A stretch of DNA of 64,000 bases from Candidatus Fermentithermobacillaceae bacterium (lineage in GTDB: Bacteria > Bacillota > Sulfobacillia > Fermentithermobacillales > Fermentithermobacillaceae): contig JAGPNG010000001.1 in NCBI GenBank assembly GCA_018052475.1, positions 19,506 to 83,505 of the forward strand. Reading direction: 5' to 3'. Made by a program: the position numbers and the translations under genes. This document shows, one piece after another, positions 1-64,000 of this stretch. The notes beneath the pieces are model-generated. The model did no database searches, was not told the origin of the DNA, and was given only the letters and a program-made list of their open reading frames with translations. Within the stretch, counting starts at the first letter, position 1, and every line of letters begins with the position of its first letter.

Positions 1-1182
1 GGTCTGGATTTTGCAAGTATAGTAATGCTACTTTGTGCCGAGATGGGTATGCCAGAGGAAAACGTGCAACCTGCAGTAGTCGAAGATGCTAAAAAGCAAA
101 CCGAACTATTCCTATCGGGAATCGAACATTCGATACAGGGCAATGCCAGCGAATATATTGCTTTGAGTCACGATAGATATCCGATGAGTCCTTCTTTCGC
201 GGAAGTAAGCCTGCCACTTTTCGGAGCTGCCGACATGATAGAAGAGCCCGTAGCTCCTGACTTAGAGACATATCTGGAACCTGCGGGAGCATCTTCATCT
301 TTACCGTTTCACGAAATGATCGGTGCGGAAACAGTGGAGAAGATCGCTCTACTGCACGAAGAAGTGCTGAACCCAGCGTATGAGGATTCGTCCAACCAGG
401 AGTCTTCAATTCCGAAAGTGCAGCTTCGTTCCGCGCCGGCACTCGGCGAAAACGCACAAAACCGGGCCGCGGAAACACAAGCGTCGCAAAAGAGTCTCTC
501 GGTGGCTGAACAAGTTCAAGTGTCTGAAGCGAAAACAGACACCGCAGCAAGAGATGACGCGATTGACGTGAAGGGGACCGCTTTTGAAACCAGGAATCAT
601 GAGGGGCCCGACCATTTCCTGAGAGAAGGTGACGATAAAAAGACCGGCCCGCCCGCGTCCGACGCTGCGCGAGGTAGGAACATGGTCTTTGAGTTGAACG
701 ACCATCTCCGGGAACCCGCCGAACAAGTGGATCACACATCGGATGCGGTTCACCGATCACTGCCCATGCGTTTTGAGAAACTGGCTGAATTCTTGGCAGA
801 AAAAGCTAACAGCCGCTTGCCTACAAGCATAGAACTTCGCCTGGACCCGCCAAGCCTCGGCAAAATGACTGTCTGGCTATCAGCAAAGGGTGACGAAATA
901 GTGGTGAAATTCGTCACGTCTTCTTACGATGCGCAACAAGCCCTCATGAAGTCTCATGATCAGTTGGCGCAGACTCTATCTGAAAAGGGGCTATCTCTGG
1001 CCGGTTTCTTTACAGATCTGGGAACGACGAATGGGCAGAGACACCATAGTAAAACCTTTGACGATGCTATCAAGAACCATCGCACAGGTCCGACACAGGT
1101 ATCGCTCAACACAGACGTTGATGAGACCGAGTTAGCGGGTCATTTGTCTATGGGTTATGGAGTATTTGACTATCGTGTGTAA
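1..1182 (+). CDS. fliK: Flagellar hook-length control protein FliK (5' end outside the window)
   Basis: FliK is the secreted ruler that ends hook growth by switching the substrate specificity of the FlhB export gate. The frame is open from base 1 and the first ATG (25) has no ribosome binding site, so the gene most likely begins left of the window. The middle is low-complexity and hydrophilic, typical of the FliK ruler region. The C-terminal ~110 residues carry the conserved hook-length domain: LRLDPPSLGKMTV followed by an alternating beta pattern and a helix with LAQTLSEKGL. The downstream neighbour is flgD after 15 bases, the usual order in Bacillota. Family assignment rests on that C-terminal domain and the context. 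Confidence 0.85.
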   Translation, partial: GLDFASIVMLLCAEMGMPEENVQPAVVEDAKKQTELFLSGIEHSIQGNASEYIALSHDRYPMSPSFAEVSLPLFGAADMIEEPVAPDLETYLEPAGASSSLPFHEMIGAETVEKIALLHEEVLNPAYEDSSNQESSIPKVQLRSAPALGENAQNRAAETQASQKSLSVAEQVQVSEAKTDTAARDDAIDVKGTAFETRNHEGPDHFLREGDDKKTGPPASDAARGRNMVFELNDHLREPAEQVDHTSDAVHRSLPMRFEKLAEFLAEKANSRLPTSIELRLDPPSLGKMTVWLSAKGDEIVVKFVTSSYDAQQALMKSHDQLAQTLSEKGLSLAGFFTDLGTTNGQRHHSKTFDDAIKNHRTGPTQVSLNTDVDETELAGHLSMGYGVFDYRV

Positions 1183-1197
1183 AAGGAGGCGACAAAC

Positions 1198-1647
1198 GTG
1201 GATTTAACAGTTCAGAAAGTCCCGACAGCGTCAAGTCAGTCTTTTGGCAGTTCAAACACAGCCGAAGGGCTTCAGGATCAGTTTATGCAGATCCTTCTTA
1301 CTCAGCTTAAATATCAAGATCCCATGGCTCCTATGGAAGAGAAAGATTTTTTCGCTCAAATGGCTCAGTTTACCACGGCCACACAAGTACAGGATCTTAA
1401 CGACAAGGTGTCGGTGCTATGCGACATGATCTTCCAAAGCGAGTACTCAAAGGCATTCCTTGGCGCTTCCAACCTTATCGGAAAGGAGTTCCAGGCAGAA
1501 GTCGAAGACGGGTATGTTTCGGGATCGATAGAAGGCGTCGGGTTCGTAGAGGGAAGGCTTGTAGTCCGGAGCGAAGATAGATTGATTCCATTTGAGAACC
1601 TCGTTTGGATTGGGGGGACCAATCATGGATCTGAAGATACAAAATAG
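1198..1647 (+). CDS. flgD: Flagellar hook cap / assembly scaffold FlgD
   Basis: FlgD caps the growing hook and promotes FlgE polymerisation outside the cell. The N-terminal half has the family signature: LQDQFMQILLTQLKYQDP at about residues 26-43, then DFFAQMAQFTTATQVQ. At 149 residues it is a short FlgD, close to the scaffold plus a small C-terminal beta domain (residues ~95-140), without the longer Ig-like domains of enterobacterial FlgD. It starts with GTG, preceded by a strong AAAGGAGG site. Its end overlaps the next gene by 23 bases, so the two are probably translationally coupled. Confidence 0.93.
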   Translation: MDLTVQKVPTASSQSFGSSNTAEGLQDQFMQILLTQLKYQDPMAPMEEKDFFAQMAQFTTATQVQDLNDKVSVLCDMIFQSEYSKAFLGASNLIGKEFQAEVEDGYVSGSIEGVGFVEGRLVVRSEDRLIPFENLVWIGGTNHGSEDTK

Positions 1648-2029
1648 CGGCGATTTGCGAGCATCCAATGTTAACCGGATACCTGAGCAACGTGAAAGCA
1701 AGAGACCGGATCTAGTATCTCAGGAAAACCGTTCTTTTGCCGAAACTTTACGCAAAGCGCAAAACGGGTTAGGGGTTAGACTTTCAAGGCATGCGGAAGA
1801 AAGGCTGAACCAATGGGGACAAGCCGCCAAAGAAGAATGCTTAGGGGAACTATCAGATGCCATGGATATCGCTCAGGCGAAAGGAGCGAGGTCCACTTTG
1901 GTCATTTCACAAGGAGCAGCGTTTCTTGTGGCTCCTCAGAGTAGGACCGTGATAACAGTGGTTCCGGAAGACAGAATGAAGGAGAACTTGTTCACTTCCA
2001 TAGACAGTGCGGTTTTGATGAGCAAATAA
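1625..2029 (+). CDS. Small flagellar operon protein (TIGR02530 type)
   Basis: This 134-residue protein matches what I know of the TIGR02530 'flagellar operon protein' family, found between flgD and flgE in many Bacillota. Supporting features are a FAETL segment, LSRHAEERLNQWG, repeated helices with an AKGARSTLVISQ strand, and the C-terminal pattern RTVITVVPEDRMKENLFTSIDSA with IDSA near the end. Its molecular role is not established; genetics elsewhere suggests a hook-assembly accessory. ATG 1625 was chosen because a G-rich site (GGGGGGA at about 1613-1619) lies just upstream and because an earlier in-frame start would overlap flgD even more. It lies inside the fla operon, with 98 bases before flgE. 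Confidence 0.8.
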   Translation: MDLKIQNSGDLRASNVNRIPEQRESKRPDLVSQENRSFAETLRKAQNGLGVRLSRHAEERLNQWGQAAKEECLGELSDAMDIAQAKGARSTLVISQGAAFLVAPQSRTVITVVPEDRMKENLFTSIDSAVLMSK

Positions 2030-2127
2030 GCATATCGTTCGGGGCCGGACCCTTTCAGGGAGGCCGCGCGCTTCGGACCGACGGAAGAAGCGCCCGAACT
2101 CATGAAAAGAAAAGGGGTGCAATAAAC

Positions 2128-3369
2128 ATGATGCGTTCATTGTTCAGCGCTGTGTCTGGGTTGAGGACACACCAGACCCGCATGGACGTAATTGGGAACA
2201 ACATAGCTAACGTAAATACACCGGGGTATAAGTCGAGTAGAGCAACTTTCCAGGAAGTGTTTAGCCAAACTCTACAAGGGGCGGGTTCTCCTTCCGGTAC
2301 GTCGACTACTGAACGAGGCGGAACCAACCCGATGCAGGTAGGTTTGGGTGTAGATGTGGCTAGTATAGATACTATCCAGACACCTGGTAATCTTCAGCCA
2401 ACCGGCAGATCGACAGACGTAGCAATAGAAGGCAACGGTTTTTTCGTGGCTCTAGATGGTGAGACAAAGGCGTACTCGCGAGTAGGGATCTTCTCTACCG
2501 ACGGCGACGGGATCCTTGTGGACTACGAGGGGAGAAAGGTGTTGGGATGGGTTGCCGACTCCTCCGGAGTTCTCCCAACCGATCGCACAGGAGATAACCT
2601 GACGCCTCTGTCAATACAGATAGGGTCAAACATGCCGGCCAAGGCAACAAAGAATCTGCAATGGATCAAGAACCTTGATGCAAACAGCGACGTGGGTGCA
2701 ACTAAGCAGTCGGCGGTAACTGTGTATGACTCTCTCGGGAGTACCCATACCATACTTATGAAATTCGAAAAAACATCAAACACCAACGAATGGTCATGGA
2801 CTGCGACGTACGGAAACAACCAGATCGGAACTGGGGTCATTGAGTTTGATCCGGACGGAACGTTACTTTCGCCAACTGCGGGTGCCACGCTTACCTTAAA
2901 CCCGACAGGAGGCGCCTCTCAAGGTCAGGCTATAACAATGGATTTTTCAAACCTGACCCAAGTGGCAGGTCCTACTACGGTAGAGTCGGGAGCAGTAGAT
3001 GGCTGGCCCACGGGCACTTTGGAGTCGTTTAGTTTTGACTCAAGCGGAGTAGTTTCTGGATTTTATTCCAACGGAAAAAACCTAGTCTTGGGGCAAATCG
3101 CTTTGGCGAACTTTAGAAATCCATCGGGGCTTATCAAACTGGGCAACAGCCTTTTTATAGAATCAAACAACTCGGGACGCGTGGAGATAGGCCCCGCGGG
3201 TACGTCAGGAAGAGGTACCGTAGCTCCCGCGGCCTTGGAGATGTCCAACGTAGATCTGGCCGAGGAATTCACTCAAATGATCATTACCCAGAGGGGATTT
3301 CAGGCAAACTCACGAGTAATTACTGTATCGGACGAGCTTTTACAAGAATTGGTCAATCTTAAGAGGTAA
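2128..3369 (+). CDS. flgE: Flagellar hook protein FlgE
   Basis: FlgE polymerises into the hook, the universal joint between motor and filament, after export by the flagellar type III system. The N-terminus has the rod/hook signature (MMRSLFSAVSGLRTHQTRMD, then NNIANVNTPGYKSS), and the C-terminus has the matching coiled-coil partner (LAEEFTQMIITQRGFQANSR, then DELLQELVNLKR). The central region contains the FlgE-specific insert (ATKQSAVTVYDSLGSTHT). At 413 residues the length is normal. The 98-base gap upstream holds AAAAGGGGTGCAATAAAC ahead of the ATG. I see no flbD between it and motA, which lies 27 bases on. Confidence 0.96.
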   Translation: MMRSLFSAVSGLRTHQTRMDVIGNNIANVNTPGYKSSRATFQEVFSQTLQGAGSPSGTSTTERGGTNPMQVGLGVDVASIDTIQTPGNLQPTGRSTDVAIEGNGFFVALDGETKAYSRVGIFSTDGDGILVDYEGRKVLGWVADSSGVLPTDRTGDNLTPLSIQIGSNMPAKATKNLQWIKNLDANSDVGATKQSAVTVYDSLGSTHTILMKFEKTSNTNEWSWTATYGNNQIGTGVIEFDPDGTLLSPTAGATLTLNPTGGASQGQAITMDFSNLTQVAGPTTVESGAVDGWPTGTLESFSFDSSGVVSGFYSNGKNLVLGQIALANFRNPSGLIKLGNSLFIESNNSGRVEIGPAGTSGRGTVAPAALEMSNVDLAEEFTQMIITQRGFQANSRVITVSDELLQELVNLKR

Positions 3370-3396
3370 CTGAATCTAGGCATGAGGTGAGACTAA

Positions 3397-4209
3397 ATGG
3401 ATAGGGCGTCTGTTATCGGCTTGGTATCGGGTATCGTCATTCTTGTCTGGGCGATAATGTCAGGCGGTAGCATCGGGAGTTTCTGGGATCCGGCATCGGT
3501 GCTCATAACAATAGGGGGAACTTTCACTGCTACTTTGATGAGCTATCACCTTGGCACTTTTCTTGAGGTGATGAAGATCGCCAAGAACGCTTTCACAGAA
3601 AAAGAAGAGAACCTACCTGGGACCATCAACACCATTGTAGAATTTGCAGACAAAGCGCGCAGAGAAGGTCTGTTGGCTCTCGATGAAGATGCAGACGCCC
3701 TGGAGGATCCTTTCCTCCAAAAAGGAATAAGGCTTGTAGTTGACGGAACAACTCCGGAACTTGTACGCAATATTTTGGAAACCGAGCTAGTGTTCATTAC
3801 ACAACGGCACAAGTTAGGGCAAAGCGTATTCGAAACGATGGCTGTCTTTGCCCCTGCTTTTGGTATGCTTGGAACGCTGATAGGTCTCATACAGATGTTA
3901 GTGAACCTCGATAGTCCGGACGCCATAGGTCCCGGAATGGCAACCGCACTCGTAACTACCTTCTACGGGTCACTCATTGCAAACGTGATCTGCCTGCCGA
4001 TAGCTAACAAGCTAAAAAACAAGAGCGCCAACGAGGTTTACGTAAAAGAAGCGATTATAGAAGGCGTCTTGTCAATTCAATCTGGGGATAACCCTAGAAT
4101 AGTCCAAGAGAAACTCAAATCTTTCCTGCCTCCCAAAGATAGGCTGGAGATTTCAATGCCTTCAAAAATGAGGGAGGTGAGCGGGCGTGAAACCTTGGAT
4201 GCAAGATGA
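3397..4209 (+). CDS. motA: Flagellar motor stator protein MotA
   Basis: MotA is the pentameric stator subunit that converts ion flow into torque on FliG. The 270-residue protein has two N-terminal membrane segments (about 5-22 and 34-52), a cytoplasmic loop with charged residues and RREGLLALDEDAD, and the two C-terminal membrane segments with the conserved PAFGMLGTLIGLIQML and GMATALVTTFYGSLIAN motifs. It overlaps motB by 23 bases, which suggests fixed stoichiometry through translational coupling. In this genome motA and motB are embedded in the main flagellar operon between flgE and fliL rather than forming a separate unit. Confidence 0.96.
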   Translation: MDRASVIGLVSGIVILVWAIMSGGSIGSFWDPASVLITIGGTFTATLMSYHLGTFLEVMKIAKNAFTEKEENLPGTINTIVEFADKARREGLLALDEDADALEDPFLQKGIRLVVDGTTPELVRNILETELVFITQRHKLGQSVFETMAVFAPAFGMLGTLIGLIQMLVNLDSPDAIGPGMATALVTTFYGSLIANVICLPIANKLKNKSANEVYVKEAIIEGVLSIQSGDNPRIVQEKLKSFLPPKDRLEISMPSKMREVSGRETLDAR

Positions 4210-4930
4210 AGATCCTCCGCCTCAGGCACCATGGCTGAACACGTATGCGGACATGGTTACGCTTCTTCTGTGCTTTTTTGTACTGCTCTTTTCTATGTCC
4301 GTGGTTAACGTTAAGAAATTTGAAGCCGTGATGTCTTCTCTGCAGGGAGCGCTTGGCATATTGGAAGGTGCACCGGTGCCGACTCCCAACGGCAGTCCTA
4401 CTGAGGTATTGGATGCTGGCGATCTAGTGGCGCAGATGCTGGCCAAGGAAATGGCAGAAATGGCGAAACTGCAAGAAGTTATCGAGAAGGAACTCAAAGA
4501 GTCCGGTCTTTCTGACAAGGTCGGAGTCAGTCTCGAAGAACGCGGAGTCGTATTGAGATTTGCAGACACGGTGCTCTTTGATGTAGGGCAGGACACCCTT
4601 AGGCCCGAATCTGCCGAGGCGCTTCAAAAGATAGGTGAGATCATAAAGGACTTGGATAATCCCATACGCGTAGAGGGACATACGGACAACTGGCCGATCA
4701 GCACGCCGAGGTTCCCTTCAAACTGGGAGTTATCAACAGCACGTGCCACACGAGTGGTAAGGTTTTTGATAGAGGAGGCAGGTGTAGAGCCAAGACAGCT
4801 GCAAGCCGCAGGGTACGGCGAATACTACCCGATCGAATCAAATGAGACTGCAGAGGGCAGGCAAAAGAATCGCAGGGTGGACATAGTTATTCTCAGGCCA
4901 TCCCTTTCCTCAGCTGAGCCGAATAGGTGA
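4187..4930 (+). CDS. motB: Flagellar motor stator protein MotB
   Basis: MotB forms the ion channel with MotA and anchors the stator to peptidoglycan. The single membrane helix contains YADMVTLLLCFFVLLFSMS, with the ion-binding aspartate at residue 22. The pattern after it is of the proton-driven type, which is an inference only. A linker (about 60-130) is followed by the OmpA-like peptidoglycan-binding domain with EGHTDNWP, NWELSTARATRVVRFL, GYGEYYPI and QKNRRVDIVI. It starts with GTG inside the end of motA. Length 247 is typical. Confidence 0.96.
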   Translation: MKPWMQDEDPPPQAPWLNTYADMVTLLLCFFVLLFSMSVVNVKKFEAVMSSLQGALGILEGAPVPTPNGSPTEVLDAGDLVAQMLAKEMAEMAKLQEVIEKELKESGLSDKVGVSLEERGVVLRFADTVLFDVGQDTLRPESAEALQKIGEIIKDLDNPIRVEGHTDNWPISTPRFPSNWELSTARATRVVRFLIEEAGVEPRQLQAAGYGEYYPIESNETAEGRQKNRRVDIVILRPSLSSAEPNR

Positions 4931-4960
4931 ATAGAACTAAATGGATAGAGGTGAACTAGA

Positions 4961-5398
4961 TTGAAGAGCAAAAAGACGATTATCATCATAGCCGTAGTCT
5001 TGGTTGTTGGTCTATCCTTAGGCTATTTTGTGGCGGCGAAAGCATGGGGGTTTCCCATGTTTGGCGGAACATCAGACTCCGGTGACCAAAAGTCTGAAAA
5101 CTCCAAAACTGTAACCTATAACTTAGGCCAGTTTATAACGAATCTCCTGGATCCCGGAAAATATATCAGGGTAACCATAGAAATCGAGATGATGGATGGC
5201 AAGGAGAGTCAGGAACTGCTGTCAAAGATTCCTGAAGTTAAGACAGACATATACGCCCTTTTGAGGTCAAAAACTTATGAGGAACTCATGGGCGAGACTG
5301 GGTTAAGAGACCTCCAGGTTGATGTCCTTGAGAGGATTGAAGAGAGATGTCCTGGCATAGTAAAAAACGTGTATTTTTCGGAATTCATAATTCAGTGA
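4961..5398 (+). CDS. fliL: Flagellar basal body-associated protein FliL
   Basis: FliL is a single-pass inner-membrane protein that surrounds and modulates the stators. It has a short cytoplasmic basic start, one membrane helix (about 6-28), and a periplasmic/extracellular domain with YNLGQFITNLLDPGKYIRVT and a C-terminal ILQVDVLERI-like segment followed by VKNVYFSEFIIQ, as in the family. The start is TTG at 4961, preceded by GAGGTGA. It sits between motB and fliM, 23 bases before fliM, as in many Bacillota. Confidence 0.93.
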   Translation: MKSKKTIIIIAVVLVVGLSLGYFVAAKAWGFPMFGGTSDSGDQKSENSKTVTYNLGQFITNLLDPGKYIRVTIEIEMMDGKESQELLSKIPEVKTDIYALLRSKTYEELMGETGLRDLQVDVLERIEERCPGIVKNVYFSEFIIQ

Positions 5399-5421
5399 GC
5401 GGTTGAAGGGAGTGAGATAGT

Positions 5422-6399
5422 TTGGCATTGACGCAAAAAGAGATCGAGGACCTGATTAACTCGATGATGGTTACAGGGGCAGAGCAACAAGAACCTCAAA
5501 TTGCCAAACCAAGATTGCGCGTCTATGACTTCAAACGCCCCGACAAGTTCTCCAAAGACCATTTGCGCGGGGTCCAGATGTTGTTCGACAATTTGTGCAG
5601 ATTCGTTACATCGTATTTTTCCGGTTTCTTTAGGATGACGGTGCACTCAAATGTCGAATCGGTAGACCAGATAACCTACGAAGAGTTCGCGAATAGCTTG
5701 CCCAATCCATGCGTCGTTGCAGTGGTCGAGTGGGATTCGCTTGCGTCAAATATGCTAGTTAGTTTCAGCCCGCAAATCGCGATTCCAATGGTAGACAGAC
5801 TATGCGGTGGTCCGGGCGATTCGCTTTCTCTCTCGAGAGTTTTGACAGACATTGAGTCAGCTGTGTTGATGCGAGTAGCTGAGACCATGACAGACATGCT
5901 TTCCGTCACGTTGCGCGAATTCAAGGTTGAAGAACACAACCTCAAAGTATCTTCAATCGAACTGAACCCGTTGTTCATCCAACAAGCTATGGCGCCTAAC
6001 GACGTGATTTTGTCTGTGATTCTGAGGATGAAATTTGGGGCTCAGTCCGGTACTATTGAGTTCTGTCTACCATATACGCTCTTGGAACCTATTCTGCCAA
6101 CTCTCTCAGCGCATAGGTGGTTCTCCAGAAGAAACGATGGAGACACACCGCAGGATAGTGCCGATGCCATTGATGCAATCAAACACATCGAAATACCTAT
6201 CTCCTGTACTCTCGGAGAATCCACCCTTACCATGAAAGACATTCTTTCATTGAAACCGGGTGACGTAATTGAACTTAACACCAGGACGAAGGATCCTGCG
6301 GTAATTAACATTTTGGACAAACCAAAGTTCAAAGCTGAGATTGGACGCATTGGATCGAGACTTGCAGCTCGAATAGTTTCCAGAGCGGAGGACGCCTGA
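5422..6399 (+). CDS. fliM: Flagellar motor switch protein FliM
   Basis: FliM is the middle layer of the C-ring switch. It binds CheY-P at its N-terminus, FliG through its CheC-like middle domain and FliN through its C-terminal SpoA domain. Residues 2-13 (ALTQKEIEDLIN) are the switch peptide in a somewhat degenerate form. The middle domain includes YDFKRPDKFSKDHLR and FFRMTVHSNVESVDQITYEEF, and the SpoA domain (about 240-318) contains LGESTLTMKDILSLKPGDVI. The start is TTG 5422, after GGGAGTGAGATAG. It is followed after 16 bases by fliN, whose own N-terminus carries a better switch peptide. Confidence 0.95.
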   Translation: MALTQKEIEDLINSMMVTGAEQQEPQIAKPRLRVYDFKRPDKFSKDHLRGVQMLFDNLCRFVTSYFSGFFRMTVHSNVESVDQITYEEFANSLPNPCVVAVVEWDSLASNMLVSFSPQIAIPMVDRLCGGPGDSLSLSRVLTDIESAVLMRVAETMTDMLSVTLREFKVEEHNLKVSSIELNPLFIQQAMAPNDVILSVILRMKFGAQSGTIEFCLPYTLLEPILPTLSAHRWFSRRNDGDTPQDSADAIDAIKHIEIPISCTLGESTLTMKDILSLKPGDVIELNTRTKDPAVINILDKPKFKAEIGRIGSRLAARIVSRAEDA

Positions 6400-6415
6400 A
6401 GGGAGTTGATAATTC

Positions 6416-6943
6416 ATGAAAGACGGAAGCCTTAGTCAAAGTGAAATAGAGGCTCTGTTACGAGAAGTAGAGGAATCCGAAAGTGTAATCACCGATGTTG
6501 CGCGAAGACCGAATTTGGAAGCATCAAGTGATGTGGAGGTTGACTATTCGAAAGAAAAGGCAGCTGCTGAGAAACAGGCAGAAAGCACAGATGATACTAT
6601 AGGTGCATACAGCCCGAGGAACCAGAAAACGGTTTCGGTCAAACCTGCGAGGTTTGAAGAATTGGAACCCAAATCTGCACCCGGGAGACTGGTTTCCGAC
6701 ATCGACCTTCTGATGGACATACCTTTGGCAATAGCTGTGGAATTGGGAAAAGCAAAGTGCTATGTAAAAGACCTTTTGAATCTAGCAATCGGTTCCATAG
6801 TTGAACTAGACAAGCTCGCCGGTGACCCTGTTGACATCTTGGTCAACGGGAAGTTGTTTGCTAAAGGGGAGGTAGTTGTCATAGATGAGAATTTCGGAGT
6901 TAGGATTCAAGAGATAGTGAACAAAGACCAAACCATCACATGA
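6416..6943 (+). CDS. fliN: Flagellar motor switch protein FliN with a FliM-type N-terminal peptide
   Basis: The C-terminal part (about 95-172) is a FliN/SpoA domain: DLLMDIPLAIAVELGKAKCY, then LLNLAIGSIVELDKLAGDPV, then VNGKLFAKGEVVVIDENFGV. The N-terminus, residues 6-15 LSQSEIEALL, matches the CheY-binding peptide of FliM and FliY. Between the two lies only ~75 residues of charged, low-complexity linker, with no CheC-like domain. At 175 residues it is longer than plain FliN (~100-140) and far shorter than FliY (~370), so it looks like a FliY without its middle domain. It lies between fliM and the fliO-fliP fusion. Confidence 0.92.
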   Translation: MKDGSLSQSEIEALLREVEESESVITDVARRPNLEASSDVEVDYSKEKAAAEKQAESTDDTIGAYSPRNQKTVSVKPARFEELEPKSAPGRLVSDIDLLMDIPLAIAVELGKAKCYVKDLLNLAIGSIVELDKLAGDPVDILVNGKLFAKGEVVVIDENFGVRIQEIVNKDQTIT

Positions 6944-6991
6944 GATGGTAAGTAACTCATAGCCATTCTTAACCCAGGCGGTTTTTGTTAG

Positions 6992-8161
6992 ATGGAGAAA
7001 AAAAGGGGGGATCCGCCGGGGGGTTCCGGCATACATATGGATTGGCACTCTTTAGTTTCGCCGAGTTTCAAAATAATAGGGTTCCTCGGATTGGTAATCG
7101 TACTTTCGGTACTTCTTGTACGTTTCTCCAAACGCGGATTCAACGCTCATCGACCTAGGGTCTGCCTTAAGATTGTGGACTCTTTACCTCTTGGAAGAGA
7201 CAAGGTACTTTGCGTGGTTGAAGCAGGTAGATCTATCCTTCTGCTCGGGCTCACCAACAATAGCGTCTCCCTCTTAAAGGAGTTTTCTCCCGAAGAAATC
7301 GAAGAAATGTCTAACCAAGAAGAAGGGTCAAATCCCAAAGACAAGACGACTTTCTTTGCGAAATTCGCAGAGAGTTTGGGAGAGCGAATGGATAAGTCAA
7401 GAAACCCAAAAACGCTCCTTATCCTCATCCTGTGCATTTGTACAATCCTGTCGCTATCTACTCCCGCGTTCGCAGCCTCTAACAACCTCGTGCCTAACGT
7501 GAACATTTCAATTGATGGAGAAGCTGCGGAAGGCGGACTTGTAAGGGCGATCAAGATTCTAGCTGCTCTTACAGTTCTTACGCTGGCACCTGCTATCTTA
7601 ATCCTGACTACCTCTTTTACGAGGATAGCAGTGGTGTTTTCTTTCTTACGAGCAGGATTGGGTACGCAGCAGACTCCGCCCAATCAAGTACTCATTGGGC
7701 TGGCCCTTTTGCTTACCTTCTTCATCATGACGCCAACGTGGACCCAAGTGAATGAGGAATCCATTGCACCATACATAGCGGGTGAAATAAGTGCTGAAGA
7801 GGCTGTCGCTCGCGGAGAACGACCTATCTTGGACTTTATGTTGAGACAAACGAGGGAAAAAGATCTCCAACTATTCGTTGAAATCACAGATAGTGATACA
7901 CCTCTAAATCCCGAAGACATGTCTCTTGTCCAGGTCGTCCCCGCATTTGCAATTTCGGAACTCAAAACGGCATTTGAAATTGGCTTCCTTCTCTTCCTGC
8001 CGTTTTTGGTAATCGATATGGTAATTGCATCTACTCTTATGTCAATGGGAATGCTAATGCTCCCACCGGTCCTTATTTCACTACCTTTCAAAATCCTTTT
8101 GTTCGTTCTTGTAGATGGCTGGGGTCTTGTAACCAGGTCGCTAATCAATGGTTTTAGATAG
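6992..8161 (+). CDS. fliP: Fused FliO-FliP flagellar export gate protein
   Basis: One uninterrupted 389-residue frame holds both proteins. Residues ~16-105 are FliO-like: a membrane helix at about 26-44, then RPRVCLKIVDSLPLGRDKVL and SILLLGLTNNSVSLL. After a charged linker (105-138) comes a typical FliP: a signal-peptide-like helix (139-161, ending PAFA-AS), then the export-gate core with TRIAVVFSFLRAGLGTQQTP, NQVLIGLALLLTFFIM, FMLRQTREKDLQLF and MLMLPPVLISLPFKILLFVL. FliO helps assemble FliP, and FliP with FliQ and FliR builds the export pore. A GGGAG site at 7378-7382 lies five bases before ATG 7388 (residue 133), so FliP could also be started internally. The fusion start could be ATG 6992 or ATG 7037; neither has a convincing site. 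Confidence 0.9.
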   Translation: MEKKRGDPPGGSGIHMDWHSLVSPSFKIIGFLGLVIVLSVLLVRFSKRGFNAHRPRVCLKIVDSLPLGRDKVLCVVEAGRSILLLGLTNNSVSLLKEFSPEEIEEMSNQEEGSNPKDKTTFFAKFAESLGERMDKSRNPKTLLILILCICTILSLSTPAFAASNNLVPNVNISIDGEAAEGGLVRAIKILAALTVLTLAPAILILTTSFTRIAVVFSFLRAGLGTQQTPPNQVLIGLALLLTFFIMTPTWTQVNEESIAPYIAGEISAEEAVARGERPILDFMLRQTREKDLQLFVEITDSDTPLNPEDMSLVQVVPAFAISELKTAFEIGFLLFLPFLVIDMVIASTLMSMGMLMLPPVLISLPFKILLFVLVDGWGLVTRSLINGFR

Positions 8162-8206
8162 TGGGCAAGGATACGGTTTCACGAAAATGTGGGGGGTGAT
8201 CTAGAG

Positions 8207-8473
8207 GTGACGCTGGATCAGGTTATCTCGATAGGAAAAGAAACGATTGGAACAACATTGCTGGTAGCTGCGCCTTGTCTAGTGATATCAGTTGTCGTTG
8301 GACTCATAATATCCATATTTCAGGCAACAACTCAGATTCACGACCAGACGCTTAGCTTTGTTCCAAAGATCTTAGCAGTTATGCTTTCGATGATGATATT
8401 TGGCGGTTGGATGCTAAAGGTAGTTATAGACTTCACTCAGAGGTTGCTAGAAAACTTGCCGGGGCTCATATAG
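8207..8473 (+). CDS. fliQ: Flagellar export gate protein FliQ
   Basis: FliQ (88 residues) is a two-helix membrane protein of the FliPQR export gate. Visible features are TLDQVISIGKETIGTTLLVA at the start, the first helix with LVISVVVGLIISIFQATTQI, the conserved QIHDQTLSFVPKI loop and the second helix ending FGGWMLKVVIDF. GTG 8207 was chosen over the in-frame GTG 8189 because it gives the family's usual length and has GGGGTGAT 7-14 bases upstream. It follows fliOP by 45 bases and precedes fliR by 20. Confidence 0.94.
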   Translation: MTLDQVISIGKETIGTTLLVAAPCLVISVVVGLIISIFQATTQIHDQTLSFVPKILAVMLSMMIFGGWMLKVVIDFTQRLLENLPGLI

Positions 8474-8493
8474 GTAAGATACGGAGGAAAGCT

Positions 8494-9261
8494 ATGGGTA
8501 CATGGATTGAGGCTGTTTTCCCTTTCATATGGATCCTTTTGCGCACTACAGGAGTTCTCATAACTGCACCTGTATTTGGTGCCAAGTATATACCCGCGAT
8601 GGTAAAAGTAACTATCGGTCTAGTACTAGGCTATATGCTATATCCCATAGTACCTTCGGCAACAGCTCCAAACTCAGCAGCAAGTTTCATGTTGTGCGCT
8701 GCAAGCGAGATGCTTCTGGGATTAGCCATGGGTTTTTGCGGCAACATAATCATGGCAGCTATAGAGACTGCAGGGCATATTGCAGACATTGAAATCGGTT
8801 TCGGCATGGCCAACGTAGTAGATCCTCAGTATGGTCAATCATCTCCAATTCTAGGTACTTTCAAGTACCTGCTTATCCTCTTGGTGTTTCTAAGCATAGA
8901 CGGTCACCATCTCTTCATAAAGGCCTTGTATCAGTCCTTTGATCTTGTACCGGCAGGAGCAGCGTACATACCACGAGCATGGACACAAGTAGGGCTGAGC
9001 GCAGCTGGTGGGATATTCAAAACCGCCATTATCCTTTCTTGCCCTGTGTGGGCATCTGCCCTCATAGTTGACTTCGCCTTAGGCGCAATAGCTAGAACCG
9101 TACCCCAGATGAACCTATTTGTCATAGGGATGCCCATAAAAACCTTAGTCGGCCTCGGGATCATCTCAGCTTCCGTGATATTCTACGGGGCATTTACCGA
9201 ACAAATAACCATGTCAATGCGGGCCCTTTTGCAGAGCCTTCTGGAGGTTTTGGGGGGATGA
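8494..9261 (+). CDS. fliR: Flagellar export gate protein FliR
   Basis: FliR completes the FliPQR export pore. The 255-residue protein is almost entirely hydrophobic with about six membrane segments. It shows the family pattern FIWILLRTTGVLITAPVFG at the N-terminus, a central segment ending in IADIEIGFGMANVVDPQYGQ, and a C-terminal VPQMNLFVIGMPIKTLVGL. ATG 8494 has GGAGG at 8483-8487; a longer frame upstream overlaps fliQ and is not needed. The stop overlaps the flhB start (ATGA), so the two are coupled. Confidence 0.95.
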   Translation: MGTWIEAVFPFIWILLRTTGVLITAPVFGAKYIPAMVKVTIGLVLGYMLYPIVPSATAPNSAASFMLCAASEMLLGLAMGFCGNIIMAAIETAGHIADIEIGFGMANVVDPQYGQSSPILGTFKYLLILLVFLSIDGHHLFIKALYQSFDLVPAGAAYIPRAWTQVGLSAAGGIFKTAIILSCPVWASALIVDFALGAIARTVPQMNLFVIGMPIKTLVGLGIISASVIFYGAFTEQITMSMRALLQSLLEVLGG

Positions 9262-10358
9262 CCACATACATGGACATAGATCTGCAGCTTTTTTCAGCTG
9301 AGAAAAAGGAACCGGCAACCCCAAAAAGAAGGCAGATGGCAAAGGAAAAGGGACAAGTTTTCGCTAGCCAAGATCTGACTTCCGCTATCAGCATGCTCTG
9401 TGCCGCATTTGCTCTCAAGTACAGCACGAAGTTTAGTGCCGAAATAATAGGTAAGAAGGCGGCCCAGATCTGGTCCTACTATCCCGGGTCACCATGGGGT
9501 ATCGAATGGGCGTGCAAGGCACTCAACGATGCGGTTATCACTTTGATCTTGGCAAGTCTCCCAATAATGACCGCTGCCCTCGTATTTGGTACGATGACTT
9601 CCATGTTTCAGGTAGGCTTTTCGTTTAGGACAAACCTGATACTACCGGATTTTAAGAGACTAAACCCACTGGAGGGTTTCAAACGTATCTTCTCAAAGCG
9701 ATCCCTAGAAGGACTAGCGAAATCTATCCTGAAAATCGTGTTAGTAGGTCTCGTGGGATGGAACACACTGAAAAACACATGGCCACAATTGGCAGGCCTG
9801 TTAGTGGCCGATTTACCGCAATCAGTTAACATAGTATGGACAAGCATTGAGAACATACTAATAAACTCAAGCATTCTTTTGGTATTAATAGGCGTTGTTG
9901 ATTACCTCTTCGAATGGTGGGAATTTGAAAAGAGCATAATGATGACGCGCCAGGAGATCATCGAAGAGTTCAAGGACACAGAAGGCAAACCCGAGGTCAA
10001 GCAAGCGATAAGACAAAGACAACGAAGAGTTGCGATGAGCAGGATGATGCAAGATGTACCTAGCGCCGATGTAGTCTTGGTAAATCCTACCCACTATGCG
10101 GTCGCCCTAAGGTATGATATGGCCAAAGATGCTGCCCCAAAAGTGGTAGCTAAAGGAACCGATCAAGTAGCGTTTCGCATACGGTCAGTTGCTGAACAAA
10201 GCGACGTCTTCGTATTTGAAGATCCTGTTCTCACTCAATCTATATACTGGGCCGTAGACATAGGAGAGATGATACCTGAAGAACTGTACGAGGCCGTAGC
10301 TCAAGTGCTCGCTTACGTATATCATGTTTCCGGCAAACTAGACGCGGAGGGAATCTAA
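9258..10358 (+). CDS. flhB: Flagellar export switch protein FlhB
   Basis: FlhB opens the FliPQR gate and switches export from hook to filament substrates by self-cleavage. The N-terminus has the family signature DLQLFSAEKKEPATPKRRQ. Four membrane helices follow (about 40-220). The cytoplasmic domain has the autocleavage motif N276-P277-T278-H279 within VLVNPTHYAVALRYD, and ends with LAYVYHVSGK. At 366 residues it is full length. ATG 9258 overlaps the fliR stop; ATG 9270 is an alternative. The last base of its stop codon begins the ATG of flhA. Confidence 0.96.
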   Translation: MTTYMDIDLQLFSAEKKEPATPKRRQMAKEKGQVFASQDLTSAISMLCAAFALKYSTKFSAEIIGKKAAQIWSYYPGSPWGIEWACKALNDAVITLILASLPIMTAALVFGTMTSMFQVGFSFRTNLILPDFKRLNPLEGFKRIFSKRSLEGLAKSILKIVLVGLVGWNTLKNTWPQLAGLLVADLPQSVNIVWTSIENILINSSILLVLIGVVDYLFEWWEFEKSIMMTRQEIIEEFKDTEGKPEVKQAIRQRQRRVAMSRMMQDVPSADVVLVNPTHYAVALRYDMAKDAAPKVVAKGTDQVAFRIRSVAEQSDVFVFEDPVLTQSIYWAVDIGEMIPEELYEAVAQVLAYVYHVSGKLDAEGI

Positions 10359-12409
10359 TGCTCACTCAAAGGACCAACAGCATCATATCAGTGTTTGTAC
10401 TGTTAATAGTGGCCATGATGGTCGTACCGTTGCCTCCGGTTCTGCTTGACGTGCTAATTGCGGTGAATTTTAGCATGGCAATCGCAATTTTGCTTCTGAC
10501 TATGTATACAAAAGAACCCCTTGATTTTTCGGTGTTCCCTTCGCTTCTCCTAATCATGACTCTGTTCCGCTTGTCGATAAACGTGTCCTCCACAAGGCTT
10601 ATCCTTCTAAGACACAACGCCGGAAGCATCATCGAAGCATTTGGTCAATTCGTAGTAGGGGGCAATGAAGTAGTAGGTCTTATCATATTCATCATACTTG
10701 TCATTATACAATTCGTCGTTATCACCAAAGGAGCTGAGAGGGTTGCCGAGGTAGCAGCGAGGTTCACGCTTGATGCGATGCCCGGCAAACAAATGTCCAT
10801 AGATGCCGATCTCAGCTCAGGTTTAATAACAGAGGAAGATGCACGGCTGAGGAGAAGGGCCATAGAACAGGAAGCGGATTTTTACGGAGCCATGGACGGC
10901 GCCTCAAAGTTTGTAAAGGGAGACGCAATTGCAGGGCTGATAATTACCGCAATCAATTTGTTGGGCGGATTTGCGGTCGGGATGCTTCAACACGGTCTAC
11001 CGGCTGCAGAGGCTTGGCACAAATATGCCTTGTTGACTGTAGGGGACGGTTTGGTAAGTCAGCTTCCCGCGCTCATAATCTCCACAGCTACCGGCATCAT
11101 CGTGACCAGAAGCGCTTCGAGAGAGAATTTAGGTGCCGATGTAATCGGACAGGTCTTATCCACGCCAAAAGTACTTTCAATAACAGGCGGGGCGCTCCTT
11201 GCCCTTGCTCTGGTACCGGGATTCCCCAAACCGTCTCTCGTCATTCTTGGCATAGTATGGCTGCTTTTGGGTAGAATGGTAGAAAAGTCGAAGCTTGTAA
11301 CCGAATCGAAGGAGCGGGAAGAAGCCTACAGAAAAGAGCTCGAAGAACAAAAGAGCCCGGAGGCAGCTCTTAATCTCATCAAAGTAGATCCCCTTGAAAT
11401 AGAGTTCGGGCTTGCACTGCTTCCGATTGCAGATCCCTCGCAGGGCGGCGACCTTATAGACAGGATCGTTATGATTCGAAGGCAACTTGCCTCTGAACTC
11501 GGTGTGTTAATCCCTGTCATAAGGGTAAGAGACAACTTTGCAGGTCTGGGTCCGAATTCATATCGAATCAACCTGCGGGGCATAGAAATAGGGTACGGAG
11601 AAGTCTACCCGGACAGGGTCATGGCTCTGGGAGGGACTCCTACAGCTCAAGAACTTCAGGGTATTCCAGGCAAGGAACCCGCGTTTGGACTTGATGTTGT
11701 GTGGATACCGAAGTCACAGAAAGAAGAAGCGGAAGCGTTAGGATACACTGTAATAGAAGCTTCGGCAGTAATAGCAACTCATCTAACAGAAGTCTTGCGC
11801 AAAAACGCCCACTTGCTTTTAACAAGACAAGAAACTCAACGGCTTATAGATCTGGTTAAAGCCGAAGATGCTCCCTGCGTAGAAGAGGCCATACCGAATT
11901 TAGTGTCTTTGGGTGATTGCCAAAAAGTCCTTCAGAATTTGTTGAAGGAAGGAATACCCATAAGAGATCTAGTAACAATAATGGAGGGCATTGCAGACGC
12001 GGCCAAAGTCTCCAAGGATCCTGACTACCTCACTATGAGAGTCAGAGAGAACCTTTCAAAACTCATTACAGTAACGGTTGGTTTGGATAGAGGACCTTTT
12101 CAGGTCGCGGTCTTAGGACCCGATCTAGAGAAAGAAATCTTGGAAGCAACAAGAAGGGGCGATAGGGGAGCATACGTTGCGATCGCCTCGGAAAGACTTG
12201 CCAAGATAATGCAGGCAATACAGGTAGCGATGAGCGAGATTGCACCTAAAGCACCGAAACCGGTTCTATTGACATCTGCTTCATGTCGTAGCCAAGTCTA
12301 TGAGATTGCGTCACGGGTAGTGCCGGAAGTGGCAGTTGTAGCTTATGAAGAACTTGACGATAGAGCAAATATTGAAGTAGCTAAGGTGATAACTATTGAA
12401 CAACAATGA
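10358..12409 (+). CDS. flhA: Flagellar export gate protein FlhA
   Basis: FlhA is the nonameric export gate that receives chaperone-substrate complexes. The N-terminal ~320 residues hold eight membrane segments and the conserved loop with KGAERVAEVAARFTLDAMPG and KQMSIDADLSSGLIT (FHIPEP region). The C-terminal ~350 residues form the cytoplasmic ring domain, with LGPNSYRINLRGIEIGYGE, VVWIPKSQKEEAEALGYTV and LVSLGDCQKVLQNLLKEGIP. Length 683 is standard. In Bacillus the next genes are flhF and flhG; here a PilZ gene follows directly, overlapping by 14 bases. Confidence 0.97.
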   Translation: MLTQRTNSIISVFVLLIVAMMVVPLPPVLLDVLIAVNFSMAIAILLLTMYTKEPLDFSVFPSLLLIMTLFRLSINVSSTRLILLRHNAGSIIEAFGQFVVGGNEVVGLIIFIILVIIQFVVITKGAERVAEVAARFTLDAMPGKQMSIDADLSSGLITEEDARLRRRAIEQEADFYGAMDGASKFVKGDAIAGLIITAINLLGGFAVGMLQHGLPAAEAWHKYALLTVGDGLVSQLPALIISTATGIIVTRSASRENLGADVIGQVLSTPKVLSITGGALLALALVPGFPKPSLVILGIVWLLLGRMVEKSKLVTESKEREEAYRKELEEQKSPEAALNLIKVDPLEIEFGLALLPIADPSQGGDLIDRIVMIRRQLASELGVLIPVIRVRDNFAGLGPNSYRINLRGIEIGYGEVYPDRVMALGGTPTAQELQGIPGKEPAFGLDVVWIPKSQKEEAEALGYTVIEASAVIATHLTEVLRKNAHLLLTRQETQRLIDLVKAEDAPCVEEAIPNLVSLGDCQKVLQNLLKEGIPIRDLVTIMEGIADAAKVSKDPDYLTMRVRENLSKLITVTVGLDRGPFQVAVLGPDLEKEILEATRRGDRGAYVAIASERLAKIMQAIQVAMSEIAPKAPKPVLLTSASCRSQVYEIASRVVPEVAVVAYEELDDRANIEVAKVITIEQQ

Positions 12410-12788
12410 CCAGCCAAAAGTCACCAGACGGGATTTCAGAGCAGAAACCGCATACCCTTTCTGGTTCAGAAAACTTGAGACGAACGACGGTCCAAAAGGT
12501 GACGCGGCTGAGTGGCATCGATCCTATACGCTTAATCTCTCAGCTGGAGGGGCTCTGGTTTCAAGTTCGAGTGAAAACCTTCAGCAGGGGGATCTCATCG
12601 AGTTTGAGTTGGTCGTTCCGGGAGGCCCTGTATTCGGTATTGCTAAAGTCGTTAGAGTGGTTTTGGATGGTCAGCGAGAAGAGCAGTATGCGTTCATGTT
12701 TGTATCCATTGCCCCTAGAGACAAAGATCGGATAGCACAGGTAGTTCTAAATGACGGACTGGAGAAACGTTACGATGAATCAAGGTGA
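12396..12788 (+). CDS. Single-domain PilZ protein (likely c-di-GMP receptor)
   Basis: PilZ domains bind cyclic di-GMP through an RxxxR motif and a D/NxSxxG motif. Both are visible here: R11-R12-D-F-R15 near the N-terminus and NLSAGG at about residues 49-54, followed by the beta-barrel strands (LIEFELVVPGGPVFGIAKVV). The 130-residue protein is one PilZ domain with no YcgR-type N-terminal partner domain. It starts with TTG inside the end of flhA and overlaps the sigma gene by 14 bases, which places it within the motility operon. By analogy with YcgR/YpfA it may brake the motor by acting on MotA or FliG; this is inferred. Confidence 0.82.
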   Translation: MNNNDQPKVTRRDFRAETAYPFWFRKLETNDGPKGDAAEWHRSYTLNLSAGGALVSSSSENLQQGDLIEFELVVPGGPVFGIAKVVRVVLDGQREEQYAFMFVSIAPRDKDRIAQVVLNDGLEKRYDESR

Positions 12789-13560
12789 CAATGATTCTAA
12801 AGATCTAGATACCCTATGGCGTAACTACAAGATGTTAAACGACAAGAATGCCAGGGACCAACTTATAGTCCATTATGCCCCTCTTGTGAAGTATGTTGCG
12901 GGCAGAGTGGCGATGAACCTTCCCAAAAACGTAGATGACGGAGATCTAATTGGCTACGGCAGCCTGGGACTTCTTGATGCAATGGATAGATTTGATCTGC
13001 AAAGAGGTGTGAAATTTGAGACCTATGCCATAGCCAGAATAAGAGGCGCCATGATAGACGGACTACGCTCTATGGATTGGGTGCCCGTGTCCGTTCGGCA
13101 GAGGAATAAATCTATTGAGGAAGCAACCAGAAATTTAGAAAACCGACTCGGAAGATCAGCCACAGATGAGGAGATAGCCAGTGAACTCGACATGTCCATT
13201 GAAGAATACAATCAGCGAATACTGGATATGTCGTCATCGTCTATCTTGTCATTTGATGACATATGGGGAACCCCTTCAGACAGTGATAATTCATATCGCC
13301 CTACAGAACTCAAAGATGAAAAGGCGCCTGACCCAATCGATGAGACAGAGTGGACTCTCAAAAAACAAGACCTTGCAATGGCTATTGACAGGCTTCCCGA
13401 GCGCGAAAAACTCGTAGTGTCGCTTTACTACTACGAAGGACTTACGGTAAAGGAGATCGCTAAGATTCTCGGCGTTTCCCCTTCACGAGTCTCACAGCTA
13501 CATACAAAGGCCGTAGTTCGGCTTAGGGGTTCACTTTCATCAGATGGATCTTTGCGCTAG
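12775..13560 (+). CDS. fliA: Flagellar sigma factor, sigma-28 / SigD / WhiG type
   Basis: This 261-residue sigma-70 family protein has regions 2, 3 and 4 but no region 1.1. Region 2 is recognised by VKYVAGRVAMNLPKNVDDGD, LIGYGSLGLLDAMDRFD and FETYAIARIRGAMIDGLRSM. Region 3 contains DWVPVSVRQRNKSIEEA and LGRSATDEEIASELDMS. Region 4 has the HTH with LPEREKLVVSLYYYEGLTV then ILGVSPSRVSQLHTKA. These features define the FliA/SigD/WhiG group that transcribes late flagellar genes. ATG 12775 was preferred over ATG 12751 because GGAG at 12761-12764 is well placed. The gene overlaps pilZ. FlgM, its usual anti-sigma factor, is not in the window. Confidence 0.92.
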   Translation: MNQGDNDSKDLDTLWRNYKMLNDKNARDQLIVHYAPLVKYVAGRVAMNLPKNVDDGDLIGYGSLGLLDAMDRFDLQRGVKFETYAIARIRGAMIDGLRSMDWVPVSVRQRNKSIEEATRNLENRLGRSATDEEIASELDMSIEEYNQRILDMSSSSILSFDDIWGTPSDSDNSYRPTELKDEKAPDPIDETEWTLKKQDLAMAIDRLPEREKLVVSLYYYEGLTVKEIAKILGVSPSRVSQLHTKAVVRLRGSLSSDGSLR

Positions 13561-13585
13561 TCACACAAGCGGGAGGATTCAGAAA

Positions 13586-14941
13586 ATGAATGATGGCGGC
13601 ATTGGCGTGGACGTACTAATATCAGACGACAAAATGGCATGCTACATCCGCATACATGATCACGGCGACTTCTCACATAGTGAGATCAAAGATGCGCTTT
13701 CGCAGCAAGGTGTGATATTTGGAGTTTCGGATTCTGCAATCCGAACAGCCCTATCCGGCGAAAGAGGTAAACTGTATCAAGTTGCTTGGGGAATTCCTCC
13801 GCATAGCAACCCTTCTCAGGCAGGCCCTTCCGAACCTCGACTGGTTTTCACGTTCGGCCAGTCACACGATAGCCCACCACAAGAGATAACAGTAGACCCG
13901 AACTTCTTACGCGAGTGGTCGAAATTGTGCAGTCACGGTTCCATACGGGCAGGGAAATCTCTGGCATTTGTAAGAAACCCAGAAGAGTGCAGTTTTGGTA
14001 TAACGGTCACCGGAGAAAAACTCCCGTTCATTTCTGGCAGACCTGTCTTAAGGTGCGGACCAAACACCGTGCCCTCTTCTGACGGGAAGTATGTATTGGC
14101 GACAAAGTCTGGGATCCCATATGCTGAGAACGGCATGCCATGTGTTCTCGATTGCATACGGATAATCGGCAATATAGGTCCTCAGACAGGTGATATATCT
14201 TTTCCAGGTGACGTAATGATATTCGGGAACGTCCTGCAAGGTTTCCACGTGTCTACTTGGGGCCGGCTAACAGTGAAGGGCAATCTGTCCGGCTCAGCTT
14301 CTTGTGCAGGCGACATTATCGTCGAAGGGAGCATAAATGCTCCGAACGCAACAGTAGAAAGCGGCGGCACAATTCTTATGCGTTTCTGTGAGAACTCAGT
14401 AATTCGTGCACAAGGCGAAGTAATTATCTCAGAATACACGATGCACAGCGTAGTTGAAACTGAGAAGAAGGTGAGATTGAGCCCTAAAAGGGGCCGTATC
14501 GTAGGCGGCATAACCAGGGCTAAAGAAGGCGTATCGAGTCGCTCCGTAGGATCTGCGATGAGTGTTGCTACGCTGGTTGAGGTAGGTGTGAGCCCGAAAG
14601 TAAGGAGGGAGTACGAAAACTTAAAGAAAGACATCGGAACCGTGGATGAGGAAATAAGAAGGGTCAGGATAATCGATCCCGGAAGCCTGTCAGAATCAGA
14701 AAACATAAATCCGGATGCCCTTTATCTTAAAAGATTGAACGCGCTATTCGAAGATAAGAGAGAGGACCTTTTTGCAAGGCTCATTTCTATCGAAGACGCG
14801 ATAAGAAAATCTAAGAGCGGATATTTCTACGCGCAAGAAGTTATGCCCGGAACAAAAGTGGTCCTCGGTATGGATGTTTATGAGTTCAACGAGGTTAAAC
14901 GCGAAGTGAGTATCGGGGTGAACACTGATGAGACCTATTGA
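13586..14941 (+). CDS. FapA family (DUF342) protein
   Basis: The protein (451 residues) belongs to the DUF342/FapA family: an N-terminal flagellar-assembly-A-like domain (with LSQQGVIFGVSDSAIRTAL, the conserved 'L...GI..G' segment), a right-handed beta-helix repeat region (about 200-310, with GDVMIFGNVLQGFHVSTW, VKGNLSG..., GDIIVEGSI, VIRAQGEVIIS), and a C-terminal coiled coil (about 340-420) ending in MPGTKVVLGMDVYEF. Members are common next to flagellar and sigma genes in Bacillota, and some affect polar flagella; the biochemical role is not settled. GGGAGG at 13571-13576 supports ATG 13586. The stop overlaps the next small gene. Confidence 0.83.
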   Translation: MNDGGIGVDVLISDDKMACYIRIHDHGDFSHSEIKDALSQQGVIFGVSDSAIRTALSGERGKLYQVAWGIPPHSNPSQAGPSEPRLVFTFGQSHDSPPQEITVDPNFLREWSKLCSHGSIRAGKSLAFVRNPEECSFGITVTGEKLPFISGRPVLRCGPNTVPSSDGKYVLATKSGIPYAENGMPCVLDCIRIIGNIGPQTGDISFPGDVMIFGNVLQGFHVSTWGRLTVKGNLSGSASCAGDIIVEGSINAPNATVESGGTILMRFCENSVIRAQGEVIISEYTMHSVVETEKKVRLSPKRGRIVGGITRAKEGVSSRSVGSAMSVATLVEVGVSPKVRREYENLKKDIGTVDEEIRRVRIIDPGSLSESENINPDALYLKRLNALFEDKREDLFARLISIEDAIRKSKSGYFYAQEVMPGTKVVLGMDVYEFNEVKREVSIGVNTDETY

Positions 14942-15245
14942 TACCTTGACAGGCATTCCAAAGTCTCCCGAAATAGCCAAGGTAGCCGATTCTACCCAAA
15001 AACAAGGAACTGTGCAATCACAAATCCAGCTGGTTTCTTTCGCTAAGGAAGTTTCGGAAAGAGCATCCACCGTGTCACAGAGTCCACAGGTGACCGAAGC
15101 CGCAATAGACCCTGACTCCCGAAAGAAGAAGGGAAACACCGGAGGGTCGTTTTCTGATGGAGCCCATGACGACAGAAGTGATACCGATGAACCGAAACCA
15201 CAGCATCCTACTAAGGGGAAAATTTTGGACATACGGGGAGCATAG
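14928..15245 (+). CDS. Small hydrophilic protein at the end of the flagellar operon
   Basis: I do not recognise a named family. The 105-residue product is highly charged and low in hydrophobic residues, with no membrane segment or signal peptide. Two ends look constrained: the start MRPIDTLTGIPKSPEIAKVA, and the tail HPTKGKILDIRGA. Short proteins with a similar 'MRP...IP...' start and 'KG..IDIR' end sit between DUF342/sigma genes and rpsB in other Clostridia as far as I recall, so it is probably a conserved flagellar-locus protein of unknown role. It overlaps fapA by 14 bases and is the last gene before the rpsB leader. Confidence 0.6.
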   Translation: MRPIDTLTGIPKSPEIAKVADSTQKQGTVQSQIQLVSFAKEVSERASTVSQSPQVTEAAIDPDSRKKKGNTGGSFSDGAHDDRSDTDEPKPQHPTKGKILDIRGA

Positions 15246-15371
15246 TTCTTTATAATGTGTTATACTACCTGAGGTTAAATTCAAAGCACTCACGCCATCA
15301 TAACGCCGTGGTGTTTGCCCAAAGGGCCCATTGGTGATGGCGGTGGATGAACCACGGAGGTGTATATTGTA
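15246..15371 (+). promoter_or_regulatory. rpsB leader with a predicted pseudoknot over the ribosome binding site
   Basis: The 126 bases before rpsB contain a possible extended -10 element (TGTTATACT, 15258-15266) with no good -35. Next is a strong stem: CGCCATCA (15293-15300) pairs perfectly with TGATGGCG (15335-15342). Its loop holds a small hairpin (GCCC 15317-15320 with GGGC 15324-15327) and the strand CCGTGGT (15306-15312), which is fully complementary to ACCACGG (15351-15357). That second helix would form a pseudoknot and take in the first two G of the GGAGG site (15356-15360). This looks like a protein-binding autoregulatory leader, probably for S2, though I cannot match it to a specific Rfam family from memory. 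Confidence 0.65.
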
Positions 15372-16073
15372 TTGTCAGTCGTATCCATGAAACAACTACT
15401 TGAAGCGGGCGTTCATTTTGGTCACCAAACGCGCCGCTGGAATCCGAAGATGAAACCGTACATCTTCATTGAGCGAAACGGAATCTACATCATCGATCTT
15501 CAAAAAACCGTCCGAATGATAGAAGAAGCCTATGATTTTCTGCGTGGGGTAGCTATGGACAACGGGCGAGTCTTGTTTGTAGGCACCAAGAAGCAAGCTC
15601 AGGAAGCTGTGGAAGCCGAGGCCACCAGATGCGGTGAGTTCTACATTAACCAGAGATGGCTAGGCGGTACGCTTACAAACTTTGGCACGATCAGAAAGAG
15701 AATCGAAAAACTTATCGAACTCGAAAAACTTCAAGAGCAAGGTTACTTTGAGACTCTTCCCAAGAAGGAAAAAGCTGTTTTGGAAAGAGAAATGGAAAGA
15801 CTAAGGAAGAACTTCAGCGGAATTAAAGGGATGCAGAAACCGCCGGAGGCTATATTTGTAGTTGATCCCAGAAAAGAGCGAATAGCAACGCTTGAAGCAA
15901 GGCGTCTGGGTATTCCCATAGTTGCTATAGTAGACACAAATTGTGATCCTGATGAAGTAGACTATGTAATCCCAGGAAACGATGACGCAATTCGTTCGGT
16001 AAAACTCATAACTTCCAAGATGGCCGATGCCATATTGGAAGGCAAACAAGGAGTCCAGGTTCAGGAGGAGTGA
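15372..16073 (+). CDS. rpsB: 30S ribosomal protein S2
   Basis: S2 sits on the head-body junction of the small subunit. The sequence opens with [20 protein letters not shown], followed by [10 protein letters not shown] and [11 protein letters not shown], and contains [18 protein letters not shown] and the C-terminal [20 protein letters not shown] with [11 protein letters not shown] 15372 is chosen because it gives the usual S2 N-terminus and has GGAGG 11 bases upstream; the in-frame GTG at 15360 overlaps that site. It is first in an operon with tsf, pyrH, frr and later genes. Confidence 0.97.
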
Positions 16074-16078
16074 GACAG

Positions 16079-16678
16079 ATGGCCGAGATAACGGTAGATA
16101 TGATAAGAGAATTAAGAGGAAGAACAGGTGCAGGCATGATGGACTGCAAGAGGGCACTTGAGGATGCTGACGGAGACATTGAGAAAGCTGTTGATATCCT
16201 TAGAAAAAAGGGCCTTGCTTTCGCAGCAAAAAAAGCCGGTAGGAGTGCCAAAGAAGGAATAATCACGTCGTATATCCATCACAACCGAAGAGTTGGCGTG
16301 CTTCTTGAACTCAATTGCGAAACCGATTTCGTAGCTCGGACTGATCAATTCGATGAACTCGCTAAGGATATTGCAATGCACATTGCCATGGCAAATCCGC
16401 AGTACGTTTCCAAAGCTGAAGTACCTCAGGAAGTTTTAGATCATGAAGCGTCCATCGAAAGAGAAAAAGCCTTGGCAGAAGGTAAGCCCGAACAGATAGT
16501 CGACAAAATCGTAGCAGGCAGAATAGGGAAACTCTATGAAACCATTTGCCTACTGGAACAACCGTTTATCAAAGACGATTCAAAAACCATTGCAGACCTA
16601 ATCAACGAAGCTATCGCGTTATTAGGCGAGAACATTGTCGTAGGACGCTTTGCGCGCTTCGAAGTAGGGGAGAAGTAG
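16079..16678 (+). CDS. tsf: Elongation factor Ts
   Basis: EF-Ts is the nucleotide-exchange factor of EF-Tu. The N-terminal UBA-like domain is clear: [20 protein letters not shown] then [20 protein letters not shown]. The [10 protein letters not shown] motif (about residues 80-90) contacts EF-Tu. At 199 residues it is the short form with a reduced core, as in Thermus and many Clostridia. ATG 16079 has AGGAGG at 16063-16068, located inside the end of rpsB, so the two are coupled. Confidence 0.96.
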
Positions 16679-16683
16679 ACACT

Positions 16684-17442
16684 GTGACAAGCAACTGTGC
16701 TTCTAACATGGATCACGCGGCGAAAAAGCCAAAATACAAAAGGGTCGTGTTAAAACTATCGGGCGAGTCTTTCGCAGGCGGCTCTGGTTTCGGAATTGAT
16801 CTCGACGTCGTGAACTCAATGGCACGTCAGATAAAAGACGTATTTGAGAAGCAAGTAGAAATGGCTATTGTGGTAGGCGGGGGGAATTTCTGGCGCGGAA
16901 CACGTGGCGAGCAAAAAGGGATGGACCGCGCCACGTCAGACTATATGGGCATGCTTGCGACAGTCTTGAACTGTATGGCGCTACAAGACAGACTTGAGAT
17001 ACTCGGATTGGAAACCAGGCTTATGACCGCTATAGATATGAGGGAAGTTGCAGAACCATATATAAGGCGCAAAGCAATTCACCATCTCAAGATGGGCAGA
17101 ATTGTGATCTTTGGAGCGGGAACCGGCAATCCGTATTTTTCCACCGATACTACGGCTGCTTTGCGTGCTGCCGAAATTGGGGCAGAGGCCATATTGATGG
17201 GTAAGCGCGGAACAGACGGCGTATACGATTCGGATCCTAATCTCAATCCTAGCGCTACAAAGTTCGATCAATTGGACTACCTTGATGTCATAAACCTAGG
17301 CCTTAAGGTCATGGATGCGACCGCGACTACCCTTTGCATGGATAACTGTATACCGCTTGTAGTGTTCAATATGGATGTTTATGGTAATATTGAAAAGGCA
17401 GTGATGGGGGAAAAAGTCGGAACGATTGTAGGGAGGCAGTAG
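16684..17442 (+). CDS. pyrH: UMP kinase
   Basis: PyrH phosphorylates UMP to UDP and is an amino-acid-kinase-fold hexamer regulated by GTP and UTP. Key segments are [66 protein letters not shown] and the C-terminal [16 protein letters not shown] 16684 has AGGGGAG shortly upstream; ATG 16708 is an alternative. The in-frame ATG at 16546 lies deep in tsf and is not credible. It follows tsf after 5 bases and precedes frr by 1. Confidence 0.96.
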
Positions 17443-17443
17443 C

Positions 17444-18004
17444 GTGAACGAAAAAACCCTGATGACTCAAACAGAAGACAGGATGAAAAATGTAATCGAA
17501 GCTTACAAAAAAGATCTTGCTTCCATGAGAGCCGGTCGAGCAACGCCCCTTCTATTGGACAAAGTGCTTGTAGACTACTATGGGGTTCCTACGCCTATAA
17601 ACCAGGTGGCATCAATTGGGGTAACTCCCCCGAGAACCCTTGTAATACAACCGTGGGATAAAAAGCTCCTTAGCAGCATAGAGAAAGCGATACAAAAGGC
17701 CGATCTAGGGGCCATGCCAAGCAACGACGGAAATGTTGTGCGACTTACAATTCCTCCACTTTCCGGAGAAAGACGCCAAGAGCTCATCAAAACCCTAAAG
17801 AAAGACGCTGAGATGCAAAAGGTAATGATTAGAAACTTGAGACGTGACGCCATTGAACAAGTGAAGGAAGCCGAGAAAGCAAAAGAAATCTCAGAAGATG
17901 AATCCAGGCGTATACAAGACAAAATTCAGAAACTCACTGACAAGTATATCGAGATAATTGACAGTATTACATCAGCGAAGGAAGAAGAGGTAATGGAAGT
18001 GTGA
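17444..18004 (+). CDS. frr: Ribosome recycling factor
   Basis: RRF, with EF-G, splits post-termination ribosomes. The 186-residue sequence shows the usual three-helix bundle with ASMRAGRATPLLLDKVLVDY near residues 27-46, YGVPTPINQVASIGVTPPRT, and the second half PLSGERRQELIKTLKKDAE followed by IRNLRRDAIEQVKEAEK. It starts with GTG one base after the pyrH stop and its stop overlaps the uppS GTG (GTGA). Confidence 0.97.
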   Translation: MNEKTLMTQTEDRMKNVIEAYKKDLASMRAGRATPLLLDKVLVDYYGVPTPINQVASIGVTPPRTLVIQPWDKKLLSSIEKAIQKADLGAMPSNDGNVVRLTIPPLSGERRQELIKTLKKDAEMQKVMIRNLRRDAIEQVKEAEKAKEISEDESRRIQDKIQKLTDKYIEIIDSITSAKEEEVMEV

Positions 18005-18774
18005 GGACCTCTGAGGAAGATCTTTGGCTTTGTAAGGCGCTTGAGGGAAAGACACCGCGCCACATCGGGATCATCATGGATGGCAACGGCCGTTGGGCTC
18101 TGAAAAGAGGTCTGAAAAGGACAGAAGGGCACAAGGCTGGAGTTGAGAGCATACGCAGGTGTCTTCCTGCGCTTCGCAATTTGGGCGTGGAATACTGCAC
18201 CTTATTCGTGTTTTCTACAGAGAACTGGAAACGCCCTGCCGATGAGATATCCTTTCTCTTTAATCTGGTTATAGATTACACGTTCAAATACAAGCACGAA
18301 CTATTGGACAATGATGTGAGGGTATTTCCCATAGGCAGATGGGAAGAACTTCCGCAGCCTGTAGTAAATTCTCTGAGAGAAGTGGCCAGAGATACCCGAG
18401 AGTGCAAATCTCTGAATTTGTGTCTCGCCATCAACTATGGCGGGAGGCAAGAAATAGTAGATGCGGCTTTGAAACTGGTGACAAAGTCTCTCTCAGGTGA
18501 TTTGGATGACCCTGCAAGTATTTCTGAAGAATACTTCTCAAGTCTACTCTACACTCAAGGAATACCTGACCCTGAACTGATCGTCCGCACCTCAGGCGAA
18601 AAGAGACTCTCTAACTTCTTGCTGTGGCAGTCTGCTTATTCTGAACTCGTGTTTACAGATGTTCTGTGGCCTGATTTCGGACCGGTGGACCTATATAAGT
18701 GTGTGGTGGAATTCTCGCAGCGAGAACGCAGATTTGGTGATGTCACAGGTAAAGAGGATGATGATGGGTGCTAA
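18001..18774 (+). CDS. uppS: Undecaprenyl diphosphate synthase
   Basis: UppS condenses isopentenyl diphosphate onto farnesyl diphosphate in cis steps to make the C55 carrier for cell-wall synthesis. Visible motifs: HIGIIMDGNGRWALKRG with catalytic D27, GHKAGVESIRRCLPA, LFVFSTENWKRPADEI, the LNLCLAINYGGRQEIVDA segment and the C-terminal IRTSGEKRLSNFLLWQSAY-like stretch. It starts with GTG overlapping frr and ends 7 bases inside cdsA. Confidence 0.96.
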   Translation: MRTSEEDLWLCKALEGKTPRHIGIIMDGNGRWALKRGLKRTEGHKAGVESIRRCLPALRNLGVEYCTLFVFSTENWKRPADEISFLFNLVIDYTFKYKHELLDNDVRVFPIGRWEELPQPVVNSLREVARDTRECKSLNLCLAINYGGRQEIVDAALKLVTKSLSGDLDDPASISEEYFSSLLYTQGIPDPELIVRTSGEKRLSNFLLWQSAYSELVFTDVLWPDFGPVDLYKCVVEFSQRERRFGDVTGKEDDDGC

Positions 18775-19553
18775 AACAAAGGGTCGCATCAGCTATTGTT
18801 TTGGCCCCCATCATAATTGTGCCTCTGTATTTAGGCGGCGTCCCGTTCGCATTGCTTCTCGCACTACTGTCATGCCTCTCAGCCGGGGAATATAGGAATC
18901 TCTTAGGCAATGCCCAATTAGAGTTGCATTACGTGTTCATCCCCATATGTATCATGATCGCCTTAACAGGGTTATCACATGAGTCCGCATACCTGTTCTA
19001 TTCATTATTGATCAGCGCGCTCCTATTATTGTCGCTATCTGCAATACAAAAGGGCATAGCCGTAGGAGCTTTCGGCGTTTCGGGAGCTATCTATATAGGC
19101 GGCTTTTGGGGAACCATGGGTCTCTTAAGAACGGGGCCAGATGGCAGGGAATGGGCCTTTCTCGTACTCTTCGTCACCTGGGCAGCTGACATTGCTGCCT
19201 TTTTTGGGGGTAGGGCATGGGGCAGGCACAAACTTGCGCCGATGATAAGCCCTGGCAAGACCTGGGAGGGCACTGTCTTTGGAATTGCTGCAAGCACCCT
19301 GGTATCGGTGTTGTGGGGCATCCATATGAGCCTTGCTGTTTGGCAATGTGCAATTATCGGTATTTGCCTTGGCATAATGGCCGTCACGGGTGATCTTGTG
19401 GAATCGAGTTTGAAGCGTTACTGTAATTCTAAGGACTCCGGCAATCTAATCCCTGGGCATGGCGGAGTTCTGGACAGATTCGACAGTGTGTTGTTCACAA
19501 GCGCAGGAGGCTTCGTGATCAGGGAGTTGCTGCAAGTGTTTCATGTCATATAA
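18768..19553 (+). CDS. cdsA: Phosphatidate cytidylyltransferase
   Basis: CdsA makes CDP-diacylglycerol from phosphatidate and CTP in the membrane. The 261-residue protein has about seven to eight membrane helices and the C-terminal family signature, here KDSGNLIPGHGGVLDRFDS, with the conserved aspartates. An upstream ISPGKTWEGTVFGI segment is also typical. It starts with GTG overlapping the uppS stop. Confidence 0.95.
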   Translation: MLKQRVASAIVLAPIIIVPLYLGGVPFALLLALLSCLSAGEYRNLLGNAQLELHYVFIPICIMIALTGLSHESAYLFYSLLISALLLLSLSAIQKGIAVGAFGVSGAIYIGGFWGTMGLLRTGPDGREWAFLVLFVTWAADIAAFFGGRAWGRHKLAPMISPGKTWEGTVFGIAASTLVSVLWGIHMSLAVWQCAIIGICLGIMAVTGDLVESSLKRYCNSKDSGNLIPGHGGVLDRFDSVLFTSAGGFVIRELLQVFHVI

Positions 19554-19568
19554 AACACGCGAAAGGGA

Positions 19569-20618
19569 TTGTTGCGCTTCATGACACAAAAGAAAATGCT
19601 TGTTGCGATATTCTTTCTAATAGCAGTATTTCTATTCTTGAAATACATAATGCCCTACGTCGCCCCGTTCGCATTAGGCGCTTTCCTCGCTTTTTTGTTG
19701 GAACCCATAGTTACGTTTCTAGAGACGCACCTAAAAATGGGGCGGGGATGGGCAGCGATACTCTCGATGCTGATTTTTAGCGTAGTTGTTGGCTCGATAG
19801 TGGTATGGAGTTTTACAAGCCTAAGTACGGAACTAACAGATTTGTACGAACGACTACCTGAATACTATACCGAATTCATGGAAATAATGCGAGACGCTCT
19901 TGAAGTCACCGGCGAGCTCTCGAAGAACCTCCCGGAACCTTTGGCAAGTACCGTTCAAGGTCTGTGGAACAGCCTCTATGATGCTCTTTACGGCATCGTC
20001 ATAGGTGCCGGTGAGATGGTGAAGTCAGTTCCCGGGCTTTCTATTTCGGCGGTGTTTGCGGTGATTAGCACATATCTAATGATAAAAGACAAAGACCAGA
20101 TATATGAGTCTATAGGCCGTGCCATTCCCAAAGAGAGATTCGGCGCTTTCGTTACTACCGAAAATACCATTTTATCAAGCGTTTCGAAAGTAATCAGAGT
20201 CGAAATACTGCTTATCATACTTACTATGATCGTTAACGTAATAGGGCTTCGGATCATCGGGGCAAGATATGCAGTAGGGCTCGGCATTATCCTCGCAGTT
20301 CTCGATGTTATCCCGATAATAGGTCCGGGACTCATCTATATACCATGGATAATATATCATTTGGCTTGGGGTAGCGGGTATTTGGCCGTATACCTTATCG
20401 TTCTATATGGCGGGGTGTCACTACTGAGACAAATAGCTAGGACTAACATGATTGGAAAAGAAACCGGACTGCACCCGCTGGCGGCTCTCGTTTCCTTATA
20501 CCTGGGGTTCCGCCTTTTCGGAGGAATAGGAGTAATCTATGGACCGCTGGTAGCTGTTCTCCTGGCAGGTTTTCTTTCGCATGACCCTATAGATAGTGAA
20601 GGTGGTAGTGACGGTTGA
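19569..20618 (+). CDS. AI-2E family transporter (PerM-like membrane protein)
   Basis: The 349-residue protein has the AI-2E transporter family layout: two N-terminal membrane helices (about 8-45, with MPYVAPFALGAFLAFLLEP), a third helix, a soluble stretch with LSTELTDLYERLPEYY, and a C-terminal block of helices with GLGIILAVLDVIPIIGPG and IGKETGLHPLAALVSLYLG. Family members export diverse small molecules or act as Na+/H+ antiporters; the substrate cannot be read from sequence. The start is uncertain: tandem TTG codons at 19569 and 19572 follow GAAAGGGA closely, and ATG 19581 is possible. It is inserted between cdsA and dxr and overlaps dxr by 4 bases. Confidence 0.85.
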   Translation: MLRFMTQKKMLVAIFFLIAVFLFLKYIMPYVAPFALGAFLAFLLEPIVTFLETHLKMGRGWAAILSMLIFSVVVGSIVVWSFTSLSTELTDLYERLPEYYTEFMEIMRDALEVTGELSKNLPEPLASTVQGLWNSLYDALYGIVIGAGEMVKSVPGLSISAVFAVISTYLMIKDKDQIYESIGRAIPKERFGAFVTTENTILSSVSKVIRVEILLIILTMIVNVIGLRIIGARYAVGLGIILAVLDVIPIIGPGLIYIPWIIYHLAWGSGYLAVYLIVLYGGVSLLRQIARTNMIGKETGLHPLAALVSLYLGFRLFGGIGVIYGPLVAVLLAGFLSHDPIDSEGGSDG

Positions 20619-21781
20619 AAACGATATCTATTCTTGGTTCTACAGGATCCGTAGGTACGCAGGCATTAGACGTGATCAAAAACAGTTGTGACTTCAAAGT
20701 ACTGGGCCTTGCAGCACACAGCAACTGGAAACAAGTCCTTTGTCAGGCAAAAACTTTCGGAGCACGAGTTGTTGCCATATTTGACGAAAAAGCCGCGGAC
20801 GTGGCCGAGAGAGAAAAGGGGTCCTTAGGGCTAAAAGATCTTGAGATACTCAGCGGCTCAAAAGGGTTGTGCGATGTCGCGTCCATGCCTGAATGTGATC
20901 TAGCGCTCCATGCCATTCCCGGTTTCGATGGTGTAAAGCCACTTATAAGTTCGCTTGAAAGCAAAAAACAAGTGGCCTTGTCTGGGAAAGAAGCCCTTGT
21001 GTCGGCAGGCGAGATCGTTAAGACGTTCCTTGAATCAGACCCAAATGCAATCATACCGGTCGACTCCGAGCACTCGGCTGTTTTCCAATGCTTTTTGGGT
21101 GAGAATAAACGTAGCGTAGAGAACATCATTCTTACAGCATCAGGTGGAGCCTTGAGAGACCTTAGTCGTGAAGAACTACGCAAGGTTAAGCCTTCCGATA
21201 CTCTTCGGCACCCAACTTGGCAGATGGGAACAAAAGTTACTGTAGACTCCGCTACGCTTTTCAACAAAACCCTCGAGGTTATGGAAGCGCATTATCTCTT
21301 CGATATGCCCTACGATAGGATTAAAGTAGTCATTCATAGAGAAAGCATTGTGCATTCTATGGTATCCTTTAGAGACGGTAGCACGAAAGCACAGTTGGCA
21401 AATCCCGACATGCGCCTTCCGATCGCTTTTGCGCTCAATTTTCCGGAAAGGAAAAGAGGTGTGGTAGAAACCATAAATCCGGTTTTGGGCATCCTTACCT
21501 TTGAAGAACCGGATCTCGAACGGTTTCCCTGTCTAAACCTTGGATATGAAGCTGGACGCATGGGGGGTACCGCACCGTGCGTGTTATCCATCGCTGACGA
21601 AATCGTCGTAAGAAGTTTCTTGGCCGGGGAACTTTCTTTTACCGAAATATATGATGTACTAGAATCGGTTCTCGGTCAGTGTGAGCCTCATAAAGCTGAT
21701 TCCTTAGAATCCTTGGAATACGCGGCTCAATGGGCTGTATCCGAGACTAGAAAAATCATTGATGCTAGTATGAGAAGGTGA
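20615..21781 (+). CDS. dxr: 1-deoxy-D-xylulose 5-phosphate reductoisomerase
   Basis: Dxr (IspC) makes 2-C-methyl-D-erythritol 4-phosphate using NADPH, the committed step of the MEP isoprenoid route. The N-terminus has the Rossmann motif ISILGSTGSVGTQALDVI. The catalytic part shows NAIIPVDSEHSAVFQCFLG, ILTASGGALRDLSREEL, HPTWQMGTKVTVDSATLFNK and EVMEAHYLF. At 388 residues it is full length. The start is TTG 20615, overlapping the stop of the preceding transporter gene. ispG, a later enzyme of the same route, is two genes downstream. Confidence 0.97.
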   Translation: MKTISILGSTGSVGTQALDVIKNSCDFKVLGLAAHSNWKQVLCQAKTFGARVVAIFDEKAADVAEREKGSLGLKDLEILSGSKGLCDVASMPECDLALHAIPGFDGVKPLISSLESKKQVALSGKEALVSAGEIVKTFLESDPNAIIPVDSEHSAVFQCFLGENKRSVENIILTASGGALRDLSREELRKVKPSDTLRHPTWQMGTKVTVDSATLFNKTLEVMEAHYLFDMPYDRIKVVIHRESIVHSMVSFRDGSTKAQLANPDMRLPIAFALNFPERKRGVVETINPVLGILTFEEPDLERFPCLNLGYEAGRMGGTAPCVLSIADEIVVRSFLAGELSFTEIYDVLESVLGQCEPHKADSLESLEYAAQWAVSETRKIIDASMRR

Positions 21782-21785
21782 GACT

Positions 21786-22817
21786 TTGCTGCAAACTATC
21801 ATAGCCATAGTATGTCTAGGAATCTTGATAGTCCTACATGAACTTGGACACTTCCTAGCAGCTAGGAAATTCGGAGTATACATTCATGAATTCAGCGTAG
21901 GTTTTGGACCCAGACTCTTTTCGAAAAAAGGTGATGAGACAGAAGTATCCGTGAGACTAATCCCCCTAGGAGGATACGTGCGATTCGCAGGTGAAGAGGG
22001 TGCCGAAGACAATATAGACGAAGACATTCCAGAGGAAAGGCTGCTCAAATCTTTGCCGCCTATGAAGCGAGCATTGATCATGTTAGCAGGCCCACTTGCG
22101 AATCTCCTTGTAGCTATGGTTGCGTTTTTTTTGGTTCTATCATTCGTAGGAATCGCGAAGCCTACTACTGAGATCGCTGAGGTGGTAGTAGGATATCCGG
22201 CGTACGAAGTCGGCATCCAACCGGGGGATAAAATCGTTATGGTCGAGGATACTGAAATATCCGAATGGGCTGAGATGGTAGCCTTGGTCCAAAAAAGGAC
22301 TGGCATCCCAACAACTATCGTGGTGGAACGGCAGGGTAATCTTCTGACTTTTATTTTGACTCCCATTGATGTGTCAGGAACAGGTATCATAGGGGTAAAG
22401 GCCAAGGTAACGACTGTGCGTTTCGGCGTTTTGAAAGGCATTAAAGAGGCCTTTCTGGAAACTATCTATGTATCGGCAGCTTGGATTACGAGCGTTGCGA
22501 GCATGATAACAGGCGCGATTGCTCCCGAAGTGACCGGACCCGTAGGCATCAGCCAGATTCTGGGCGAGGCTGCTCGGCAGGGAATCGGAACGCTTCTTTA
22601 TGTTCTCGGGTTTCTTTCCGCGAATTTCGCATTGATCAATCTCTTGCCAATACCTGCTCTTGATGGAAGTCGTCTTTTGTTTGTTGCGGTTGAAGGTATT
22701 CGTGGGAAGCCGATTGACCCTGCGAAGGAGAACATCATCCACTTCATAGGATTTTTCTTGCTTATGGTGTTATTCATTGTGATCACATACAAAGATATAC
22801 TGCGTTTGGTTGGTTGA
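21786..22817 (+). CDS. rseP: RIP metalloprotease RseP (site-2 protease)
   Basis: RseP/RasP is an intramembrane zinc protease that cleaves anti-sigma factors and leftover signal peptides. The zinc motif HELGH is at residues 18-22 in the first helix. A PDZ domain follows (about 115-200, with EVGIQPGDKIVMVED). The second active-site motif is in NLLPIPALDGSRLLF near the C-terminus, and at least four membrane helices are visible. At 343 residues it carries one PDZ domain, as in Gram-positives. It starts with TTG 4 bases after dxr. No cognate anti-sigma gene is adjacent. Confidence 0.95.
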   Translation: MLQTIIAIVCLGILIVLHELGHFLAARKFGVYIHEFSVGFGPRLFSKKGDETEVSVRLIPLGGYVRFAGEEGAEDNIDEDIPEERLLKSLPPMKRALIMLAGPLANLLVAMVAFFLVLSFVGIAKPTTEIAEVVVGYPAYEVGIQPGDKIVMVEDTEISEWAEMVALVQKRTGIPTTIVVERQGNLLTFILTPIDVSGTGIIGVKAKVTTVRFGVLKGIKEAFLETIYVSAAWITSVASMITGAIAPEVTGPVGISQILGEAARQGIGTLLYVLGFLSANFALINLLPIPALDGSRLLFVAVEGIRGKPIDPAKENIIHFIGFFLLMVLFIVITYKDILRLVG

Positions 22818-22859
22818 AACATTTCAGGCTAGCTCTCAACGCCAAGATAGGATGATACT

Positions 22860-23954
22860 ATGGCAAATGCTCAAGACCTGTTTGAGAGAAGGAAAAGTAG
22901 GCCCGTTAGATGTGGCAATCTAACGATTGGGGGAAACGCCAAGATCTCTATTCAGACTATGGCAAAAACAGATACGCGTGATATAAAAGCGACGGTAGAG
23001 GAGATTCGAGAGGCGGTATCTGCAGGTGCCGATATCGTCCGCCTAGCGGTCGTAGATGAAGAGGCCGCGCGGGCAATAAAGCACATCAAGGAACAAGTAA
23101 CGTGTCCAATCGTAGCAGATATTCACTTCGACTACAGATTGGCTATGTTGGCTCTGGAGTCCGGCTCTGACAAGGTCAGGGTCAATCCAGGCAATATTGG
23201 CAGCAAAGAGAGGCTGCTCGAGGTCGCAAGAAAAGCCCAATCCATGGGTGCAGCTGTCCGATTAGGGGTAAACTCAGGATCGCTTGAGAAGGATATTTTG
23301 GAAACCTACGGTTCACCCTGTGCCGAAGCAATGGTTGAAAGCGCGAAACGTCATGTTTCTTTCCTCCTAGATAACGGCATAGAAGGAGCAGTTATCTCGC
23401 TCAAATCGTCTAGCGTAAAAGAAACGATCAGGGCATACAGCATGATGGCTTCCTACACCGATTGGCCATTCCACATCGGAGTGACAGAAACAGGTCCCGG
23501 GTATCTCGGCGTAGCCAAGTCTGCGGCAGGAATCGGTACCCTGCTTACCTTAGGGATTGGAGATACGGTAAGAGTCTCTCTCACCGGACCTGCTCGTGAA
23601 GAGGTAGTAGTTGCAAAGGCAATCTTGCAATCTCTCGAACTGGGCACCTTTGGTCCAGATATAATATCTTGTCCGACGTGCGGACGCACAGAAATAGATA
23701 TCATACACATAGCCGAAGCAGTTGCAGACGGACTTAAAGACCTAAAGACGCCTATCAAAGTTGCAATCATGGGCTGTCCGGTGAACGGCCCCGGGGAAGC
23801 AAGGGAAGCAGACATCGGAGTCGCTTGTGGACGCGAGGGGGGCATTTTGTTCTCTTATGGCAAGCCTATAGGTAGAGTTTCTCACGACGAGATAGTAGAT
23901 ACCCTTTTGAGATTAGCTAAGACATATCCACGTTATCCGGAGGGAGAGAATTGA
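22860..23954 (+). CDS. ispG: 4-hydroxy-3-methylbut-2-enyl diphosphate synthase
   Basis: IspG is the [4Fe-4S] enzyme that converts ME-cPP to HMBPP in the MEP pathway. The N-terminal TIM-barrel part includes IGGNAKISIQTMAKTDTRD and CPIVADIHFDYRLAM. The C-terminal iron-sulfur part has ISCPTCGRTEIDI and MGCPVNGPGEAREADIG, which supply the cluster cysteines. Length 364 is normal for the bacterial form. ATG 22860 follows a 42-base gap, and the stop overlaps the TTG of polC. Confidence 0.97.
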   Translation: MANAQDLFERRKSRPVRCGNLTIGGNAKISIQTMAKTDTRDIKATVEEIREAVSAGADIVRLAVVDEEAARAIKHIKEQVTCPIVADIHFDYRLAMLALESGSDKVRVNPGNIGSKERLLEVARKAQSMGAAVRLGVNSGSLEKDILETYGSPCAEAMVESAKRHVSFLLDNGIEGAVISLKSSSVKETIRAYSMMASYTDWPFHIGVTETGPGYLGVAKSAAGIGTLLTLGIGDTVRVSLTGPAREEVVVAKAILQSLELGTFGPDIISCPTCGRTEIDIIHIAEAVADGLKDLKTPIKVAIMGCPVNGPGEAREADIGVACGREGGILFSYGKPIGRVSHDEIVDTLLRLAKTYPRYPEGEN

Positions 23955-26900
23955 GTCGTACGGTAGTGAAGCCATCTTGTTCCAACTTCACGTTGGAGCA
24001 GATGGCGCGAACTCTGAATCTTGATTTAGATGATGTTGTAGGAAGTCTTGAGATATCTTCAATAACTGTTGACACGAAGAACGCAGCATGGTGTATTTTT
24101 GTCGAGATCCCTGATACTGAGGTCTGGGCAAAAAAGGCATCGCGCATCACAATAGATGAGTTTGAGATGTGTTTGTCAACCATAGGGCAAGAAATAAGGA
24201 ACTCTGTGTCGACGCTATCTACGGTATCATGGGAGTTTTCCAAAGAATATGAAAAGTACTTCTCTAAGGAGTCCCGAAGATCGAGCAACGGGGATAGCGC
24301 AGGCAGTAATGAGAAACAAAGAGACGTATTGATCGGAAGGCCCATCCGTACGGAACCTATTCCTATAAAGGACATAACCGGAGGAGAAAAAGGGGCCGTA
24401 ACAGTACTGGGAATGGTAGTAGACGTCTCATGGAAGCAAACCCAATCTGGCGGCTTCTGCGGCATCATAGTTGTGACTGACAACAGTGACTCTATTAGCA
24501 TGAGGATCTTTCCGGGAGAACAAAAGATACAAGAGATCAAGGAAGGCATTTGGGTCTTAGCGAGAGGTAGAATCCGGATAGATCGTATGGATTCGGAACC
24601 AACGCTCATGTGCAGCGATCTTTGCATTGCCAACCCCAAGGTGAGACAAGATGAATCGGAGGATAAACGTGTAGAACTCCACCTGCACACAAAGATGTCA
24701 GCACTTGATTCCGTCTTAGACCTCGAAAAAGCTATCTCCACTGCAGCTCGTTGGGGGCACCCTGCAATCGCCATTACAGATCACGGAGTAGTTCAGGCGT
24801 TCCCTGAAGCATACCGATTAGGAGCCAAGTATGGCATCAAGGTAATCCTTGGTTTGGAGGGCTATCTGGTCGAGGAAAATGCAAAAGATCAGGCCTTTCA
24901 CATTATCCTTCTTGCCCGCAACAAAACGGGGCTGAGGAATTTGTACGAAATCGTCACGTTGTCACACCTTGAGCATTTTTACAGGACTCCCAGAATACCC
25001 AGGCAATGTCTTAACGACAAACGAGAGGGCATTATAGTCGGCTCAGCTTGTGAAGCAGGTGAGTTATACAGGGCAATCGTTTCAGGCAAAAGTGACCGGG
25101 AGTTAGAAGATATAGCCAACTTCTACGATTACCTTGAGATCCAACCCCTTGATAACAATGCCTTCTTGGTAGATGCAGGAGAGATTCCCGACCGTGAATC
25201 TCTCGCCGATATTAATAGAAGAATCTACAGTTTGAGCAAAAAGCTTGGCAAACCATGTGTTGCGACTGGGGACGTACATTTCGTGGAGCCCGAGGACGAG
25301 ATTTACAGGACTTTGCTTCTTGCGGGCAAAGGAATGAGTGAGAACGGCGAACGCCCGAGCCCTTTGTACCTTAGGACTACTGATGAACTGTTGAGTGAAT
25401 TCTCCGGCTATCTAGGCATAGAAGGTGCAAGAGAAGTAGTGATCGAGAATCCTCAATCTATCTCGGCTTTGGTCGAGAATTTGGCGCCTATACCAGAAGG
25501 TTTCTTTTACCCAACTCTTGAGGATTCTGATCGAATACTCATGGATCTTACTCAAAAGGGTGCACAGAATATCTATGGGGAAGATCTGCCCGAAATCGTT
25601 GAGCAAAGGATCAATAAGGAACTTTCCGCCATTATTGACAACGGTTTTTCTTCTTTGTACCTTATCGCAGTTAAAATGGTAGAAAAATCTAACTCTGACG
25701 GATACCTAGTTGGCTCCCGGGGATCTGTCGGCTCATCGCTTGTTGCACGACTCACGGGCATTACTGAGGTCAACCCATTACCGCCGCATTATGTATGTCC
25801 CAATTGTCATTTCAGCGAGTTTATAGACGACCCTGCTTGCCATTCAGGATTCGATTTGCCGTCTGCACAATGTCCCAAATGTGGCGCGAATCTCGCAAAA
25901 GATGGACAGAACATCCCTTTTGAAACTTTCATGGGGTTTAGAGGTGAAAAGGTACCCGATATCGACTTGAATTTCTCCGGTGAAGAACAAAGCGAAATGT
26001 TCAAATTCGCGTCAAAATTGCTGGGCAAAAAGAACGTGTATAGGGCAGGTACTATTGGTACCATCGGCACAAAAACAGCTTTTGGGTTCGTCAAACACTA
26101 TAGCGAAAGCACAGGTAGATCATTCAGAAGGGCAGAAGAACTGAGACTGTCTAAAGGGATAGAAGGAGTAAAGAGGACTACCGGACAACATCCCGGGGGG
26201 ATCATGGTAATACCCCAGGGAATGGAGGTGCTTGACTTCACACCTCTTCAGTACCCTGCCGATGATCGAAAGTCAGGCTCCATAACGACTCACTTTGATT
26301 ACAGCGCCATTTCGGGCCATCTAGTTAAGCTAGACATCCTTGGACATGACGATCCTACCGTACTCAAGATCCTTGGCGAGATTACAGGCATAGATCCTAT
26401 TTCCATACCTATGGATGACCCTGAAACCTTGGCACTTTTTTCTGGAGAAAACCCTGATGCGGTAATGGGGATTCCCGAATTTGGCACGAGGTTTGTAAGG
26501 AACATGCTATCTGAAACGAGACCCAAGTGTTTCGCAGATCTAGTTAGGATTTCAGGGCTTTCCCATGGAACTGACGTGTGGGCGAACAATGCCAGAGAGC
26601 TAATTCGTGAGAACCTTGCCACTCTTGACCAAGTCATTGCCACCCGTGAAGATATATTCTTGTATCTGATGGAACTGGGGCTGGAATCTTCTTTAGCGTT
26701 TGGAATAGCGGAAAAGGTGAGAAAAGGAGTTCCGTTATCAAGTGAAGACATCGCAATGATGAAGTCTGTGTCGGTGCCAGACTGGTATATCGGTTCATGC
26801 AGAAAGATCAGCTACTTGTTTCCAAAGGCGCATGCTGTCGCGTATGTTACGAACTCATTTAGGATAGCATATTACAAAGTCCATCATCCACTAGCCTTCT

Positions 26901-27340
26901 ATTCGACATATTTTTCGTTTGCAGGCTCATCTTTGACCACCGAGTACATGTACTTAGAACCTACAGAATGGAAAGAGTATATACAGAAGGTGAATGCCAA
27001 TTCTACCGCGACAGCAAAAGAACAGGATATTGCCAGTGCTCTGGAACTTGCCATAGAGATGTTCGAAAGAGGATTTCGTTTCGGGCGGTGTGATCTTTAT
27101 ATCTCCCAGGTGTCACGATACATACCTCAAGGTTCTGAACTCATCCCTCCCTTTACTGCCATCCCCGGAATCGGTAATCAAGCTGCTTCTTCAATCGTGA
27201 AGGCAAGGGAAGAGGGAGCCTTTGAATCCGTAGAGGACTTTAGGAAGCGGACCGGAGTCGGCAAAAGAGTTTGTGAAACGATGAAAGAACACGGCCTGTT
27301 CCTTGGGCTGCCTGAAACGGCTCAACTGCCATTATTCTAG
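23951..27340 (+). CDS. polC: DNA polymerase III PolC-type alpha subunit lacking the exonuclease insertion
   Basis: This is the replicative polymerase of low-GC Gram-positives, but short: 1129 residues against about 1400-1440. Visible parts are an N-terminal domain (1-135), an OB-fold (about 148-228), and a PHP domain opening with RVELHLHTKMSALDSV and AIAITDHGVVQAFPEAY. The polymerase core has zinc cysteines C616, C619, C641 and C644, and PDIDLNFSGE with D670 and D672. A C-terminal helix-hairpin-helix (IPGIGNQAASSIVKA) completes it. In usual PolC a DEDD 3'-5' exonuclease of ~180 residues splits the PHP domain after a segment like GLEGYLVEE. Here GLEGYLVEENAKDQAFHIIL runs straight on, and no DxETTG-type motif occurs. 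Proofreading must be lost or supplied in trans. The start is TTG 23951, overlapping the ispG stop. Confidence 0.95.
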   Translation: MSRTVVKPSCSNFTLEQMARTLNLDLDDVVGSLEISSITVDTKNAAWCIFVEIPDTEVWAKKASRITIDEFEMCLSTIGQEIRNSVSTLSTVSWEFSKEYEKYFSKESRRSSNGDSAGSNEKQRDVLIGRPIRTEPIPIKDITGGEKGAVTVLGMVVDVSWKQTQSGGFCGIIVVTDNSDSISMRIFPGEQKIQEIKEGIWVLARGRIRIDRMDSEPTLMCSDLCIANPKVRQDESEDKRVELHLHTKMSALDSVLDLEKAISTAARWGHPAIAITDHGVVQAFPEAYRLGAKYGIKVILGLEGYLVEENAKDQAFHIILLARNKTGLRNLYEIVTLSHLEHFYRTPRIPRQCLNDKREGIIVGSACEAGELYRAIVSGKSDRELEDIANFYDYLEIQPLDNNAFLVDAGEIPDRESLADINRRIYSLSKKLGKPCVATGDVHFVEPEDEIYRTLLLAGKGMSENGERPSPLYLRTTDELLSEFSGYLGIEGAREVVIENPQSISALVENLAPIPEGFFYPTLEDSDRILMDLTQKGAQNIYGEDLPEIVEQRINKELSAIIDNGFSSLYLIAVKMVEKSNSDGYLVGSRGSVGSSLVARLTGITEVNPLPPHYVCPNCHFSEFIDDPACHSGFDLPSAQCPKCGANLAKDGQNIPFETFMGFRGEKVPDIDLNFSGEEQSEMFKFASKLLGKKNVYRAGTIGTIGTKTAFGFVKHYSESTGRSFRRAEELRLSKGIEGVKRTTGQHPGGIMVIPQGMEVLDFTPLQYPADDRKSGSITTHFDYSAISGHLVKLDILGHDDPTVLKILGEITGIDPISIPMDDPETLALFSGENPDAVMGIPEFGTRFVRNMLSETRPKCFADLVRISGLSHGTDVWANNARELIRENLATLDQVIATREDIFLYLMELGLESSLAFGIAEKVRKGVPLSSEDIAMMKSVSVPDWYIGSCRKISYLFPKAHAVAYVTNSFRIAYYKVHHPLAFYSTYFSFAGSSLTTEYMYLEPTEWKEYIQKVNANSTATAKEQDIASALELAIEMFERGFRFGRCDLYISQVSRYIPQGSELIPPFTAIPGIGNQAASSIVKAREEGAFESVEDFRKRTGVGKRVCETMKEHGLFLGLPETAQLPLF

Positions 27341-27344
27341 CCTT

Positions 27345-27899
27345 CTAATCAGGGGCGATCACTTGACTTCTAACAGCCATCTTCGTGACAGGAATGTATA
27401 TGAGTTTGAGGACATATGAATACAGGACGGTCTCTATTGCGCCTGATATGAGTCGGGGCGGCATGATTATCCTATAGCTCATCCCGTACAGATAGTTGAG
27501 GAAATATGGGGTAAGACCGCAAGAGACAAGCGCGATACCAGAAAACACTGCAGCAAACAGATGCGAGAACGGGATGCTCGTCTTTTCCTTATCTCGGTTC
27601 AACAATCTCACCACAACGCCAGGAATAGTTCCCATAAGTGCAGAACAAAGAGTAAAATGCGGCATGTAACCTGGCCCCATAGGGCTCAATATGAATCCGA
27701 TTATATCAGCAAGAGCACCTGAAATCGCTCCGTACAATGGCCCCAACAATATACTCGCCATGATATTAGGCAGAGCACCGAAACCAATGCGGATTGCTTC
27801 GATGCCTCCTATGACCAGTCTAAAGGATGCAAATCTGGTCAGAATAACAGATAATGCTATGAATAAGCTGGTAACCACAAGAGATCGTGTGCGTGACAT
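27345..27899 (-). CDS. ECF transporter S component, FolT-like
   Basis: The 184-residue membrane protein has about five or six helices and the S-component pattern: a start of TRSLVVTSLFIALSVILTRF, IRIGFGALPNIMASILLGPL, then YGAISGALADIIGFILSPMG and GYMPHFTLCSALMGTIPG. This combination resembles the folate-specific FolT group; substrate specificity is inferred from that resemblance only. The energising EcfA/EcfT module is not nearby. GGGAGGATTAGGTA precedes the ATG on the minus strand. It converges on polC with only 4 bases between the stops and no visible terminator. I see no THF riboswitch upstream. Confidence 0.75.
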   Translation of the reverse strand: MSRTRSLVVTSLFIALSVILTRFASFRLVIGGIEAIRIGFGALPNIMASILLGPLYGAISGALADIIGFILSPMGPGYMPHFTLCSALMGTIPGVVVRLLNRDKEKTSIPFSHLFAAVFSGIALVSCGLTPYFLNYLYGMSYRIIMPPRLISGAIETVLYSYVLKLIYIPVTKMAVRSQVIAPD

Positions 27900-28015
27900 A
27901 TACCTAATCCTCCCGTCCGATGTTCAACAGAAATGATATCCTTCACGGCTCTATTTGGCAATGACATGCTATTTCATGTTTTCGACATTTCATCGACACC
28001 GGTTCGTATATCAAC

Positions 28016-28045
28016 TTGCACATACTTAACTGTCGGTGTTAGAAT
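28016..28045 (+). promoter_or_regulatory. Candidate sigma-A promoter of the 6S RNA
   Basis: TTGCAC (28016-28021) and TAGAAT (28040-28045) are separated by 18 bases and lie just before the start of the predicted 6S RNA. Transcription would begin near 28052. Confidence 0.55.
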
Positions 28046-28051
28046 CAAAAT

Positions 28052-28262
28052 GGTAGAGGCATCGGTATGGCAGTACACCCTGCTGTGTACGTGAATCACG
28101 GTGAAGCTTGAGCCCAACACCGTGAATAAGGGAGCCTGGACTCTGACAAGCGGAGCGCATGTCGCGTCAAGCGAAAGCGCGGATGCTTGCAGGAGGGCAC
28201 CCACCTGCTGAGGGCAGGTTCATGCCTTCCGGGTTCACGGCATGGCGGGGTCTGGTGTTTGT
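28052..28262 (+). ncRNA. ssrS: 6S RNA
   Basis: 6S RNA mimics an open promoter and sequesters sigma-A RNA polymerase. The outer arms pair over a long stretch: CCCTGCTGTGTACGTGAA (28078-28095) with TTCACGGCATGGCGGGG (28234-28250), 17 pairs with one bulged A. Inside lie a 5' hairpin (CACGGTG/CACCGTG, about 28098-28124), a central region with AGGGCACCCACCTG, which I associate with Firmicutes 6S RNAs, and a small 3' hairpin (ACCTGC/GCAGGT). Total length of about 200 bases fits. Ends are approximate. tRNA-Leu(CAG) starts about 47 bases later with no promoter of its own in the right place, so the two may share a transcript. Confidence 0.8.
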
Positions 28263-28308
28263 CATACGACGCCGAGAGACTACGTTTGTTTGGGTGTATT
28301 ATGTACGT

Positions 28309-28395
28309 GCCGAAGTGGTGGAATAGGCAGACACGCGGTGTTCAGGGCGCCGTAGGCTAAAGCCTGTGTGGGTTCAAATCCCACCTTCGGCACCA
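28309..28395 (+). tRNA. tRNA-Leu (anticodon CAG)
   Basis: GCCGAAG at 28309-28315 pairs with CTTCGGC at the 3' end, followed by discriminator A and an encoded CCA (28393-28395). The anticodon arm CGGTG-TTCAGGG-CGCCG gives anticodon CAG. A long variable arm (TAGGCTAAAGCCT) and the GGTTCAAATCC T-arm confirm a class II leucine tRNA. Confidence 0.95.
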
Positions 28396-28402
28396 TTTTT
28401 AT

Positions 28403-28861
28403 TTATGTGCCAAAACTCTCTTCACTAAAAAGAGTAAAACCGTGATCTGCAAGTAAAGCTGCAAATACTCCGTCGCCTTGGACAAGTTTTCTTCTAAACG
28501 TCCCGTCATACACTAACCCTATCCCACATGCAGGACTTCTGGACTTCAGGATCGCACCGGTGCAACCTGTCTGCAAGCCTACAAGCAAACCTATTAAGGA
28601 TCCTTCTAGATACTCCTCAGTCACATCTACACCTTCAACATTGAGAACCCGTGCCAGTCCCCGAAGCACATAGATTCCACTTCCACCGATTATTTCCGCG
28701 GCAGGGCGTGGAATTGATAATCCTCCTAGGACCTCAGGACATACAGGTACAACCTCGCCGCGATGCATGAGCCGGGAGATTTCGGGATAATCCCTTATAT
28801 CTCCCGCCGAGCCGTCATAGCGACATTTATTCCCACATAGACAAGATGACACAAGAAACAA
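28403..28861 (-). CDS. DUF523 domain protein
   Basis: The 152-residue protein matches the DUF523 family: FLVSSCLCGNKCRYDGSAGD at the start, VVPVCPEVLGGLSIPRPAAE, EGVDVTEEYLEG, GAILKSRSPACGIGLVYDGT and GDGVFAALLADHGFTLFSEE at the end. The conserved cysteines (SSCLCGNKC, CPE, SPACG) suggest a metal or cluster site; the function is unknown, although an 'uncharacterised 2-thiouracil desulfurase-like' role has been proposed for some homologues. The start is TTG 28861, with a GGGGG site 7 bases upstream. Longer in-frame starts would run into the dacF promoter region and are rejected. It points towards the tRNA and is divergent from dacF. Confidence 0.85.
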   Translation of the reverse strand: MFLVSSCLCGNKCRYDGSAGDIRDYPEISRLMHRGEVVPVCPEVLGGLSIPRPAAEIIGGSGIYVLRGLARVLNVEGVDVTEEYLEGSLIGLLVGLQTGCTGAILKSRSPACGIGLVYDGTFRRKLVQGDGVFAALLADHGFTLFSEESFGT

Positions 28862-28910
28862 TTCATCGCCCCCTTCAAGTATGGTATAACATCGTAGGAG
28901 GTAGAGGTAT

Positions 28911-30131
28911 ATGACAAAACACAAATTACGATCAATATCAGTCGTCACAGTCTTTGTTTTTCTCGTCTTTCAAATGACAGTCTCTTCGTTTGCCACCTGC
29001 GCGACCTGTTACGCTGCACCTGCGCCGCCTGAGATAGAGGCAGAGAGTTATCTTTTGGCAGACTTCAAAACAGGACGGGTTTTGATGGCGCACAACACTC
29101 AAAGCCAACAGATACCGGCAAGTCTGACGAAGATCATGACACTGTTCATAACTTTTGACGAAATATCTCACGGTAACCTTTCGTTGGAAGATGAGATATA
29201 CATATCCGAAAACGCGTGGAGAACAGAAGGCTCCAAGATGTTTGTGCTAGTTGGCACTAAAGTCAAGCTCGAGGATCTCATCAAGGGAATTACCGTAGCA
29301 TCAGGTAATGACGCATGTGTAGCTCTGGCAGAACATATCTCGGGCAGCGTATCTTCCTTTGTGGACCGTATGAACCAACAGGCTGAGATCTTGGGGTTAA
29401 AAAACACCCACTTTGCAGACCCACACGGTCTCTCGGAGGAGAATAAGGTATCTGCAGAAGATATCTTCACGCTTGTAAGAGAGTACTCAACCAGGTACCC
29501 TGAGTATCTCAAGTACCACTCATTGAAGGAGTTTACGTATACGCCGCCAGGTGAGCACCCCATAACACAGTACAACAGGAATACATTGTTATCGTCATAT
29601 CAAGGGGTCTACGGGTTAAAAACCGGTTACACTTCAAAGGCGGGATACAATATCGTAGTCCTCGCAGACAAGGACGGTTTTTCCACCATAGCTATACTTC
29701 TGGGTGCTGCGAAGGGCGAATCTATATCTGAGGGTGAAAAACAGAGGAATCTCCTTGCTTCACAAATGCTCGACTATGCCTATGATAATTTCGCATATGT
29801 GAAATTATCAGATCCACAAACTGTGCTTGGACAGGTTCGGGTGTGGAAAGGTAAAGGCAAATGGGCAGATGCCATCGCACCAAATGGGTTGGGAGCAACA
29901 GTAGAAAAAGAGAACAAAGACAATGTCACATACGAATTAATCTTCGAAGACGATCTCCAAGCCCCTCTTGAAAAAGGCGCCAAGGTTGGCGAAGCGATAT
30001 TCAAATGCAATGGTGAAGAGGTGGGAAGAATGGAACTCGTGTCAAAAGAAAGTGTTGACAAGGGCAATATATTTAGAGTTATATGGGATTCGATAACGCG
30101 AGTTTTCTCTAGAAGCGTTAGTAGATCGTAG
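28911..30131 (+). CDS. dacF: D-alanyl-D-alanine carboxypeptidase (S11 family, DacF/PBP5-like)
   Basis: This penicillin-binding protein removes the terminal D-Ala from peptidoglycan stem peptides. An N-terminal hydrophobic signal (about 9-35) is followed by the three active-site motifs: S71-L-T-K74, S131-G-N133 and K237-T-G239. A C-terminal PBP5-like beta domain (about 285-385) ends with a short amphipathic tail that could anchor it to the membrane. Two Cys in CATCYA near the signal do not form a clear lipobox. AGGAGGTAGAGGT precedes the ATG. Length 406 is typical for DacF/DacB. Confidence 0.94.
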   Translation: MTKHKLRSISVVTVFVFLVFQMTVSSFATCATCYAAPAPPEIEAESYLLADFKTGRVLMAHNTQSQQIPASLTKIMTLFITFDEISHGNLSLEDEIYISENAWRTEGSKMFVLVGTKVKLEDLIKGITVASGNDACVALAEHISGSVSSFVDRMNQQAEILGLKNTHFADPHGLSEENKVSAEDIFTLVREYSTRYPEYLKYHSLKEFTYTPPGEHPITQYNRNTLLSSYQGVYGLKTGYTSKAGYNIVVLADKDGFSTIAILLGAAKGESISEGEKQRNLLASQMLDYAYDNFAYVKLSDPQTVLGQVRVWKGKGKWADAIAPNGLGATVEKENKDNVTYELIFEDDLQAPLEKGAKVGEAIFKCNGEEVGRMELVSKESVDKGNIFRVIWDSITRVFSRSVSRS

Positions 30132-30158
30132 TCTAGTCTTCCTCTGGAGGCAAAAAGC

Positions 30159-31115
30159 ATGGAGACCACAGTAGTTGCTCTAGGCGGAAACGCCATATTA
30201 CAGAAAGGCGACAAAGGAACAGCAGAAGATCAAAGAAGAAATGTGGAAAAGACGGCGGAACAGCTTGTGAGACTTGTTGAGAAGGGGTATCGCCTGATCA
30301 TCACCCACGGCAACGGACCGCAAGTAGGGAACATACTTATACAAAATGAGGCTGCCAAAAACGAGGTCCCACAGATGCCAATGGACATTTGTGGTGCCCA
30401 AAGCCAGGGTATGATCGGATACATGCTTCAGATGTACATGCACAACAGCTTGAAACGCCGAAATCTCGACGTGCCTGTTGCCACAATCGTGACTCAGACC
30501 CTCGTGAACGCCGAAGATCCTGCATTTGCGAATCCTACCAAACCAGTTGGACCGTTTTGTTCAGAAGAATGGGCTAAAGAACGTATGAAGACTCACGGAG
30601 AAAAATGGATAGAAGACTCCGGTCGAGGATGGCGACGTGTAGTACCGTCTCCGGATCCGATATCTATTGTGGAATTGCCATCAATCAAGTCTCTAGTGGA
30701 TAGCGGCCATATCGTAATCTGCACCGGAGGCGGTGGTATTCCGGTTGTAAAAAGTGATGACGGTCTGCTACAAGGCGTAGAGGCGGTCATTGACAAAGAT
30801 CTTGGGGCGGAAAGACTGGCAACCCTACTGGGCGCTGACAATCTTGTGATCCTTACGGATGTTAACGGCGCTGCTCTTAACTACAAGACCCCTGACGGCA
30901 GGGTTTGGTTGGGGGAGACAAACTTGCCGGAACTCGCCGAGTTTCTCAAACAGGGACATTTCCTCTCAGGAAGCATGGCACCTAAAGTTCGTGCGATAAT
31001 CCGGTTCATTCAAAATGGCGGAAAGATGGCGGTTATAGCTTCCCTCGATAAAGTAGAAGAAGCCGTTGAAGGAAAGACTGGGACCAGACTGAGAGGGAAT
31101 GTAAAGAACCAGTAG
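30159..31115 (+). CDS. arcC: Carbamate kinase
   Basis: Carbamate kinase interconverts carbamoyl phosphate plus ADP with carbamate plus ATP. The 318-residue sequence is typical: TVVALGGNAILQKGDKGTAE at the start, IITHGNGPQVGNILIQNE, MDICGAQSQGMIGYMLQ, ICTGGGGIPVV, IDKDLGAERLATLLGADNLV, LTDVNGAALNY and the SMAPKVRAIIRFI segment. No arcA, arcB or other arginine, agmatine, purine or allantoin catabolic gene is adjacent, so the pathway is unclear. A strong terminator follows 11 bases after the stop. Confidence 0.95.
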   Translation: METTVVALGGNAILQKGDKGTAEDQRRNVEKTAEQLVRLVEKGYRLIITHGNGPQVGNILIQNEAAKNEVPQMPMDICGAQSQGMIGYMLQMYMHNSLKRRNLDVPVATIVTQTLVNAEDPAFANPTKPVGPFCSEEWAKERMKTHGEKWIEDSGRGWRRVVPSPDPISIVELPSIKSLVDSGHIVICTGGGGIPVVKSDDGLLQGVEAVIDKDLGAERLATLLGADNLVILTDVNGAALNYKTPDGRVWLGETNLPELAEFLKQGHFLSGSMAPKVRAIIRFIQNGGKMAVIASLDKVEEAVEGKTGTRLRGNVKNQ

Positions 31116-31126
31116 AGCGAAACAAA

Positions 31127-31165
31127 GGCAGGGCCAATACGCGTACGCGAAGAGCCCTGCCTTTT
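31127..31165 (+). terminator. Rho-independent terminator after arcC
   Basis: GGCAGGGC (31127-31134) pairs perfectly with GCCCTGCC (31154-31161), and TTTT follows at 31162-31165. A nested CGCGTACGCG strengthens the loop region. Because the ddh gene converges from the other side, it may serve both strands, although the T-run on the minus strand is only three bases. Confidence 0.85.
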
Positions 31166-31176
31166 AAACTGTACTT

Positions 31177-32067
31177 CTACACCATGGACTTAATTATGTC
31201 GTCACGACTTCCGGGCAAGAGATCGATCGGCGGAATCTCACCCAATGCATAACAACCGGGTGCAAGACGCATGGAAGCGCGCGCAGCCGAGACCATCACT
31301 TGAGCTGTAGCAGACGGATTACTGATCTTCATGTTCAATTCAAGTAATTGGTTATGGCTAGAGCCCGAAGCTCCCACCCTCTGCAACTGTACGCCATGCG
31401 CCATTACTCTGACCTCGTCGACGTCATCTATTGCGGTCACCCTTGTTTTATCGTTCACAAAATACGGATCTTCTTTAATACACCTAGAAACCTCTTCGAA
31501 ATCGCAGCCTTCCTCGATCTCAACATAGACGTCCCGGAAATGTTGACCGTAACCAATCGGAAGAGTGAACGATACTCCATCAACCACGCCTGGGACTGCC
31601 CTCGCAGCGACACTATGCCCCATACTCATACCCGGTCCGAAATTCGTGTAAGTTATGCCGTGAGGAGCGATTGCCCGAAACAACATCCGGACAATCGAGT
31701 CGGTGCCGGGATCCCATCCGGATCCAATTATTGAGACTCTACCATGTAGAGTTGCATACCCCTGCAGCTTATTTCTCAACGAAAGCATAGACTCACCATG
31801 GATATCGTAACCATCGACGGTATTGATCCCTTTTTCCAGGTAGGATGGAGCGATATCCGGAATCAAGCGAGAGGGGATCGTAAGTATCGCAACATCTATC
31901 TTCCCATCCAACTCGTCAACATCCTTGACTAGAGGAATATTAGGTGCCTTAACATCACAGATCTCAACCACTCCCGCAAGTTCCATGTCCGGAGCCTGAT
32001 TAATACACTCGACGGCTTCTCTACCCACATTACCGTATCCCGCTACACATACTCTTATTCTATGCAT
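31177..32067 (-). CDS. ddh: meso-diaminopimelate D-dehydrogenase
   Basis: Ddh makes meso-diaminopimelate in one NADPH-dependent step from tetrahydrodipicolinate and ammonia, bypassing the acyl branches of lysine/DAP synthesis. The 296-residue protein begins HRIRVCVAGYGNVGREAVEC (Rossmann fold), has NTVDGYDIH, VSIIGSGWDPGTDSIVRMLF, YTNFGPGMSMGHSVAARAVP and GVVDGVSFTLPIG, all typical of Ddh, and ends with the short C-terminal domain. ATG 32067 (minus strand) has GGAGG nine bases upstream and gives the usual N-terminus; an in-frame extension to 32142 is unlikely. It stands alone, converging on arcC. Confidence 0.93.
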   Translation of the reverse strand: MHRIRVCVAGYGNVGREAVECINQAPDMELAGVVEICDVKAPNIPLVKDVDELDGKIDVAILTIPSRLIPDIAPSYLEKGINTVDGYDIHGESMLSLRNKLQGYATLHGRVSIIGSGWDPGTDSIVRMLFRAIAPHGITYTNFGPGMSMGHSVAARAVPGVVDGVSFTLPIGYGQHFRDVYVEIEEGCDFEEVSRCIKEDPYFVNDKTRVTAIDDVDEVRVMAHGVQLQRVGASGSSHNQLLELNMKISNPSATAQVMVSAARASMRLAPGCYALGEIPPIDLLPGSRDDIIKSMV

Positions 32068-32276
32068 TCCACAAGACCTCCGATTGGCTTCATTTACTCC
32101 ACAACATGAATTGTAATATGTACTGTCCGAAAAACCAAACACTCGACGCTACTATTTCAACACTAGTTCAACGGTACGTATGAAAGTTCCTCCAAAACTC
32201 AACAATGAAGGAGTTACCATCTAAAGAGAGAAGCATATACCATATTGGAAACTGCAAACACAAGCGAAAGGAGCCG

Positions 32277-32453
32277 ATGTTGTTGGTCGATTTTTTCATG
32301 AAGCCTTGGGTAGGACCGTTACTAGGCGCAATAGGTTTGTTGTTGGCAATTCTCAATCGATCAGGGGTGATCAGCACCAAGATAGGCGATACTCTGCTGA
32401 TTCTGGCAGTTGCCTCTGCCGTCGGATCATACTTTACACACAAAGAAACCTAG
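32277..32453 (+). CDS. Small two-helix membrane protein (58 residues)
   Basis: No family recognised. The start ATG 32277 has AAAGGAG (32267-32273) upstream. The product has two hydrophobic segments: about 9-25 (WVGPLLGAIGLLLAIL) and about 35-50 (GDTLLILAVASAVGSYF), separated by a short polar turn with RSGVISTK, and ends in THKET. It lies in the gap between two minus-strand genes and converges on the sigma-54-type activator, with 3 bases between the stops. The well-placed ribosome binding site and hydrophobic pattern make it likely real; there is no functional hint. Confidence 0.6.
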   Translation: MLLVDFFMKPWVGPLLGAIGLLLAILNRSGVISTKIGDTLLILAVASAVGSYFTHKET

Positions 32454-32456
32454 TTC

Positions 32457-34406
32457 TCATTTGAGGTTCATGAGGCTGGAGTCGTCAAAAGTCATCTGTA
32501 TTTCGTGGGTTAAATCCAGTTCTTTTAGTTTTTGATAGAATGTGGTCCTGCCGATCTTGAGGATTTTCATGGCTTTTGTGTGGTTCCCGCCGCAGTATCG
32601 TATAGCCTGCAACATCGCGTTCCTCTCTGCATCTTTCCTAGCTTCTTCCAAGGTGATAGGGAAGACTGCAGGAATTTCCAAAACGCCAGAAGAATCGTCA
32701 GCCTGAATTCCAGGCGGCATATATCGGAGGTCAATTATACCATCGTCTGTGAGCACCGCCGCACGTTCCAATACGTTCTCAAGTTCCCTAACGTTGCCGG
32801 GCCATGGATAAGAGATCAACGCGCGTAAGCAGTCTTCCGTAATCCTCAAGCGCTTGTCGTACATGGCGGAATAGGCCTGCAGAAAAGTCTCTACAAGATC
32901 TATGATATCTTCGGGGCGTTCTCTCAGTGGAGGAATTTCAACAGAAAAGACGTTTAGTCGGTAGTATAGATCTTCTCTGAAACGTCCAGAATCTACAAGT
33001 TCGGCCAAGTTTTGATTAGTAGCTGCGATGATCCTCACATCAACCTTATTATGCGAATGAGAGCCTAGTGGTTGTACAGTACCTTCTTCGATAACATGCA
33101 GCAATTTGGCTTGACAAGACAAATCAAGTTCGGCGATTTCATCGAGTAATAACGTACCCCCGGATGCCTCATGGAATTTGCCTTTCTTACCTGTCCTCAG
33201 AGCACCCGTGAAAGAACCGGGTGCGTACCCAAACAACTCGCTTTCCATGAGCGAGGGCGGAACTGCCGCACAGTTTACCACCACAAAAGGCGCTCTGTTT
33301 CTAGGAGATGCGTGGTGGATAGCTCGTGCGAAAAGATTCTTCCCAGTACCGCTTTCCCCCAGCAGGAGGACATTGCACTTGGTAGGAGCGATTTTCTCGC
33401 ACAACGATATGCAATGTCTGATAGACTCGCTCCGCCCAAGAATTCTGGAAAACGCAGGGTGCGAAGACGGTGCCTTCCCGAGCTTCATACGCAATAGTGA
33501 GGCATAGCTGGCCATACCATCCGCTCGCTCCTCAAGTTCTTTCACCTCGACAACGTCCGTTAGCAGAACGCACACAAGCTTGCCCGACATCCCGTTGCAA
33601 GTGATTGGAGTGACGGCGTATCTTAAGGGAATGCCATTTATGAATCCCTCTTTGGGCCCTATGTGCGGAACCGCCCCGGAAAATACTCTAACTATGTCTG
33701 AACTATCTAGGCCTTCAGGGCAAATCTTCCAGAGTTTTTCGCCTACAATTTCCATCGATGCGATGCCATGTTCCTTAGCCCTGAATTCGTTCCCCAATAG
33801 GATGGATTTTGCGGATTCGCCTCTAGCCGTGTATCCGAGAGTTTGGTAGAACTTCACGACTAAAGTCTCGGGGTCACATATCACCATATGAGCTATAGCT
33901 ATTCTATAGTCAAAATCAAATCTCAAGCCATCCACACTTATGCTAGCTCTCTTTTCTACGCTCGACAGCCTGGCTGAAAGCTTGTGGGTTATACCATCTT
34001 TGCCAGGCCATAACCGATCAATTCCTAGGGGTTCAACGGAAGGCTGGCTTCTTTTTGAATATATTCCAGAGCCTGCAGGACCACCGTAAACGCCTATCGC
34101 TACAAGGGCGTCGCCCGACATTATCTTGGAGTCCGGAGAAACACCTATCAGTGATAGGTCTCTTGGAGTCAGTCCGCCATCGTCAGCACCCAATGAGCTG
34201 TTTACCAAAAGCACAATATCGCCGGGGGACACACTCCCTGCGCTGTGGCCGGGGCCCCAAGATTCTCCAAGCCCAAGAAGAGCAAGAGCTCTCTGGTTGG
34301 CCAAGAGTATCTCTCCGCCTTCTTGTACGACTATGACACCTTCGCGAAGCACATTAAAAACGTTTTCCAACAAACTATTCTTAGAGTCCATAAAACTGTT
34401 CCTCAC
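32457..34406 (-). CDS. Sigma-54-dependent transcriptional activator with sensory N-terminus
   Basis: The 649-residue protein has an N-terminal sensory part: one PAS-like stretch at ~10-65 (VLREGVIVVQEGGEILLANQ, ALALLGLG), a long middle region, and a second PAS-like block at ~175-290. Next is the AAA+ sigma-54 interaction domain (~320-545): Walker A GESGTGKN (350-357), ESELFGYAPGSFTGA, GGTLLLDEIAELDLSCQAKL, and RFREDLYYRLNVFSVEIPPL. A Fis-type HTH closes it (CGGNHTKAMKILKIGRTTF). The sigma-54 contact loop reads GSFTGA (397-402) instead of GAFTGA, a tolerated variant in some activators. No rpoN, no two-component partner and no obvious -24/-12 promoter lie nearby, so its target is unknown. An internal ATG (residue 6) could be the true start. 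Confidence 0.9.
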   Translation of the reverse strand: MRNSFMDSKNSLLENVFNVLREGVIVVQEGGEILLANQRALALLGLGESWGPGHSAGSVSPGDIVLLVNSSLGADDGGLTPRDLSLIGVSPDSKIMSGDALVAIGVYGGPAGSGIYSKRSQPSVEPLGIDRLWPGKDGITHKLSARLSSVEKRASISVDGLRFDFDYRIAIAHMVICDPETLVVKFYQTLGYTARGESAKSILLGNEFRAKEHGIASMEIVGEKLWKICPEGLDSSDIVRVFSGAVPHIGPKEGFINGIPLRYAVTPITCNGMSGKLVCVLLTDVVEVKELEERADGMASYASLLRMKLGKAPSSHPAFSRILGRSESIRHCISLCEKIAPTKCNVLLLGESGTGKNLFARAIHHASPRNRAPFVVVNCAAVPPSLMESELFGYAPGSFTGALRTGKKGKFHEASGGTLLLDEIAELDLSCQAKLLHVIEEGTVQPLGSHSHNKVDVRIIAATNQNLAELVDSGRFREDLYYRLNVFSVEIPPLRERPEDIIDLVETFLQAYSAMYDKRLRITEDCLRALISYPWPGNVRELENVLERAAVLTDDGIIDLRYMPPGIQADDSSGVLEIPAVFPITLEEARKDAERNAMLQAIRYCGGNHTKAMKILKIGRTTFYQKLKELDLTHEIQMTFDDSSLMNLK

Positions 34407-34529
34407 TTAAACGTATTTCTGTCCGGCAATGCTCATTTTGCCTATTTCTACGAATTATGTCGAAATTCCTTTTAGACATAGAAGATGGGCCAGACACTTA
34501 AAGAGAATCAACGCTTGAGACTATACCTG

Positions 34530-34558
34530 TTGACACAGCATCTGTAGCGGGTTATATT
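34530..34558 (+). promoter_or_regulatory. Sigma-A promoter of tRNA-Leu(GAG) and possibly the ileS T-box
   Basis: A near-consensus promoter: TTGACA (34530-34535), 17-base spacer, TATATT (34553-34558). Transcription would start about 34565, 19 bases before the tRNA. No second promoter of similar quality appears between the tRNA and the T-box. Confidence 0.85.
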
Positions 34559-34583
34559 ATGAATTACTGCTGTATGTTTTCGT

Positions 34584-34668
34584 GTCGGGATGGCGGAACA
34601 GGCAGACGCGTACGTTTGAGGGGCGTATGGGAAATCCCGTGCGGGTTCGATTCCCGCTCCCGACACCA
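34584..34668 (+). tRNA. tRNA-Leu (anticodon GAG)
   Basis: GTCGGGA (34584-34590) pairs with TCCCGAC, followed by A and an encoded CCA (34666-34668). The anticodon arm TACGT-TTGAGGG-GCGTA gives GAG. The long variable arm (TGGGAAATCCCG) marks class II and the T-arm GCGGGTTCGATTCCCGC is standard. Only three to five T follow, a weak stop at best, so transcription may run into the ileS leader 22 bases on. Confidence 0.95.
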
Positions 34669-34689
34669 TTTTTGAAAATAAAGGAAAGA

Positions 34690-34920
34690 CTATGACGAGG
34701 ACGAGTAGATGGATGCCGGTCAAAGAGAATCGACGAAAGGTGAGAAGTCGATACCAAGGTCCATTCGAATATCACCTCTGAGTCAAAGGCTGAAAACACA
34801 GTAAGCCGGTTCGTGTTGCTCGCGTTATAGAGCGCTTAAGAGGGTTGCAGAGCTACTGCAATCAAGGTGGGTGGTACCACGGCATAAGTCGTCCCTATGG
34901 GGCGCTTTTTTATTTATGCC
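34690..34920 (+). promoter_or_regulatory. T-box leader, isoleucine-specific, upstream of ileS
   Basis: T-box RNAs sense uncharged tRNA and antiterminate. Stem I motifs are visible: AAGAGAAT (34723-34730), the GGTGAGAA AG-bulge region (34739-34746), and GAATATCACCTCTGAGT (34768-34784), where the specifier is ATC at 34771-34773, followed by the conserved purine. The T-box sequence AAGGTGGGTGGTACCACGG is at 34864-34882. Its TGGT pairs with ACCA of tRNA-Ile. The competing terminator is CGTCCC (34890-34895) with GGGGCG (34899-34904) and a T-run at 34906-34911. Ile starvation should thus raise ileS expression. Confidence 0.95.
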
Positions 34921-34953
34921 AAAACTTCCCAAACCGAGATGGAGGAAAAACCC

Positions 34954-37900
34954 ATGGGATACTTTAAAGAAGTGGACCCTAGAAGGTCTGTTGTGGATTC
35001 AGAAAATGGAATCCTTGATTACTGGAACGAAAATGACATATCGGCCAAAAGCATATCTGAGAGAGAAGGGAACCCTCGCTTCGTCTTTTATGAGGGACCA
35101 CCTACAGCCAATGGTCTGCCGGGTATACACCACGTTTTGGCCAGAACGATAAAGGACGTGGTATGTCGTTATAAAACGATGCAGGGGTTTCAGGTAAAGC
35201 GCAAGGCCGGGTGGGATACTCATGGTCTCCCGGTAGAAATCGAAGTAGAGAAACAGCTTGGAATTTCATCCAAACAAGAAATCGAAGAGTACGGCATAGC
35301 TGCTTTCAATGAGAAGTGTCGATCTTCGGTTTTTCTCTACGAAAAGCAGTGGAGAAAGCTTACTGAGAGGATAGCATATTGGATCGATATGGATGATCCT
35401 TACATCACTTTGGACAATGATTACATCGAGACCGTATGGTGGATTTTGAAGCAGTTCTTCGATGCAGGCCTGATATACGAGAGTTACAAAGTTTTGCCCT
35501 ATTGCCCACGCTGCGGAACTCCTCTTGCATCGCACGAAGTGGCTCAAGGGTACACAGAGGAATCTGTGGAATCCATATATGTGACCTTTAAGGTCAAAGG
35601 AAAGGACAACGAGTATCTGCTCATTTGGACTACAACTCCGTGGACCTTGCCTTCTAACGTAGGAGTGGCAATAAATCCTACGAGTACCTATGCTAAGGTG
35701 CTTTACGGGGACAATATCTACTACGTCGCTAGAGACAGGGTGCCCTATTTGTTCGAGGAGGGTTATGAGATCCTTGAGGAGTTCTCGGGCAAGGAACTAG
35801 AATTCCTAGAGTACGAACAGCTATTCCCATTTGTAGTCCCGGAGGAAAAAGCTTTTATAGTCACTTGCGCTGACTATGTATCGACTGACGACGGCACAGG
35901 CCTGGTACACATAGCTCCTGCATATGGAGAAGATGACTACAAAGTTTGCCAAGAATACGGACTTCCCATGCTCCACCTTGTCGATGAACAAGGACGTTTC
36001 GTTGATTCAGTCACGGATTGGGCTGGTATGTTTGTGATGGATGCAGACAAACACATCATAAAGAAACTGCGCAAAGATGGCAGATTGTTCAAAAGCGAAA
36101 GAATAGTCCACTCATATCCCCATTGCTGGAGATGTGATACGCCTCTTCTTTATTACGCAAGAAAATCGTGGTACATTGCAACCACGCAGTTTCAAGACAA
36201 GCTAATCGCGAACAACAAGAAAGTGAAATGGTTCCCGGAACATGTAGGTACAGGTCGTTTTGGCAATTGGCTGGAGAACCTGGTAGATTGGTCAATCTCG
36301 AGAAACCGTTATTGGGGAACGCCGCTGAATATCTGGAGATGCACTGAGTGCGGAAAAATAAGATCGATAGGTTCAAGGGCTGAACTGAAAGAGCATGCCA
36401 TTGGCGATTTGGATGTTTATAACCTGGATCTCCATAGGCCGTATGTAGACGAGGTCTACTTAAAGTGCGAATGCGGAGGAAAGATGACCCGGACACCCGA
36501 AGTCATAGACTGCTGGTTCGACTCCGGCTCGATGCCATACGGTCAACTGCACTATCCATTTGAAAACGAGGAAGAATTCTATAATTCTTTTCCGGCGGAT
36601 TTTATCTGCGAAGGCCTGGATCAAACCAGAGGCTGGTTTTATTCTCTATTGGTGATAGCGACCTTTCTTTTCGACCAACCGGCCTACAAAGAAGTAGTGG
36701 TAAACGACCTGGTCCTTGATAAGCATGGTCAGAAGATGTCCAAATCCAGGGGAAATGCTGTAGACCCCTGGGAGTTGATAAACAAATACGGTGCTGACGC
36801 GGTGAGGTGGTATCTCCTAGACGTATCTCCCCCTTGGGTTCCTACCAGATTTGACAAGAACGGCGTTCGAGACGTATCATCGCGCTTCCTGGGAACTCTT
36901 GTAAACGTGTATGCTTTCTTCACGCTATATGCAAACATAGACAAGATTGACCCCTCCTCGTTCGATATACCGGTCAACGAAAGACCGGAACTAGATCGAT
37001 GGATAATATCGCGTCTAAACAGCCTAACTCAGTTTATTGAGCACAGTATGCCCGAATATGAACTCACAAGAGTCACCAAAGCTATTGGCGCTTTTCTGGT
37101 AGATGAAGTAAGCAACTGGTATGTTAGAAGAAGTCGCGAGCGCTTTTGGTCAAATGAGTTTGACCTCGACAAGAAATCCGCTTACCTCACGCTATACCAG
37201 GTACTGATATCTCTTTCGAAACTAATGGCGCCTTTTGCACCTTTCATTGCAGAAGACATCTACCTGAACCTAACTAGAGGCAACCAACTGGAGTCTGTTC
37301 ATCTTGAAAAATACCCGAAAGCTGACCTTACACTCATAGACTCCGAACTCGAAGAGAAGATGGGCCTCGTCATAACCATCGTCTCTTTGGGCAGGTCTGT
37401 AAGAAATAAAGTCCAGATCAAGATCAGGCAGCCTCTTAGGAAAATCATGGTCAATGATAAGTACGAAGATATCCTCAAGAATATGGAAAACCTCATCAAG
37501 GAAGAACTCAATGTCAAAGATATCGAATACGTAAGCGCACTATCCCAATACGTGTCATATGAGGTAAGAGCTAACCTGCCGGTAGCCGGGCCCAAGTACG
37601 GTAAGTTGCTCAACGATATAGTTGCAAATCTTCAGGAATTAGACGCTTATTGTGTGGCCAAGACAGTTGATTCGCATGGAAGTATCGTATTGCAGATAGA
37701 CGGTAAGGAAGTCGAACTATCGAGGGAAGACATTGATATAAAGATAAAAGCTAGGGAAGGTTTTGCAGTAGAGGTTGAAGACGATACTTTTGTAGTCCTA
37801 GACACTGAAATAGATCATGAACTTGAATTGGAAGGAATTGCGCGAGAACTGGTGTCAAAAATCCAGACTATGAGGAAGAATAAAGGGCTTGAAGTGATCG

Positions 37901-38085
37901 ATCACATAAACTTAACTATCTTTTGTGATGATACTGTAAGAGAAGCTGTTGAAAAACACGCCTCATATATTCAAGGTGACACCTTGTGTGATAATTTGGT
38001 CATTGCTTTAGAAAAATTCGATGGGCAAGAACTGAACATTAATGGGCACAAAGTAGTGATTTCCATCGAACGAGTTGAAAAATAA
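34954..38085 (+). CDS. ileS: Isoleucyl-tRNA synthetase, type 2 (IleS2-like)
   Basis: The enzyme attaches Ile to tRNA-Ile and edits valine. The class I signature is FYEGPPTANGLPGIHHVLAR (HIGH variant), the second signature is KMSKSRGN at about residues 593-600, and the CP1 editing domain lies at ~200-390. The neighbouring RKAGWDTHGLPVEIEVEKQL is characteristic, in my recollection, of the eukaryote-like IleRS2 type, which includes the mupirocin-insensitive enzymes. The C-terminus is the long helical type without the zinc ribbon of common bacterial IleRS1. ATG 34954 has GGAGG at 34941-34945; the in-frame ATG 34897 falls inside the T-box terminator hairpin and would not be used. Regulated by the T-box upstream. 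Length 1043. Confidence 0.95.
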   Translation: MGYFKEVDPRRSVVDSENGILDYWNENDISAKSISEREGNPRFVFYEGPPTANGLPGIHHVLARTIKDVVCRYKTMQGFQVKRKAGWDTHGLPVEIEVEKQLGISSKQEIEEYGIAAFNEKCRSSVFLYEKQWRKLTERIAYWIDMDDPYITLDNDYIETVWWILKQFFDAGLIYESYKVLPYCPRCGTPLASHEVAQGYTEESVESIYVTFKVKGKDNEYLLIWTTTPWTLPSNVGVAINPTSTYAKVLYGDNIYYVARDRVPYLFEEGYEILEEFSGKELEFLEYEQLFPFVVPEEKAFIVTCADYVSTDDGTGLVHIAPAYGEDDYKVCQEYGLPMLHLVDEQGRFVDSVTDWAGMFVMDADKHIIKKLRKDGRLFKSERIVHSYPHCWRCDTPLLYYARKSWYIATTQFQDKLIANNKKVKWFPEHVGTGRFGNWLENLVDWSISRNRYWGTPLNIWRCTECGKIRSIGSRAELKEHAIGDLDVYNLDLHRPYVDEVYLKCECGGKMTRTPEVIDCWFDSGSMPYGQLHYPFENEEEFYNSFPADFICEGLDQTRGWFYSLLVIATFLFDQPAYKEVVVNDLVLDKHGQKMSKSRGNAVDPWELINKYGADAVRWYLLDVSPPWVPTRFDKNGVRDVSSRFLGTLVNVYAFFTLYANIDKIDPSSFDIPVNERPELDRWIISRLNSLTQFIEHSMPEYELTRVTKAIGAFLVDEVSNWYVRRSRERFWSNEFDLDKKSAYLTLYQVLISLSKLMAPFAPFIAEDIYLNLTRGNQLESVHLEKYPKADLTLIDSELEEKMGLVITIVSLGRSVRNKVQIKIRQPLRKIMVNDKYEDILKNMENLIKEELNVKDIEYVSALSQYVSYEVRANLPVAGPKYGKLLNDIVANLQELDAYCVAKTVDSHGSIVLQIDGKEVELSREDIDIKIKAREGFAVEVEDDTFVVLDTEIDHELELEGIARELVSKIQTMRKNKGLEVIDHINLTIFCDDTVREAVEKHASYIQGDTLCDNLVIALEKFDGQELNINGHKVVISIERVEK

Positions 38086-38107
38086 CGGTCTAGTTGATTA
38101 AGTGATA

Positions 38108-38136
38108 TTGACGTGTAGCCCAAGTTGAATTATTAT
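38108..38136 (+). promoter_or_regulatory. Sigma-A promoter of the pyr operon
   Basis: TTGACG (38108-38113), a 17-base spacer and TATTAT (38131-38136) precede the PyrR-responsive leader. The start would be near 38143, 22 bases after the ileS stop region. Confidence 0.75.
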
Positions 38137-38157
38137 TCGTCTAGATAAGTTGATAGA

Positions 38158-38256
38158 GCCAGTCCTTTAATTTAGCCCGGCGAGGCAAAAAGGAGGCGAA
38201 GACAAATGGAAAAAATCTCCGCATGAGCGTATGCTTGTGGAGATTTTCTTTTTTTC
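38158..38256 (+). promoter_or_regulatory. PyrR-binding leader and attenuator of the pyr operon
   Basis: The PyrR-binding hairpin is visible: outer GCC (38158-38160) with GGC (38195-38197), then CCTTT (38164-38168) with AAAGG (38189-38193), and a conserved loop AGCCCGGCGAGGC (38174-38186), close to the Bacillus pattern with its G-AGG core. It is followed by a strong terminator: AAAATCTCC (38212-38220) with GGAGATTTT (38239-38247), an inner GCA/TGC, and a T-run at 38249-38255. PyrR bound to UMP should favour termination. A tiny open frame with a strong ribosome binding site overlaps these elements. Confidence 0.88.
38206..38226 (+). CDS. Possible six-residue leader peptide (MEKISA) in the pyr attenuator
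   Basis: AAGGAGG (38190-38196) lies 9 bases before ATG 38206, an excellent site. The frame encodes MEKISA and stops with TGA at 38224-38226, just inside the 5' arm and loop of the attenuator terminator. The ribosome binding site itself forms part of the 3' strand of the PyrR-binding hairpin. Whether it is translated is unknown; the match could be an accident of the conserved AAAGGAGGC sequence of PyrR sites. Confidence 0.35.
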   Translation: MEKISA

Positions 38257-38288
38257 CGAACACTTGCAACCAATAATAGTGAGACTAA

Positions 38289-38858
<570 letters not shown>

Positions 38859-38905
38859 GAAATATGATTAGGCCCATAAGGTAGTCTATTAGGAGGCATA
38901 AAAAG

Positions 38906-39829
38906 TTGTCACTTCAAGGCAAAGATCTTCTAACACTTCAGGAACTCAGTCAAGAAGACATGGAATTGATACTTTCAACGGCCCGATCACTAAAGGAGAT
39001 CCTGTCGCGACCAATAAAAAAGGTACCCACGTTGCGTGGCAAAGTCGTGTGTACATTGTTCTATGAACCCTCGACAAGAACTCGCACTTCTTTCGAGTTG
39101 GCCGCAAAATATATGTCTGCAGACACAGTCTCTATTGCCGCTTCGACATCCTCGGTTCAGAAAGGAGAAACGCTTGCAGACACCGCTCGAAATCTGGCCG
39201 TAATGGGAATCGATCTTGTGATCATGAGACACAGCGTTTCGGGTTCTTGCCATTTCCTAGCACGGGTACTAGATATCCCTGTGGTAAACGCAGGCGATGG
39301 GATGCATGAGCACCCTACTCAGGGACTTCTAGATATTTTCACTATCTTAGATTACAAGCCGAGGATAAAGGGGCTTAAGGTAGCCATACTCGGTGACATT
39401 GCCCACTCCAGAGTTGCGCGTTCAAACATTTTTGGTTTGACAAAGATGGGAGCTGAAGTATCCGTAGCGGGACCGTCTACGCTGCTGCCCCCGGAAATTG
39501 AGGCGCTAGGCGTAAAAGCATTCTGCCATCCCGAAGAAGCACTTGACGGTGCAGATGTGGTTTATGTCCTTAGGCTTCAGTTAGAGCGTCAATCGAACAG
39601 CCTATTCCCATCCAAACGCGAATACCAAGACTTTTTTGGCCTGGATCGACAAATGCTTGCGCACGCCAAAGAAGACGCAATAATCATGCACCCCGGCCCC
39701 ATGAATAGAGGGGTTGAAATTACTACTGACATTGCGGATTCTCCAAGATCAGTGATACTGGACCAGGTCACAAACGGTGTAGCCATAAGAATGGCTGTTC
39801 TTTATCTGATTCTAGGAGGCAGAGAATAA
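38906..39829 (+). CDS. pyrB: Aspartate carbamoyltransferase catalytic subunit
   Basis: PyrB forms N-carbamoyl-L-aspartate from carbamoyl phosphate and aspartate. Visible motifs: [19 protein letters not shown] (carbamoyl-phosphate site), [29 protein letters not shown] and [11 protein letters not shown]. No pyrI regulatory subunit follows, as usual in Bacillota. The start is TTG 38906 after AGGAGGCATAAAAAG. The stop overlaps the pyrC ATG (TAATG). Length 307. Confidence 0.97.
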
Positions 39830-41130
39830 TGTCAAACGATCTTCTCATAAAAGGCGGACGAGTTATAGATCCCATAGCTAAGATTGACGAGAAACTGGAC
39901 CTTGTAATTTCGGATGGGAAAATCGCCAAAATCGCTGATAACATAGAGGATCAAGATGTGATGCAGGTGATAGACGCCGACGGAAAAATAGTCATGCCCG
40001 GATTAATCGACATGCACACTCACCTTCGAGAACCCGGCTACGAATACAAAGAAGATATACAAAGTGGCACAAAAGCAGCTGCGATGGGAGGATTTACCGC
40101 AATAGCCTGCATGCCTAATACTGAACCGCCGTGTGATAACGATTCGGTCGTTTCCAATATACTTGAGATAGCCGAGAAGCATGGGTCCGTAAGAGTGTAC
40201 CCGATAGGGGCTGTAACGAAGGGAAGAGCCGGCAAACAACTATCGGAAATGGGTGAGATGAAAAAAGCGGGCGCAGTTGCCTTTTCCGATGACGGATCCC
40301 CGGTTGCAAACGCCGAAATCCTCAGATGCGCTATGGAGTATCTCAAGTCTTTTGATGCAACCATCATAGACCATCCGGAAGACATGGCCCTTTCTGAGAA
40401 CGGCCAGGTAAACTACGGACTCATATCCACGATGCTAGGACTAAAAGGTATCCCACGTGAAGCAGAGGAAATCATTGTGGCTAGGGATATACTGATCACT
40501 AATCTTACCAAAGGCAGATTGCATCTTGCACACATTTCTACAAAAGGAGCCTTGAACCTGATAAGAGAGGCAAAGTCCAACGGGCTAAACGTCACATGTG
40601 AAGTCACTCCTCATCATCTGGTGCTTACAGAAGACTATGTTTGGAAAACAGGCTATGACACGAACACAAAGGTGAATCCACCGCTTAGGACGCAAGAGGA
40701 CGTAGAATCTCTTAGAGTAGCGCTTTCGGACGGAACCATAGATGTAATAGCTACAGATCACGCCCCGCATCATCTGGACGATAAATGGGTTGAATTTGAC
40801 TATGCTGCCTTCGGCATAAGCGGACTGGAGACTGCGGTACCTCTTATAATTGATAAACTGGTAATACCCGGGATAATTGATTGGATGAGGATGGCTGAAA
40901 TAATGAGTAGCAATCCTGCAAAGATCCTCGGGGTGCCCGGGGGAACTCTGCAAGAAGGATGCGTTGCTGATGTAACGATCATTGATCCCGAGCGTGAACG
41001 TTCAGTGGATCCTAGATTCTTCATGTCAAAGGGGCAGAACACACCGTTTACGGGCTGGAGATTGACAGGCTCACCATACGCAACGATAGTGAACGGAAAG
41101 ACTGTGATGCTAGACGGGAGACTTGTGTAA
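39829..41130 (+). CDS. pyrC: Dihydroorotase (class I)
   Basis: PyrC closes N-carbamoyl-aspartate to dihydroorotate with zinc. The amidohydrolase metal motif is VMPGLIDMHTHLREPGYE; other signatures are AIACMPNTEPPCDN, AVAFSDDGSPVANAEIL, HLAHISTKGALNLI, CEVTPHHLVLT and IDVIATDHAPHH. Length 433 fits the class I type. It overlaps pyrB and pyrK by one base each, consistent with a coupled operon. Confidence 0.97.
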   Translation: MSNDLLIKGGRVIDPIAKIDEKLDLVISDGKIAKIADNIEDQDVMQVIDADGKIVMPGLIDMHTHLREPGYEYKEDIQSGTKAAAMGGFTAIACMPNTEPPCDNDSVVSNILEIAEKHGSVRVYPIGAVTKGRAGKQLSEMGEMKKAGAVAFSDDGSPVANAEILRCAMEYLKSFDATIIDHPEDMALSENGQVNYGLISTMLGLKGIPREAEEIIVARDILITNLTKGRLHLAHISTKGALNLIREAKSNGLNVTCEVTPHHLVLTEDYVWKTGYDTNTKVNPPLRTQEDVESLRVALSDGTIDVIATDHAPHHLDDKWVEFDYAAFGISGLETAVPLIIDKLVIPGIIDWMRMAEIMSSNPAKILGVPGGTLQEGCVADVTIIDPERERSVDPRFFMSKGQNTPFTGWRLTGSPYATIVNGKTVMLDGRLV

Positions 41131-41960
41131 TGTCCGAAGTAGAGATATTTGACGCAAATGCGCGGGTGATTTCAGTCTCCAAATGTCAAGGCAACGTCTA
41201 TAAGGCAATCCTTGAGGCTCCCGAGGTCGCATCTCATGCAAAACCAATGCAATTCGTAGATATCTTGGTTAGGGAATCCTTCGATCCCTTGCTAAGGAGG
41301 CCCTTCAGCCTTTCGGGTATTGAGCCAAGCGAAGGGACTATTGAGATCACGTGGGCAGTAGTCGGCAAGGGAACCGAGGTCATGACAAGGTGGCAGACTA
41401 ATCAACGCGTGAGAGTATTAGGTCCACTTGGAAACGGTCTTGATGGTAAGTTTTTTGAGGTCGCTGATAGACTCATCCTTATTGCGGGAGGCACAGGATT
41501 TGCACCTCTTTTCCCAGTGGCCAAGACTGCAAGGCATTTCGACATAGATACCACTGTGCTTTACGGAGCGAAGAGCCTCGATCTAATTATGGATACACAA
41601 CCGTTGGAACGAATCGGCTGCAAAGTCCATATTGCCACCGAAGACGGGTCTCAAGGAAGAAAAGGCCTGGTGACAGATCTGCTCAGCACCGAGATAGACA
41701 TAAGCACAAACAAAAAAGAAGATAAGAGACAGGTACTGTCCGTAGCTTGTGGACCTCAGCCCATGCTTGCAGCCGTCAAATCACAGTTATCTGACACAAA
41801 TATCTCGCTATATGTTTCGCTTGAACAACGCATGGCGTGTGGTTACGGTCTATGTCAGGGTTGCGTAGTTAAGTCAACGCGACCAGAAGACGGATACTAC
41901 CGAGTGTGCACTGACGGTCCTGTGTTTCCGGCTAGTAAGGTTGATCTGGAGCGTGAATAA
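41130..41960 (+). CDS. pyrK: Dihydroorotate dehydrogenase B electron transfer subunit
   Basis: PyrK carries FAD and a [2Fe-2S] cluster and passes electrons from PyrD to NAD+. The ferredoxin-reductase-like part shows PFSLSGIEPSEGTIEITWAV and LIAGGTGFAPLFPVAKTA. The C-terminus has the four cluster cysteines in ACGYGLCQGCVVKS and YYRVCTDGPVF. Length 276 is usual. It pairs with the following pyrD and indicates a class 1B (NAD-linked) enzyme. Confidence 0.96.
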   Translation: MSEVEIFDANARVISVSKCQGNVYKAILEAPEVASHAKPMQFVDILVRESFDPLLRRPFSLSGIEPSEGTIEITWAVVGKGTEVMTRWQTNQRVRVLGPLGNGLDGKFFEVADRLILIAGGTGFAPLFPVAKTARHFDIDTTVLYGAKSLDLIMDTQPLERIGCKVHIATEDGSQGRKGLVTDLLSTEIDISTNKKEDKRQVLSVACGPQPMLAAVKSQLSDTNISLYVSLEQRMACGYGLCQGCVVKSTRPEDGYYRVCTDGPVFPASKVDLERE

Positions 41961-41962
41961 AA

Positions 41963-42871
41963 ATGGATCTTTCCGTTGATTTAGGAGGTCTGGTGATTGA
42001 TAAGCCAGTAATCGCTGCATCGGGAACTTTCGGTTACGGACGAGAATACAGCCGTGCGGGAAGTATAGACTGGTTTGGAGGAGTGACTGTAAAGGGAACT
42101 ACACTTATGCCTAGACATGGCAATCCTCCTCTAAGGGTCTATGAGACTTCTGCAGGCCTTCTAAACTCCATTGGACTGCAAAACCCTGGTGCAAGAGCTG
42201 TAATCGAGTGTGAGATACCCTGGCTTTCCCAGTTTGGAGTTCCAATAATAGTTAACATCTCGGCCGATTCCTATTCAGAGTTCTCCGAATTAGCTCGCAT
42301 GTTTGCAGATTGCCCTGAAGTATCTGCTCTGGAAGTGAACGTGTCTTGCCCTAACGTCGATTCAGGCGGCATGGCTTTTGGGACCAGCCCAGGAGCTTGC
42401 TACAGGGCGACAAAGGCGGTACGGCGCTATTGGTCAAAGCCTTTAATCGTGAAACTGACTCCCAATGTAACCAACATCTCAGAGATAGCCAAGGCAGCCG
42501 TAGAAGCCGGAGCGGATAGTCTTTCTCTGATAAACACGTTGGTCGGGATGGCAATCGATGTGGACGCCAAAAGACCGGTGCTAGGAAATATTACGGGCGG
42601 ACTATCCGGTCCTTGCATAAAGCCCGTCGCCCTCCGCTGCGTCTGGGAGGTATCTCAAGCGGTACCGATACCCGTAATCGGCATGGGTGGGATATTCTCC
42701 GCCCGAGATGCCCTTGAGTTTATCATGGCAGGAGCATCAGCAGTTGCTATCGGGACTGCTCTGTTGGTAGACCCTTACGCACCAAAGACAATCGTAGAAG
42801 GTATATCATCTTACTGTGAATCTCACGAGATTGATTCGCTCAGTAGCATTAGAGGCATCGCTTGGAAATGA
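41963..42871 (+). CDS. pyrD: Dihydroorotate dehydrogenase class 1B, catalytic subunit
   Basis: PyrD oxidises dihydroorotate to orotate with FMN, together with PyrK. Visible: KPVIAASGTFGYGREYS, GGVTVKGTTLMPRHGNPPLR, NSIGLQNPG, LEVNVSCPNVDSGGMAFG (active-site Cys), KLTPNVTNISEIAKA, GGLSGPCIKPVALRCVWEV and IPVIGMGGIFSARDALEFIM. It is the last pyr gene here: carA, carB, pyrF and pyrE are not in the window. It converges on rqcH. Confidence 0.96.
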   Translation: MDLSVDLGGLVIDKPVIAASGTFGYGREYSRAGSIDWFGGVTVKGTTLMPRHGNPPLRVYETSAGLLNSIGLQNPGARAVIECEIPWLSQFGVPIIVNISADSYSEFSELARMFADCPEVSALEVNVSCPNVDSGGMAFGTSPGACYRATKAVRRYWSKPLIVKLTPNVTNISEIAKAAVEAGADSLSLINTLVGMAIDVDAKRPVLGNITGGLSGPCIKPVALRCVWEVSQAVPIPVIGMGGIFSARDALEFIMAGASAVAIGTALLVDPYAPKTIVEGISSYCESHEIDSLSSIRGIAWK

Positions 42872-42880
42872 GACAGGTCG

Positions 42881-44590
42881 TTAGATCTCCACAACGATGG
42901 TTCTGGCACCTTTGTACGTTACAAAGCCCGGGGGGCTACCTCCGGGTTTTTTGACATTTGTCGCATCTGTATAATCCACCTCGACTTTCCCCGCCAAATT
43001 GCCGTCGCTTCTCTGTGCTGCAATTCTCGCTGCCCAAAGTAGAACCTCAGGCGTCACATCACCGCGACCCGCAGTACGCAGAAGAACATGCGCGCCTCTA
43101 AGATTTTTGGCGTGGAACCATATATCTCCGGGTCTTTTTATCCTCCTTACTATGTAATCGTTCCCTTGCGCATTCTTACCTATATACAAGGTACCCTCCT
43201 CGCTCGATATGATTTCAACGGAGCCCCTGGGACTGACAGACGACGAGATTTTGGCGGACCGGCGATTTCTCTTGTCGGTCGCTTTTCGCATCGCGATGCC
43301 AGCTTCGCGGGCAATTTGTACCGCCTGTTCGCACAGATCGTTCAAACTGTCTAAATCGTGCTCTTCATTAAGAGACTTTTCGATTTGCTGTAACCGTTCT
43401 AGAAGAACGCGTGATTCTACTAAGGAATCGCTAAGTATCTTGTTTGCTCTTTTTAGCTTTGCATACTTCTTGTAGTACCTTCGGGCATTTTCCTTTGCGG
43501 AAAACCTCGGGTCAAGAGGAATAACCACTTTCTCCGGTGGAGTCCGATAGTAGTCAAGAACCTCGATGCTGTCATGCCCTGCAGGAGGGGAATGGGGCGC
43601 AGAATCTATGAGCTCTGCCCAGACGCGGAATTTCTCAAATTCGGTCGCTTGTTCAAGGTCTTTTTGTTGCGATAAATACCTAGACAAAACCTTGTCATGG
43701 ACTTTCTTGCAAATAGCCATCGTCTCTCGTTCTAGTCTTTTGTAGTCTTCGAAGTAGATGGCGTAATCTCTATATGCGGAAATACCTTCCAACACTGAGT
43801 CAAACGCTGAAACACGGTCTAGATGGTGCAAAGGGAAAACCGAGAAAACAGGTTCGCCGGAATTACGAAGGTAAATCGCAGGCTGGAACCGTTCTTCAAG
43901 CAAGGCGTATCTGAGTTCTTTCAAAGACTCAAGGATCAACTCGAAACACTCAGGGTCGAGGGCATCATCTTTTCTTAAACCTAAGCGGGCAATGATACTC
44001 AAAGCAAGGTCTTTCCCAACCCCTTCGAATTTGGACATAATCCAGTTAAGTGCCGGTTCCCCATCATGATAAAGATCATGCACCTCACAAAGGGCAGAGC
44101 ATGACAAGAGATTGAGTTTCTCGGACTTTGGCGGACAATACGTACAACCGGTCTGAAACCGGGCGCCGGTTTCGGGAAAATGAAACTCAACGATTCCTTC
44201 ATTGAGCAATCCAAAACCTCCGCCTATACCTGCGCCGTCAAGAACCAAGGTGTAAGTGCATAGGTTTCCGAAATCGTCGTGGCCCGAAAACTCGAAATAG
44301 ACTACCCTGTCCAACCCCTCCTGATATACTCTTCGCAAAACGCCTCCTTCGAGACGCTTTCTGAGCCTAAAACAGGTTCCGGAAGGTGTTTTTGGCATAT
44401 CCCTTGATTCATTCACGAGACCGAAGAAAGGAACGTTTTTCTCCAGCAAAACTACTAGATCTTTTCTCATATCTGGGCTCCAAAGGACAAAAACTAGTTC
44501 CTTCTCCTTTGGATGGTATATTTTCTGCACCCTAAGCGGAAGACATTCGTTTATACTGCGGTTAAGGGCATACAAGGTTATTCCGTCCAA
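42881..44590 (-). CDS. rqcH: Ribosome quality control protein RqcH (NFACT family)
   Basis: RqcH binds stalled 50S subunits and adds Ala tails to nascent chains. The NFACT-N domain shows LVVLLEKNVPFFGLV, GTCFRLRKRLEGG and GLDRVVYFEF, where D94 and R95 correspond to the D-R pair needed for tRNA-Ala recruitment. A helix-hairpin-helix and two long coiled coils follow (~290-440). The C-terminal NFACT-R domain has YIGKNAQGNDYIVRRI, DIWFHAKNLRGAHVLLRT and VEVDYTDATNVKKPGGSPPG. Length 569. It starts with TTG 44590 on the minus strand, divergent from the next small gene. Confidence 0.94.
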   Translation of the reverse strand: MDGITLYALNRSINECLPLRVQKIYHPKEKELVFVLWSPDMRKDLVVLLEKNVPFFGLVNESRDMPKTPSGTCFRLRKRLEGGVLRRVYQEGLDRVVYFEFSGHDDFGNLCTYTLVLDGAGIGGGFGLLNEGIVEFHFPETGARFQTGCTYCPPKSEKLNLLSCSALCEVHDLYHDGEPALNWIMSKFEGVGKDLALSIIARLGLRKDDALDPECFELILESLKELRYALLEERFQPAIYLRNSGEPVFSVFPLHHLDRVSAFDSVLEGISAYRDYAIYFEDYKRLERETMAICKKVHDKVLSRYLSQQKDLEQATEFEKFRVWAELIDSAPHSPPAGHDSIEVLDYYRTPPEKVVIPLDPRFSAKENARRYYKKYAKLKRANKILSDSLVESRVLLERLQQIEKSLNEEHDLDSLNDLCEQAVQIAREAGIAMRKATDKRNRRSAKISSSVSPRGSVEIISSEEGTLYIGKNAQGNDYIVRRIKRPGDIWFHAKNLRGAHVLLRTAGRGDVTPEVLLWAARIAAQRSDGNLAGKVEVDYTDATNVKKPGGSPPGFVTYKGARTIVVEI

Positions 44591-44665
44591 AACACCACAC
44601 CTTCCATCACCAAACCCATATTTACTGATATTATATCCTTAGGAGAGGCAAAGGAGTGACAAGAC

Positions 44666-45034
44666 GTGAGCGTTGGGCTAAAAAGAGAAGCCTTCGAAGA
44701 TTCGGGATTTTCGATCCTAGATGAATATGAGGGTTTTCTGAAGGTAGAAAAAGGTCATTGTGAGATATACGTAAAAGCCGACGACCGAAGAATCACTCTG
44801 AAATTGCCCGTAATCGAACTTTTCGGCAAACGAAAAACCTCCCTACCTCTGATGGAATATTTGCTGAAGAGAAATGCTGAAATGAACGGGCCAGGATTTT
44901 TCGGCATAGAAGGTGACTGCGTGTATTATTTCGCAATAGTGCCTATCTGCAAACAGCCCGAAGAGATAGCCTTGGAAATGCAGGAGATAATTGAAAGGTT
45001 GGCTCCCAAAATCATTAACGTATCAGACAAATAG
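44666..45034 (+). CDS. CesT/YbjN-like small protein of unknown function
   Basis: The 122-residue protein has no name I recognise. Its pattern, an N-terminal helix, strands around EIYVKADDRRITLKLPVI, the helix LPLMEYLLKRNAEMNGPGFF, then GDCVYYFAIVP and a final amphipathic helix EIALEMQEIIERLAPKI, resembles the CesT/YbjN-like chaperone fold. That would suggest a protein-binding role, but this is weak inference. The start is GTG with AAAGGAGTGAC upstream. It is divergent from rqcH. Confidence 0.7.
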   Translation: MSVGLKREAFEDSGFSILDEYEGFLKVEKGHCEIYVKADDRRITLKLPVIELFGKRKTSLPLMEYLLKRNAEMNGPGFFGIEGDCVYYFAIVPICKQPEEIALEMQEIIERLAPKIINVSDK

Positions 45035-45108
45035 CTGCCAGGCCAAACATGCAGCACGCAGACCGTTTATGCGGAACGACAACTTAGAAAAGTAGGAGGT
45101 GAGGTAAT

Positions 45109-45891
45109 CTGAAATTGCTTGTATGCGATCTAGACGGCACCTTGGTTGGCCCAACGGACGAAGGACTAGCCACAGCACGGCAAGTTCTGGACTATTGTAG
45201 ATCTCAAGGAATCAAGGTGACTATAGCTACAGGCAGAGTCTTCGGTGCTGCAGAGAAATACGTTGCATACCTTGGAATTGACCAGCCAGTGATTGCAAAC
45301 GGAGGAGCTCTGATTGCAGAACTCGGAAAACCGCCAATCTACGAAAAAACCATAGACAAGGCAACATCTCTTTGTATTGCAGAAGAACTCCGAAAACTCG
45401 GGTACCCGTTTTACTTCTTGGTCGGCAGAGACATGTACTCGGAGTTCACAGGGCCTCAAACTCAGAGGTATTCTCAAATCCTGCAATTCCCAATAAAAAT
45501 TGTGAGCTCGCTTTGCGATGTGGATAGTTGCCCGACCCAGATTGTGGTACGCGTTCCGCCGGAAGAGGCCGACACGCTGCTACGCCAACTTGATTCCATG
45601 TGGCCTCAAGTTATTTTGATTAAGAGTCTACCACATCTAATAGAAATCCAACCCACGGGCGTTTCAAAAGCAAATGCCTTGGCTTTTCTTTCCGGTTACC
45701 TAGGCATACCAAGAGAGGAGATCCTATCCGTAGGGGACGGCCTCAACGATTTAGATATGCTCATGTGGTCCGGGATGAAGGCAGCAGTATTCAACGCGCA
45801 CGACGCTGTAAAGGAGAAAGTGCCTTACGTCTCCGCAAAACCCTATGCGGAAGGAGTTAAAGAAATAGTGGAGAAGTTTATCAAATGCTAA
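45109..45891 (+). CDS. HAD-superfamily hydrolase, Cof/YbiV type
   Basis: Cof-type HAD phosphatases hydrolyse sugar phosphates, flavin or pyridoxal phosphates. The catalytic motif CDLDGTL is at the N-terminus, TIATGRVFGAAE follows, the C2 cap lies at ~80-190, and the last motif SVGDGLNDLDMLMW is at ~208-221. The substrate is unknown. The start is uncertain: CTG 45109 has AGGAGG (45094-45099) at a good distance and gives the usual MKLLVCDLDGT-type start, while TTG 45115 is 15 bases from that site. Confidence 0.88.
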   Translation: MKLLVCDLDGTLVGPTDEGLATARQVLDYCRSQGIKVTIATGRVFGAAEKYVAYLGIDQPVIANGGALIAELGKPPIYEKTIDKATSLCIAEELRKLGYPFYFLVGRDMYSEFTGPQTQRYSQILQFPIKIVSSLCDVDSCPTQIVVRVPPEEADTLLRQLDSMWPQVILIKSLPHLIEIQPTGVSKANALAFLSGYLGIPREEILSVGDGLNDLDMLMWSGMKAAVFNAHDAVKEKVPYVSAKPYAEGVKEIVEKFIKC

Positions 45892-45966
45892 GTACGAGAA
45901 ACTAGATTGCCTCAGCACAAGGCGTTGGAGTTCTAGTATGCTCGCTTAAAAGGAGGATAATTTCCG

Positions 45967-47610
45967 ATGAAACAGCCTATCAAAGCCCCCAGGGGTAATA
46001 CGCTGACCTGCAAGGGGTGGCAGCAGGAAGCTGCGCTCCGAATGTTGATGAACAACCTCGAAAATGCAGAAAAACCCGAGGAACTCATAGTCTATGGCGG
46101 CACGGGCAAAGCTGCCAGAAATTGGGAATGTTACGAAGCAATAGTCAAGGCGCTTAAGGAACTTGAGGACGATGAGACCCTATTGGTTCAATCTGGAAAG
46201 CCCGTAGCGGTTTTCCCAACCCACAAATACGCCCCTAGGGTCCTGATCTCAAATGCAATGTTGGTCCCCCACTGGGCCACATGGGAGAATTTCTGGGAAT
46301 TGGAAGAAAAGGGTCTGACCATGTACGGCCAAATGACTGCGGGAAGTTGGATATACATCGGAACACAGGGTATATTGCAAGGCACTTACGAAACTCTGGC
46401 ATCTTTGGCGAATATACATTTTGGTGGAAGTCTTAAAGGCAAATTGGTGCTCACTGCAGGATTAGGTGGAATGGGTGGGGCACAGCCTTTGGCCATTACG
46501 ATGAACGATGGGGTAGGGATAATTGTAGAAATAGATCCTCTACGAATACAAAAAAGACATGAGATTGGGTACGTAGATGTTATCGCCGAAAACCTGGATC
46601 AAGCTATAGACATCGCCCAAAAGCACCTAGATGCAGGTACACCCATTTCAATAGCTCTGGAAGGAAACGCTTCCGACACTCATTGTGAGCTTTTGAGGAG
46701 GGGTATAATCCCTAGTGTGGTTACTGACCAGACCTCAGCTCACGATGCTCTTAATGGCTACGTGCCCGGTGGTATGTCTTTTGAAGAGGCTTTGGCGCTT
46801 AGGAAAGAAAACCCTTCAGAATATTTGCGACTATCAAAAGAATCCATGAAAAGACATTGCCAAGCTATGGTCGAGATGCAGAAACGCGGTGCCATAGTAT
46901 TCGACTACGGCAATAACCTGCGCGGTCAGGCCAAAGAAGCCGGATACGAAGAGGCATTCGCCTATCCCGGTTTTGTTCCTGCGTATATCAGGCCTTTGTT
47001 CTGCGAAGGTAAGGGGCCATTTAGGTGGGCAGCTCTTTCGGGGGATCCTGACGACATTATCAAAACTGACGAGGCTGTCTTGGAACTTTTCCCAGAAAAC
47101 GCCGGTCTAAAACGCTGGATAACAAAGGCTGAGAAGCATGTGCCTTTTGAAGGACTTCCTTCAAGAGTGTGTTGGCTTGGCTATGGAGAAAGAGTTAAGT
47201 TTGGTCTTAGGATCAACGATATGGTAAGACAAGGCATATTGAAGGCGCCAATTGTAATTGGCAGAGACCACCTAGATACGGGCTCGGTCGCATCACCTTA
47301 TCGTGAAACCGAAGGGATGAAGGACGGTTCCGACGCGATCGCGGACTGGCCCATATTGAACGCACTTATAAATGCGGTGAACGGAGCTACTTGGATTTCT
47401 GTTCACCACGGTGGCGGGGTAGGGATAGGTCTGTCTATACACGCAGGGATGGTTGTGGTTGCAGACGGTACCGACGAAGCGGACTGGAAACTCTCAAGAG
47501 TCCTTAACACAGATCCCGGTACAGGTGTAGTTCGCCATGCTGACGCAGGATACGAAACAGCTATTAAAACTGCCAAAGAGGGGAAAATCAAGATACCTAT
47601 GCTGAAATGA
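45967..47610 (+). CDS. hutU: Urocanate hydratase
   Basis: HutU adds water to urocanate in histidine breakdown, using bound NAD+. The 547-residue protein starts [20 protein letters not shown], has [38 protein letters not shown] (NAD loop), [20 protein letters not shown] (active-site Cys region) and [29 protein letters not shown] precedes the ATG. No hutH, hutI, hutG or ftcD gene lies nearby, so the rest of the pathway must be elsewhere or absent. Confidence 0.96.
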
Positions 47611-47670
47611 CATGGATTGTAGCCCATTTTGCTTGATTGAAGGAAACCTCAACAAGCGTTTTACTTTTGC

Positions 47671-47699
47671 TTACAGTCCTGGTCTTTTTGTGTGATAAT
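47671..47699 (+). promoter_or_regulatory. Candidate promoter of the UPF0182 gene
   Basis: TTACAG (47671-47676), a 17-base spacer and GATAAT (47694-47699) preceded by an extended TG. Downstream the ribosome binding site AAGGAGG (47755-47761) can fold into AGGAG-GTCTAT-CTCCT (47756-47771), directly before ATG 47773. Confidence 0.45.
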
Positions 47700-47772
47700 T
47701 AAGTTGCGGGCAAGCACATAGTAAAAGGCGGAACTCATCTTATATGTAGACACAAAGGAGGTCTATCTCCTG

Positions 47773-50457
47773 ATGAGTGCACGAACGTGGTTTTGGATCA
47801 TAATTGGCATCGCTGTCGCGGTAGCGCTTACAGCATCTGGCGTGGCGACTTTTTATACCGGTCTTTTGTGGTTTGAACAAATGGGCTACGGCTCTGTGTT
47901 TTGGACCACACTCAAGGCCAAATGGGGAGTGGCCTTAGTAGCAGGGTTATTATTCTTTCTCGCCGTGTTCATCAATTTGAGAATTCCCATTAGAGGGAGA
48001 ACCGTCCTGAATATAGCGGGAGGGGTGGTTACTCCGGTTACCGTATCCGATACAAGAAGGATTACGGTAATAGTCCTCGTGGTTTCGATAATAGTCGGAG
48101 TTCTCGGAGGACTCGGAGGGTTCGAGAACTGGCAGACAGTCTACAAGCACCTAAATGCAACAGAATTCGGGGTCGCTGATCCCTTTTTTGGCAAAGATGT
48201 TGGATTCTATGTTTTCAACTTGCCTTTTCATGAATTCATCCAGGATCAACTGCTGATTGCGTTCGCAATTGCACTCATATTTTCCGCCTTTCTTTACTAT
48301 TTGTTCGGAGATCTGCGTTTTGCAAATAGAAGACTGTCAATGACAAAGAAAGCGCGCGCCCACATGTCAGTTCTTGCTGCCATACTGTTCGCCTTACAGG
48401 CTTGGCAGTATCAGATCGATATTTGGAATCTAATGTACTCGCCTAGAGGAGCAGCCTTTGGAGCTTCTTACACTGATATCCACGCTCAGGTTCCTGCATA
48501 TAAAGCTCTTATCGTTGTAGCACTAGCCGGAGTTTTCCTTTCATTGCTTGGGCTGGTAATGCGCAATTTCAGATGGGTAGGTTACGCAGTTATAGGGATT
48601 GTTGTAATGTCTATCGCTCTTGGCTCTGCATATCCTTCGTTTGTGCAGCAATTTACAGTTTCGCCTAATGAAATTGCCTACGAAATACCATATATCGAAG
48701 CAAATATCAAGTTTACGCGAAATGCTTTCGGACTTGATAATATCAAAATCGTGGACTATCCTGCGGAAGACGATCTTACTAAAGAGGACGTGCTTAACAA
48801 TATAAAGAGCATTGACAACTTAAGGCTGTGGGATTACAGGGTGTTAAAAGATACCTTCAGTCAAGTACAAGAGATAAGAATGTACTACAAATTCAACGAT
48901 GTGGACATAGACAGATACGTCGTAAACGGTAATCTCCGCCAGGTTGCTCTTTCACCACGGGAACTAGAAGTCAATCTTCTGCCGCAAGAGGCGAAGACTT
49001 GGGTAAATCTGCACCTGAAGTACACGCATGGATACGGGCTGGTAATGAGCCCTGTACGTGATGTAACCAAAGAAGGCATGCCCGTCTTTTACTTTATGGA
49101 CGTACCGCCAAGAACCACTACGGATCTTGTCCTAAATCGCCCTGAACTGTATTTCGGAGAATTGACTAACCATTACATTATAGTAAACACCAAAGAACCC
49201 GAGTTTGACTATCCGCGACTAGATGCAGAGATCATTGAACCTACCTTCTACGAAGGCACGGCAGGTATTCCTCTAGACGGTTTTTTCCGGAAATTAGCCT
49301 TCACTCTGCGGTTTGCTGATTACCAAATACTAGTATCCGGTGCAGTCACACCCGATTCGCGAGTTATCATGAATCGGAACATAACCGAAATTGTGCAAAC
49401 TATCGCACCCTTCCTAGAGTACGATAGCGATCCGTATCTAGTTTTGGCCGACGGCAATCTCTACTGGGTTATTGACGGTTATACAGTTTCTACAAAGTAC
49501 CCTTACAGCCAACCTGATAGTGTAACTGGAGTGAATTATATACGGAATTCGGTTAAGGTAGTCATCGACGCATATAATGGTCGCACTACATTCTATTGTG
49601 CCGATGAGGAAGACCCAATCCTTAGCACTTACCGGAAAATATTCCCTGATCTCGTGACTTCTATTGAGGAAATGCCACGGCAAATACTCGAACATATCCG
49701 TTTCCCAGAGGATATGTTCAAAATACAAGCGAGGATGTTTACAACCTATCACATGACCGATCCGAGGGTATATTACAATAAAGAAGATTACTGGGAAATA
49801 CCCAAGGAGATGTACGGGACGCAAGAAGTTAACGTTGAACCTTATTACCTTCTTCTGGCCCTTCCCTATGAAAGCGAACTTGAGTATGTTCAAATGCTGC
49901 CCTTTACTCCACGAGGCAAGCCAAATATGACGGCCTGGTTAGCCGGACGGTGCAATCCTGAGCATTATGGAGAAATGCTGCTATACAGATTGCCCAAGGA
50001 TAAGCACGTGCCGGGACCGATGCAAGTAGAATCGCTGATATCGCAAAACCCCAGCATTTCGGAAGCTATGACTCTGTGGGGCCAGGTAGGTTCGCAAGTA
50101 GTCAGGGGGAACCTGCTTGTCATACCGATGGACGGTTCATTCCTCTACGTAGAACCCCTATATATCCAAGCGGAAAAGGTGAAGATTCCGGAGCTCAAGA
50201 GGGTACTCATGTACGCCAGCGGGAAGGTAGTAATGGCCAATACGGTTGAAGAAGGGCTAAATGAGCTATTAGGGTCTACAGTTCAGCCAACCCCAGGTGG
50301 AGACGGCGGAGCTCATGACATACCCGGCTTAGTAAAACGTGCCAACGAGTTGTGGCTGGAAGCGCAGGAGCGCATCAAAAATGGCGACTGGGCTGGATAT
50401 GGCGAAGTTCTTCAAGAACTGGGCAAAGTTCTTGAAGAATTGCAGCAGTTACAGTAG
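47773..50457 (+). CDS. UPF0182 (COG1615) large membrane protein
   Basis: The 894-residue protein matches the UPF0182 family of unknown function. The N-terminal ~290 residues have about seven membrane helices (WFWIIIGIAVAVALTASGVA, then LLFFLAVFINLRIP). The large extracytoplasmic domain has RNAFGLDNIKIVDYPAEDDL, LRLWDYRVLKDTFSQVQEIR, LKYTHGYGLVMSP, YFGELTNHYIIVNTKEPEFD and YLLLALPYESELEYVQMLPF, which are conserved family blocks. The C-terminus is acidic and low in complexity. The family occurs in Actinobacteria, Cyanobacteria and some Clostridia. It may be linked to cell-envelope functions, but no activity is established. Confidence 0.9.
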   Translation: MSARTWFWIIIGIAVAVALTASGVATFYTGLLWFEQMGYGSVFWTTLKAKWGVALVAGLLFFLAVFINLRIPIRGRTVLNIAGGVVTPVTVSDTRRITVIVLVVSIIVGVLGGLGGFENWQTVYKHLNATEFGVADPFFGKDVGFYVFNLPFHEFIQDQLLIAFAIALIFSAFLYYLFGDLRFANRRLSMTKKARAHMSVLAAILFALQAWQYQIDIWNLMYSPRGAAFGASYTDIHAQVPAYKALIVVALAGVFLSLLGLVMRNFRWVGYAVIGIVVMSIALGSAYPSFVQQFTVSPNEIAYEIPYIEANIKFTRNAFGLDNIKIVDYPAEDDLTKEDVLNNIKSIDNLRLWDYRVLKDTFSQVQEIRMYYKFNDVDIDRYVVNGNLRQVALSPRELEVNLLPQEAKTWVNLHLKYTHGYGLVMSPVRDVTKEGMPVFYFMDVPPRTTTDLVLNRPELYFGELTNHYIIVNTKEPEFDYPRLDAEIIEPTFYEGTAGIPLDGFFRKLAFTLRFADYQILVSGAVTPDSRVIMNRNITEIVQTIAPFLEYDSDPYLVLADGNLYWVIDGYTVSTKYPYSQPDSVTGVNYIRNSVKVVIDAYNGRTTFYCADEEDPILSTYRKIFPDLVTSIEEMPRQILEHIRFPEDMFKIQARMFTTYHMTDPRVYYNKEDYWEIPKEMYGTQEVNVEPYYLLLALPYESELEYVQMLPFTPRGKPNMTAWLAGRCNPEHYGEMLLYRLPKDKHVPGPMQVESLISQNPSISEAMTLWGQVGSQVVRGNLLVIPMDGSFLYVEPLYIQAEKVKIPELKRVLMYASGKVVMANTVEEGLNELLGSTVQPTPGGDGGAHDIPGLVKRANELWLEAQERIKNGDWAGYGEVLQELGKVLEELQQLQ

Positions 50458-50478
50458 AAGCACAAGGAGATGCAAAAA

Positions 50479-51807
50479 GTGTCTGACACAAACGCTAACA
50501 CAGATGGGATCATTCATAACACCTCAGTAAACATGGTAGGGTCCTACGAGGACCGCTTGGTGCGTCTGAAGGGATGGTTATACAACAAGCGCTCCTCTGG
50601 TAAGATCATATTCATCATCCTAAGGGATGGCACCGGGCTCATTCAGTGCGTTGCCTCAGTAAACGACGTAGGCCAGGAAGCCTTCGACAAACTAGATAAA
50701 CTCAATCAGGAGTCTTCCCTTGTGGTTGAAGGCATCGTTAGGAGGGATTCTCGCGCACCGGGTGGTTATGAATTAGGTATTACTCATTACGATATTGTCT
50801 CAGAAGCTCTTGACGATTATCCAATCACGTTAAAAGAACACGGTGTCGAATTCCTTCTCGATCACCGACACCTCTGGATAAGGACTCCGCGCCAAAGATC
50901 TATCCTTGCAATTAGGGCACAGATAATTAGGTCTTGTCGCCAATTCCTGGATAACGAAGGCTTTGTGAACGTAGACGCTCCAATTCTCACTCCGTCAGCT
51001 TGCGAAGGCACGACTACTCTTTTTTCCACTGACTACTTTGGCGAAAAAGCGTACCTTAGCCAAAGCGGGCAATTGTACAACGAGGCCGCTATCGGTGCAT
51101 TTGGGAAAGTCTATTGCTTTGGCCCCGCCTTCAGAGCGGAAAAATCGAAGACCCGCCGCCATCTGATTGAATTTTGGATGGTTGAACCCGAAGCGGCATT
51201 TATGACTTTTGAAGAAATGCTGCTCTTAGAGGAACAGATGATCACATATGTCACAAAACAAGTATTGGACAACTGCGAAAATGAGTTGGCTGAAATAGGT
51301 AGAGATCCCGAAAAGATCGCCTGCGTGGAGCCGCCTTTCCCACGGCTGACGTACACTGAGGCAGTAAACCTCCTTACAAGGAAGGGAATGGACATTTCCT
51401 GGGGCGACGATTTCGGGGCGGCTGACGAGACAACCATCGCCAACGAGTTCTCCAAACCGGTGTTTGTGACTCACTATCCCACTAAGATAAAAGCGTTTTA
51501 CATGCAACCTAGCCCTGATGACCCGGAAACCGTGTTGGGAGCGGATCTTTTGGCTCCGGAAGGATACGGAGAAATCATAGGCGGTGGCGAGAGAATACAT
51601 GATTACGACTTGCTCCTTCAGAGGATAAAGGAACACGGCCTGCCGGTTGAAGATTACGAATGGTACTTGGATTTGCGGAAATATGGGTCTACGCCACATA
51701 GCGGTTTTGGCATGGGCATAGAGCGAGTAGTGGCGTGGATATGCGGCTTGCCGCACGTAAGAGAAACGATTCCTTTCCCAAGAATGCTTACGAGATTAAG
51801 ACCTTGA
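50479..51807 (+). CDS. asnS: Asparaginyl-tRNA synthetase
   Basis: AsnRS attaches Asn to tRNA-Asn. The N-terminal OB-fold (about 20-115) has [20 protein letters not shown]. The class II core shows [78 protein letters not shown] (motif 2) and [16 protein letters not shown] (motif 3), with PFPRM near the end. The Asn-type assignment rests on these motifs rather than Asp. GTG 50479 lies 9 bases after AAGGAG; the ATG 50470 overlaps that site and is not likely used. Confidence 0.93.
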
Positions 51808-51830
51808 AGATCAAACGGAAGGTGTAAAGT

Positions 51831-52715
51831 ATGCCCGATGAAAAACTGCGCGAATTAGGGGAAATCCTGAGAACTCAAAGAGAAAGTCTGGGTTTGACCA
51901 TCAAAGATGTTGAACGAGAAACCAAGATACGCTCGGTCTATCTTATGGCAATAGAATCGGGAAACGATAACATTTCTCCCGGAAAGGCATACTTCAGGGT
52001 TTTCTTGAAATCATACGCTGATTTTCTCGGGCTCAACGGTCTCGAATTTTCAAAGAGATATCAGGAAATAACCGAAGCGAAAGCCGGAGAACGTGAAAAA
52101 GGAAGGAACGTCGAGCAATCCGACACGAGGAAGACAGTCGCCGCGGAAGATAGGGCGTCTCGTACTCGGAGAAAGTCTGAAACCAAAAAAGCAAAGCGTC
52201 GGAAAAGATCCGCAAAAATCACCGGCACCCTACTTGTGATCGCAATTATCATATTGGCAGCATGGGGAATATGGAAAGGATTAGATTACTTACGATCTCA
52301 AAAAGAACTCGGTGAAAACACGGCTCCGGGACACGATAATGTACCTGAAGAGCCGCCTGTAACCGGAAATGAAGAGCCAACACCCCCAGAACAGCCTGTT
52401 AAAGTAGTAAGGACTGATACCAGCGCAGAAGTAAGCGTATTTGAAACCAACGAGTCTCCCATAGAGGTCGTTTTGGAGACACTTTCAGGTTCAGACGTTA
52501 GCTGCTGGATTAAAGCCGAAGCCGATGGCGAGGTTGTAGTTGAGAAAACAATGGGTTCTGCCGAAAAGATCGAACTGTCTGCAGATAAAGAACTACGAGT
52601 GAGAGCGGGAAGACCTTGGGTATTGACTATCACCGTAAATGGCGAGGACCTCGGGGTTGGAGGTAGCTTTGGTCCCGTAAAGGACCTGGTCTTCAAGTAC
52701 AACGAAGACCTATAG
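51831..52715 (+). CDS. rodZ: RodZ-like cytoskeletal HTH membrane protein
   Basis: RodZ links MreB to the elongation machinery. An N-terminal HTH (about 5-70) has LGEILRTQRESLGLTIKDVE and YFRVFLKSYADFLGL. A basic linker, one membrane helix (about 131-152, TGTLLVIAIIILAAWGIW), a proline-rich stretch (about 170-192) and a DUF4115-like C-terminal beta domain with WIKAEADGEVVVEKTM and WVLTITVNGEDLGVG follow. Length 294 is typical. It converges on mrfB and the two stop codons overlap by 6 bases. Confidence 0.9.
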   Translation: MPDEKLRELGEILRTQRESLGLTIKDVERETKIRSVYLMAIESGNDNISPGKAYFRVFLKSYADFLGLNGLEFSKRYQEITEAKAGEREKGRNVEQSDTRKTVAAEDRASRTRRKSETKKAKRRKRSAKITGTLLVIAIIILAAWGIWKGLDYLRSQKELGENTAPGHDNVPEEPPVTGNEEPTPPEQPVKVVRTDTSAEVSVFETNESPIEVVLETLSGSDVSCWIKAEADGEVVVEKTMGSAEKIELSADKELRVRAGRPWVLTITVNGEDLGVGGSFGPVKDLVFKYNEDL

Positions 52716-53984
52716 AAGTCTCTCCAGACGCCGTTTTCTTGACAAAAGAGGGTTGGGTATAGGTTTCTGGATTGCCTCAAAAAACATTATCCCATCTTCT
52801 ACTATATCAAGAGCCTTGGCGATGTCATTGCCGTAGACCTCATGATATCTGGCAAGCCATAAGTAGTCGTGCGGAATTGCCTGTCCTTCTCTGATGAGTC
52901 CCTCCCAAATGTGTGCTGCATCATCCCAGTTCCCCTCTTTTCTCATCACCTCGGCAAGTCGCCGCATATTGGCATATCCGGCTTTACTTCTAATGCCTCT
53001 TTTATCAAATCCGTAGTAAGACGCCTGCATGTATCGCCTGGCACGGTCAACATCTCCCTTTTGCAGGTGAAACTTACCAACACCCGCCAGTGTGAACGGA
53101 TCGTCACAGACATCCGGTCCTCTCAAACAAACTTCACCAAGGATTCTAAGAAGCCCTACCATATCAATAACGTCCATGCGGTTATGCGCAAACACTTGTT
53201 CCAAGACAGCGATGTCTCGGTCCTGCTCATATATGAAGTAGAGTGCAGGTATCAAGTGGCCGGGAATATCATCGGAGCGCCTTGTACCGATGAATCGAGC
53301 TACCGACTCTTTCAGGCTAAGGCCATAGACGGGGTGTTTTCCGAACTTGCGAACCAAAGAAAAGAGATCGATGTGGGCTAAGATAGACTTATAGCTCTTC
53401 TCCGGGGACAAACCGTTCAGTATGAACCTGCCGGTTAGAATTGGTATATCAAAAGAACTACCATTGAAAGTAACAAGAACAGAGTCTCTGTTCGTCACGT
53501 CTGCCATGTGCTCAAGCATCGTGGGTTCTTTTTCTCGATCAGACAAAAAATACTGCATTACCTCAAATCGTGAATTCCTCCACCTTCCGAACCCAGTGAG
53601 AAAAGACAGAGTTCCGGAACCCACAAGGCCGGTGGTCTCTATGTCCAAAAAAAGGAACCTGTCCGAGTCATCGCGGACAACCATAGCTTGGTTACCTAAC
53701 AAAACTCGGGCGATGTCTTGATCAATAGGATAAAACCATGGGAGACACCCCATCTCGTAGCAGCTAGTGTACACGCAAAAGCCGTCGTGGGTTTCTACGT
53801 CAATCTCGGAGGGGACGTACATCCCGTCGACTTCGCCCCGAGAAGGGCTCAGTGAGCTATCTTCGGTAGCCCTGTCAGAAACGAGGTGACAGAAATCTCC
53901 TTCATCCGGAGAACAAGACTTCTCACCCTCTTCAATCTTTCTAATTAGTTCCCTTAGGTTTTCCACAATTTCTTTATTAGTCAT
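52710..53984 (-). CDS. mrfB: MrfB/YprB-like exonuclease (RNase H fold)
   Basis: MrfB (YprB) is a 3'-5' exonuclease that acts with the helicase MrfA to repair mitomycin C-type DNA damage. The DEDD nuclease core is visible: FLFLDIETTGL with D114 and E116, VLVTFNGSSFDIPIL with D179, and HNRMDVIDM further on. The N-terminal ~100 residues are variable and acidic, and the C-terminal ~120 residues look like TPR-type repeats (ARRYMQASYYGFDKRG, WDDAAHIWEGLIREG). Its ATG overlaps the mrfA stop, so the two form an operon on the minus strand. Confidence 0.9.
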   Translation of the reverse strand: MTNKEIVENLRELIRKIEEGEKSCSPDEGDFCHLVSDRATEDSSLSPSRGEVDGMYVPSEIDVETHDGFCVYTSCYEMGCLPWFYPIDQDIARVLLGNQAMVVRDDSDRFLFLDIETTGLVGSGTLSFLTGFGRWRNSRFEVMQYFLSDREKEPTMLEHMADVTNRDSVLVTFNGSSFDIPILTGRFILNGLSPEKSYKSILAHIDLFSLVRKFGKHPVYGLSLKESVARFIGTRRSDDIPGHLIPALYFIYEQDRDIAVLEQVFAHNRMDVIDMVGLLRILGEVCLRGPDVCDDPFTLAGVGKFHLQKGDVDRARRYMQASYYGFDKRGIRSKAGYANMRRLAEVMRKEGNWDDAAHIWEGLIREGQAIPHDYLWLARYHEVYGNDIAKALDIVEDGIMFFEAIQKPIPNPLLSRKRRLERLL

Positions 53985-56266
53985 GATTCTACCTCTCGAA
54001 ACATGTTACTAAGTAATTCAAGGCACAAAGACTTGATGCCGCTTCCAACTTCATCTTTGGGTCCGACACACCCTGGACAGCCATCTGAGCACGGGCATGC
54101 AACCAACAACTCGTAACAAGCCTTGAGAATGTGGGGAAGAAGATTAAAGGCTTTTTCTGCCAACCCTACACCTCCCGGATACGAGTCATAAAGATATACA
54201 GTTGGGAGTCCGTCGTAGGTCGAACGGACCTCAATCGCGATGCCTAAATCGTTCTTGTCGCTCATCAAGAAAAGGGGAGCGATGTTGAGAATCACATTCG
54301 CAAGACCCGAAAGAACACCTCCGACAAGATGTGGGTCTATGAGTTGAGAAATGGCTTTCGGGATGCCAAGCCACATACCCTGTGTGTGCATATTCATATC
54401 CGGAATACTGATCTGTCCTGAACCCACGTTTTCATTTGTGTACAATTTGATCTTCTTGTAGATCGTAGCAACCGCTGTTACAGAAACCTCACCAAACCCA
54501 GACACAAACGGCAAATCCTCCCGAGATGCATCAACTGAAATAACCTTAACCCCAACGGCCAAATTCGCATCCGTGTAATAATCTACGTCGACTCTTTTTA
54601 CATATGCCTTCCTCGACGGATAGTCCAGCCGCATTACGTGGTACTGCTCGCCCTTGTGCATGTAGATCGCTTGCTCGTGAATTAGCATCGGAGCCGAGGC
54701 CCAATCTACCTCACCTATAACCTCAGTTCCTTTCGTAGTATCGATCACCACAAAATTATCATTGGATGCCGATCGCAGGCTTATAGCAGCTGCAGGGAAC
54801 GAATCTGATGACCAGTTCCATCTTGATGCGCTTTTGTACAAGACCTTCTCTTCCACCAAGTGATCAAGTATGTGTTCAATGCTTATCCCGGCAAAGCCTA
54901 ACAAAGACTCAGGGGAATCGGTAAAAGGAAGCTCGTAAGCCGCACACTTCACATGTTCTCCAAGGATATATGGGTTATTGGGATTAATGAGCGCGTACTC
55001 GGGCGTTTGAGCAAAAAAGTAGTCGGGGTTGTTTATTACAAACTGGTCCAAAGGAGAACCGCCGGCAACCAAAAAAGCGGCGGATTTGCCTTGCCTTCTA
55101 CCGGCCCTACCCGCTTGTTGCCATGTGCTCGCTATAGTGCCAGGGTAGCCTGACATTACTACAACATCAAGCCTGCCTATGTCAATCCCGAGTTCTAGAG
55201 CATTTGTTGCTGCGACGCCAATAATACTGCCTTCGCGAAGGCCCCTTTCGATCTCTCTTCTCTCATTCGGCAAGTACCCTCCACGGTAACCTTGGACTTT
55301 TTCCTTTTCAAAATCACGGGAATACGAATCACGCAGGTACTGGACAAGAAGTTCGCAAGACATACGAGACCTGGCAAAAACCAATGTCTGGATATCATTT
55401 CTGATAAAACGGGAAGAAATCTTGTACGCAGCATCTATAGAAGACTGACGAATAGAATTGTCCGGATCAAGAACGGGCGGGTTGTAGAAAATGAAGTCCT
55501 TGTCGGAAGAGGGGGCTCCATTCCGATCTATCGCAGTCACCGGCTTGCCTATCAGAGTTTCGGCCAGTTCCCGCGGATTCGCAATTGTAGCCGATGCTAA
55601 GATAAACTGAGGTGATGTGCCGTAGAACTCGCAGATCCTTATGAGCCGCCTAAGCACATTTGCAACGTGACTGCCGAAAACACCTCTGTAATTGTGCATT
55701 TCGTCTATGACCACGTATTTGATGGATTTGAAAAGTCTTGCCCAGGTAGTATGATGTGGCAGAATCGCTTGATGACACATATCTGGATTTGTGATTATGA
55801 CTTGCCCTACTTGTTTTGCGAGACGCCTTTTGGAATTAGGCGTATCTCCATCGAAGGTAAAACTCTTTATTGAAAATCCGCCTGCTCTGCACATATCTTC
55901 GATTTCGGCTAACTGATCCTGTGCCAAGGCTTTGGTAGGGAATAAGTACAAGGCCCGGCTGTTGGGATCCTTCAATATGGCATCTAACACCGGCAAATTG
56001 TAACACATCGTTTTGCCTGACGCAGTTGGAGTCACTACACAGATATTCTCGCCTTGCGTAACTCGGTCATATGCCTCCCTCTGGTGGGTATACAACGAAT
56101 TTAACCCTTTGTTCGCAAGCGCTTGCTTCAGCAATGGATGGAGCTCATCGGGAATATCAGAATAATCACCAGGGGTTGGCGGAAAATGATGCCATGCGGT
56201 CACACAACTTACAAACCTTGGATCATTTCGCAACTCACCTAGCACGGATTCAACGGTTTTGTTCAT
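53981..56266 (-). CDS. mrfA: MrfA/YprA-like DEAD/DEAH helicase with DUF1998 domain
   Basis: MrfA is a 3'-5' DNA helicase of the mitomycin repair pathway. Motif I is TPTASGKT (residues 79-86), motif II is DEMH (188-191) in VVIDEMHNYRG, and GSHVANVLRRLIRI, ILASATIANP, TLVFARSRMSCELLV and SGYPGTIASTWQQAGRAGRR (motif VI) follow. The C-terminal DUF1998 has the zinc-cysteine cluster CYELLVACPCSDGCPGCVGP. Length 761 is usual. It is divergent from cinA across a 186-base gap that carries an inverted repeat (CTATCA/TGATAG, 56345-56359). Confidence 0.93.
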   Translation of the reverse strand: MNKTVESVLGELRNDPRFVSCVTAWHHFPPTPGDYSDIPDELHPLLKQALANKGLNSLYTHQREAYDRVTQGENICVVTPTASGKTMCYNLPVLDAILKDPNSRALYLFPTKALAQDQLAEIEDMCRAGGFSIKSFTFDGDTPNSKRRLAKQVGQVIITNPDMCHQAILPHHTTWARLFKSIKYVVIDEMHNYRGVFGSHVANVLRRLIRICEFYGTSPQFILASATIANPRELAETLIGKPVTAIDRNGAPSSDKDFIFYNPPVLDPDNSIRQSSIDAAYKISSRFIRNDIQTLVFARSRMSCELLVQYLRDSYSRDFEKEKVQGYRGGYLPNERREIERGLREGSIIGVAATNALELGIDIGRLDVVVMSGYPGTIASTWQQAGRAGRRQGKSAAFLVAGGSPLDQFVINNPDYFFAQTPEYALINPNNPYILGEHVKCAAYELPFTDSPESLLGFAGISIEHILDHLVEEKVLYKSASRWNWSSDSFPAAAISLRSASNDNFVVIDTTKGTEVIGEVDWASAPMLIHEQAIYMHKGEQYHVMRLDYPSRKAYVKRVDVDYYTDANLAVGVKVISVDASREDLPFVSGFGEVSVTAVATIYKKIKLYTNENVGSGQISIPDMNMHTQGMWLGIPKAISQLIDPHLVGGVLSGLANVILNIAPLFLMSDKNDLGIAIEVRSTYDGLPTVYLYDSYPGGVGLAEKAFNLLPHILKACYELLVACPCSDGCPGCVGPKDEVGSGIKSLCLELLSNMFREVES

Positions 56267-56452
56267 ATTGAGATCCCCCTTCAGGTAAGGCGGCCGTTAT
56301 GGCTTTTCAATCCGGTCCAATCACACACTTGTTTGATATATATTCTATCATAGTGATAGTCTATCCTTCGAAATATCAAAAGTGAGGCAAATTCTCTGAA
56401 CAAGCAGTAAAATTGGATATGCATAGATGGACGTTCGCAGGAGGTGCGACTA

Positions 56453-57706
56453 ATGGAAGCCGAGATATTATCTGTAGGAACAGAACTATTGCTAGGTGAA
56501 ATTGCGGACACAAATGCTCAATACATCTCTTCTCGTTTGAGAGATACGGGGGTAAATGTGTATAGAAGGGTTACGGTAGGGGATAACCTCAAAAGGCTTA
56601 CCTCAGCATTTCAAGACTCAATGCACAGAGCAGACATTGTAATCTGCACTGGCGGCCTGGGACCTACTGACGATGACGTTACCGCCGAGGCCCTTGCGGC
56701 AGCCCTAGGACGGAGCCTGGTGTTCTCAGAGGAAGCGTGGAAGAACATAGAATCCTCATTGCAGAAGCGCAATAGAAAGCCTAATCCTTCCGATAGAAAG
56801 CAAGCATATATAGTAGACGGTGGCTTTTTCATACCGAATAAAGTCGGAACCGCGCCCGGACAAGGCGTCACAATTGACAACAAACTTGTAGTGCTCTTGC
56901 CGGGCCCTCCATTTGAGATGAAACCCATGTTTGAAGAATACGTTATTCCGCTTATCAAAGAGAAATATCACGATCTTGAACCTATCAAATATCTTAATCT
57001 CAATATCGTAGGATTACCCGAAGCAACAGTAGCCGAAGCAGTTAGAGATCTAATGGAAAGTAACAACCCATCAATTGCTCCTTACACTGGGCTCGGACAA
57101 GTACGTCTGAGGATAGCTGCCAGGGGAAGAGATGAAAAGGAACAAGCTGCGATGATCGCCAATATGGAAAAAGAGGTACGCAAGCGTCTGGGGCGCAACA
57201 TATATGGCACAAATGATGAAACTCTGGAAGAGGTAATAGGCCGTATACTTGCTAAAAGAGGTCTCACATTAGCTGTGGCGGAATCCGTAACCGGCGGTTT
57301 AATATCTTACAGGATAACTGAAGTGCCCGGCAGTTCAAAGTACTTCAAAATGGGCATGGTTGCATATGATCCGGCGGTGAAGGCGTCAAACCTCGGAATT
57401 TCCTTTGAAGCCTTAGACAGAAACCAAGCAGTAAACGAAGATGTTGCAAAAGGCATGGCTCAAAGCATAAGACTTTTGGCAGGAGCTGATCTCGGACTTT
57501 CTACCACGGGATTTGCAGGCCCCGACGGCGGTACAGAGAGTGAACCCATAGGCACTGTGTATATCGGGCTAGACCACAAGGACGGGGGGCTGGTTGAGAA
57601 AATCCTTTATCCGAGCACCCGGTCCAGAACCAGATCTTACGCGGCTCAACAGGCATTATGTATCCTGTATAAATTCCTTGTAGGACTGACTGAGCAAAGG
57701 AAGTGA
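56453..57706 (+). CDS. cinA: Competence/damage-inducible protein CinA
   Basis: CinA combines an N-terminal MoeA/MogA-like domain (LSVGTELLLGEIADTNAQYI, ADIVICTGGLGPTDDDVTAE, LPGPPFEM) with a C-terminal NMN deamidase-type CinA domain (VAESVTGGLISYRITEVPGS, LLAGADLGLSTTGFAGPDGG and TEPIGTVYIGL-like stretch). Activities known in the family are ADP-ribose pyrophosphatase and NMN amidohydrolase, i.e. pyridine nucleotide salvage. ATG 56453 has AGGAGG at 56439-56444. It heads the cinA-thpR-recA-recX cluster seen in many Bacillota. Confidence 0.95.
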   Translation: MEAEILSVGTELLLGEIADTNAQYISSRLRDTGVNVYRRVTVGDNLKRLTSAFQDSMHRADIVICTGGLGPTDDDVTAEALAAALGRSLVFSEEAWKNIESSLQKRNRKPNPSDRKQAYIVDGGFFIPNKVGTAPGQGVTIDNKLVVLLPGPPFEMKPMFEEYVIPLIKEKYHDLEPIKYLNLNIVGLPEATVAEAVRDLMESNNPSIAPYTGLGQVRLRIAARGRDEKEQAAMIANMEKEVRKRLGRNIYGTNDETLEEVIGRILAKRGLTLAVAESVTGGLISYRITEVPGSSKYFKMGMVAYDPAVKASNLGISFEALDRNQAVNEDVAKGMAQSIRLLAGADLGLSTTGFAGPDGGTESEPIGTVYIGLDHKDGGLVEKILYPSTRSRTRSYAAQQALCILYKFLVGLTEQRK

Positions 57707-57712
57707 TCAGGA

Positions 57713-58339
57713 ATGGAAGGCAAAACGTTTAGAGGCTTCGTAGCTATCGGCGTACCTGATGAGATAAAGAGCTTTATCCGGGCTTTTACCGGCGAGGCTG
57801 CCAAGCACCTGCCAAACTGTCGTTTTGTTGACGTGAAGAACCTTCATCTCACGCTACAGTTTCTGGGCAATAGTGTTAGCGAATCCCTAGTTCCTGACAT
57901 ATCGCAAGTGATTTATGAAACTGTGCGAGCTACTGCACCGTTTAAGATCTCCTTGGGAGATGCCGGGACCTTTCCAGAAAAAGGACGCCCCCGGGTCTTT
58001 TACGTCGGGCTTTCTAAGGGAAGACAAGAGACTACTAACCTGGCACTAAACCTCCAGTCACGCCTGGGAGAACTGGGATTCAAAGAAGATGCATCTTTTG
58101 AGCCACACTTGACTCTCGCCAGGCTCAAAGATAGACGAGGCCCTCGCACCGGTGGGGAAGTCGACCTACAGAAGTATTGGCAAGACATGTATGCCGACTT
58201 CAAAACAAAGCATCTGAGTGAAAGCGGAAGCGACCTCGCTCTTTCTTGGACAGCAGACAAGGTCGCTCTGATAAAGAGTGAACTATCCTCTAAAGGGCCA
58301 GTGTATTCGGTAGTTTCGGAGCACTTTTTAGGACAATGA
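57713..58339 (+). CDS. thpR: RNA 2',3'-cyclic phosphodiesterase (2'-5' RNA ligase family)
   Basis: ThpR belongs to the 2H phosphoesterases. The two catalytic HxTx motifs are H45-L-T47-L and H132-L-T134-L, in NLHLTLQFLG and EPHLTLARLKD. The first strand is FRGFVAIGVPDEI. At 208 residues it is a little longer than usual, owing to an extended C-terminal tail. It starts 6 bases after cinA and lies 112 bases before recA, which has its own promoter. Confidence 0.92.
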   Translation: MEGKTFRGFVAIGVPDEIKSFIRAFTGEAAKHLPNCRFVDVKNLHLTLQFLGNSVSESLVPDISQVIYETVRATAPFKISLGDAGTFPEKGRPRVFYVGLSKGRQETTNLALNLQSRLGELGFKEDASFEPHLTLARLKDRRGPRTGGEVDLQKYWQDMYADFKTKHLSESGSDLALSWTADKVALIKSELSSKGPVYSVVSEHFLGQ

Positions 58340-58348
58340 TGGGATAGA

Positions 58349-58398
58349 CGAACATTTGTGTAATATGATTGCTCGTTCGGTTTGCTTAATGTTATACT
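58349..58398 (+). promoter_or_regulatory. recA promoter with a possible weak SOS box
   Basis: TTGCTC (58369-58374), an 18-base spacer and an extended -10 TGTTATACT (58390-58398) form a plausible sigma-A promoter. CGAACATTTGTGTA (58349-58362) just upstream resembles the Gram-positive LexA box (CGAAC-N4-GTTCG) in its left half but has about three mismatches on the right, so the SOS assignment is weak. Confidence 0.5.
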
Positions 58399-58451
58399 CA
58401 ATAAAGAATGACTGCCAGGGTTGACAGGCGACTCTAAGGAGTGAAAACCTA

Positions 58452-59519
58452 ATGTTGGAAAAAGAAAAGGCCCTAGAGTTGGCGGTATCGCAGATAGAGA
58501 AGCAATTTGGAAAGGGTTCTATAATGAGATTTGGCGAAGCTTCTCAAAGGATGGCGGTTGATGTAATTCCAACCGGTGCCCTGGCACTAGATATTGCTCT
58601 AGGAATCGGGGGTATCCCCCGTGGAAGAATTGTGGAGATTTACGGCCCAGAGGGCTCAGGAAAAACTACGGTTGCGCTTCACATTATTGCTGAGGCGCAG
58701 AAGGCAGGCGGAATATCTGCATTTATAGATGCTGAGCACGCGCTGGATCCCTTGTACGCAAGAAGACTCGGGGTCGACATAGATAACCTGCTCATCTCAC
58801 AACCGGATACAGGCGAACAGGCTCTGGAGATAGTCGAGGCCTTAGTTCGAAGCAGCGCTGTAGACTGTATCGTAATTGATTCTGTCGCGGCTTTGGTGCC
58901 TCGGGCAGAGCTTGAAGGCGAAATGGGTGATGCCCACATGGGCCTGCAAGCCAGACTCATGTCTCAGGCGCTAAGGAAGCTCACGGCAGTAGTCTCGAAA
59001 TCCAAGTCTACTGTGATATTCATAAACCAGATACGCGAGAAGATCGGCGTCATGTTCGGTAACCCAGAAGTTACACCGGGAGGAAGAGCGCTGAAGTTCT
59101 ACTCGTCGGTAAGGCTGGATATTAGGCGCATAGAAAACATAAAGCAAGGTCAAAACACCATAGGCGCTAGGACAAGAGTACGGGTAGTTAAGAACAAGCT
59201 GTCTCCGCCTTTTAGAGAAGCAGAGTTTGACATCATATTCGGCGAGGGTATATCTCGTGAAGGGTCGATTCTGGATGTAGGAGTCGATCAAGGCGTCCTC
59301 ACAAGAACGGGAACCTGGTACTCATATGGAGATATCAGGCTTGGGCAAGGCAAAGAGGCCGCTAAACAGTACTTCGCAGAGAACCCTGAAGTGGCAAGGG
59401 AAGTAGAACTAAAGATCAAGGAGAAATTGCAGCCTGGATCTGCTGCTTCTTCTGACCCTGCGGAAACCGATAGTAATCTCGAGGGGAAGAGCAAGTCAGG
59501 TGACACTGATGGGAAGTAA
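58452..59519 (+). CDS. recA: Recombinase RecA
   Basis: RecA forms filaments on single-stranded DNA, performs strand exchange and triggers SOS. Walker A is G65-PEGSGKT72. Other core features: [20 protein letters not shown] near the start, [59 protein letters not shown] and [20 protein letters not shown]. The C-terminal tail is acidic. Length 355 is normal. It overlaps the recX start. Confidence 0.98.
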
Positions 59520-60006
59520 AACTCCTATGAGTGCGGCCTTGAGGATTCTGTCCAGGCGTCAGGTCAGTTCGGGCCAAATGAAGTTCATGTTATTACAGAA
59601 ACAATTTCTTCCACAACAGATTGATGAGTGCATAGATAAGCTAGAGCAGTGGGGTTATATAGATGATAGGTCTCTTGCTGCGGATATCCTCGAAAGAATG
59701 ATATCCAATTCACCGTGCGGCAAGAAGCGATGTTTGTATGAGCTTGAGAAGAGACGTTTTGATAGAGAACTGGCAAAGGAACTAGTGGATAGGGCATATT
59801 CTGAATTGGATGAAAGAGCCCTAGCATTTGCAGCTGCTGAGCAGTATGCAAAAAACAAATCGGAAATGGCGTCTAAAGATGTACAGCGCCTGGCTGGGTG
59901 GCTTTCGCGACGTGGTTTCACTGGCGAAACTATTTATACTGTGATAAGAGCATACAGTCAGGCATCTAGTGGGGAGCAGATTCCCGAATACTGGGGTCCG
60001 TATTGA
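59509..60006 (+). CDS. recX: Regulatory protein RecX
   Basis: RecX inhibits or modulates RecA filaments. The 165-residue protein is a helical repeat with [59 protein letters not shown] and a third repeat at [23 protein letters not shown] 59509 has AGGTGA five bases upstream inside the end of recA, so the genes overlap by 11 bases; GTG 59500 is an alternative. Confidence 0.9.
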
Positions 60007-60095
60007 ATTATACCTGGATAGACTCATTGGGCGACGTACGATCGCGTAATCCAGGTTGAGATTATAGTTAGGATAAATGGCTTTTAGCGACTTGC

Positions 60096-60224
60096 TATAC
60101 TATAAGAGCATGAACTCGGTTGTATATGTAGACATGGCATTTATATGACTTTGTGAGCGCTTAGGCCTTATAACGACTATATGATACATCCTTACCCAGT
60201 ATGCCGGGCATTGCTCGGCTTTTT
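60096..60224 (+). ncRNA. Possible terminated leader or small RNA upstream of rny
   Basis: The 243-base gap between recX and rny is not empty. An extended -10 (TGCTATACT, 60094-60101 region) lacks a good -35. About 100 bases on, a Rho-independent terminator follows: GCCGGGC (60203-60209), ATT loop, GCTCGGC (60213-60219), then TTTTT (60220-60224). A ribosome binding site and rny start come 10-26 bases later. The stretch could be an attenuated leader of rny or a short independent RNA. An unrelated inverted repeat (ACCTGGAT/ATCCAGGT) lies right after recX at about 60011-60056. Family not recognised. Confidence 0.4.
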
Positions 60225-60249
60225 GTGTTCATAGAGGAGGTGATAATGG

Positions 60250-61791
60250 ATGGATTACGGTTTGTGCGTTCTATCAGCTGTCGTAGGGGCTGTCGTAGGA
60301 GCTATCGCTGGATACCTGGTTCGTAAAGTCATCGGAGAAGCGAAAATCTCATCGGCAGAGGCCGAGGCTACAAGAATCATAGAAGAAGCTACGAAAACTG
60401 CGGACACAAAGCAGCGGGAAATCCTTGTCGAAGCACGAGATAGCGCACAGAGACTTCGAGACGAAGTCGATAAAGAGATTAGAGAACGACGCCAAGAAGT
60501 GCAACGCCTCGAACGCAGACTCATGAGCAAAGAAGAGTCGCTCGACCGGAGACAGGAGATATTGACCCAAAGAGAAGACAACCTGTCCAAACGCGAACGA
60601 GGTTTAACCGAAAAAGAGCGAATGCTCGAAAAAATGCAGGAAGAGTGCATGAAGGAGCTTGAGCGAATATCCGGTCTTTCAACTGATGAGGCCCAAGAGA
60701 TGATCCTTCAAGAAGTTCGAGAAACTCTAAAGGAGGAAAGTGCCAGAATCATCCGAGATGCTGAAGCGCAAGCAAAAGAAAGAGCTGACGAGGTTGCGCG
60801 CAACATCATATCTCTGGCAATCCAAAGGTGTGCCGCCGATCACGTCGCGGAGAACACCGTATCGGTAGTGGAACTACCCAGCGAGGAAATGAAGGGCAGG
60901 ATAATCGGACGTGAAGGGAGAAATATCAGAACTCTGGAAACTCTTACAGGAATAGAACTCATTATCGATGATACGCCTGAAGCTGTTATATTGTCAGGCT
61001 TTGACCCTGTGAGAAGGGAAGTAGCACGATTAGCCTTAGAGAGGCTCGTTGCCGATGGTCGAATTCATCCTGCACGCATAGAAGAAATGGTTGAAAAGGC
61101 GCAAAAGGACGTAGAGTCCATGATAAAGCAAGAAGGAGAACAAGCCGCCTTGCAGTTAAGCATTCACAATTTACATCCGGAACTCATAAAACTGTTAGGA
61201 CGACTCAAGTTCAGAACAAGCTACGGACAGAACGTCTTGAAACATTCTATCGAGGTTGCCCAGCTCGCTGCTAATATGGCTGCCGAGATAGGTGCAAATG
61301 TTAACGTTGCCAAGCGCGCAGGACTTTTGCATGATATAGGCAAAGCTGTAGACCACGAGGTTGAGGGCTCTCACGTGGCAATCGGAGTAAACCTGCTCAG
61401 AAAGTACAGAGAATCCAACGAAGTCATCAAAGCGGTAGAAGCTCACCATGGGGACTTAGAACCCCAGACTGTTGAAGCATTCTTAGTAGCAGCGGCCGAT
61501 GCCATATCTGCGGCACGTCCGGGTGCTCGGCGTGAGACCTTAGAGATGTACCTAAAGCGGCTAGAGAAATTGGAGGAAATTGCCAATTCATTCGAAGGTG
61601 TTGAGAAATCGTACGCAATTCAAGCCGGCCGTGAAATCAGAATAATGGTTAAGCCTGAGCGGATAGATGATGTGGGATCAGTTACTTTGGCTAGAGACAT
61701 AGCCAAAAGGATTGAGAAGGAACTTGAATATCCAGGTCAGATTAAGGTCACAGTCATACGGGAAACTAGAGCAGTTGGATTCGCAAAGTAA
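60250..61791 (+). CDS. rny: Ribonuclease Y
   Basis: RNase Y is the membrane-bound endonuclease that starts mRNA decay in many Bacillota. It has an N-terminal membrane helix (about 5-27), a long coiled coil (about 30-195), a KH domain with [20 protein letters not shown], and an HD domain with [17 protein letters not shown] and [20 protein letters not shown]. Length 513 is standard. GAGGAGG (60234-60240) supports ATG 60250. A perfect 16-bp palindrome follows 13 bases after the stop. Confidence 0.97.
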
Positions 61792-61804
61792 GATTGCGCA
61801 TAGA

Positions 61805-61839
61805 TTGTTGACACCAAGCTCCGAGCTTGGTGTCAACAA
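61805..61839. repeat. Perfect 16-bp inverted repeat after rny
   Basis: TTGTTGACACCAAGCT (61805-61820), CCG loop, AGCTTGGTGTCAACAA (61824-61839). All 16 pairs are perfect. No T-run follows on either strand, so it is not a standard terminator. It is 13 bases after the rny stop and 53 bases before the next gene's likely start. It could be a 3' stabilising hairpin, a protein operator or a degenerate repeat element. Confidence 0.8.
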
Positions 61840-61892
61840 CGTGTCTGGACATGCAACAGACTGCAATGTGGTTTTAGGAGTAGATGTGGATT

Positions 61893-62411
61893 ATGGGAAA
61901 AAGAAGCCCTAGAGCTGTTTCTCAAGGGGATGTCGAAATCCTGGCCACCCTCTTGATAGCCTTTCCGCAAATATCGAGAATCGTGTTCGACCCCAAAAGA
62001 CGCACTTTGACATTGGTGTTTCTATGCAAGGGTCCTATAGGAAAGGCACAGCAAAGGCGAATAAACAAACTCTATCGTGAGTCAATAGAAGTTTACCACT
62101 CTCTATGCGGCATTGAGAGTCGTTGTGTAAGTTGTTCTTGGGACCTTACGGGGGAATTATCTTCATTTCAAGTGGAACGGGATGTGGTTTCTCTGTCTAC
62201 AGGGGAACTGAGTCTTACTACATCATTGATTTCTCAGAGCACATCGGTGTTCTCCGCCTTCGACGATTCTACCTTGGGCGAAGAACCTGAGTTATCATTG
62301 TCGGCTAGGTTTTTCGTCCAGGAACTCTTAGAAGACATAAAGAATCTTGAATGTGCACGACAACTTGTAGCAGTACGCGAAGGAGAAAGGGTGCTCGTAT
62401 TTGATAAGTGA
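61893..62411 (+). CDS. Unknown protein between rny and ymdB
   Basis: I do not recognise a family. The 172-residue product is soluble, with no membrane helix. An N-terminal block of two helices and strands (VEILATLLIAFPQISRIVFD, LTLVFLCKGPIG, QQRRINKLYRESIEVYHSLC) suggests an alpha/beta fold, a serine- and threonine-rich linker (~105-135) follows, and a C-terminal helix (LSARFFVQELLEDIKNLECA) comes before a final beta hairpin. Four cysteines occur around SLCGIESRCVSCSW and may form a small metal or redox site. The start is unclear: ATG 61893 or ATG 61884, with TAGGAG at 61875-61880. It precedes ymdB by 9 bases, so it is probably cotranscribed with it. Confidence 0.65.
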   Translation: MGKRSPRAVSQGDVEILATLLIAFPQISRIVFDPKRRTLTLVFLCKGPIGKAQQRRINKLYRESIEVYHSLCGIESRCVSCSWDLTGELSSFQVERDVVSLSTGELSLTTSLISQSTSVFSAFDDSTLGEEPELSLSARFFVQELLEDIKNLECARQLVAVREGERVLVFDK

Positions 62412-62420
62412 GGTACTATT

Positions 62421-63200
62421 ATGAATCTACTTTTTGTTGGAGACGTTGTTGGTTCCCCGGGTAGAAATTACTTGAGAGAGATGTTACCTGGCATCATCGA
62501 AGCTCATGATGTGGATTTTACAATAATTAACGGAGAGAACGCTGCAGGAGGAGCCGGTCTTACAAAAGACACGGCGCGCGAGCTTTTTTCGGCTGGGGCG
62601 GACGTTATCACCTCAGGGAATCACATTTGGGACAAAAAAGAGATCTATTCCACAATGGACGAAGATACGAGAATCCTCAGGCCCGCTAACTACCCGCCTG
62701 GAGTTCCGGGACGAGGTTCAGGAGTGTACGTCGCAAATAACAGCACCACCGTCGGAGTTATAAACGTATGTGGACGGGTGTTCTCGCCGCAGAATCTCGA
62801 CTGCCCCTTTAGGGTTCTGGATCTAGAAATATCGAAAATGCAAACTATGACTCCTGTAATTATCGTAGACTTTCACGGAGAAGCTTCTTCGGAAAAAATA
62901 GCTGCCGGTTGGTATGTTGACGGGAGAGTGAGTGCGCTATTTGGTACTCATACGCATGTACAGACGGCAGATGACATCATCTTGCCAAATCGTACTGCTT
63001 ACATAACTGATGTGGGAATGACGGGCAGTTACGAAGGAGTAATTGGCGTAAAGAAGGACATAATCCTAAAACACTTTCTGACACAGATGCCTGTACGGCA
63101 TGAAGTAGCCAAGGGAAGACAACAACTATGTGCGGTTGTGTCTAGGATCAACTCATCCGGAAAGGCAGAAAGCATTGAACGCATCCTTATTCGAGAATAG
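62421..63200 (+). CDS. ymdB: YmdB family metallophosphoesterase
   Basis: YmdB is a cyclic-nucleotide phosphodiesterase that affects sporulation, biofilm and motility decisions in Bacillus. The 259-residue protein shows the metal ligands in LFVGDVVGSPGR (D8), IINGENAAGG (E39, N40), ITSGNHIWDKKEI (N67, H68), IVDFHGEASSEK and FGTHTHVQTADD. It sits close to rny, as in most Bacillota, although one unknown gene intervenes here. Confidence 0.95.
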   Translation: MNLLFVGDVVGSPGRNYLREMLPGIIEAHDVDFTIINGENAAGGAGLTKDTARELFSAGADVITSGNHIWDKKEIYSTMDEDTRILRPANYPPGVPGRGSGVYVANNSTTVGVINVCGRVFSPQNLDCPFRVLDLEISKMQTMTPVIIVDFHGEASSEKIAAGWYVDGRVSALFGTHTHVQTADDIILPNRTAYITDVGMTGSYEGVIGVKKDIILKHFLTQMPVRHEVAKGRQQLCAVVSRINSSGKAESIERILIRE

Positions 63201-63280
63201 ATAATATTTCGTAACCCTTAATTATATATCGCATACAGCCACCGTGTCTAGTTTTTTCAGCCCATTTTACCCGAAAATCC

Positions 63281-63309
63281 TTGTCAAAACGACCGTTTGC
63301 CATTAGAAT
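63281..63309 (+). promoter_or_regulatory. Sigma-A-type promoter of spoVS
   Basis: TTGTCA (63281-63286), a 17-base spacer and TAGAAT (63304-63309). Transcription would start near 63316, some 87 bases before the chosen start codon. Confidence 0.7.
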
Positions 63310-63402
63310 GGAAATACACCAACATTCGGCAGCCGTAGTCATAGTATGCCGACGGTTATCACGCCCATGTTAGAAGAATATACAACAATTGGAGGGATAG
63401 TA

Positions 63403-63705
63403 TTGGGAGTACCTGATGTAGATCACCGAGATATCACACCTGTCGAAGTACTTAAAGTCTCCTCTAAATCCAATCCCAATGCAGTTGCAGGTGCACTAGC
63501 TGGAGTTGTTAGGGAACGCGGTTACGCCGAAATACAGGGGATTGGAGCAGGCGCTGTAAACCAGGCCATTAAGGCAATTGCAATTGCACGTGGATTTGTG
63601 GCACCAAGTGGGATTGACCTCGTGTGTGTTCCTGCATTTACTGATATTTTGATAAACGGGCAGGAGCGCACAGCCATAAAGCTCATCGTCGGCCCCAGAA
63701 ACTAG
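63403..63705 (+). CDS. spoVS: Stage V sporulation protein S
   Basis: SpoVS is a small Alba-like protein required for sporulation in Bacillus, also found in some non-sporing relatives. The core is strongly conserved: VEVLKVSSKSNPNAVAGALA, VVRERGYAEIQGIGAGAVNQ, AIKAIAIARGFVAPSGIDLV and PAFTDILINGQERTAIKLIV. TTG 63403 has GGAGG at 63391-63395 and gives 100 residues, about 14 more at the N-terminus (MGVPDVDHRDITP) than the 86-residue Bacillus protein. A longer in-frame ATG at 63346 lacks a site. Confidence 0.94.
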   Translation: MGVPDVDHRDITPVEVLKVSSKSNPNAVAGALAGVVRERGYAEIQGIGAGAVNQAIKAIAIARGFVAPSGIDLVCVPAFTDILINGQERTAIKLIVGPRN

Positions 63706-63713
63706 TGAGTTAA

Positions 63714-64000
63714 TTGAACAAGACATGTCCCGAGAATTGTGATGTTCGAATTGAAGAACAACACTTGGAGGGCAGAACTAGCATTTATAAGAGCTGTTCC
63801 TCAGACTGTTGTGATCTTCATATCCACACGATAGCATCTGACGGACAACTGACCCCGACCGAGGTATTGTCTGATGCGTTAGAGGCTAACCTCAAAGCGA
63901 TTTCAATTTGCGATCACGATACAATCTCCGGATATGTTGAGCTTTCAAAGTTGTATCCGTCCTTGCCCGACGGAACGCTCCTTGCCTCCGGAATCGAAGT
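63714..64000 (+). CDS. PHP-domain phosphoesterase (3' end outside the window)
   Basis: The frame runs off the right edge. The visible N-terminal ~95 residues contain the PHP metal motif DLHIHTIASDGQLTPTEVLS followed by LKAISICDHDTISGYVEL and LLASGIEV, typical of the YciV/TrpH family (predicted phosphoesterase; RNase AM-type 5'-3' nucleases in some members). The start is uncertain: TTG 63714 has only a weak AGTGAG upstream and would add a Cys-rich leader (C-P-E-N-C ... C-S-S-D-C-C); TTG 63765 is an alternative. Confidence 0.85.
   Translation, partial: MNKTCPENCDVRIEEQHLEGRTSIYKSCSSDCCDLHIHTIASDGQLTPTEVLSDALEANLKAISICDHDTISGYVELSKLYPSLPDGTLLASGIE

Follow-up and report, generated by a model that had tools for sequence, protein, structure and literature searches.

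An orthologous PolC without a DEDD exonuclease and with a complete PHP metal site in Candidatus Fermentithermobacillaceae

The window, by which we mean the whole 64,000-nucleotide stretch of DNA analysed here, encodes an orthologous PolC that lacks the DEDD exonuclease (Exo). Sequence comparison and analogy with characterised polymerases suggest that the Exo was lost, that proofreading is probably performed in cis by the PHP domain, and that a co-encoded DnaE probably shares the replication work. Standard accounts present PolC as proofreading by means of a DEDD domain of its own, and the Exo is truly absent from the protein studied here. The original prediction of a distinct replicase architecture is true in fact, but the architecture was already known: PolC without the Exo insertion was published in 2013 from Clostridia and Negativicutes (Timinskas et al., 2013; PMC3919608), and the window protein is of this type.

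Results

A single polC in a conserved neighbourhood

The gene, its upstream neighbours and the features of its product are listed below with the evidence for each.

20615..23954, + strand: dxr, rseP and ispG, directly 5' of polC; conserved polC neighbourhood.
23951..27340, + strand: polC, Exo-less PolC-type DNA polymerase III alpha subunit, 1129 residues; open frame, PRK00448/TIGR01405, PDB 3f2b/3f2c.
23951..24262, + strand: N-terminal alpha/beta domain, residues 1-104, one subdomain, weakly KH-II/RbfA-like; AF2 models, Foldseek, VIA.
24347..24643, + strand: OB domain, residues 133-231; AF2 model against OB-fold chains, Z about 12.
24668..25333, + strand: PHP domain, residues 240-461, uninterrupted; Pfam PHP 1e-34, nine metal ligands.
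24866..24898, + strand: short turn, residues 306-316, at the DEDD exonuclease site of other PolCs; phmmer break, insert length, model.
25523..26920, + strand: palm/thumb/fingers core with catalytic D670, D672 and D795; DNA_pol3_alpha and finger domains.
25796..25882, + strand: zinc finger C616/C619/C641/C644; invariant in two PolC alignments.
26432..26476, + strand: order-specific 11-residue deletion in the fingers segment, residues 828-842; PolC alignment.
27098..27307, + strand: helix-hairpin-helix (HhH) region, residues 1050-1119; Pfam HHH_6 7e-11.
27323..27337, + strand: C-terminal QLPLF, beta-clamp-binding motif type; sequence.

The polC gene starts with a TTG codon that overlaps the stop codon of ispG. 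Its product matches the NCBIfam models PRK00448 at 1356 bits (cut-off 873) and TIGR01405 at 1250 bits (cut-off 1043), and its best PDB match is the PolC of 3f2b/3f2c (Z 50); these curated models, the zinc-finger and palm motifs, the OB domain before the PHP domain and the C-terminal HhH region identify it as PolC-type. The order dxr-rseP-ispG precedes Exo-containing and Exo-less polC alike in many named Bacillota genomes, and the window gene is therefore the orthologous polC and no stray copy. A search of the source genome (1.40 Mb in 23 contigs, 92.6% complete) for a second full-length polC returned exactly one PolC match, alongside one DnaE match, and a second polC was thus rejected. The nearest named record, from Candidatus Fermentithermobacillaceae (locus L064), is 87% identical to the window protein. 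On the minus strand, a gene for an ECF transporter S component (27345-27899) is convergent with polC and ends a few bases from its stop codon; a sigma-54-dependent activator that combines PAS and AAA domains with a Fis-type HTH (32457-34406, minus strand) lies near an amino-acid-kinase-family gene (30159-31115). The skew at four-fold sites in the genes of the window, considered as a possible pointer to PolC use, was weak and gave no information.

The 1129-residue frame does contain the intact PHP domain, polymerase zinc finger, D670/D672 and HhH region that had been predicted, and D795 can be added as the third catalytic aspartate. The four zinc-finger cysteines and the three aspartates are invariant across 26 Exo-less PolCs, as are Q1125 and F1129, the two ends of the C-terminal QLPLF, which we take to be of the beta-clamp-binding motif type of C-family polymerases. 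The fingers segment is 14 residues long, compared with about 25 in other PolCs; this 11-residue deletion is shared by every PolC of the family and order whose sequence spans the region (loci L004-L019) and is absent from every other PolC examined. The AlphaFold model of the whole protein has a mean pLDDT of 86.7. When the N-terminal domain was folded alone (pLDDT 77.6), its best match was RbfA in Foldseek (E 0.03) and its best Z in VIA was 5.2, with no DEDD-type exonuclease chain listed among the structure matches from either search. An exonuclease concealed within residues 1-240 was rejected, the N-terminal domain giving only this weak RbfA/KH-like match.

The exonuclease insert is absent

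Alignment of the window PolC with the full-length E. faecium PolC (9qpc) by phmmer breaks at query residues 310/313, which correspond to residues 432/637 of the chain, so that about 200 residues have no counterpart in the window protein. The segment at the Exo site is 10 residues long, against about 195-215 in Exo-containing PolCs. In the AlphaFold model the PHP strands 297-307 and 316-322 are connected by a short turn; assignment of this turn, residues 306-316, as the vacated Exo site is consistent with cryo-EM, according to which the PolC Exo sits between PHP strands three and four (PMC12592400). The original prediction that PolC lacks its DEDD exonuclease is confirmed by the phmmer break, this model, the relatives described below and a Pfam search, in which RNase_T, DnaQ and RNase_H_2 gave no match to the protein at E<=1; the reported lack of a DxETTG motif also stands, no DxExxG occurring in the sequence. 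The description of GLEGYLVEE as fused directly to AFHIILLARN needs correction, as NAKDQ lies between them and the join is a 10-residue turn.

The window protein is 46-50% identical to canonical PolC (E. faecium 9qpc; G. kaustophilus 3f2b) over the OB, PHP, polymerase and HhH regions, with Z of 44-50, but it is without the approximately 200-residue DEDD exonuclease that full-length PolC carries in the PHP loop. The G. kaustophilus entry 3f2b is itself an engineered construct from which the Exo was removed for crystallisation (PMC12592400); the AlphaFold model matches it with a TMq of 0.83 and Z of 50, and the window protein looks like a naturally occurring counterpart of it. With no DEDDh exonuclease inserted in its PHP domain, the protein falls outside the canonical proofreading PolCs, and its genome, which pairs an insert-free PolC with a DnaE, has the combination that defines Exo-less PolC; the published type is likewise paired with DnaE (PMC3919608). 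The Exo-less PolCs of Clostridia and Negativicutes (Moorella, Desulfosporosinus, Anaerovibrio, Selenomonas) have the same OB-PHP-polymerase-HhH order, no Exo insert and, as in the window PolC, all nine PHP ligands intact. The PolCs of the window's order differ from these in the fingers deletion and in a divergent N-terminal domain.

Exo-less PolC is common among anaerobic Bacillota

All 13 same-family genomes and all 3 from the same order have a PolC without the Exo insert, and independent assemblies from within the genus, the family, the order and more distant groups show the same insert-free junction. PolC occurs in 214 of the 299 genomes of a phylum-wide sample. Among the 150 PolC matches listed, 83 are of Exo-less length and 63 of Exo-containing length; one of the 83 (genome G125) turned out to contain the Exo, the gene lying close to the end of its contig (locus L192). 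As these 150 come from a similarity ranking against an Exo-less query and would be biased if taken alone, all 214 serve as the denominator, which places the Exo-less share at no less than about 38% of the PolC-bearing genomes in the sample. This lower bound and the 2013 survey, in which Exo-less proteins made up 6% of PolCs and 16% of DnaE1-paired PolCs (PMC3919608), come from different samplings and do not allow direct comparison. The 60 loci that we fetched, mostly one per family, comprise 35 Exo-less and 25 Exo-containing genes. Exo-less PolC is common among anaerobic Bacillota. PolC itself seems often to have been lost in the class of the window genome, where about 11 of the sampled genomes have DnaE and lack a PolC-grade match (G017-G020, G026, G029, G030, G033, G036, G038 and G040).

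One insertion and, apparently, repeated loss

On an 82-row PolC tree built with the insert columns left out, the Exo label changes 10 times, at least 4 of these changes being forced by starred branches. A tree that keeps all Exo-less PolCs together in one clade was rejected (AU p 8e-54; 48 rows, quick tree). The Exo domains of PolC group together against DinG-type Exo with support of 96/88, in a tree built without one further row and without the divergent PolC inserts of L142 and L032. This single grouping points to one insertion followed by losses, and together with the shared insertion point and the relic in L142 it favours loss over gain; the simplest reading of the sequences is apparently that the Exo was inserted once and lost repeatedly, and we infer that the label changes are losses.

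Locus L142 (3497-7093 of JAAYIC010000112.1) encodes a PolC with a 195-residue insert at the Exo site from which the DEDDh motif residues have gone: VVFDTETTG has become VVLALGTTG, HNA.FD has become YNTGSGW, and HRA.D has become GRG.SV. Pfam no longer detects RNase_T in this insert, which, judged by its motifs, is a dead and decaying vestige of the Exo. The PHP ligands of the L142 protein are intact, and its sister, L069, lacks any such insert. The positions that separate Exo-less from Exo-containing PolCs lie beside the junction and at a few other places, and none is a metal ligand.

The PHP metal site is complete in Exo-less PolCs

Mapping from the ligand table of G. kaustophilus (Gka) PolC (PMC3666897) places the nine PHP ligands of the window protein at H244, H246, D253, H278, E303, H317, C367, D441 and H443, in agreement with the metal-site pattern HHDHEH[C/H]DH; Gka PolC itself has N743 where the window protein has D441. 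None of the nine is altered in any of the 96 complete Exo-less PolCs, against 54 of 71 Exo-containing proteins that keep the full set. Fifteen of the 17 altered proteins are from Bacilli and have asparagine in place of aspartate at the position of D441 (D->N). The 17 come mostly from one clade, so the association between PHP and Exo amounts to about three independent events. The other two Exo-containing proteins, L026 and L030, have ligand changes unlike those of Bacilli (HHNSEHCDH and HHDHEHTDH).

The nine-residue trinuclear PHP site of M. tuberculosis (Mtb) DnaE1 is a proofreading exonuclease that is inactivated by mutation of D226, and Gka PolC, with one altered PHP ligand, shows no exonuclease activity (PMC5636811). 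The window PolC has this nine-ligand site in common with Mtb DnaE1, and the same mode of proofreading is proposed for it, although the mycobacterial enzyme is of the DnaE type and the two are only about 24% identical (Mtb chain 7pu7). These observations are in keeping with the earlier suggestion that the PHP domain might still be a nuclease, its ligands being preserved throughout the complete Exo-less PolCs that were compared. Ligand conservation and precedent suggest that the site has catalytic activity and that this suffices for proofreading. The conserved ligands could serve stability instead, and since the PHP site is also intact in many Exo-containing PolCs, intactness alone is no proof of its use in proofreading.

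DnaE and separate DEDD proteins

The DnaE of the source genome carries the PHP residues HHDHEHCDH. These intact residues and a QMSLF-type motif, both read from the sequence, are unlike the published description of DnaE3; the protein may belong to the DnaE1 group. No RNase_T protein was found in the source genome or in the Exo-less genome G025. All 13 same-family relatives have at least one, usually a single protein on a frame of 840-980 residues; the one scanned in full is helicase-fused and best matches dinG_rel, a DinG-like exo-helicase. RNase_T proteins of similar size are present in Exo-containing genomes too. Further short DEDD proteins occur in 2 of the 13 same-family genomes (G002 and G006), and no stand-alone DnaQ/epsilon is consistent across the 13. 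The DinG-like gene is present in the congeners G001 and G002 and was not found in the source genome (G000); the contig that carries it in G002 is 4.7 kb long, and an assembly gap is possible for G000. As the source genome is 92.6% complete and lacks a gene that both congeners have, the absence of a DEDD protein from it is unproven.

Discussion

On the reading that we favour, an ancestral DEDD exonuclease in the PHP loop would have been lost, as repeatedly in anaerobic Bacillota; the trinuclear PHP metal site, with its nine ligands, would hydrolyse the mispaired primer 3' end in cis, as in Mycobacterium DnaE1; and the co-encoded DnaE, whose PHP site is also intact, would share the replication work. 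The foremost rival to PHP proofreading in cis gives the role of main, proofreading replicase to DnaE and makes Exo-less PolC an accessory polymerase freed from the need for DEDD proofreading, an idea raised for systems with PolC and DnaE1 by Timinskas et al. (2013; PMC3919608). The intact PHP site of the source-genome DnaE agrees with it, and in the roughly 11 sampled same-class genomes without a PolC-grade match DnaE alone suffices. We nevertheless consider it a possible but less probable account, as every same-family genome retains PolC, the neighbourhood of the gene is conserved, and the invariance of its polymerase and PHP active sites and clamp-motif ends does not resemble relaxed constraint.

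A separate DEDD exonuclease that proofreads in trans, either a stand-alone DnaQ or a DinG-like exo-helicase, is improbable. The presence of an RNase_T protein in all 13 family relatives could be taken in its favour, but the protein scanned is helicase-fused, its counterparts of similar size also accompany Exo-containing PolCs, and neither the source genome nor G025 yielded one; the extra short DEDD proteins are confined to two relatives. The original proposal that proofreading had moved to a separate protein is unsupported in this family. We regard as equally improbable its companion, that replicase proofreading was simply lost and the PHP domain kept for structure. The PHP domain of E. coli Pol III does have a structural role despite its lost ligands (PMC3666897), but in E. 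coli and Bacillaceae the ligands have changed where another exonuclease exists, whereas here none of the nine is changed in any of the 96 proteins. That an assembly deletion or misassembly took out the Exo is refuted by the relatives, the same junction occurring in independent assemblies with the frame intact; nothing was found in its favour, and its likelihood is negligible.

We lean, somewhat cautiously, towards the broader view that Bacillota may have discarded the inserted DEDD proofreader of PolC on many occasions, with the PHP site left in every case as the sole proofreader in cis. PHP-only proofreading would then be a major mode among bacteria with PolC and no rarity, and L142, whose dead Exo stands beside an intact PHP site, would be a living intermediate. 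To what was known in 2013 our analysis adds a share of at least about 38%, an apparent single insertion with recurrent loss, the L142 relic, the contrast in intact ligands between Exo-less and Exo-containing PolCs and the lack of a consistent epsilon in the family. Natural Exo-less PolCs and the Exo relic of L142 offer a clean test system for PHP proofreading by PolC. If a large share of anaerobic Bacillota rely on a PolC whose one nuclease is the PHP domain, their replication fidelity and mutation spectra, and the way in which PolC and DnaE divide the work, may be unlike those of Bacillus.
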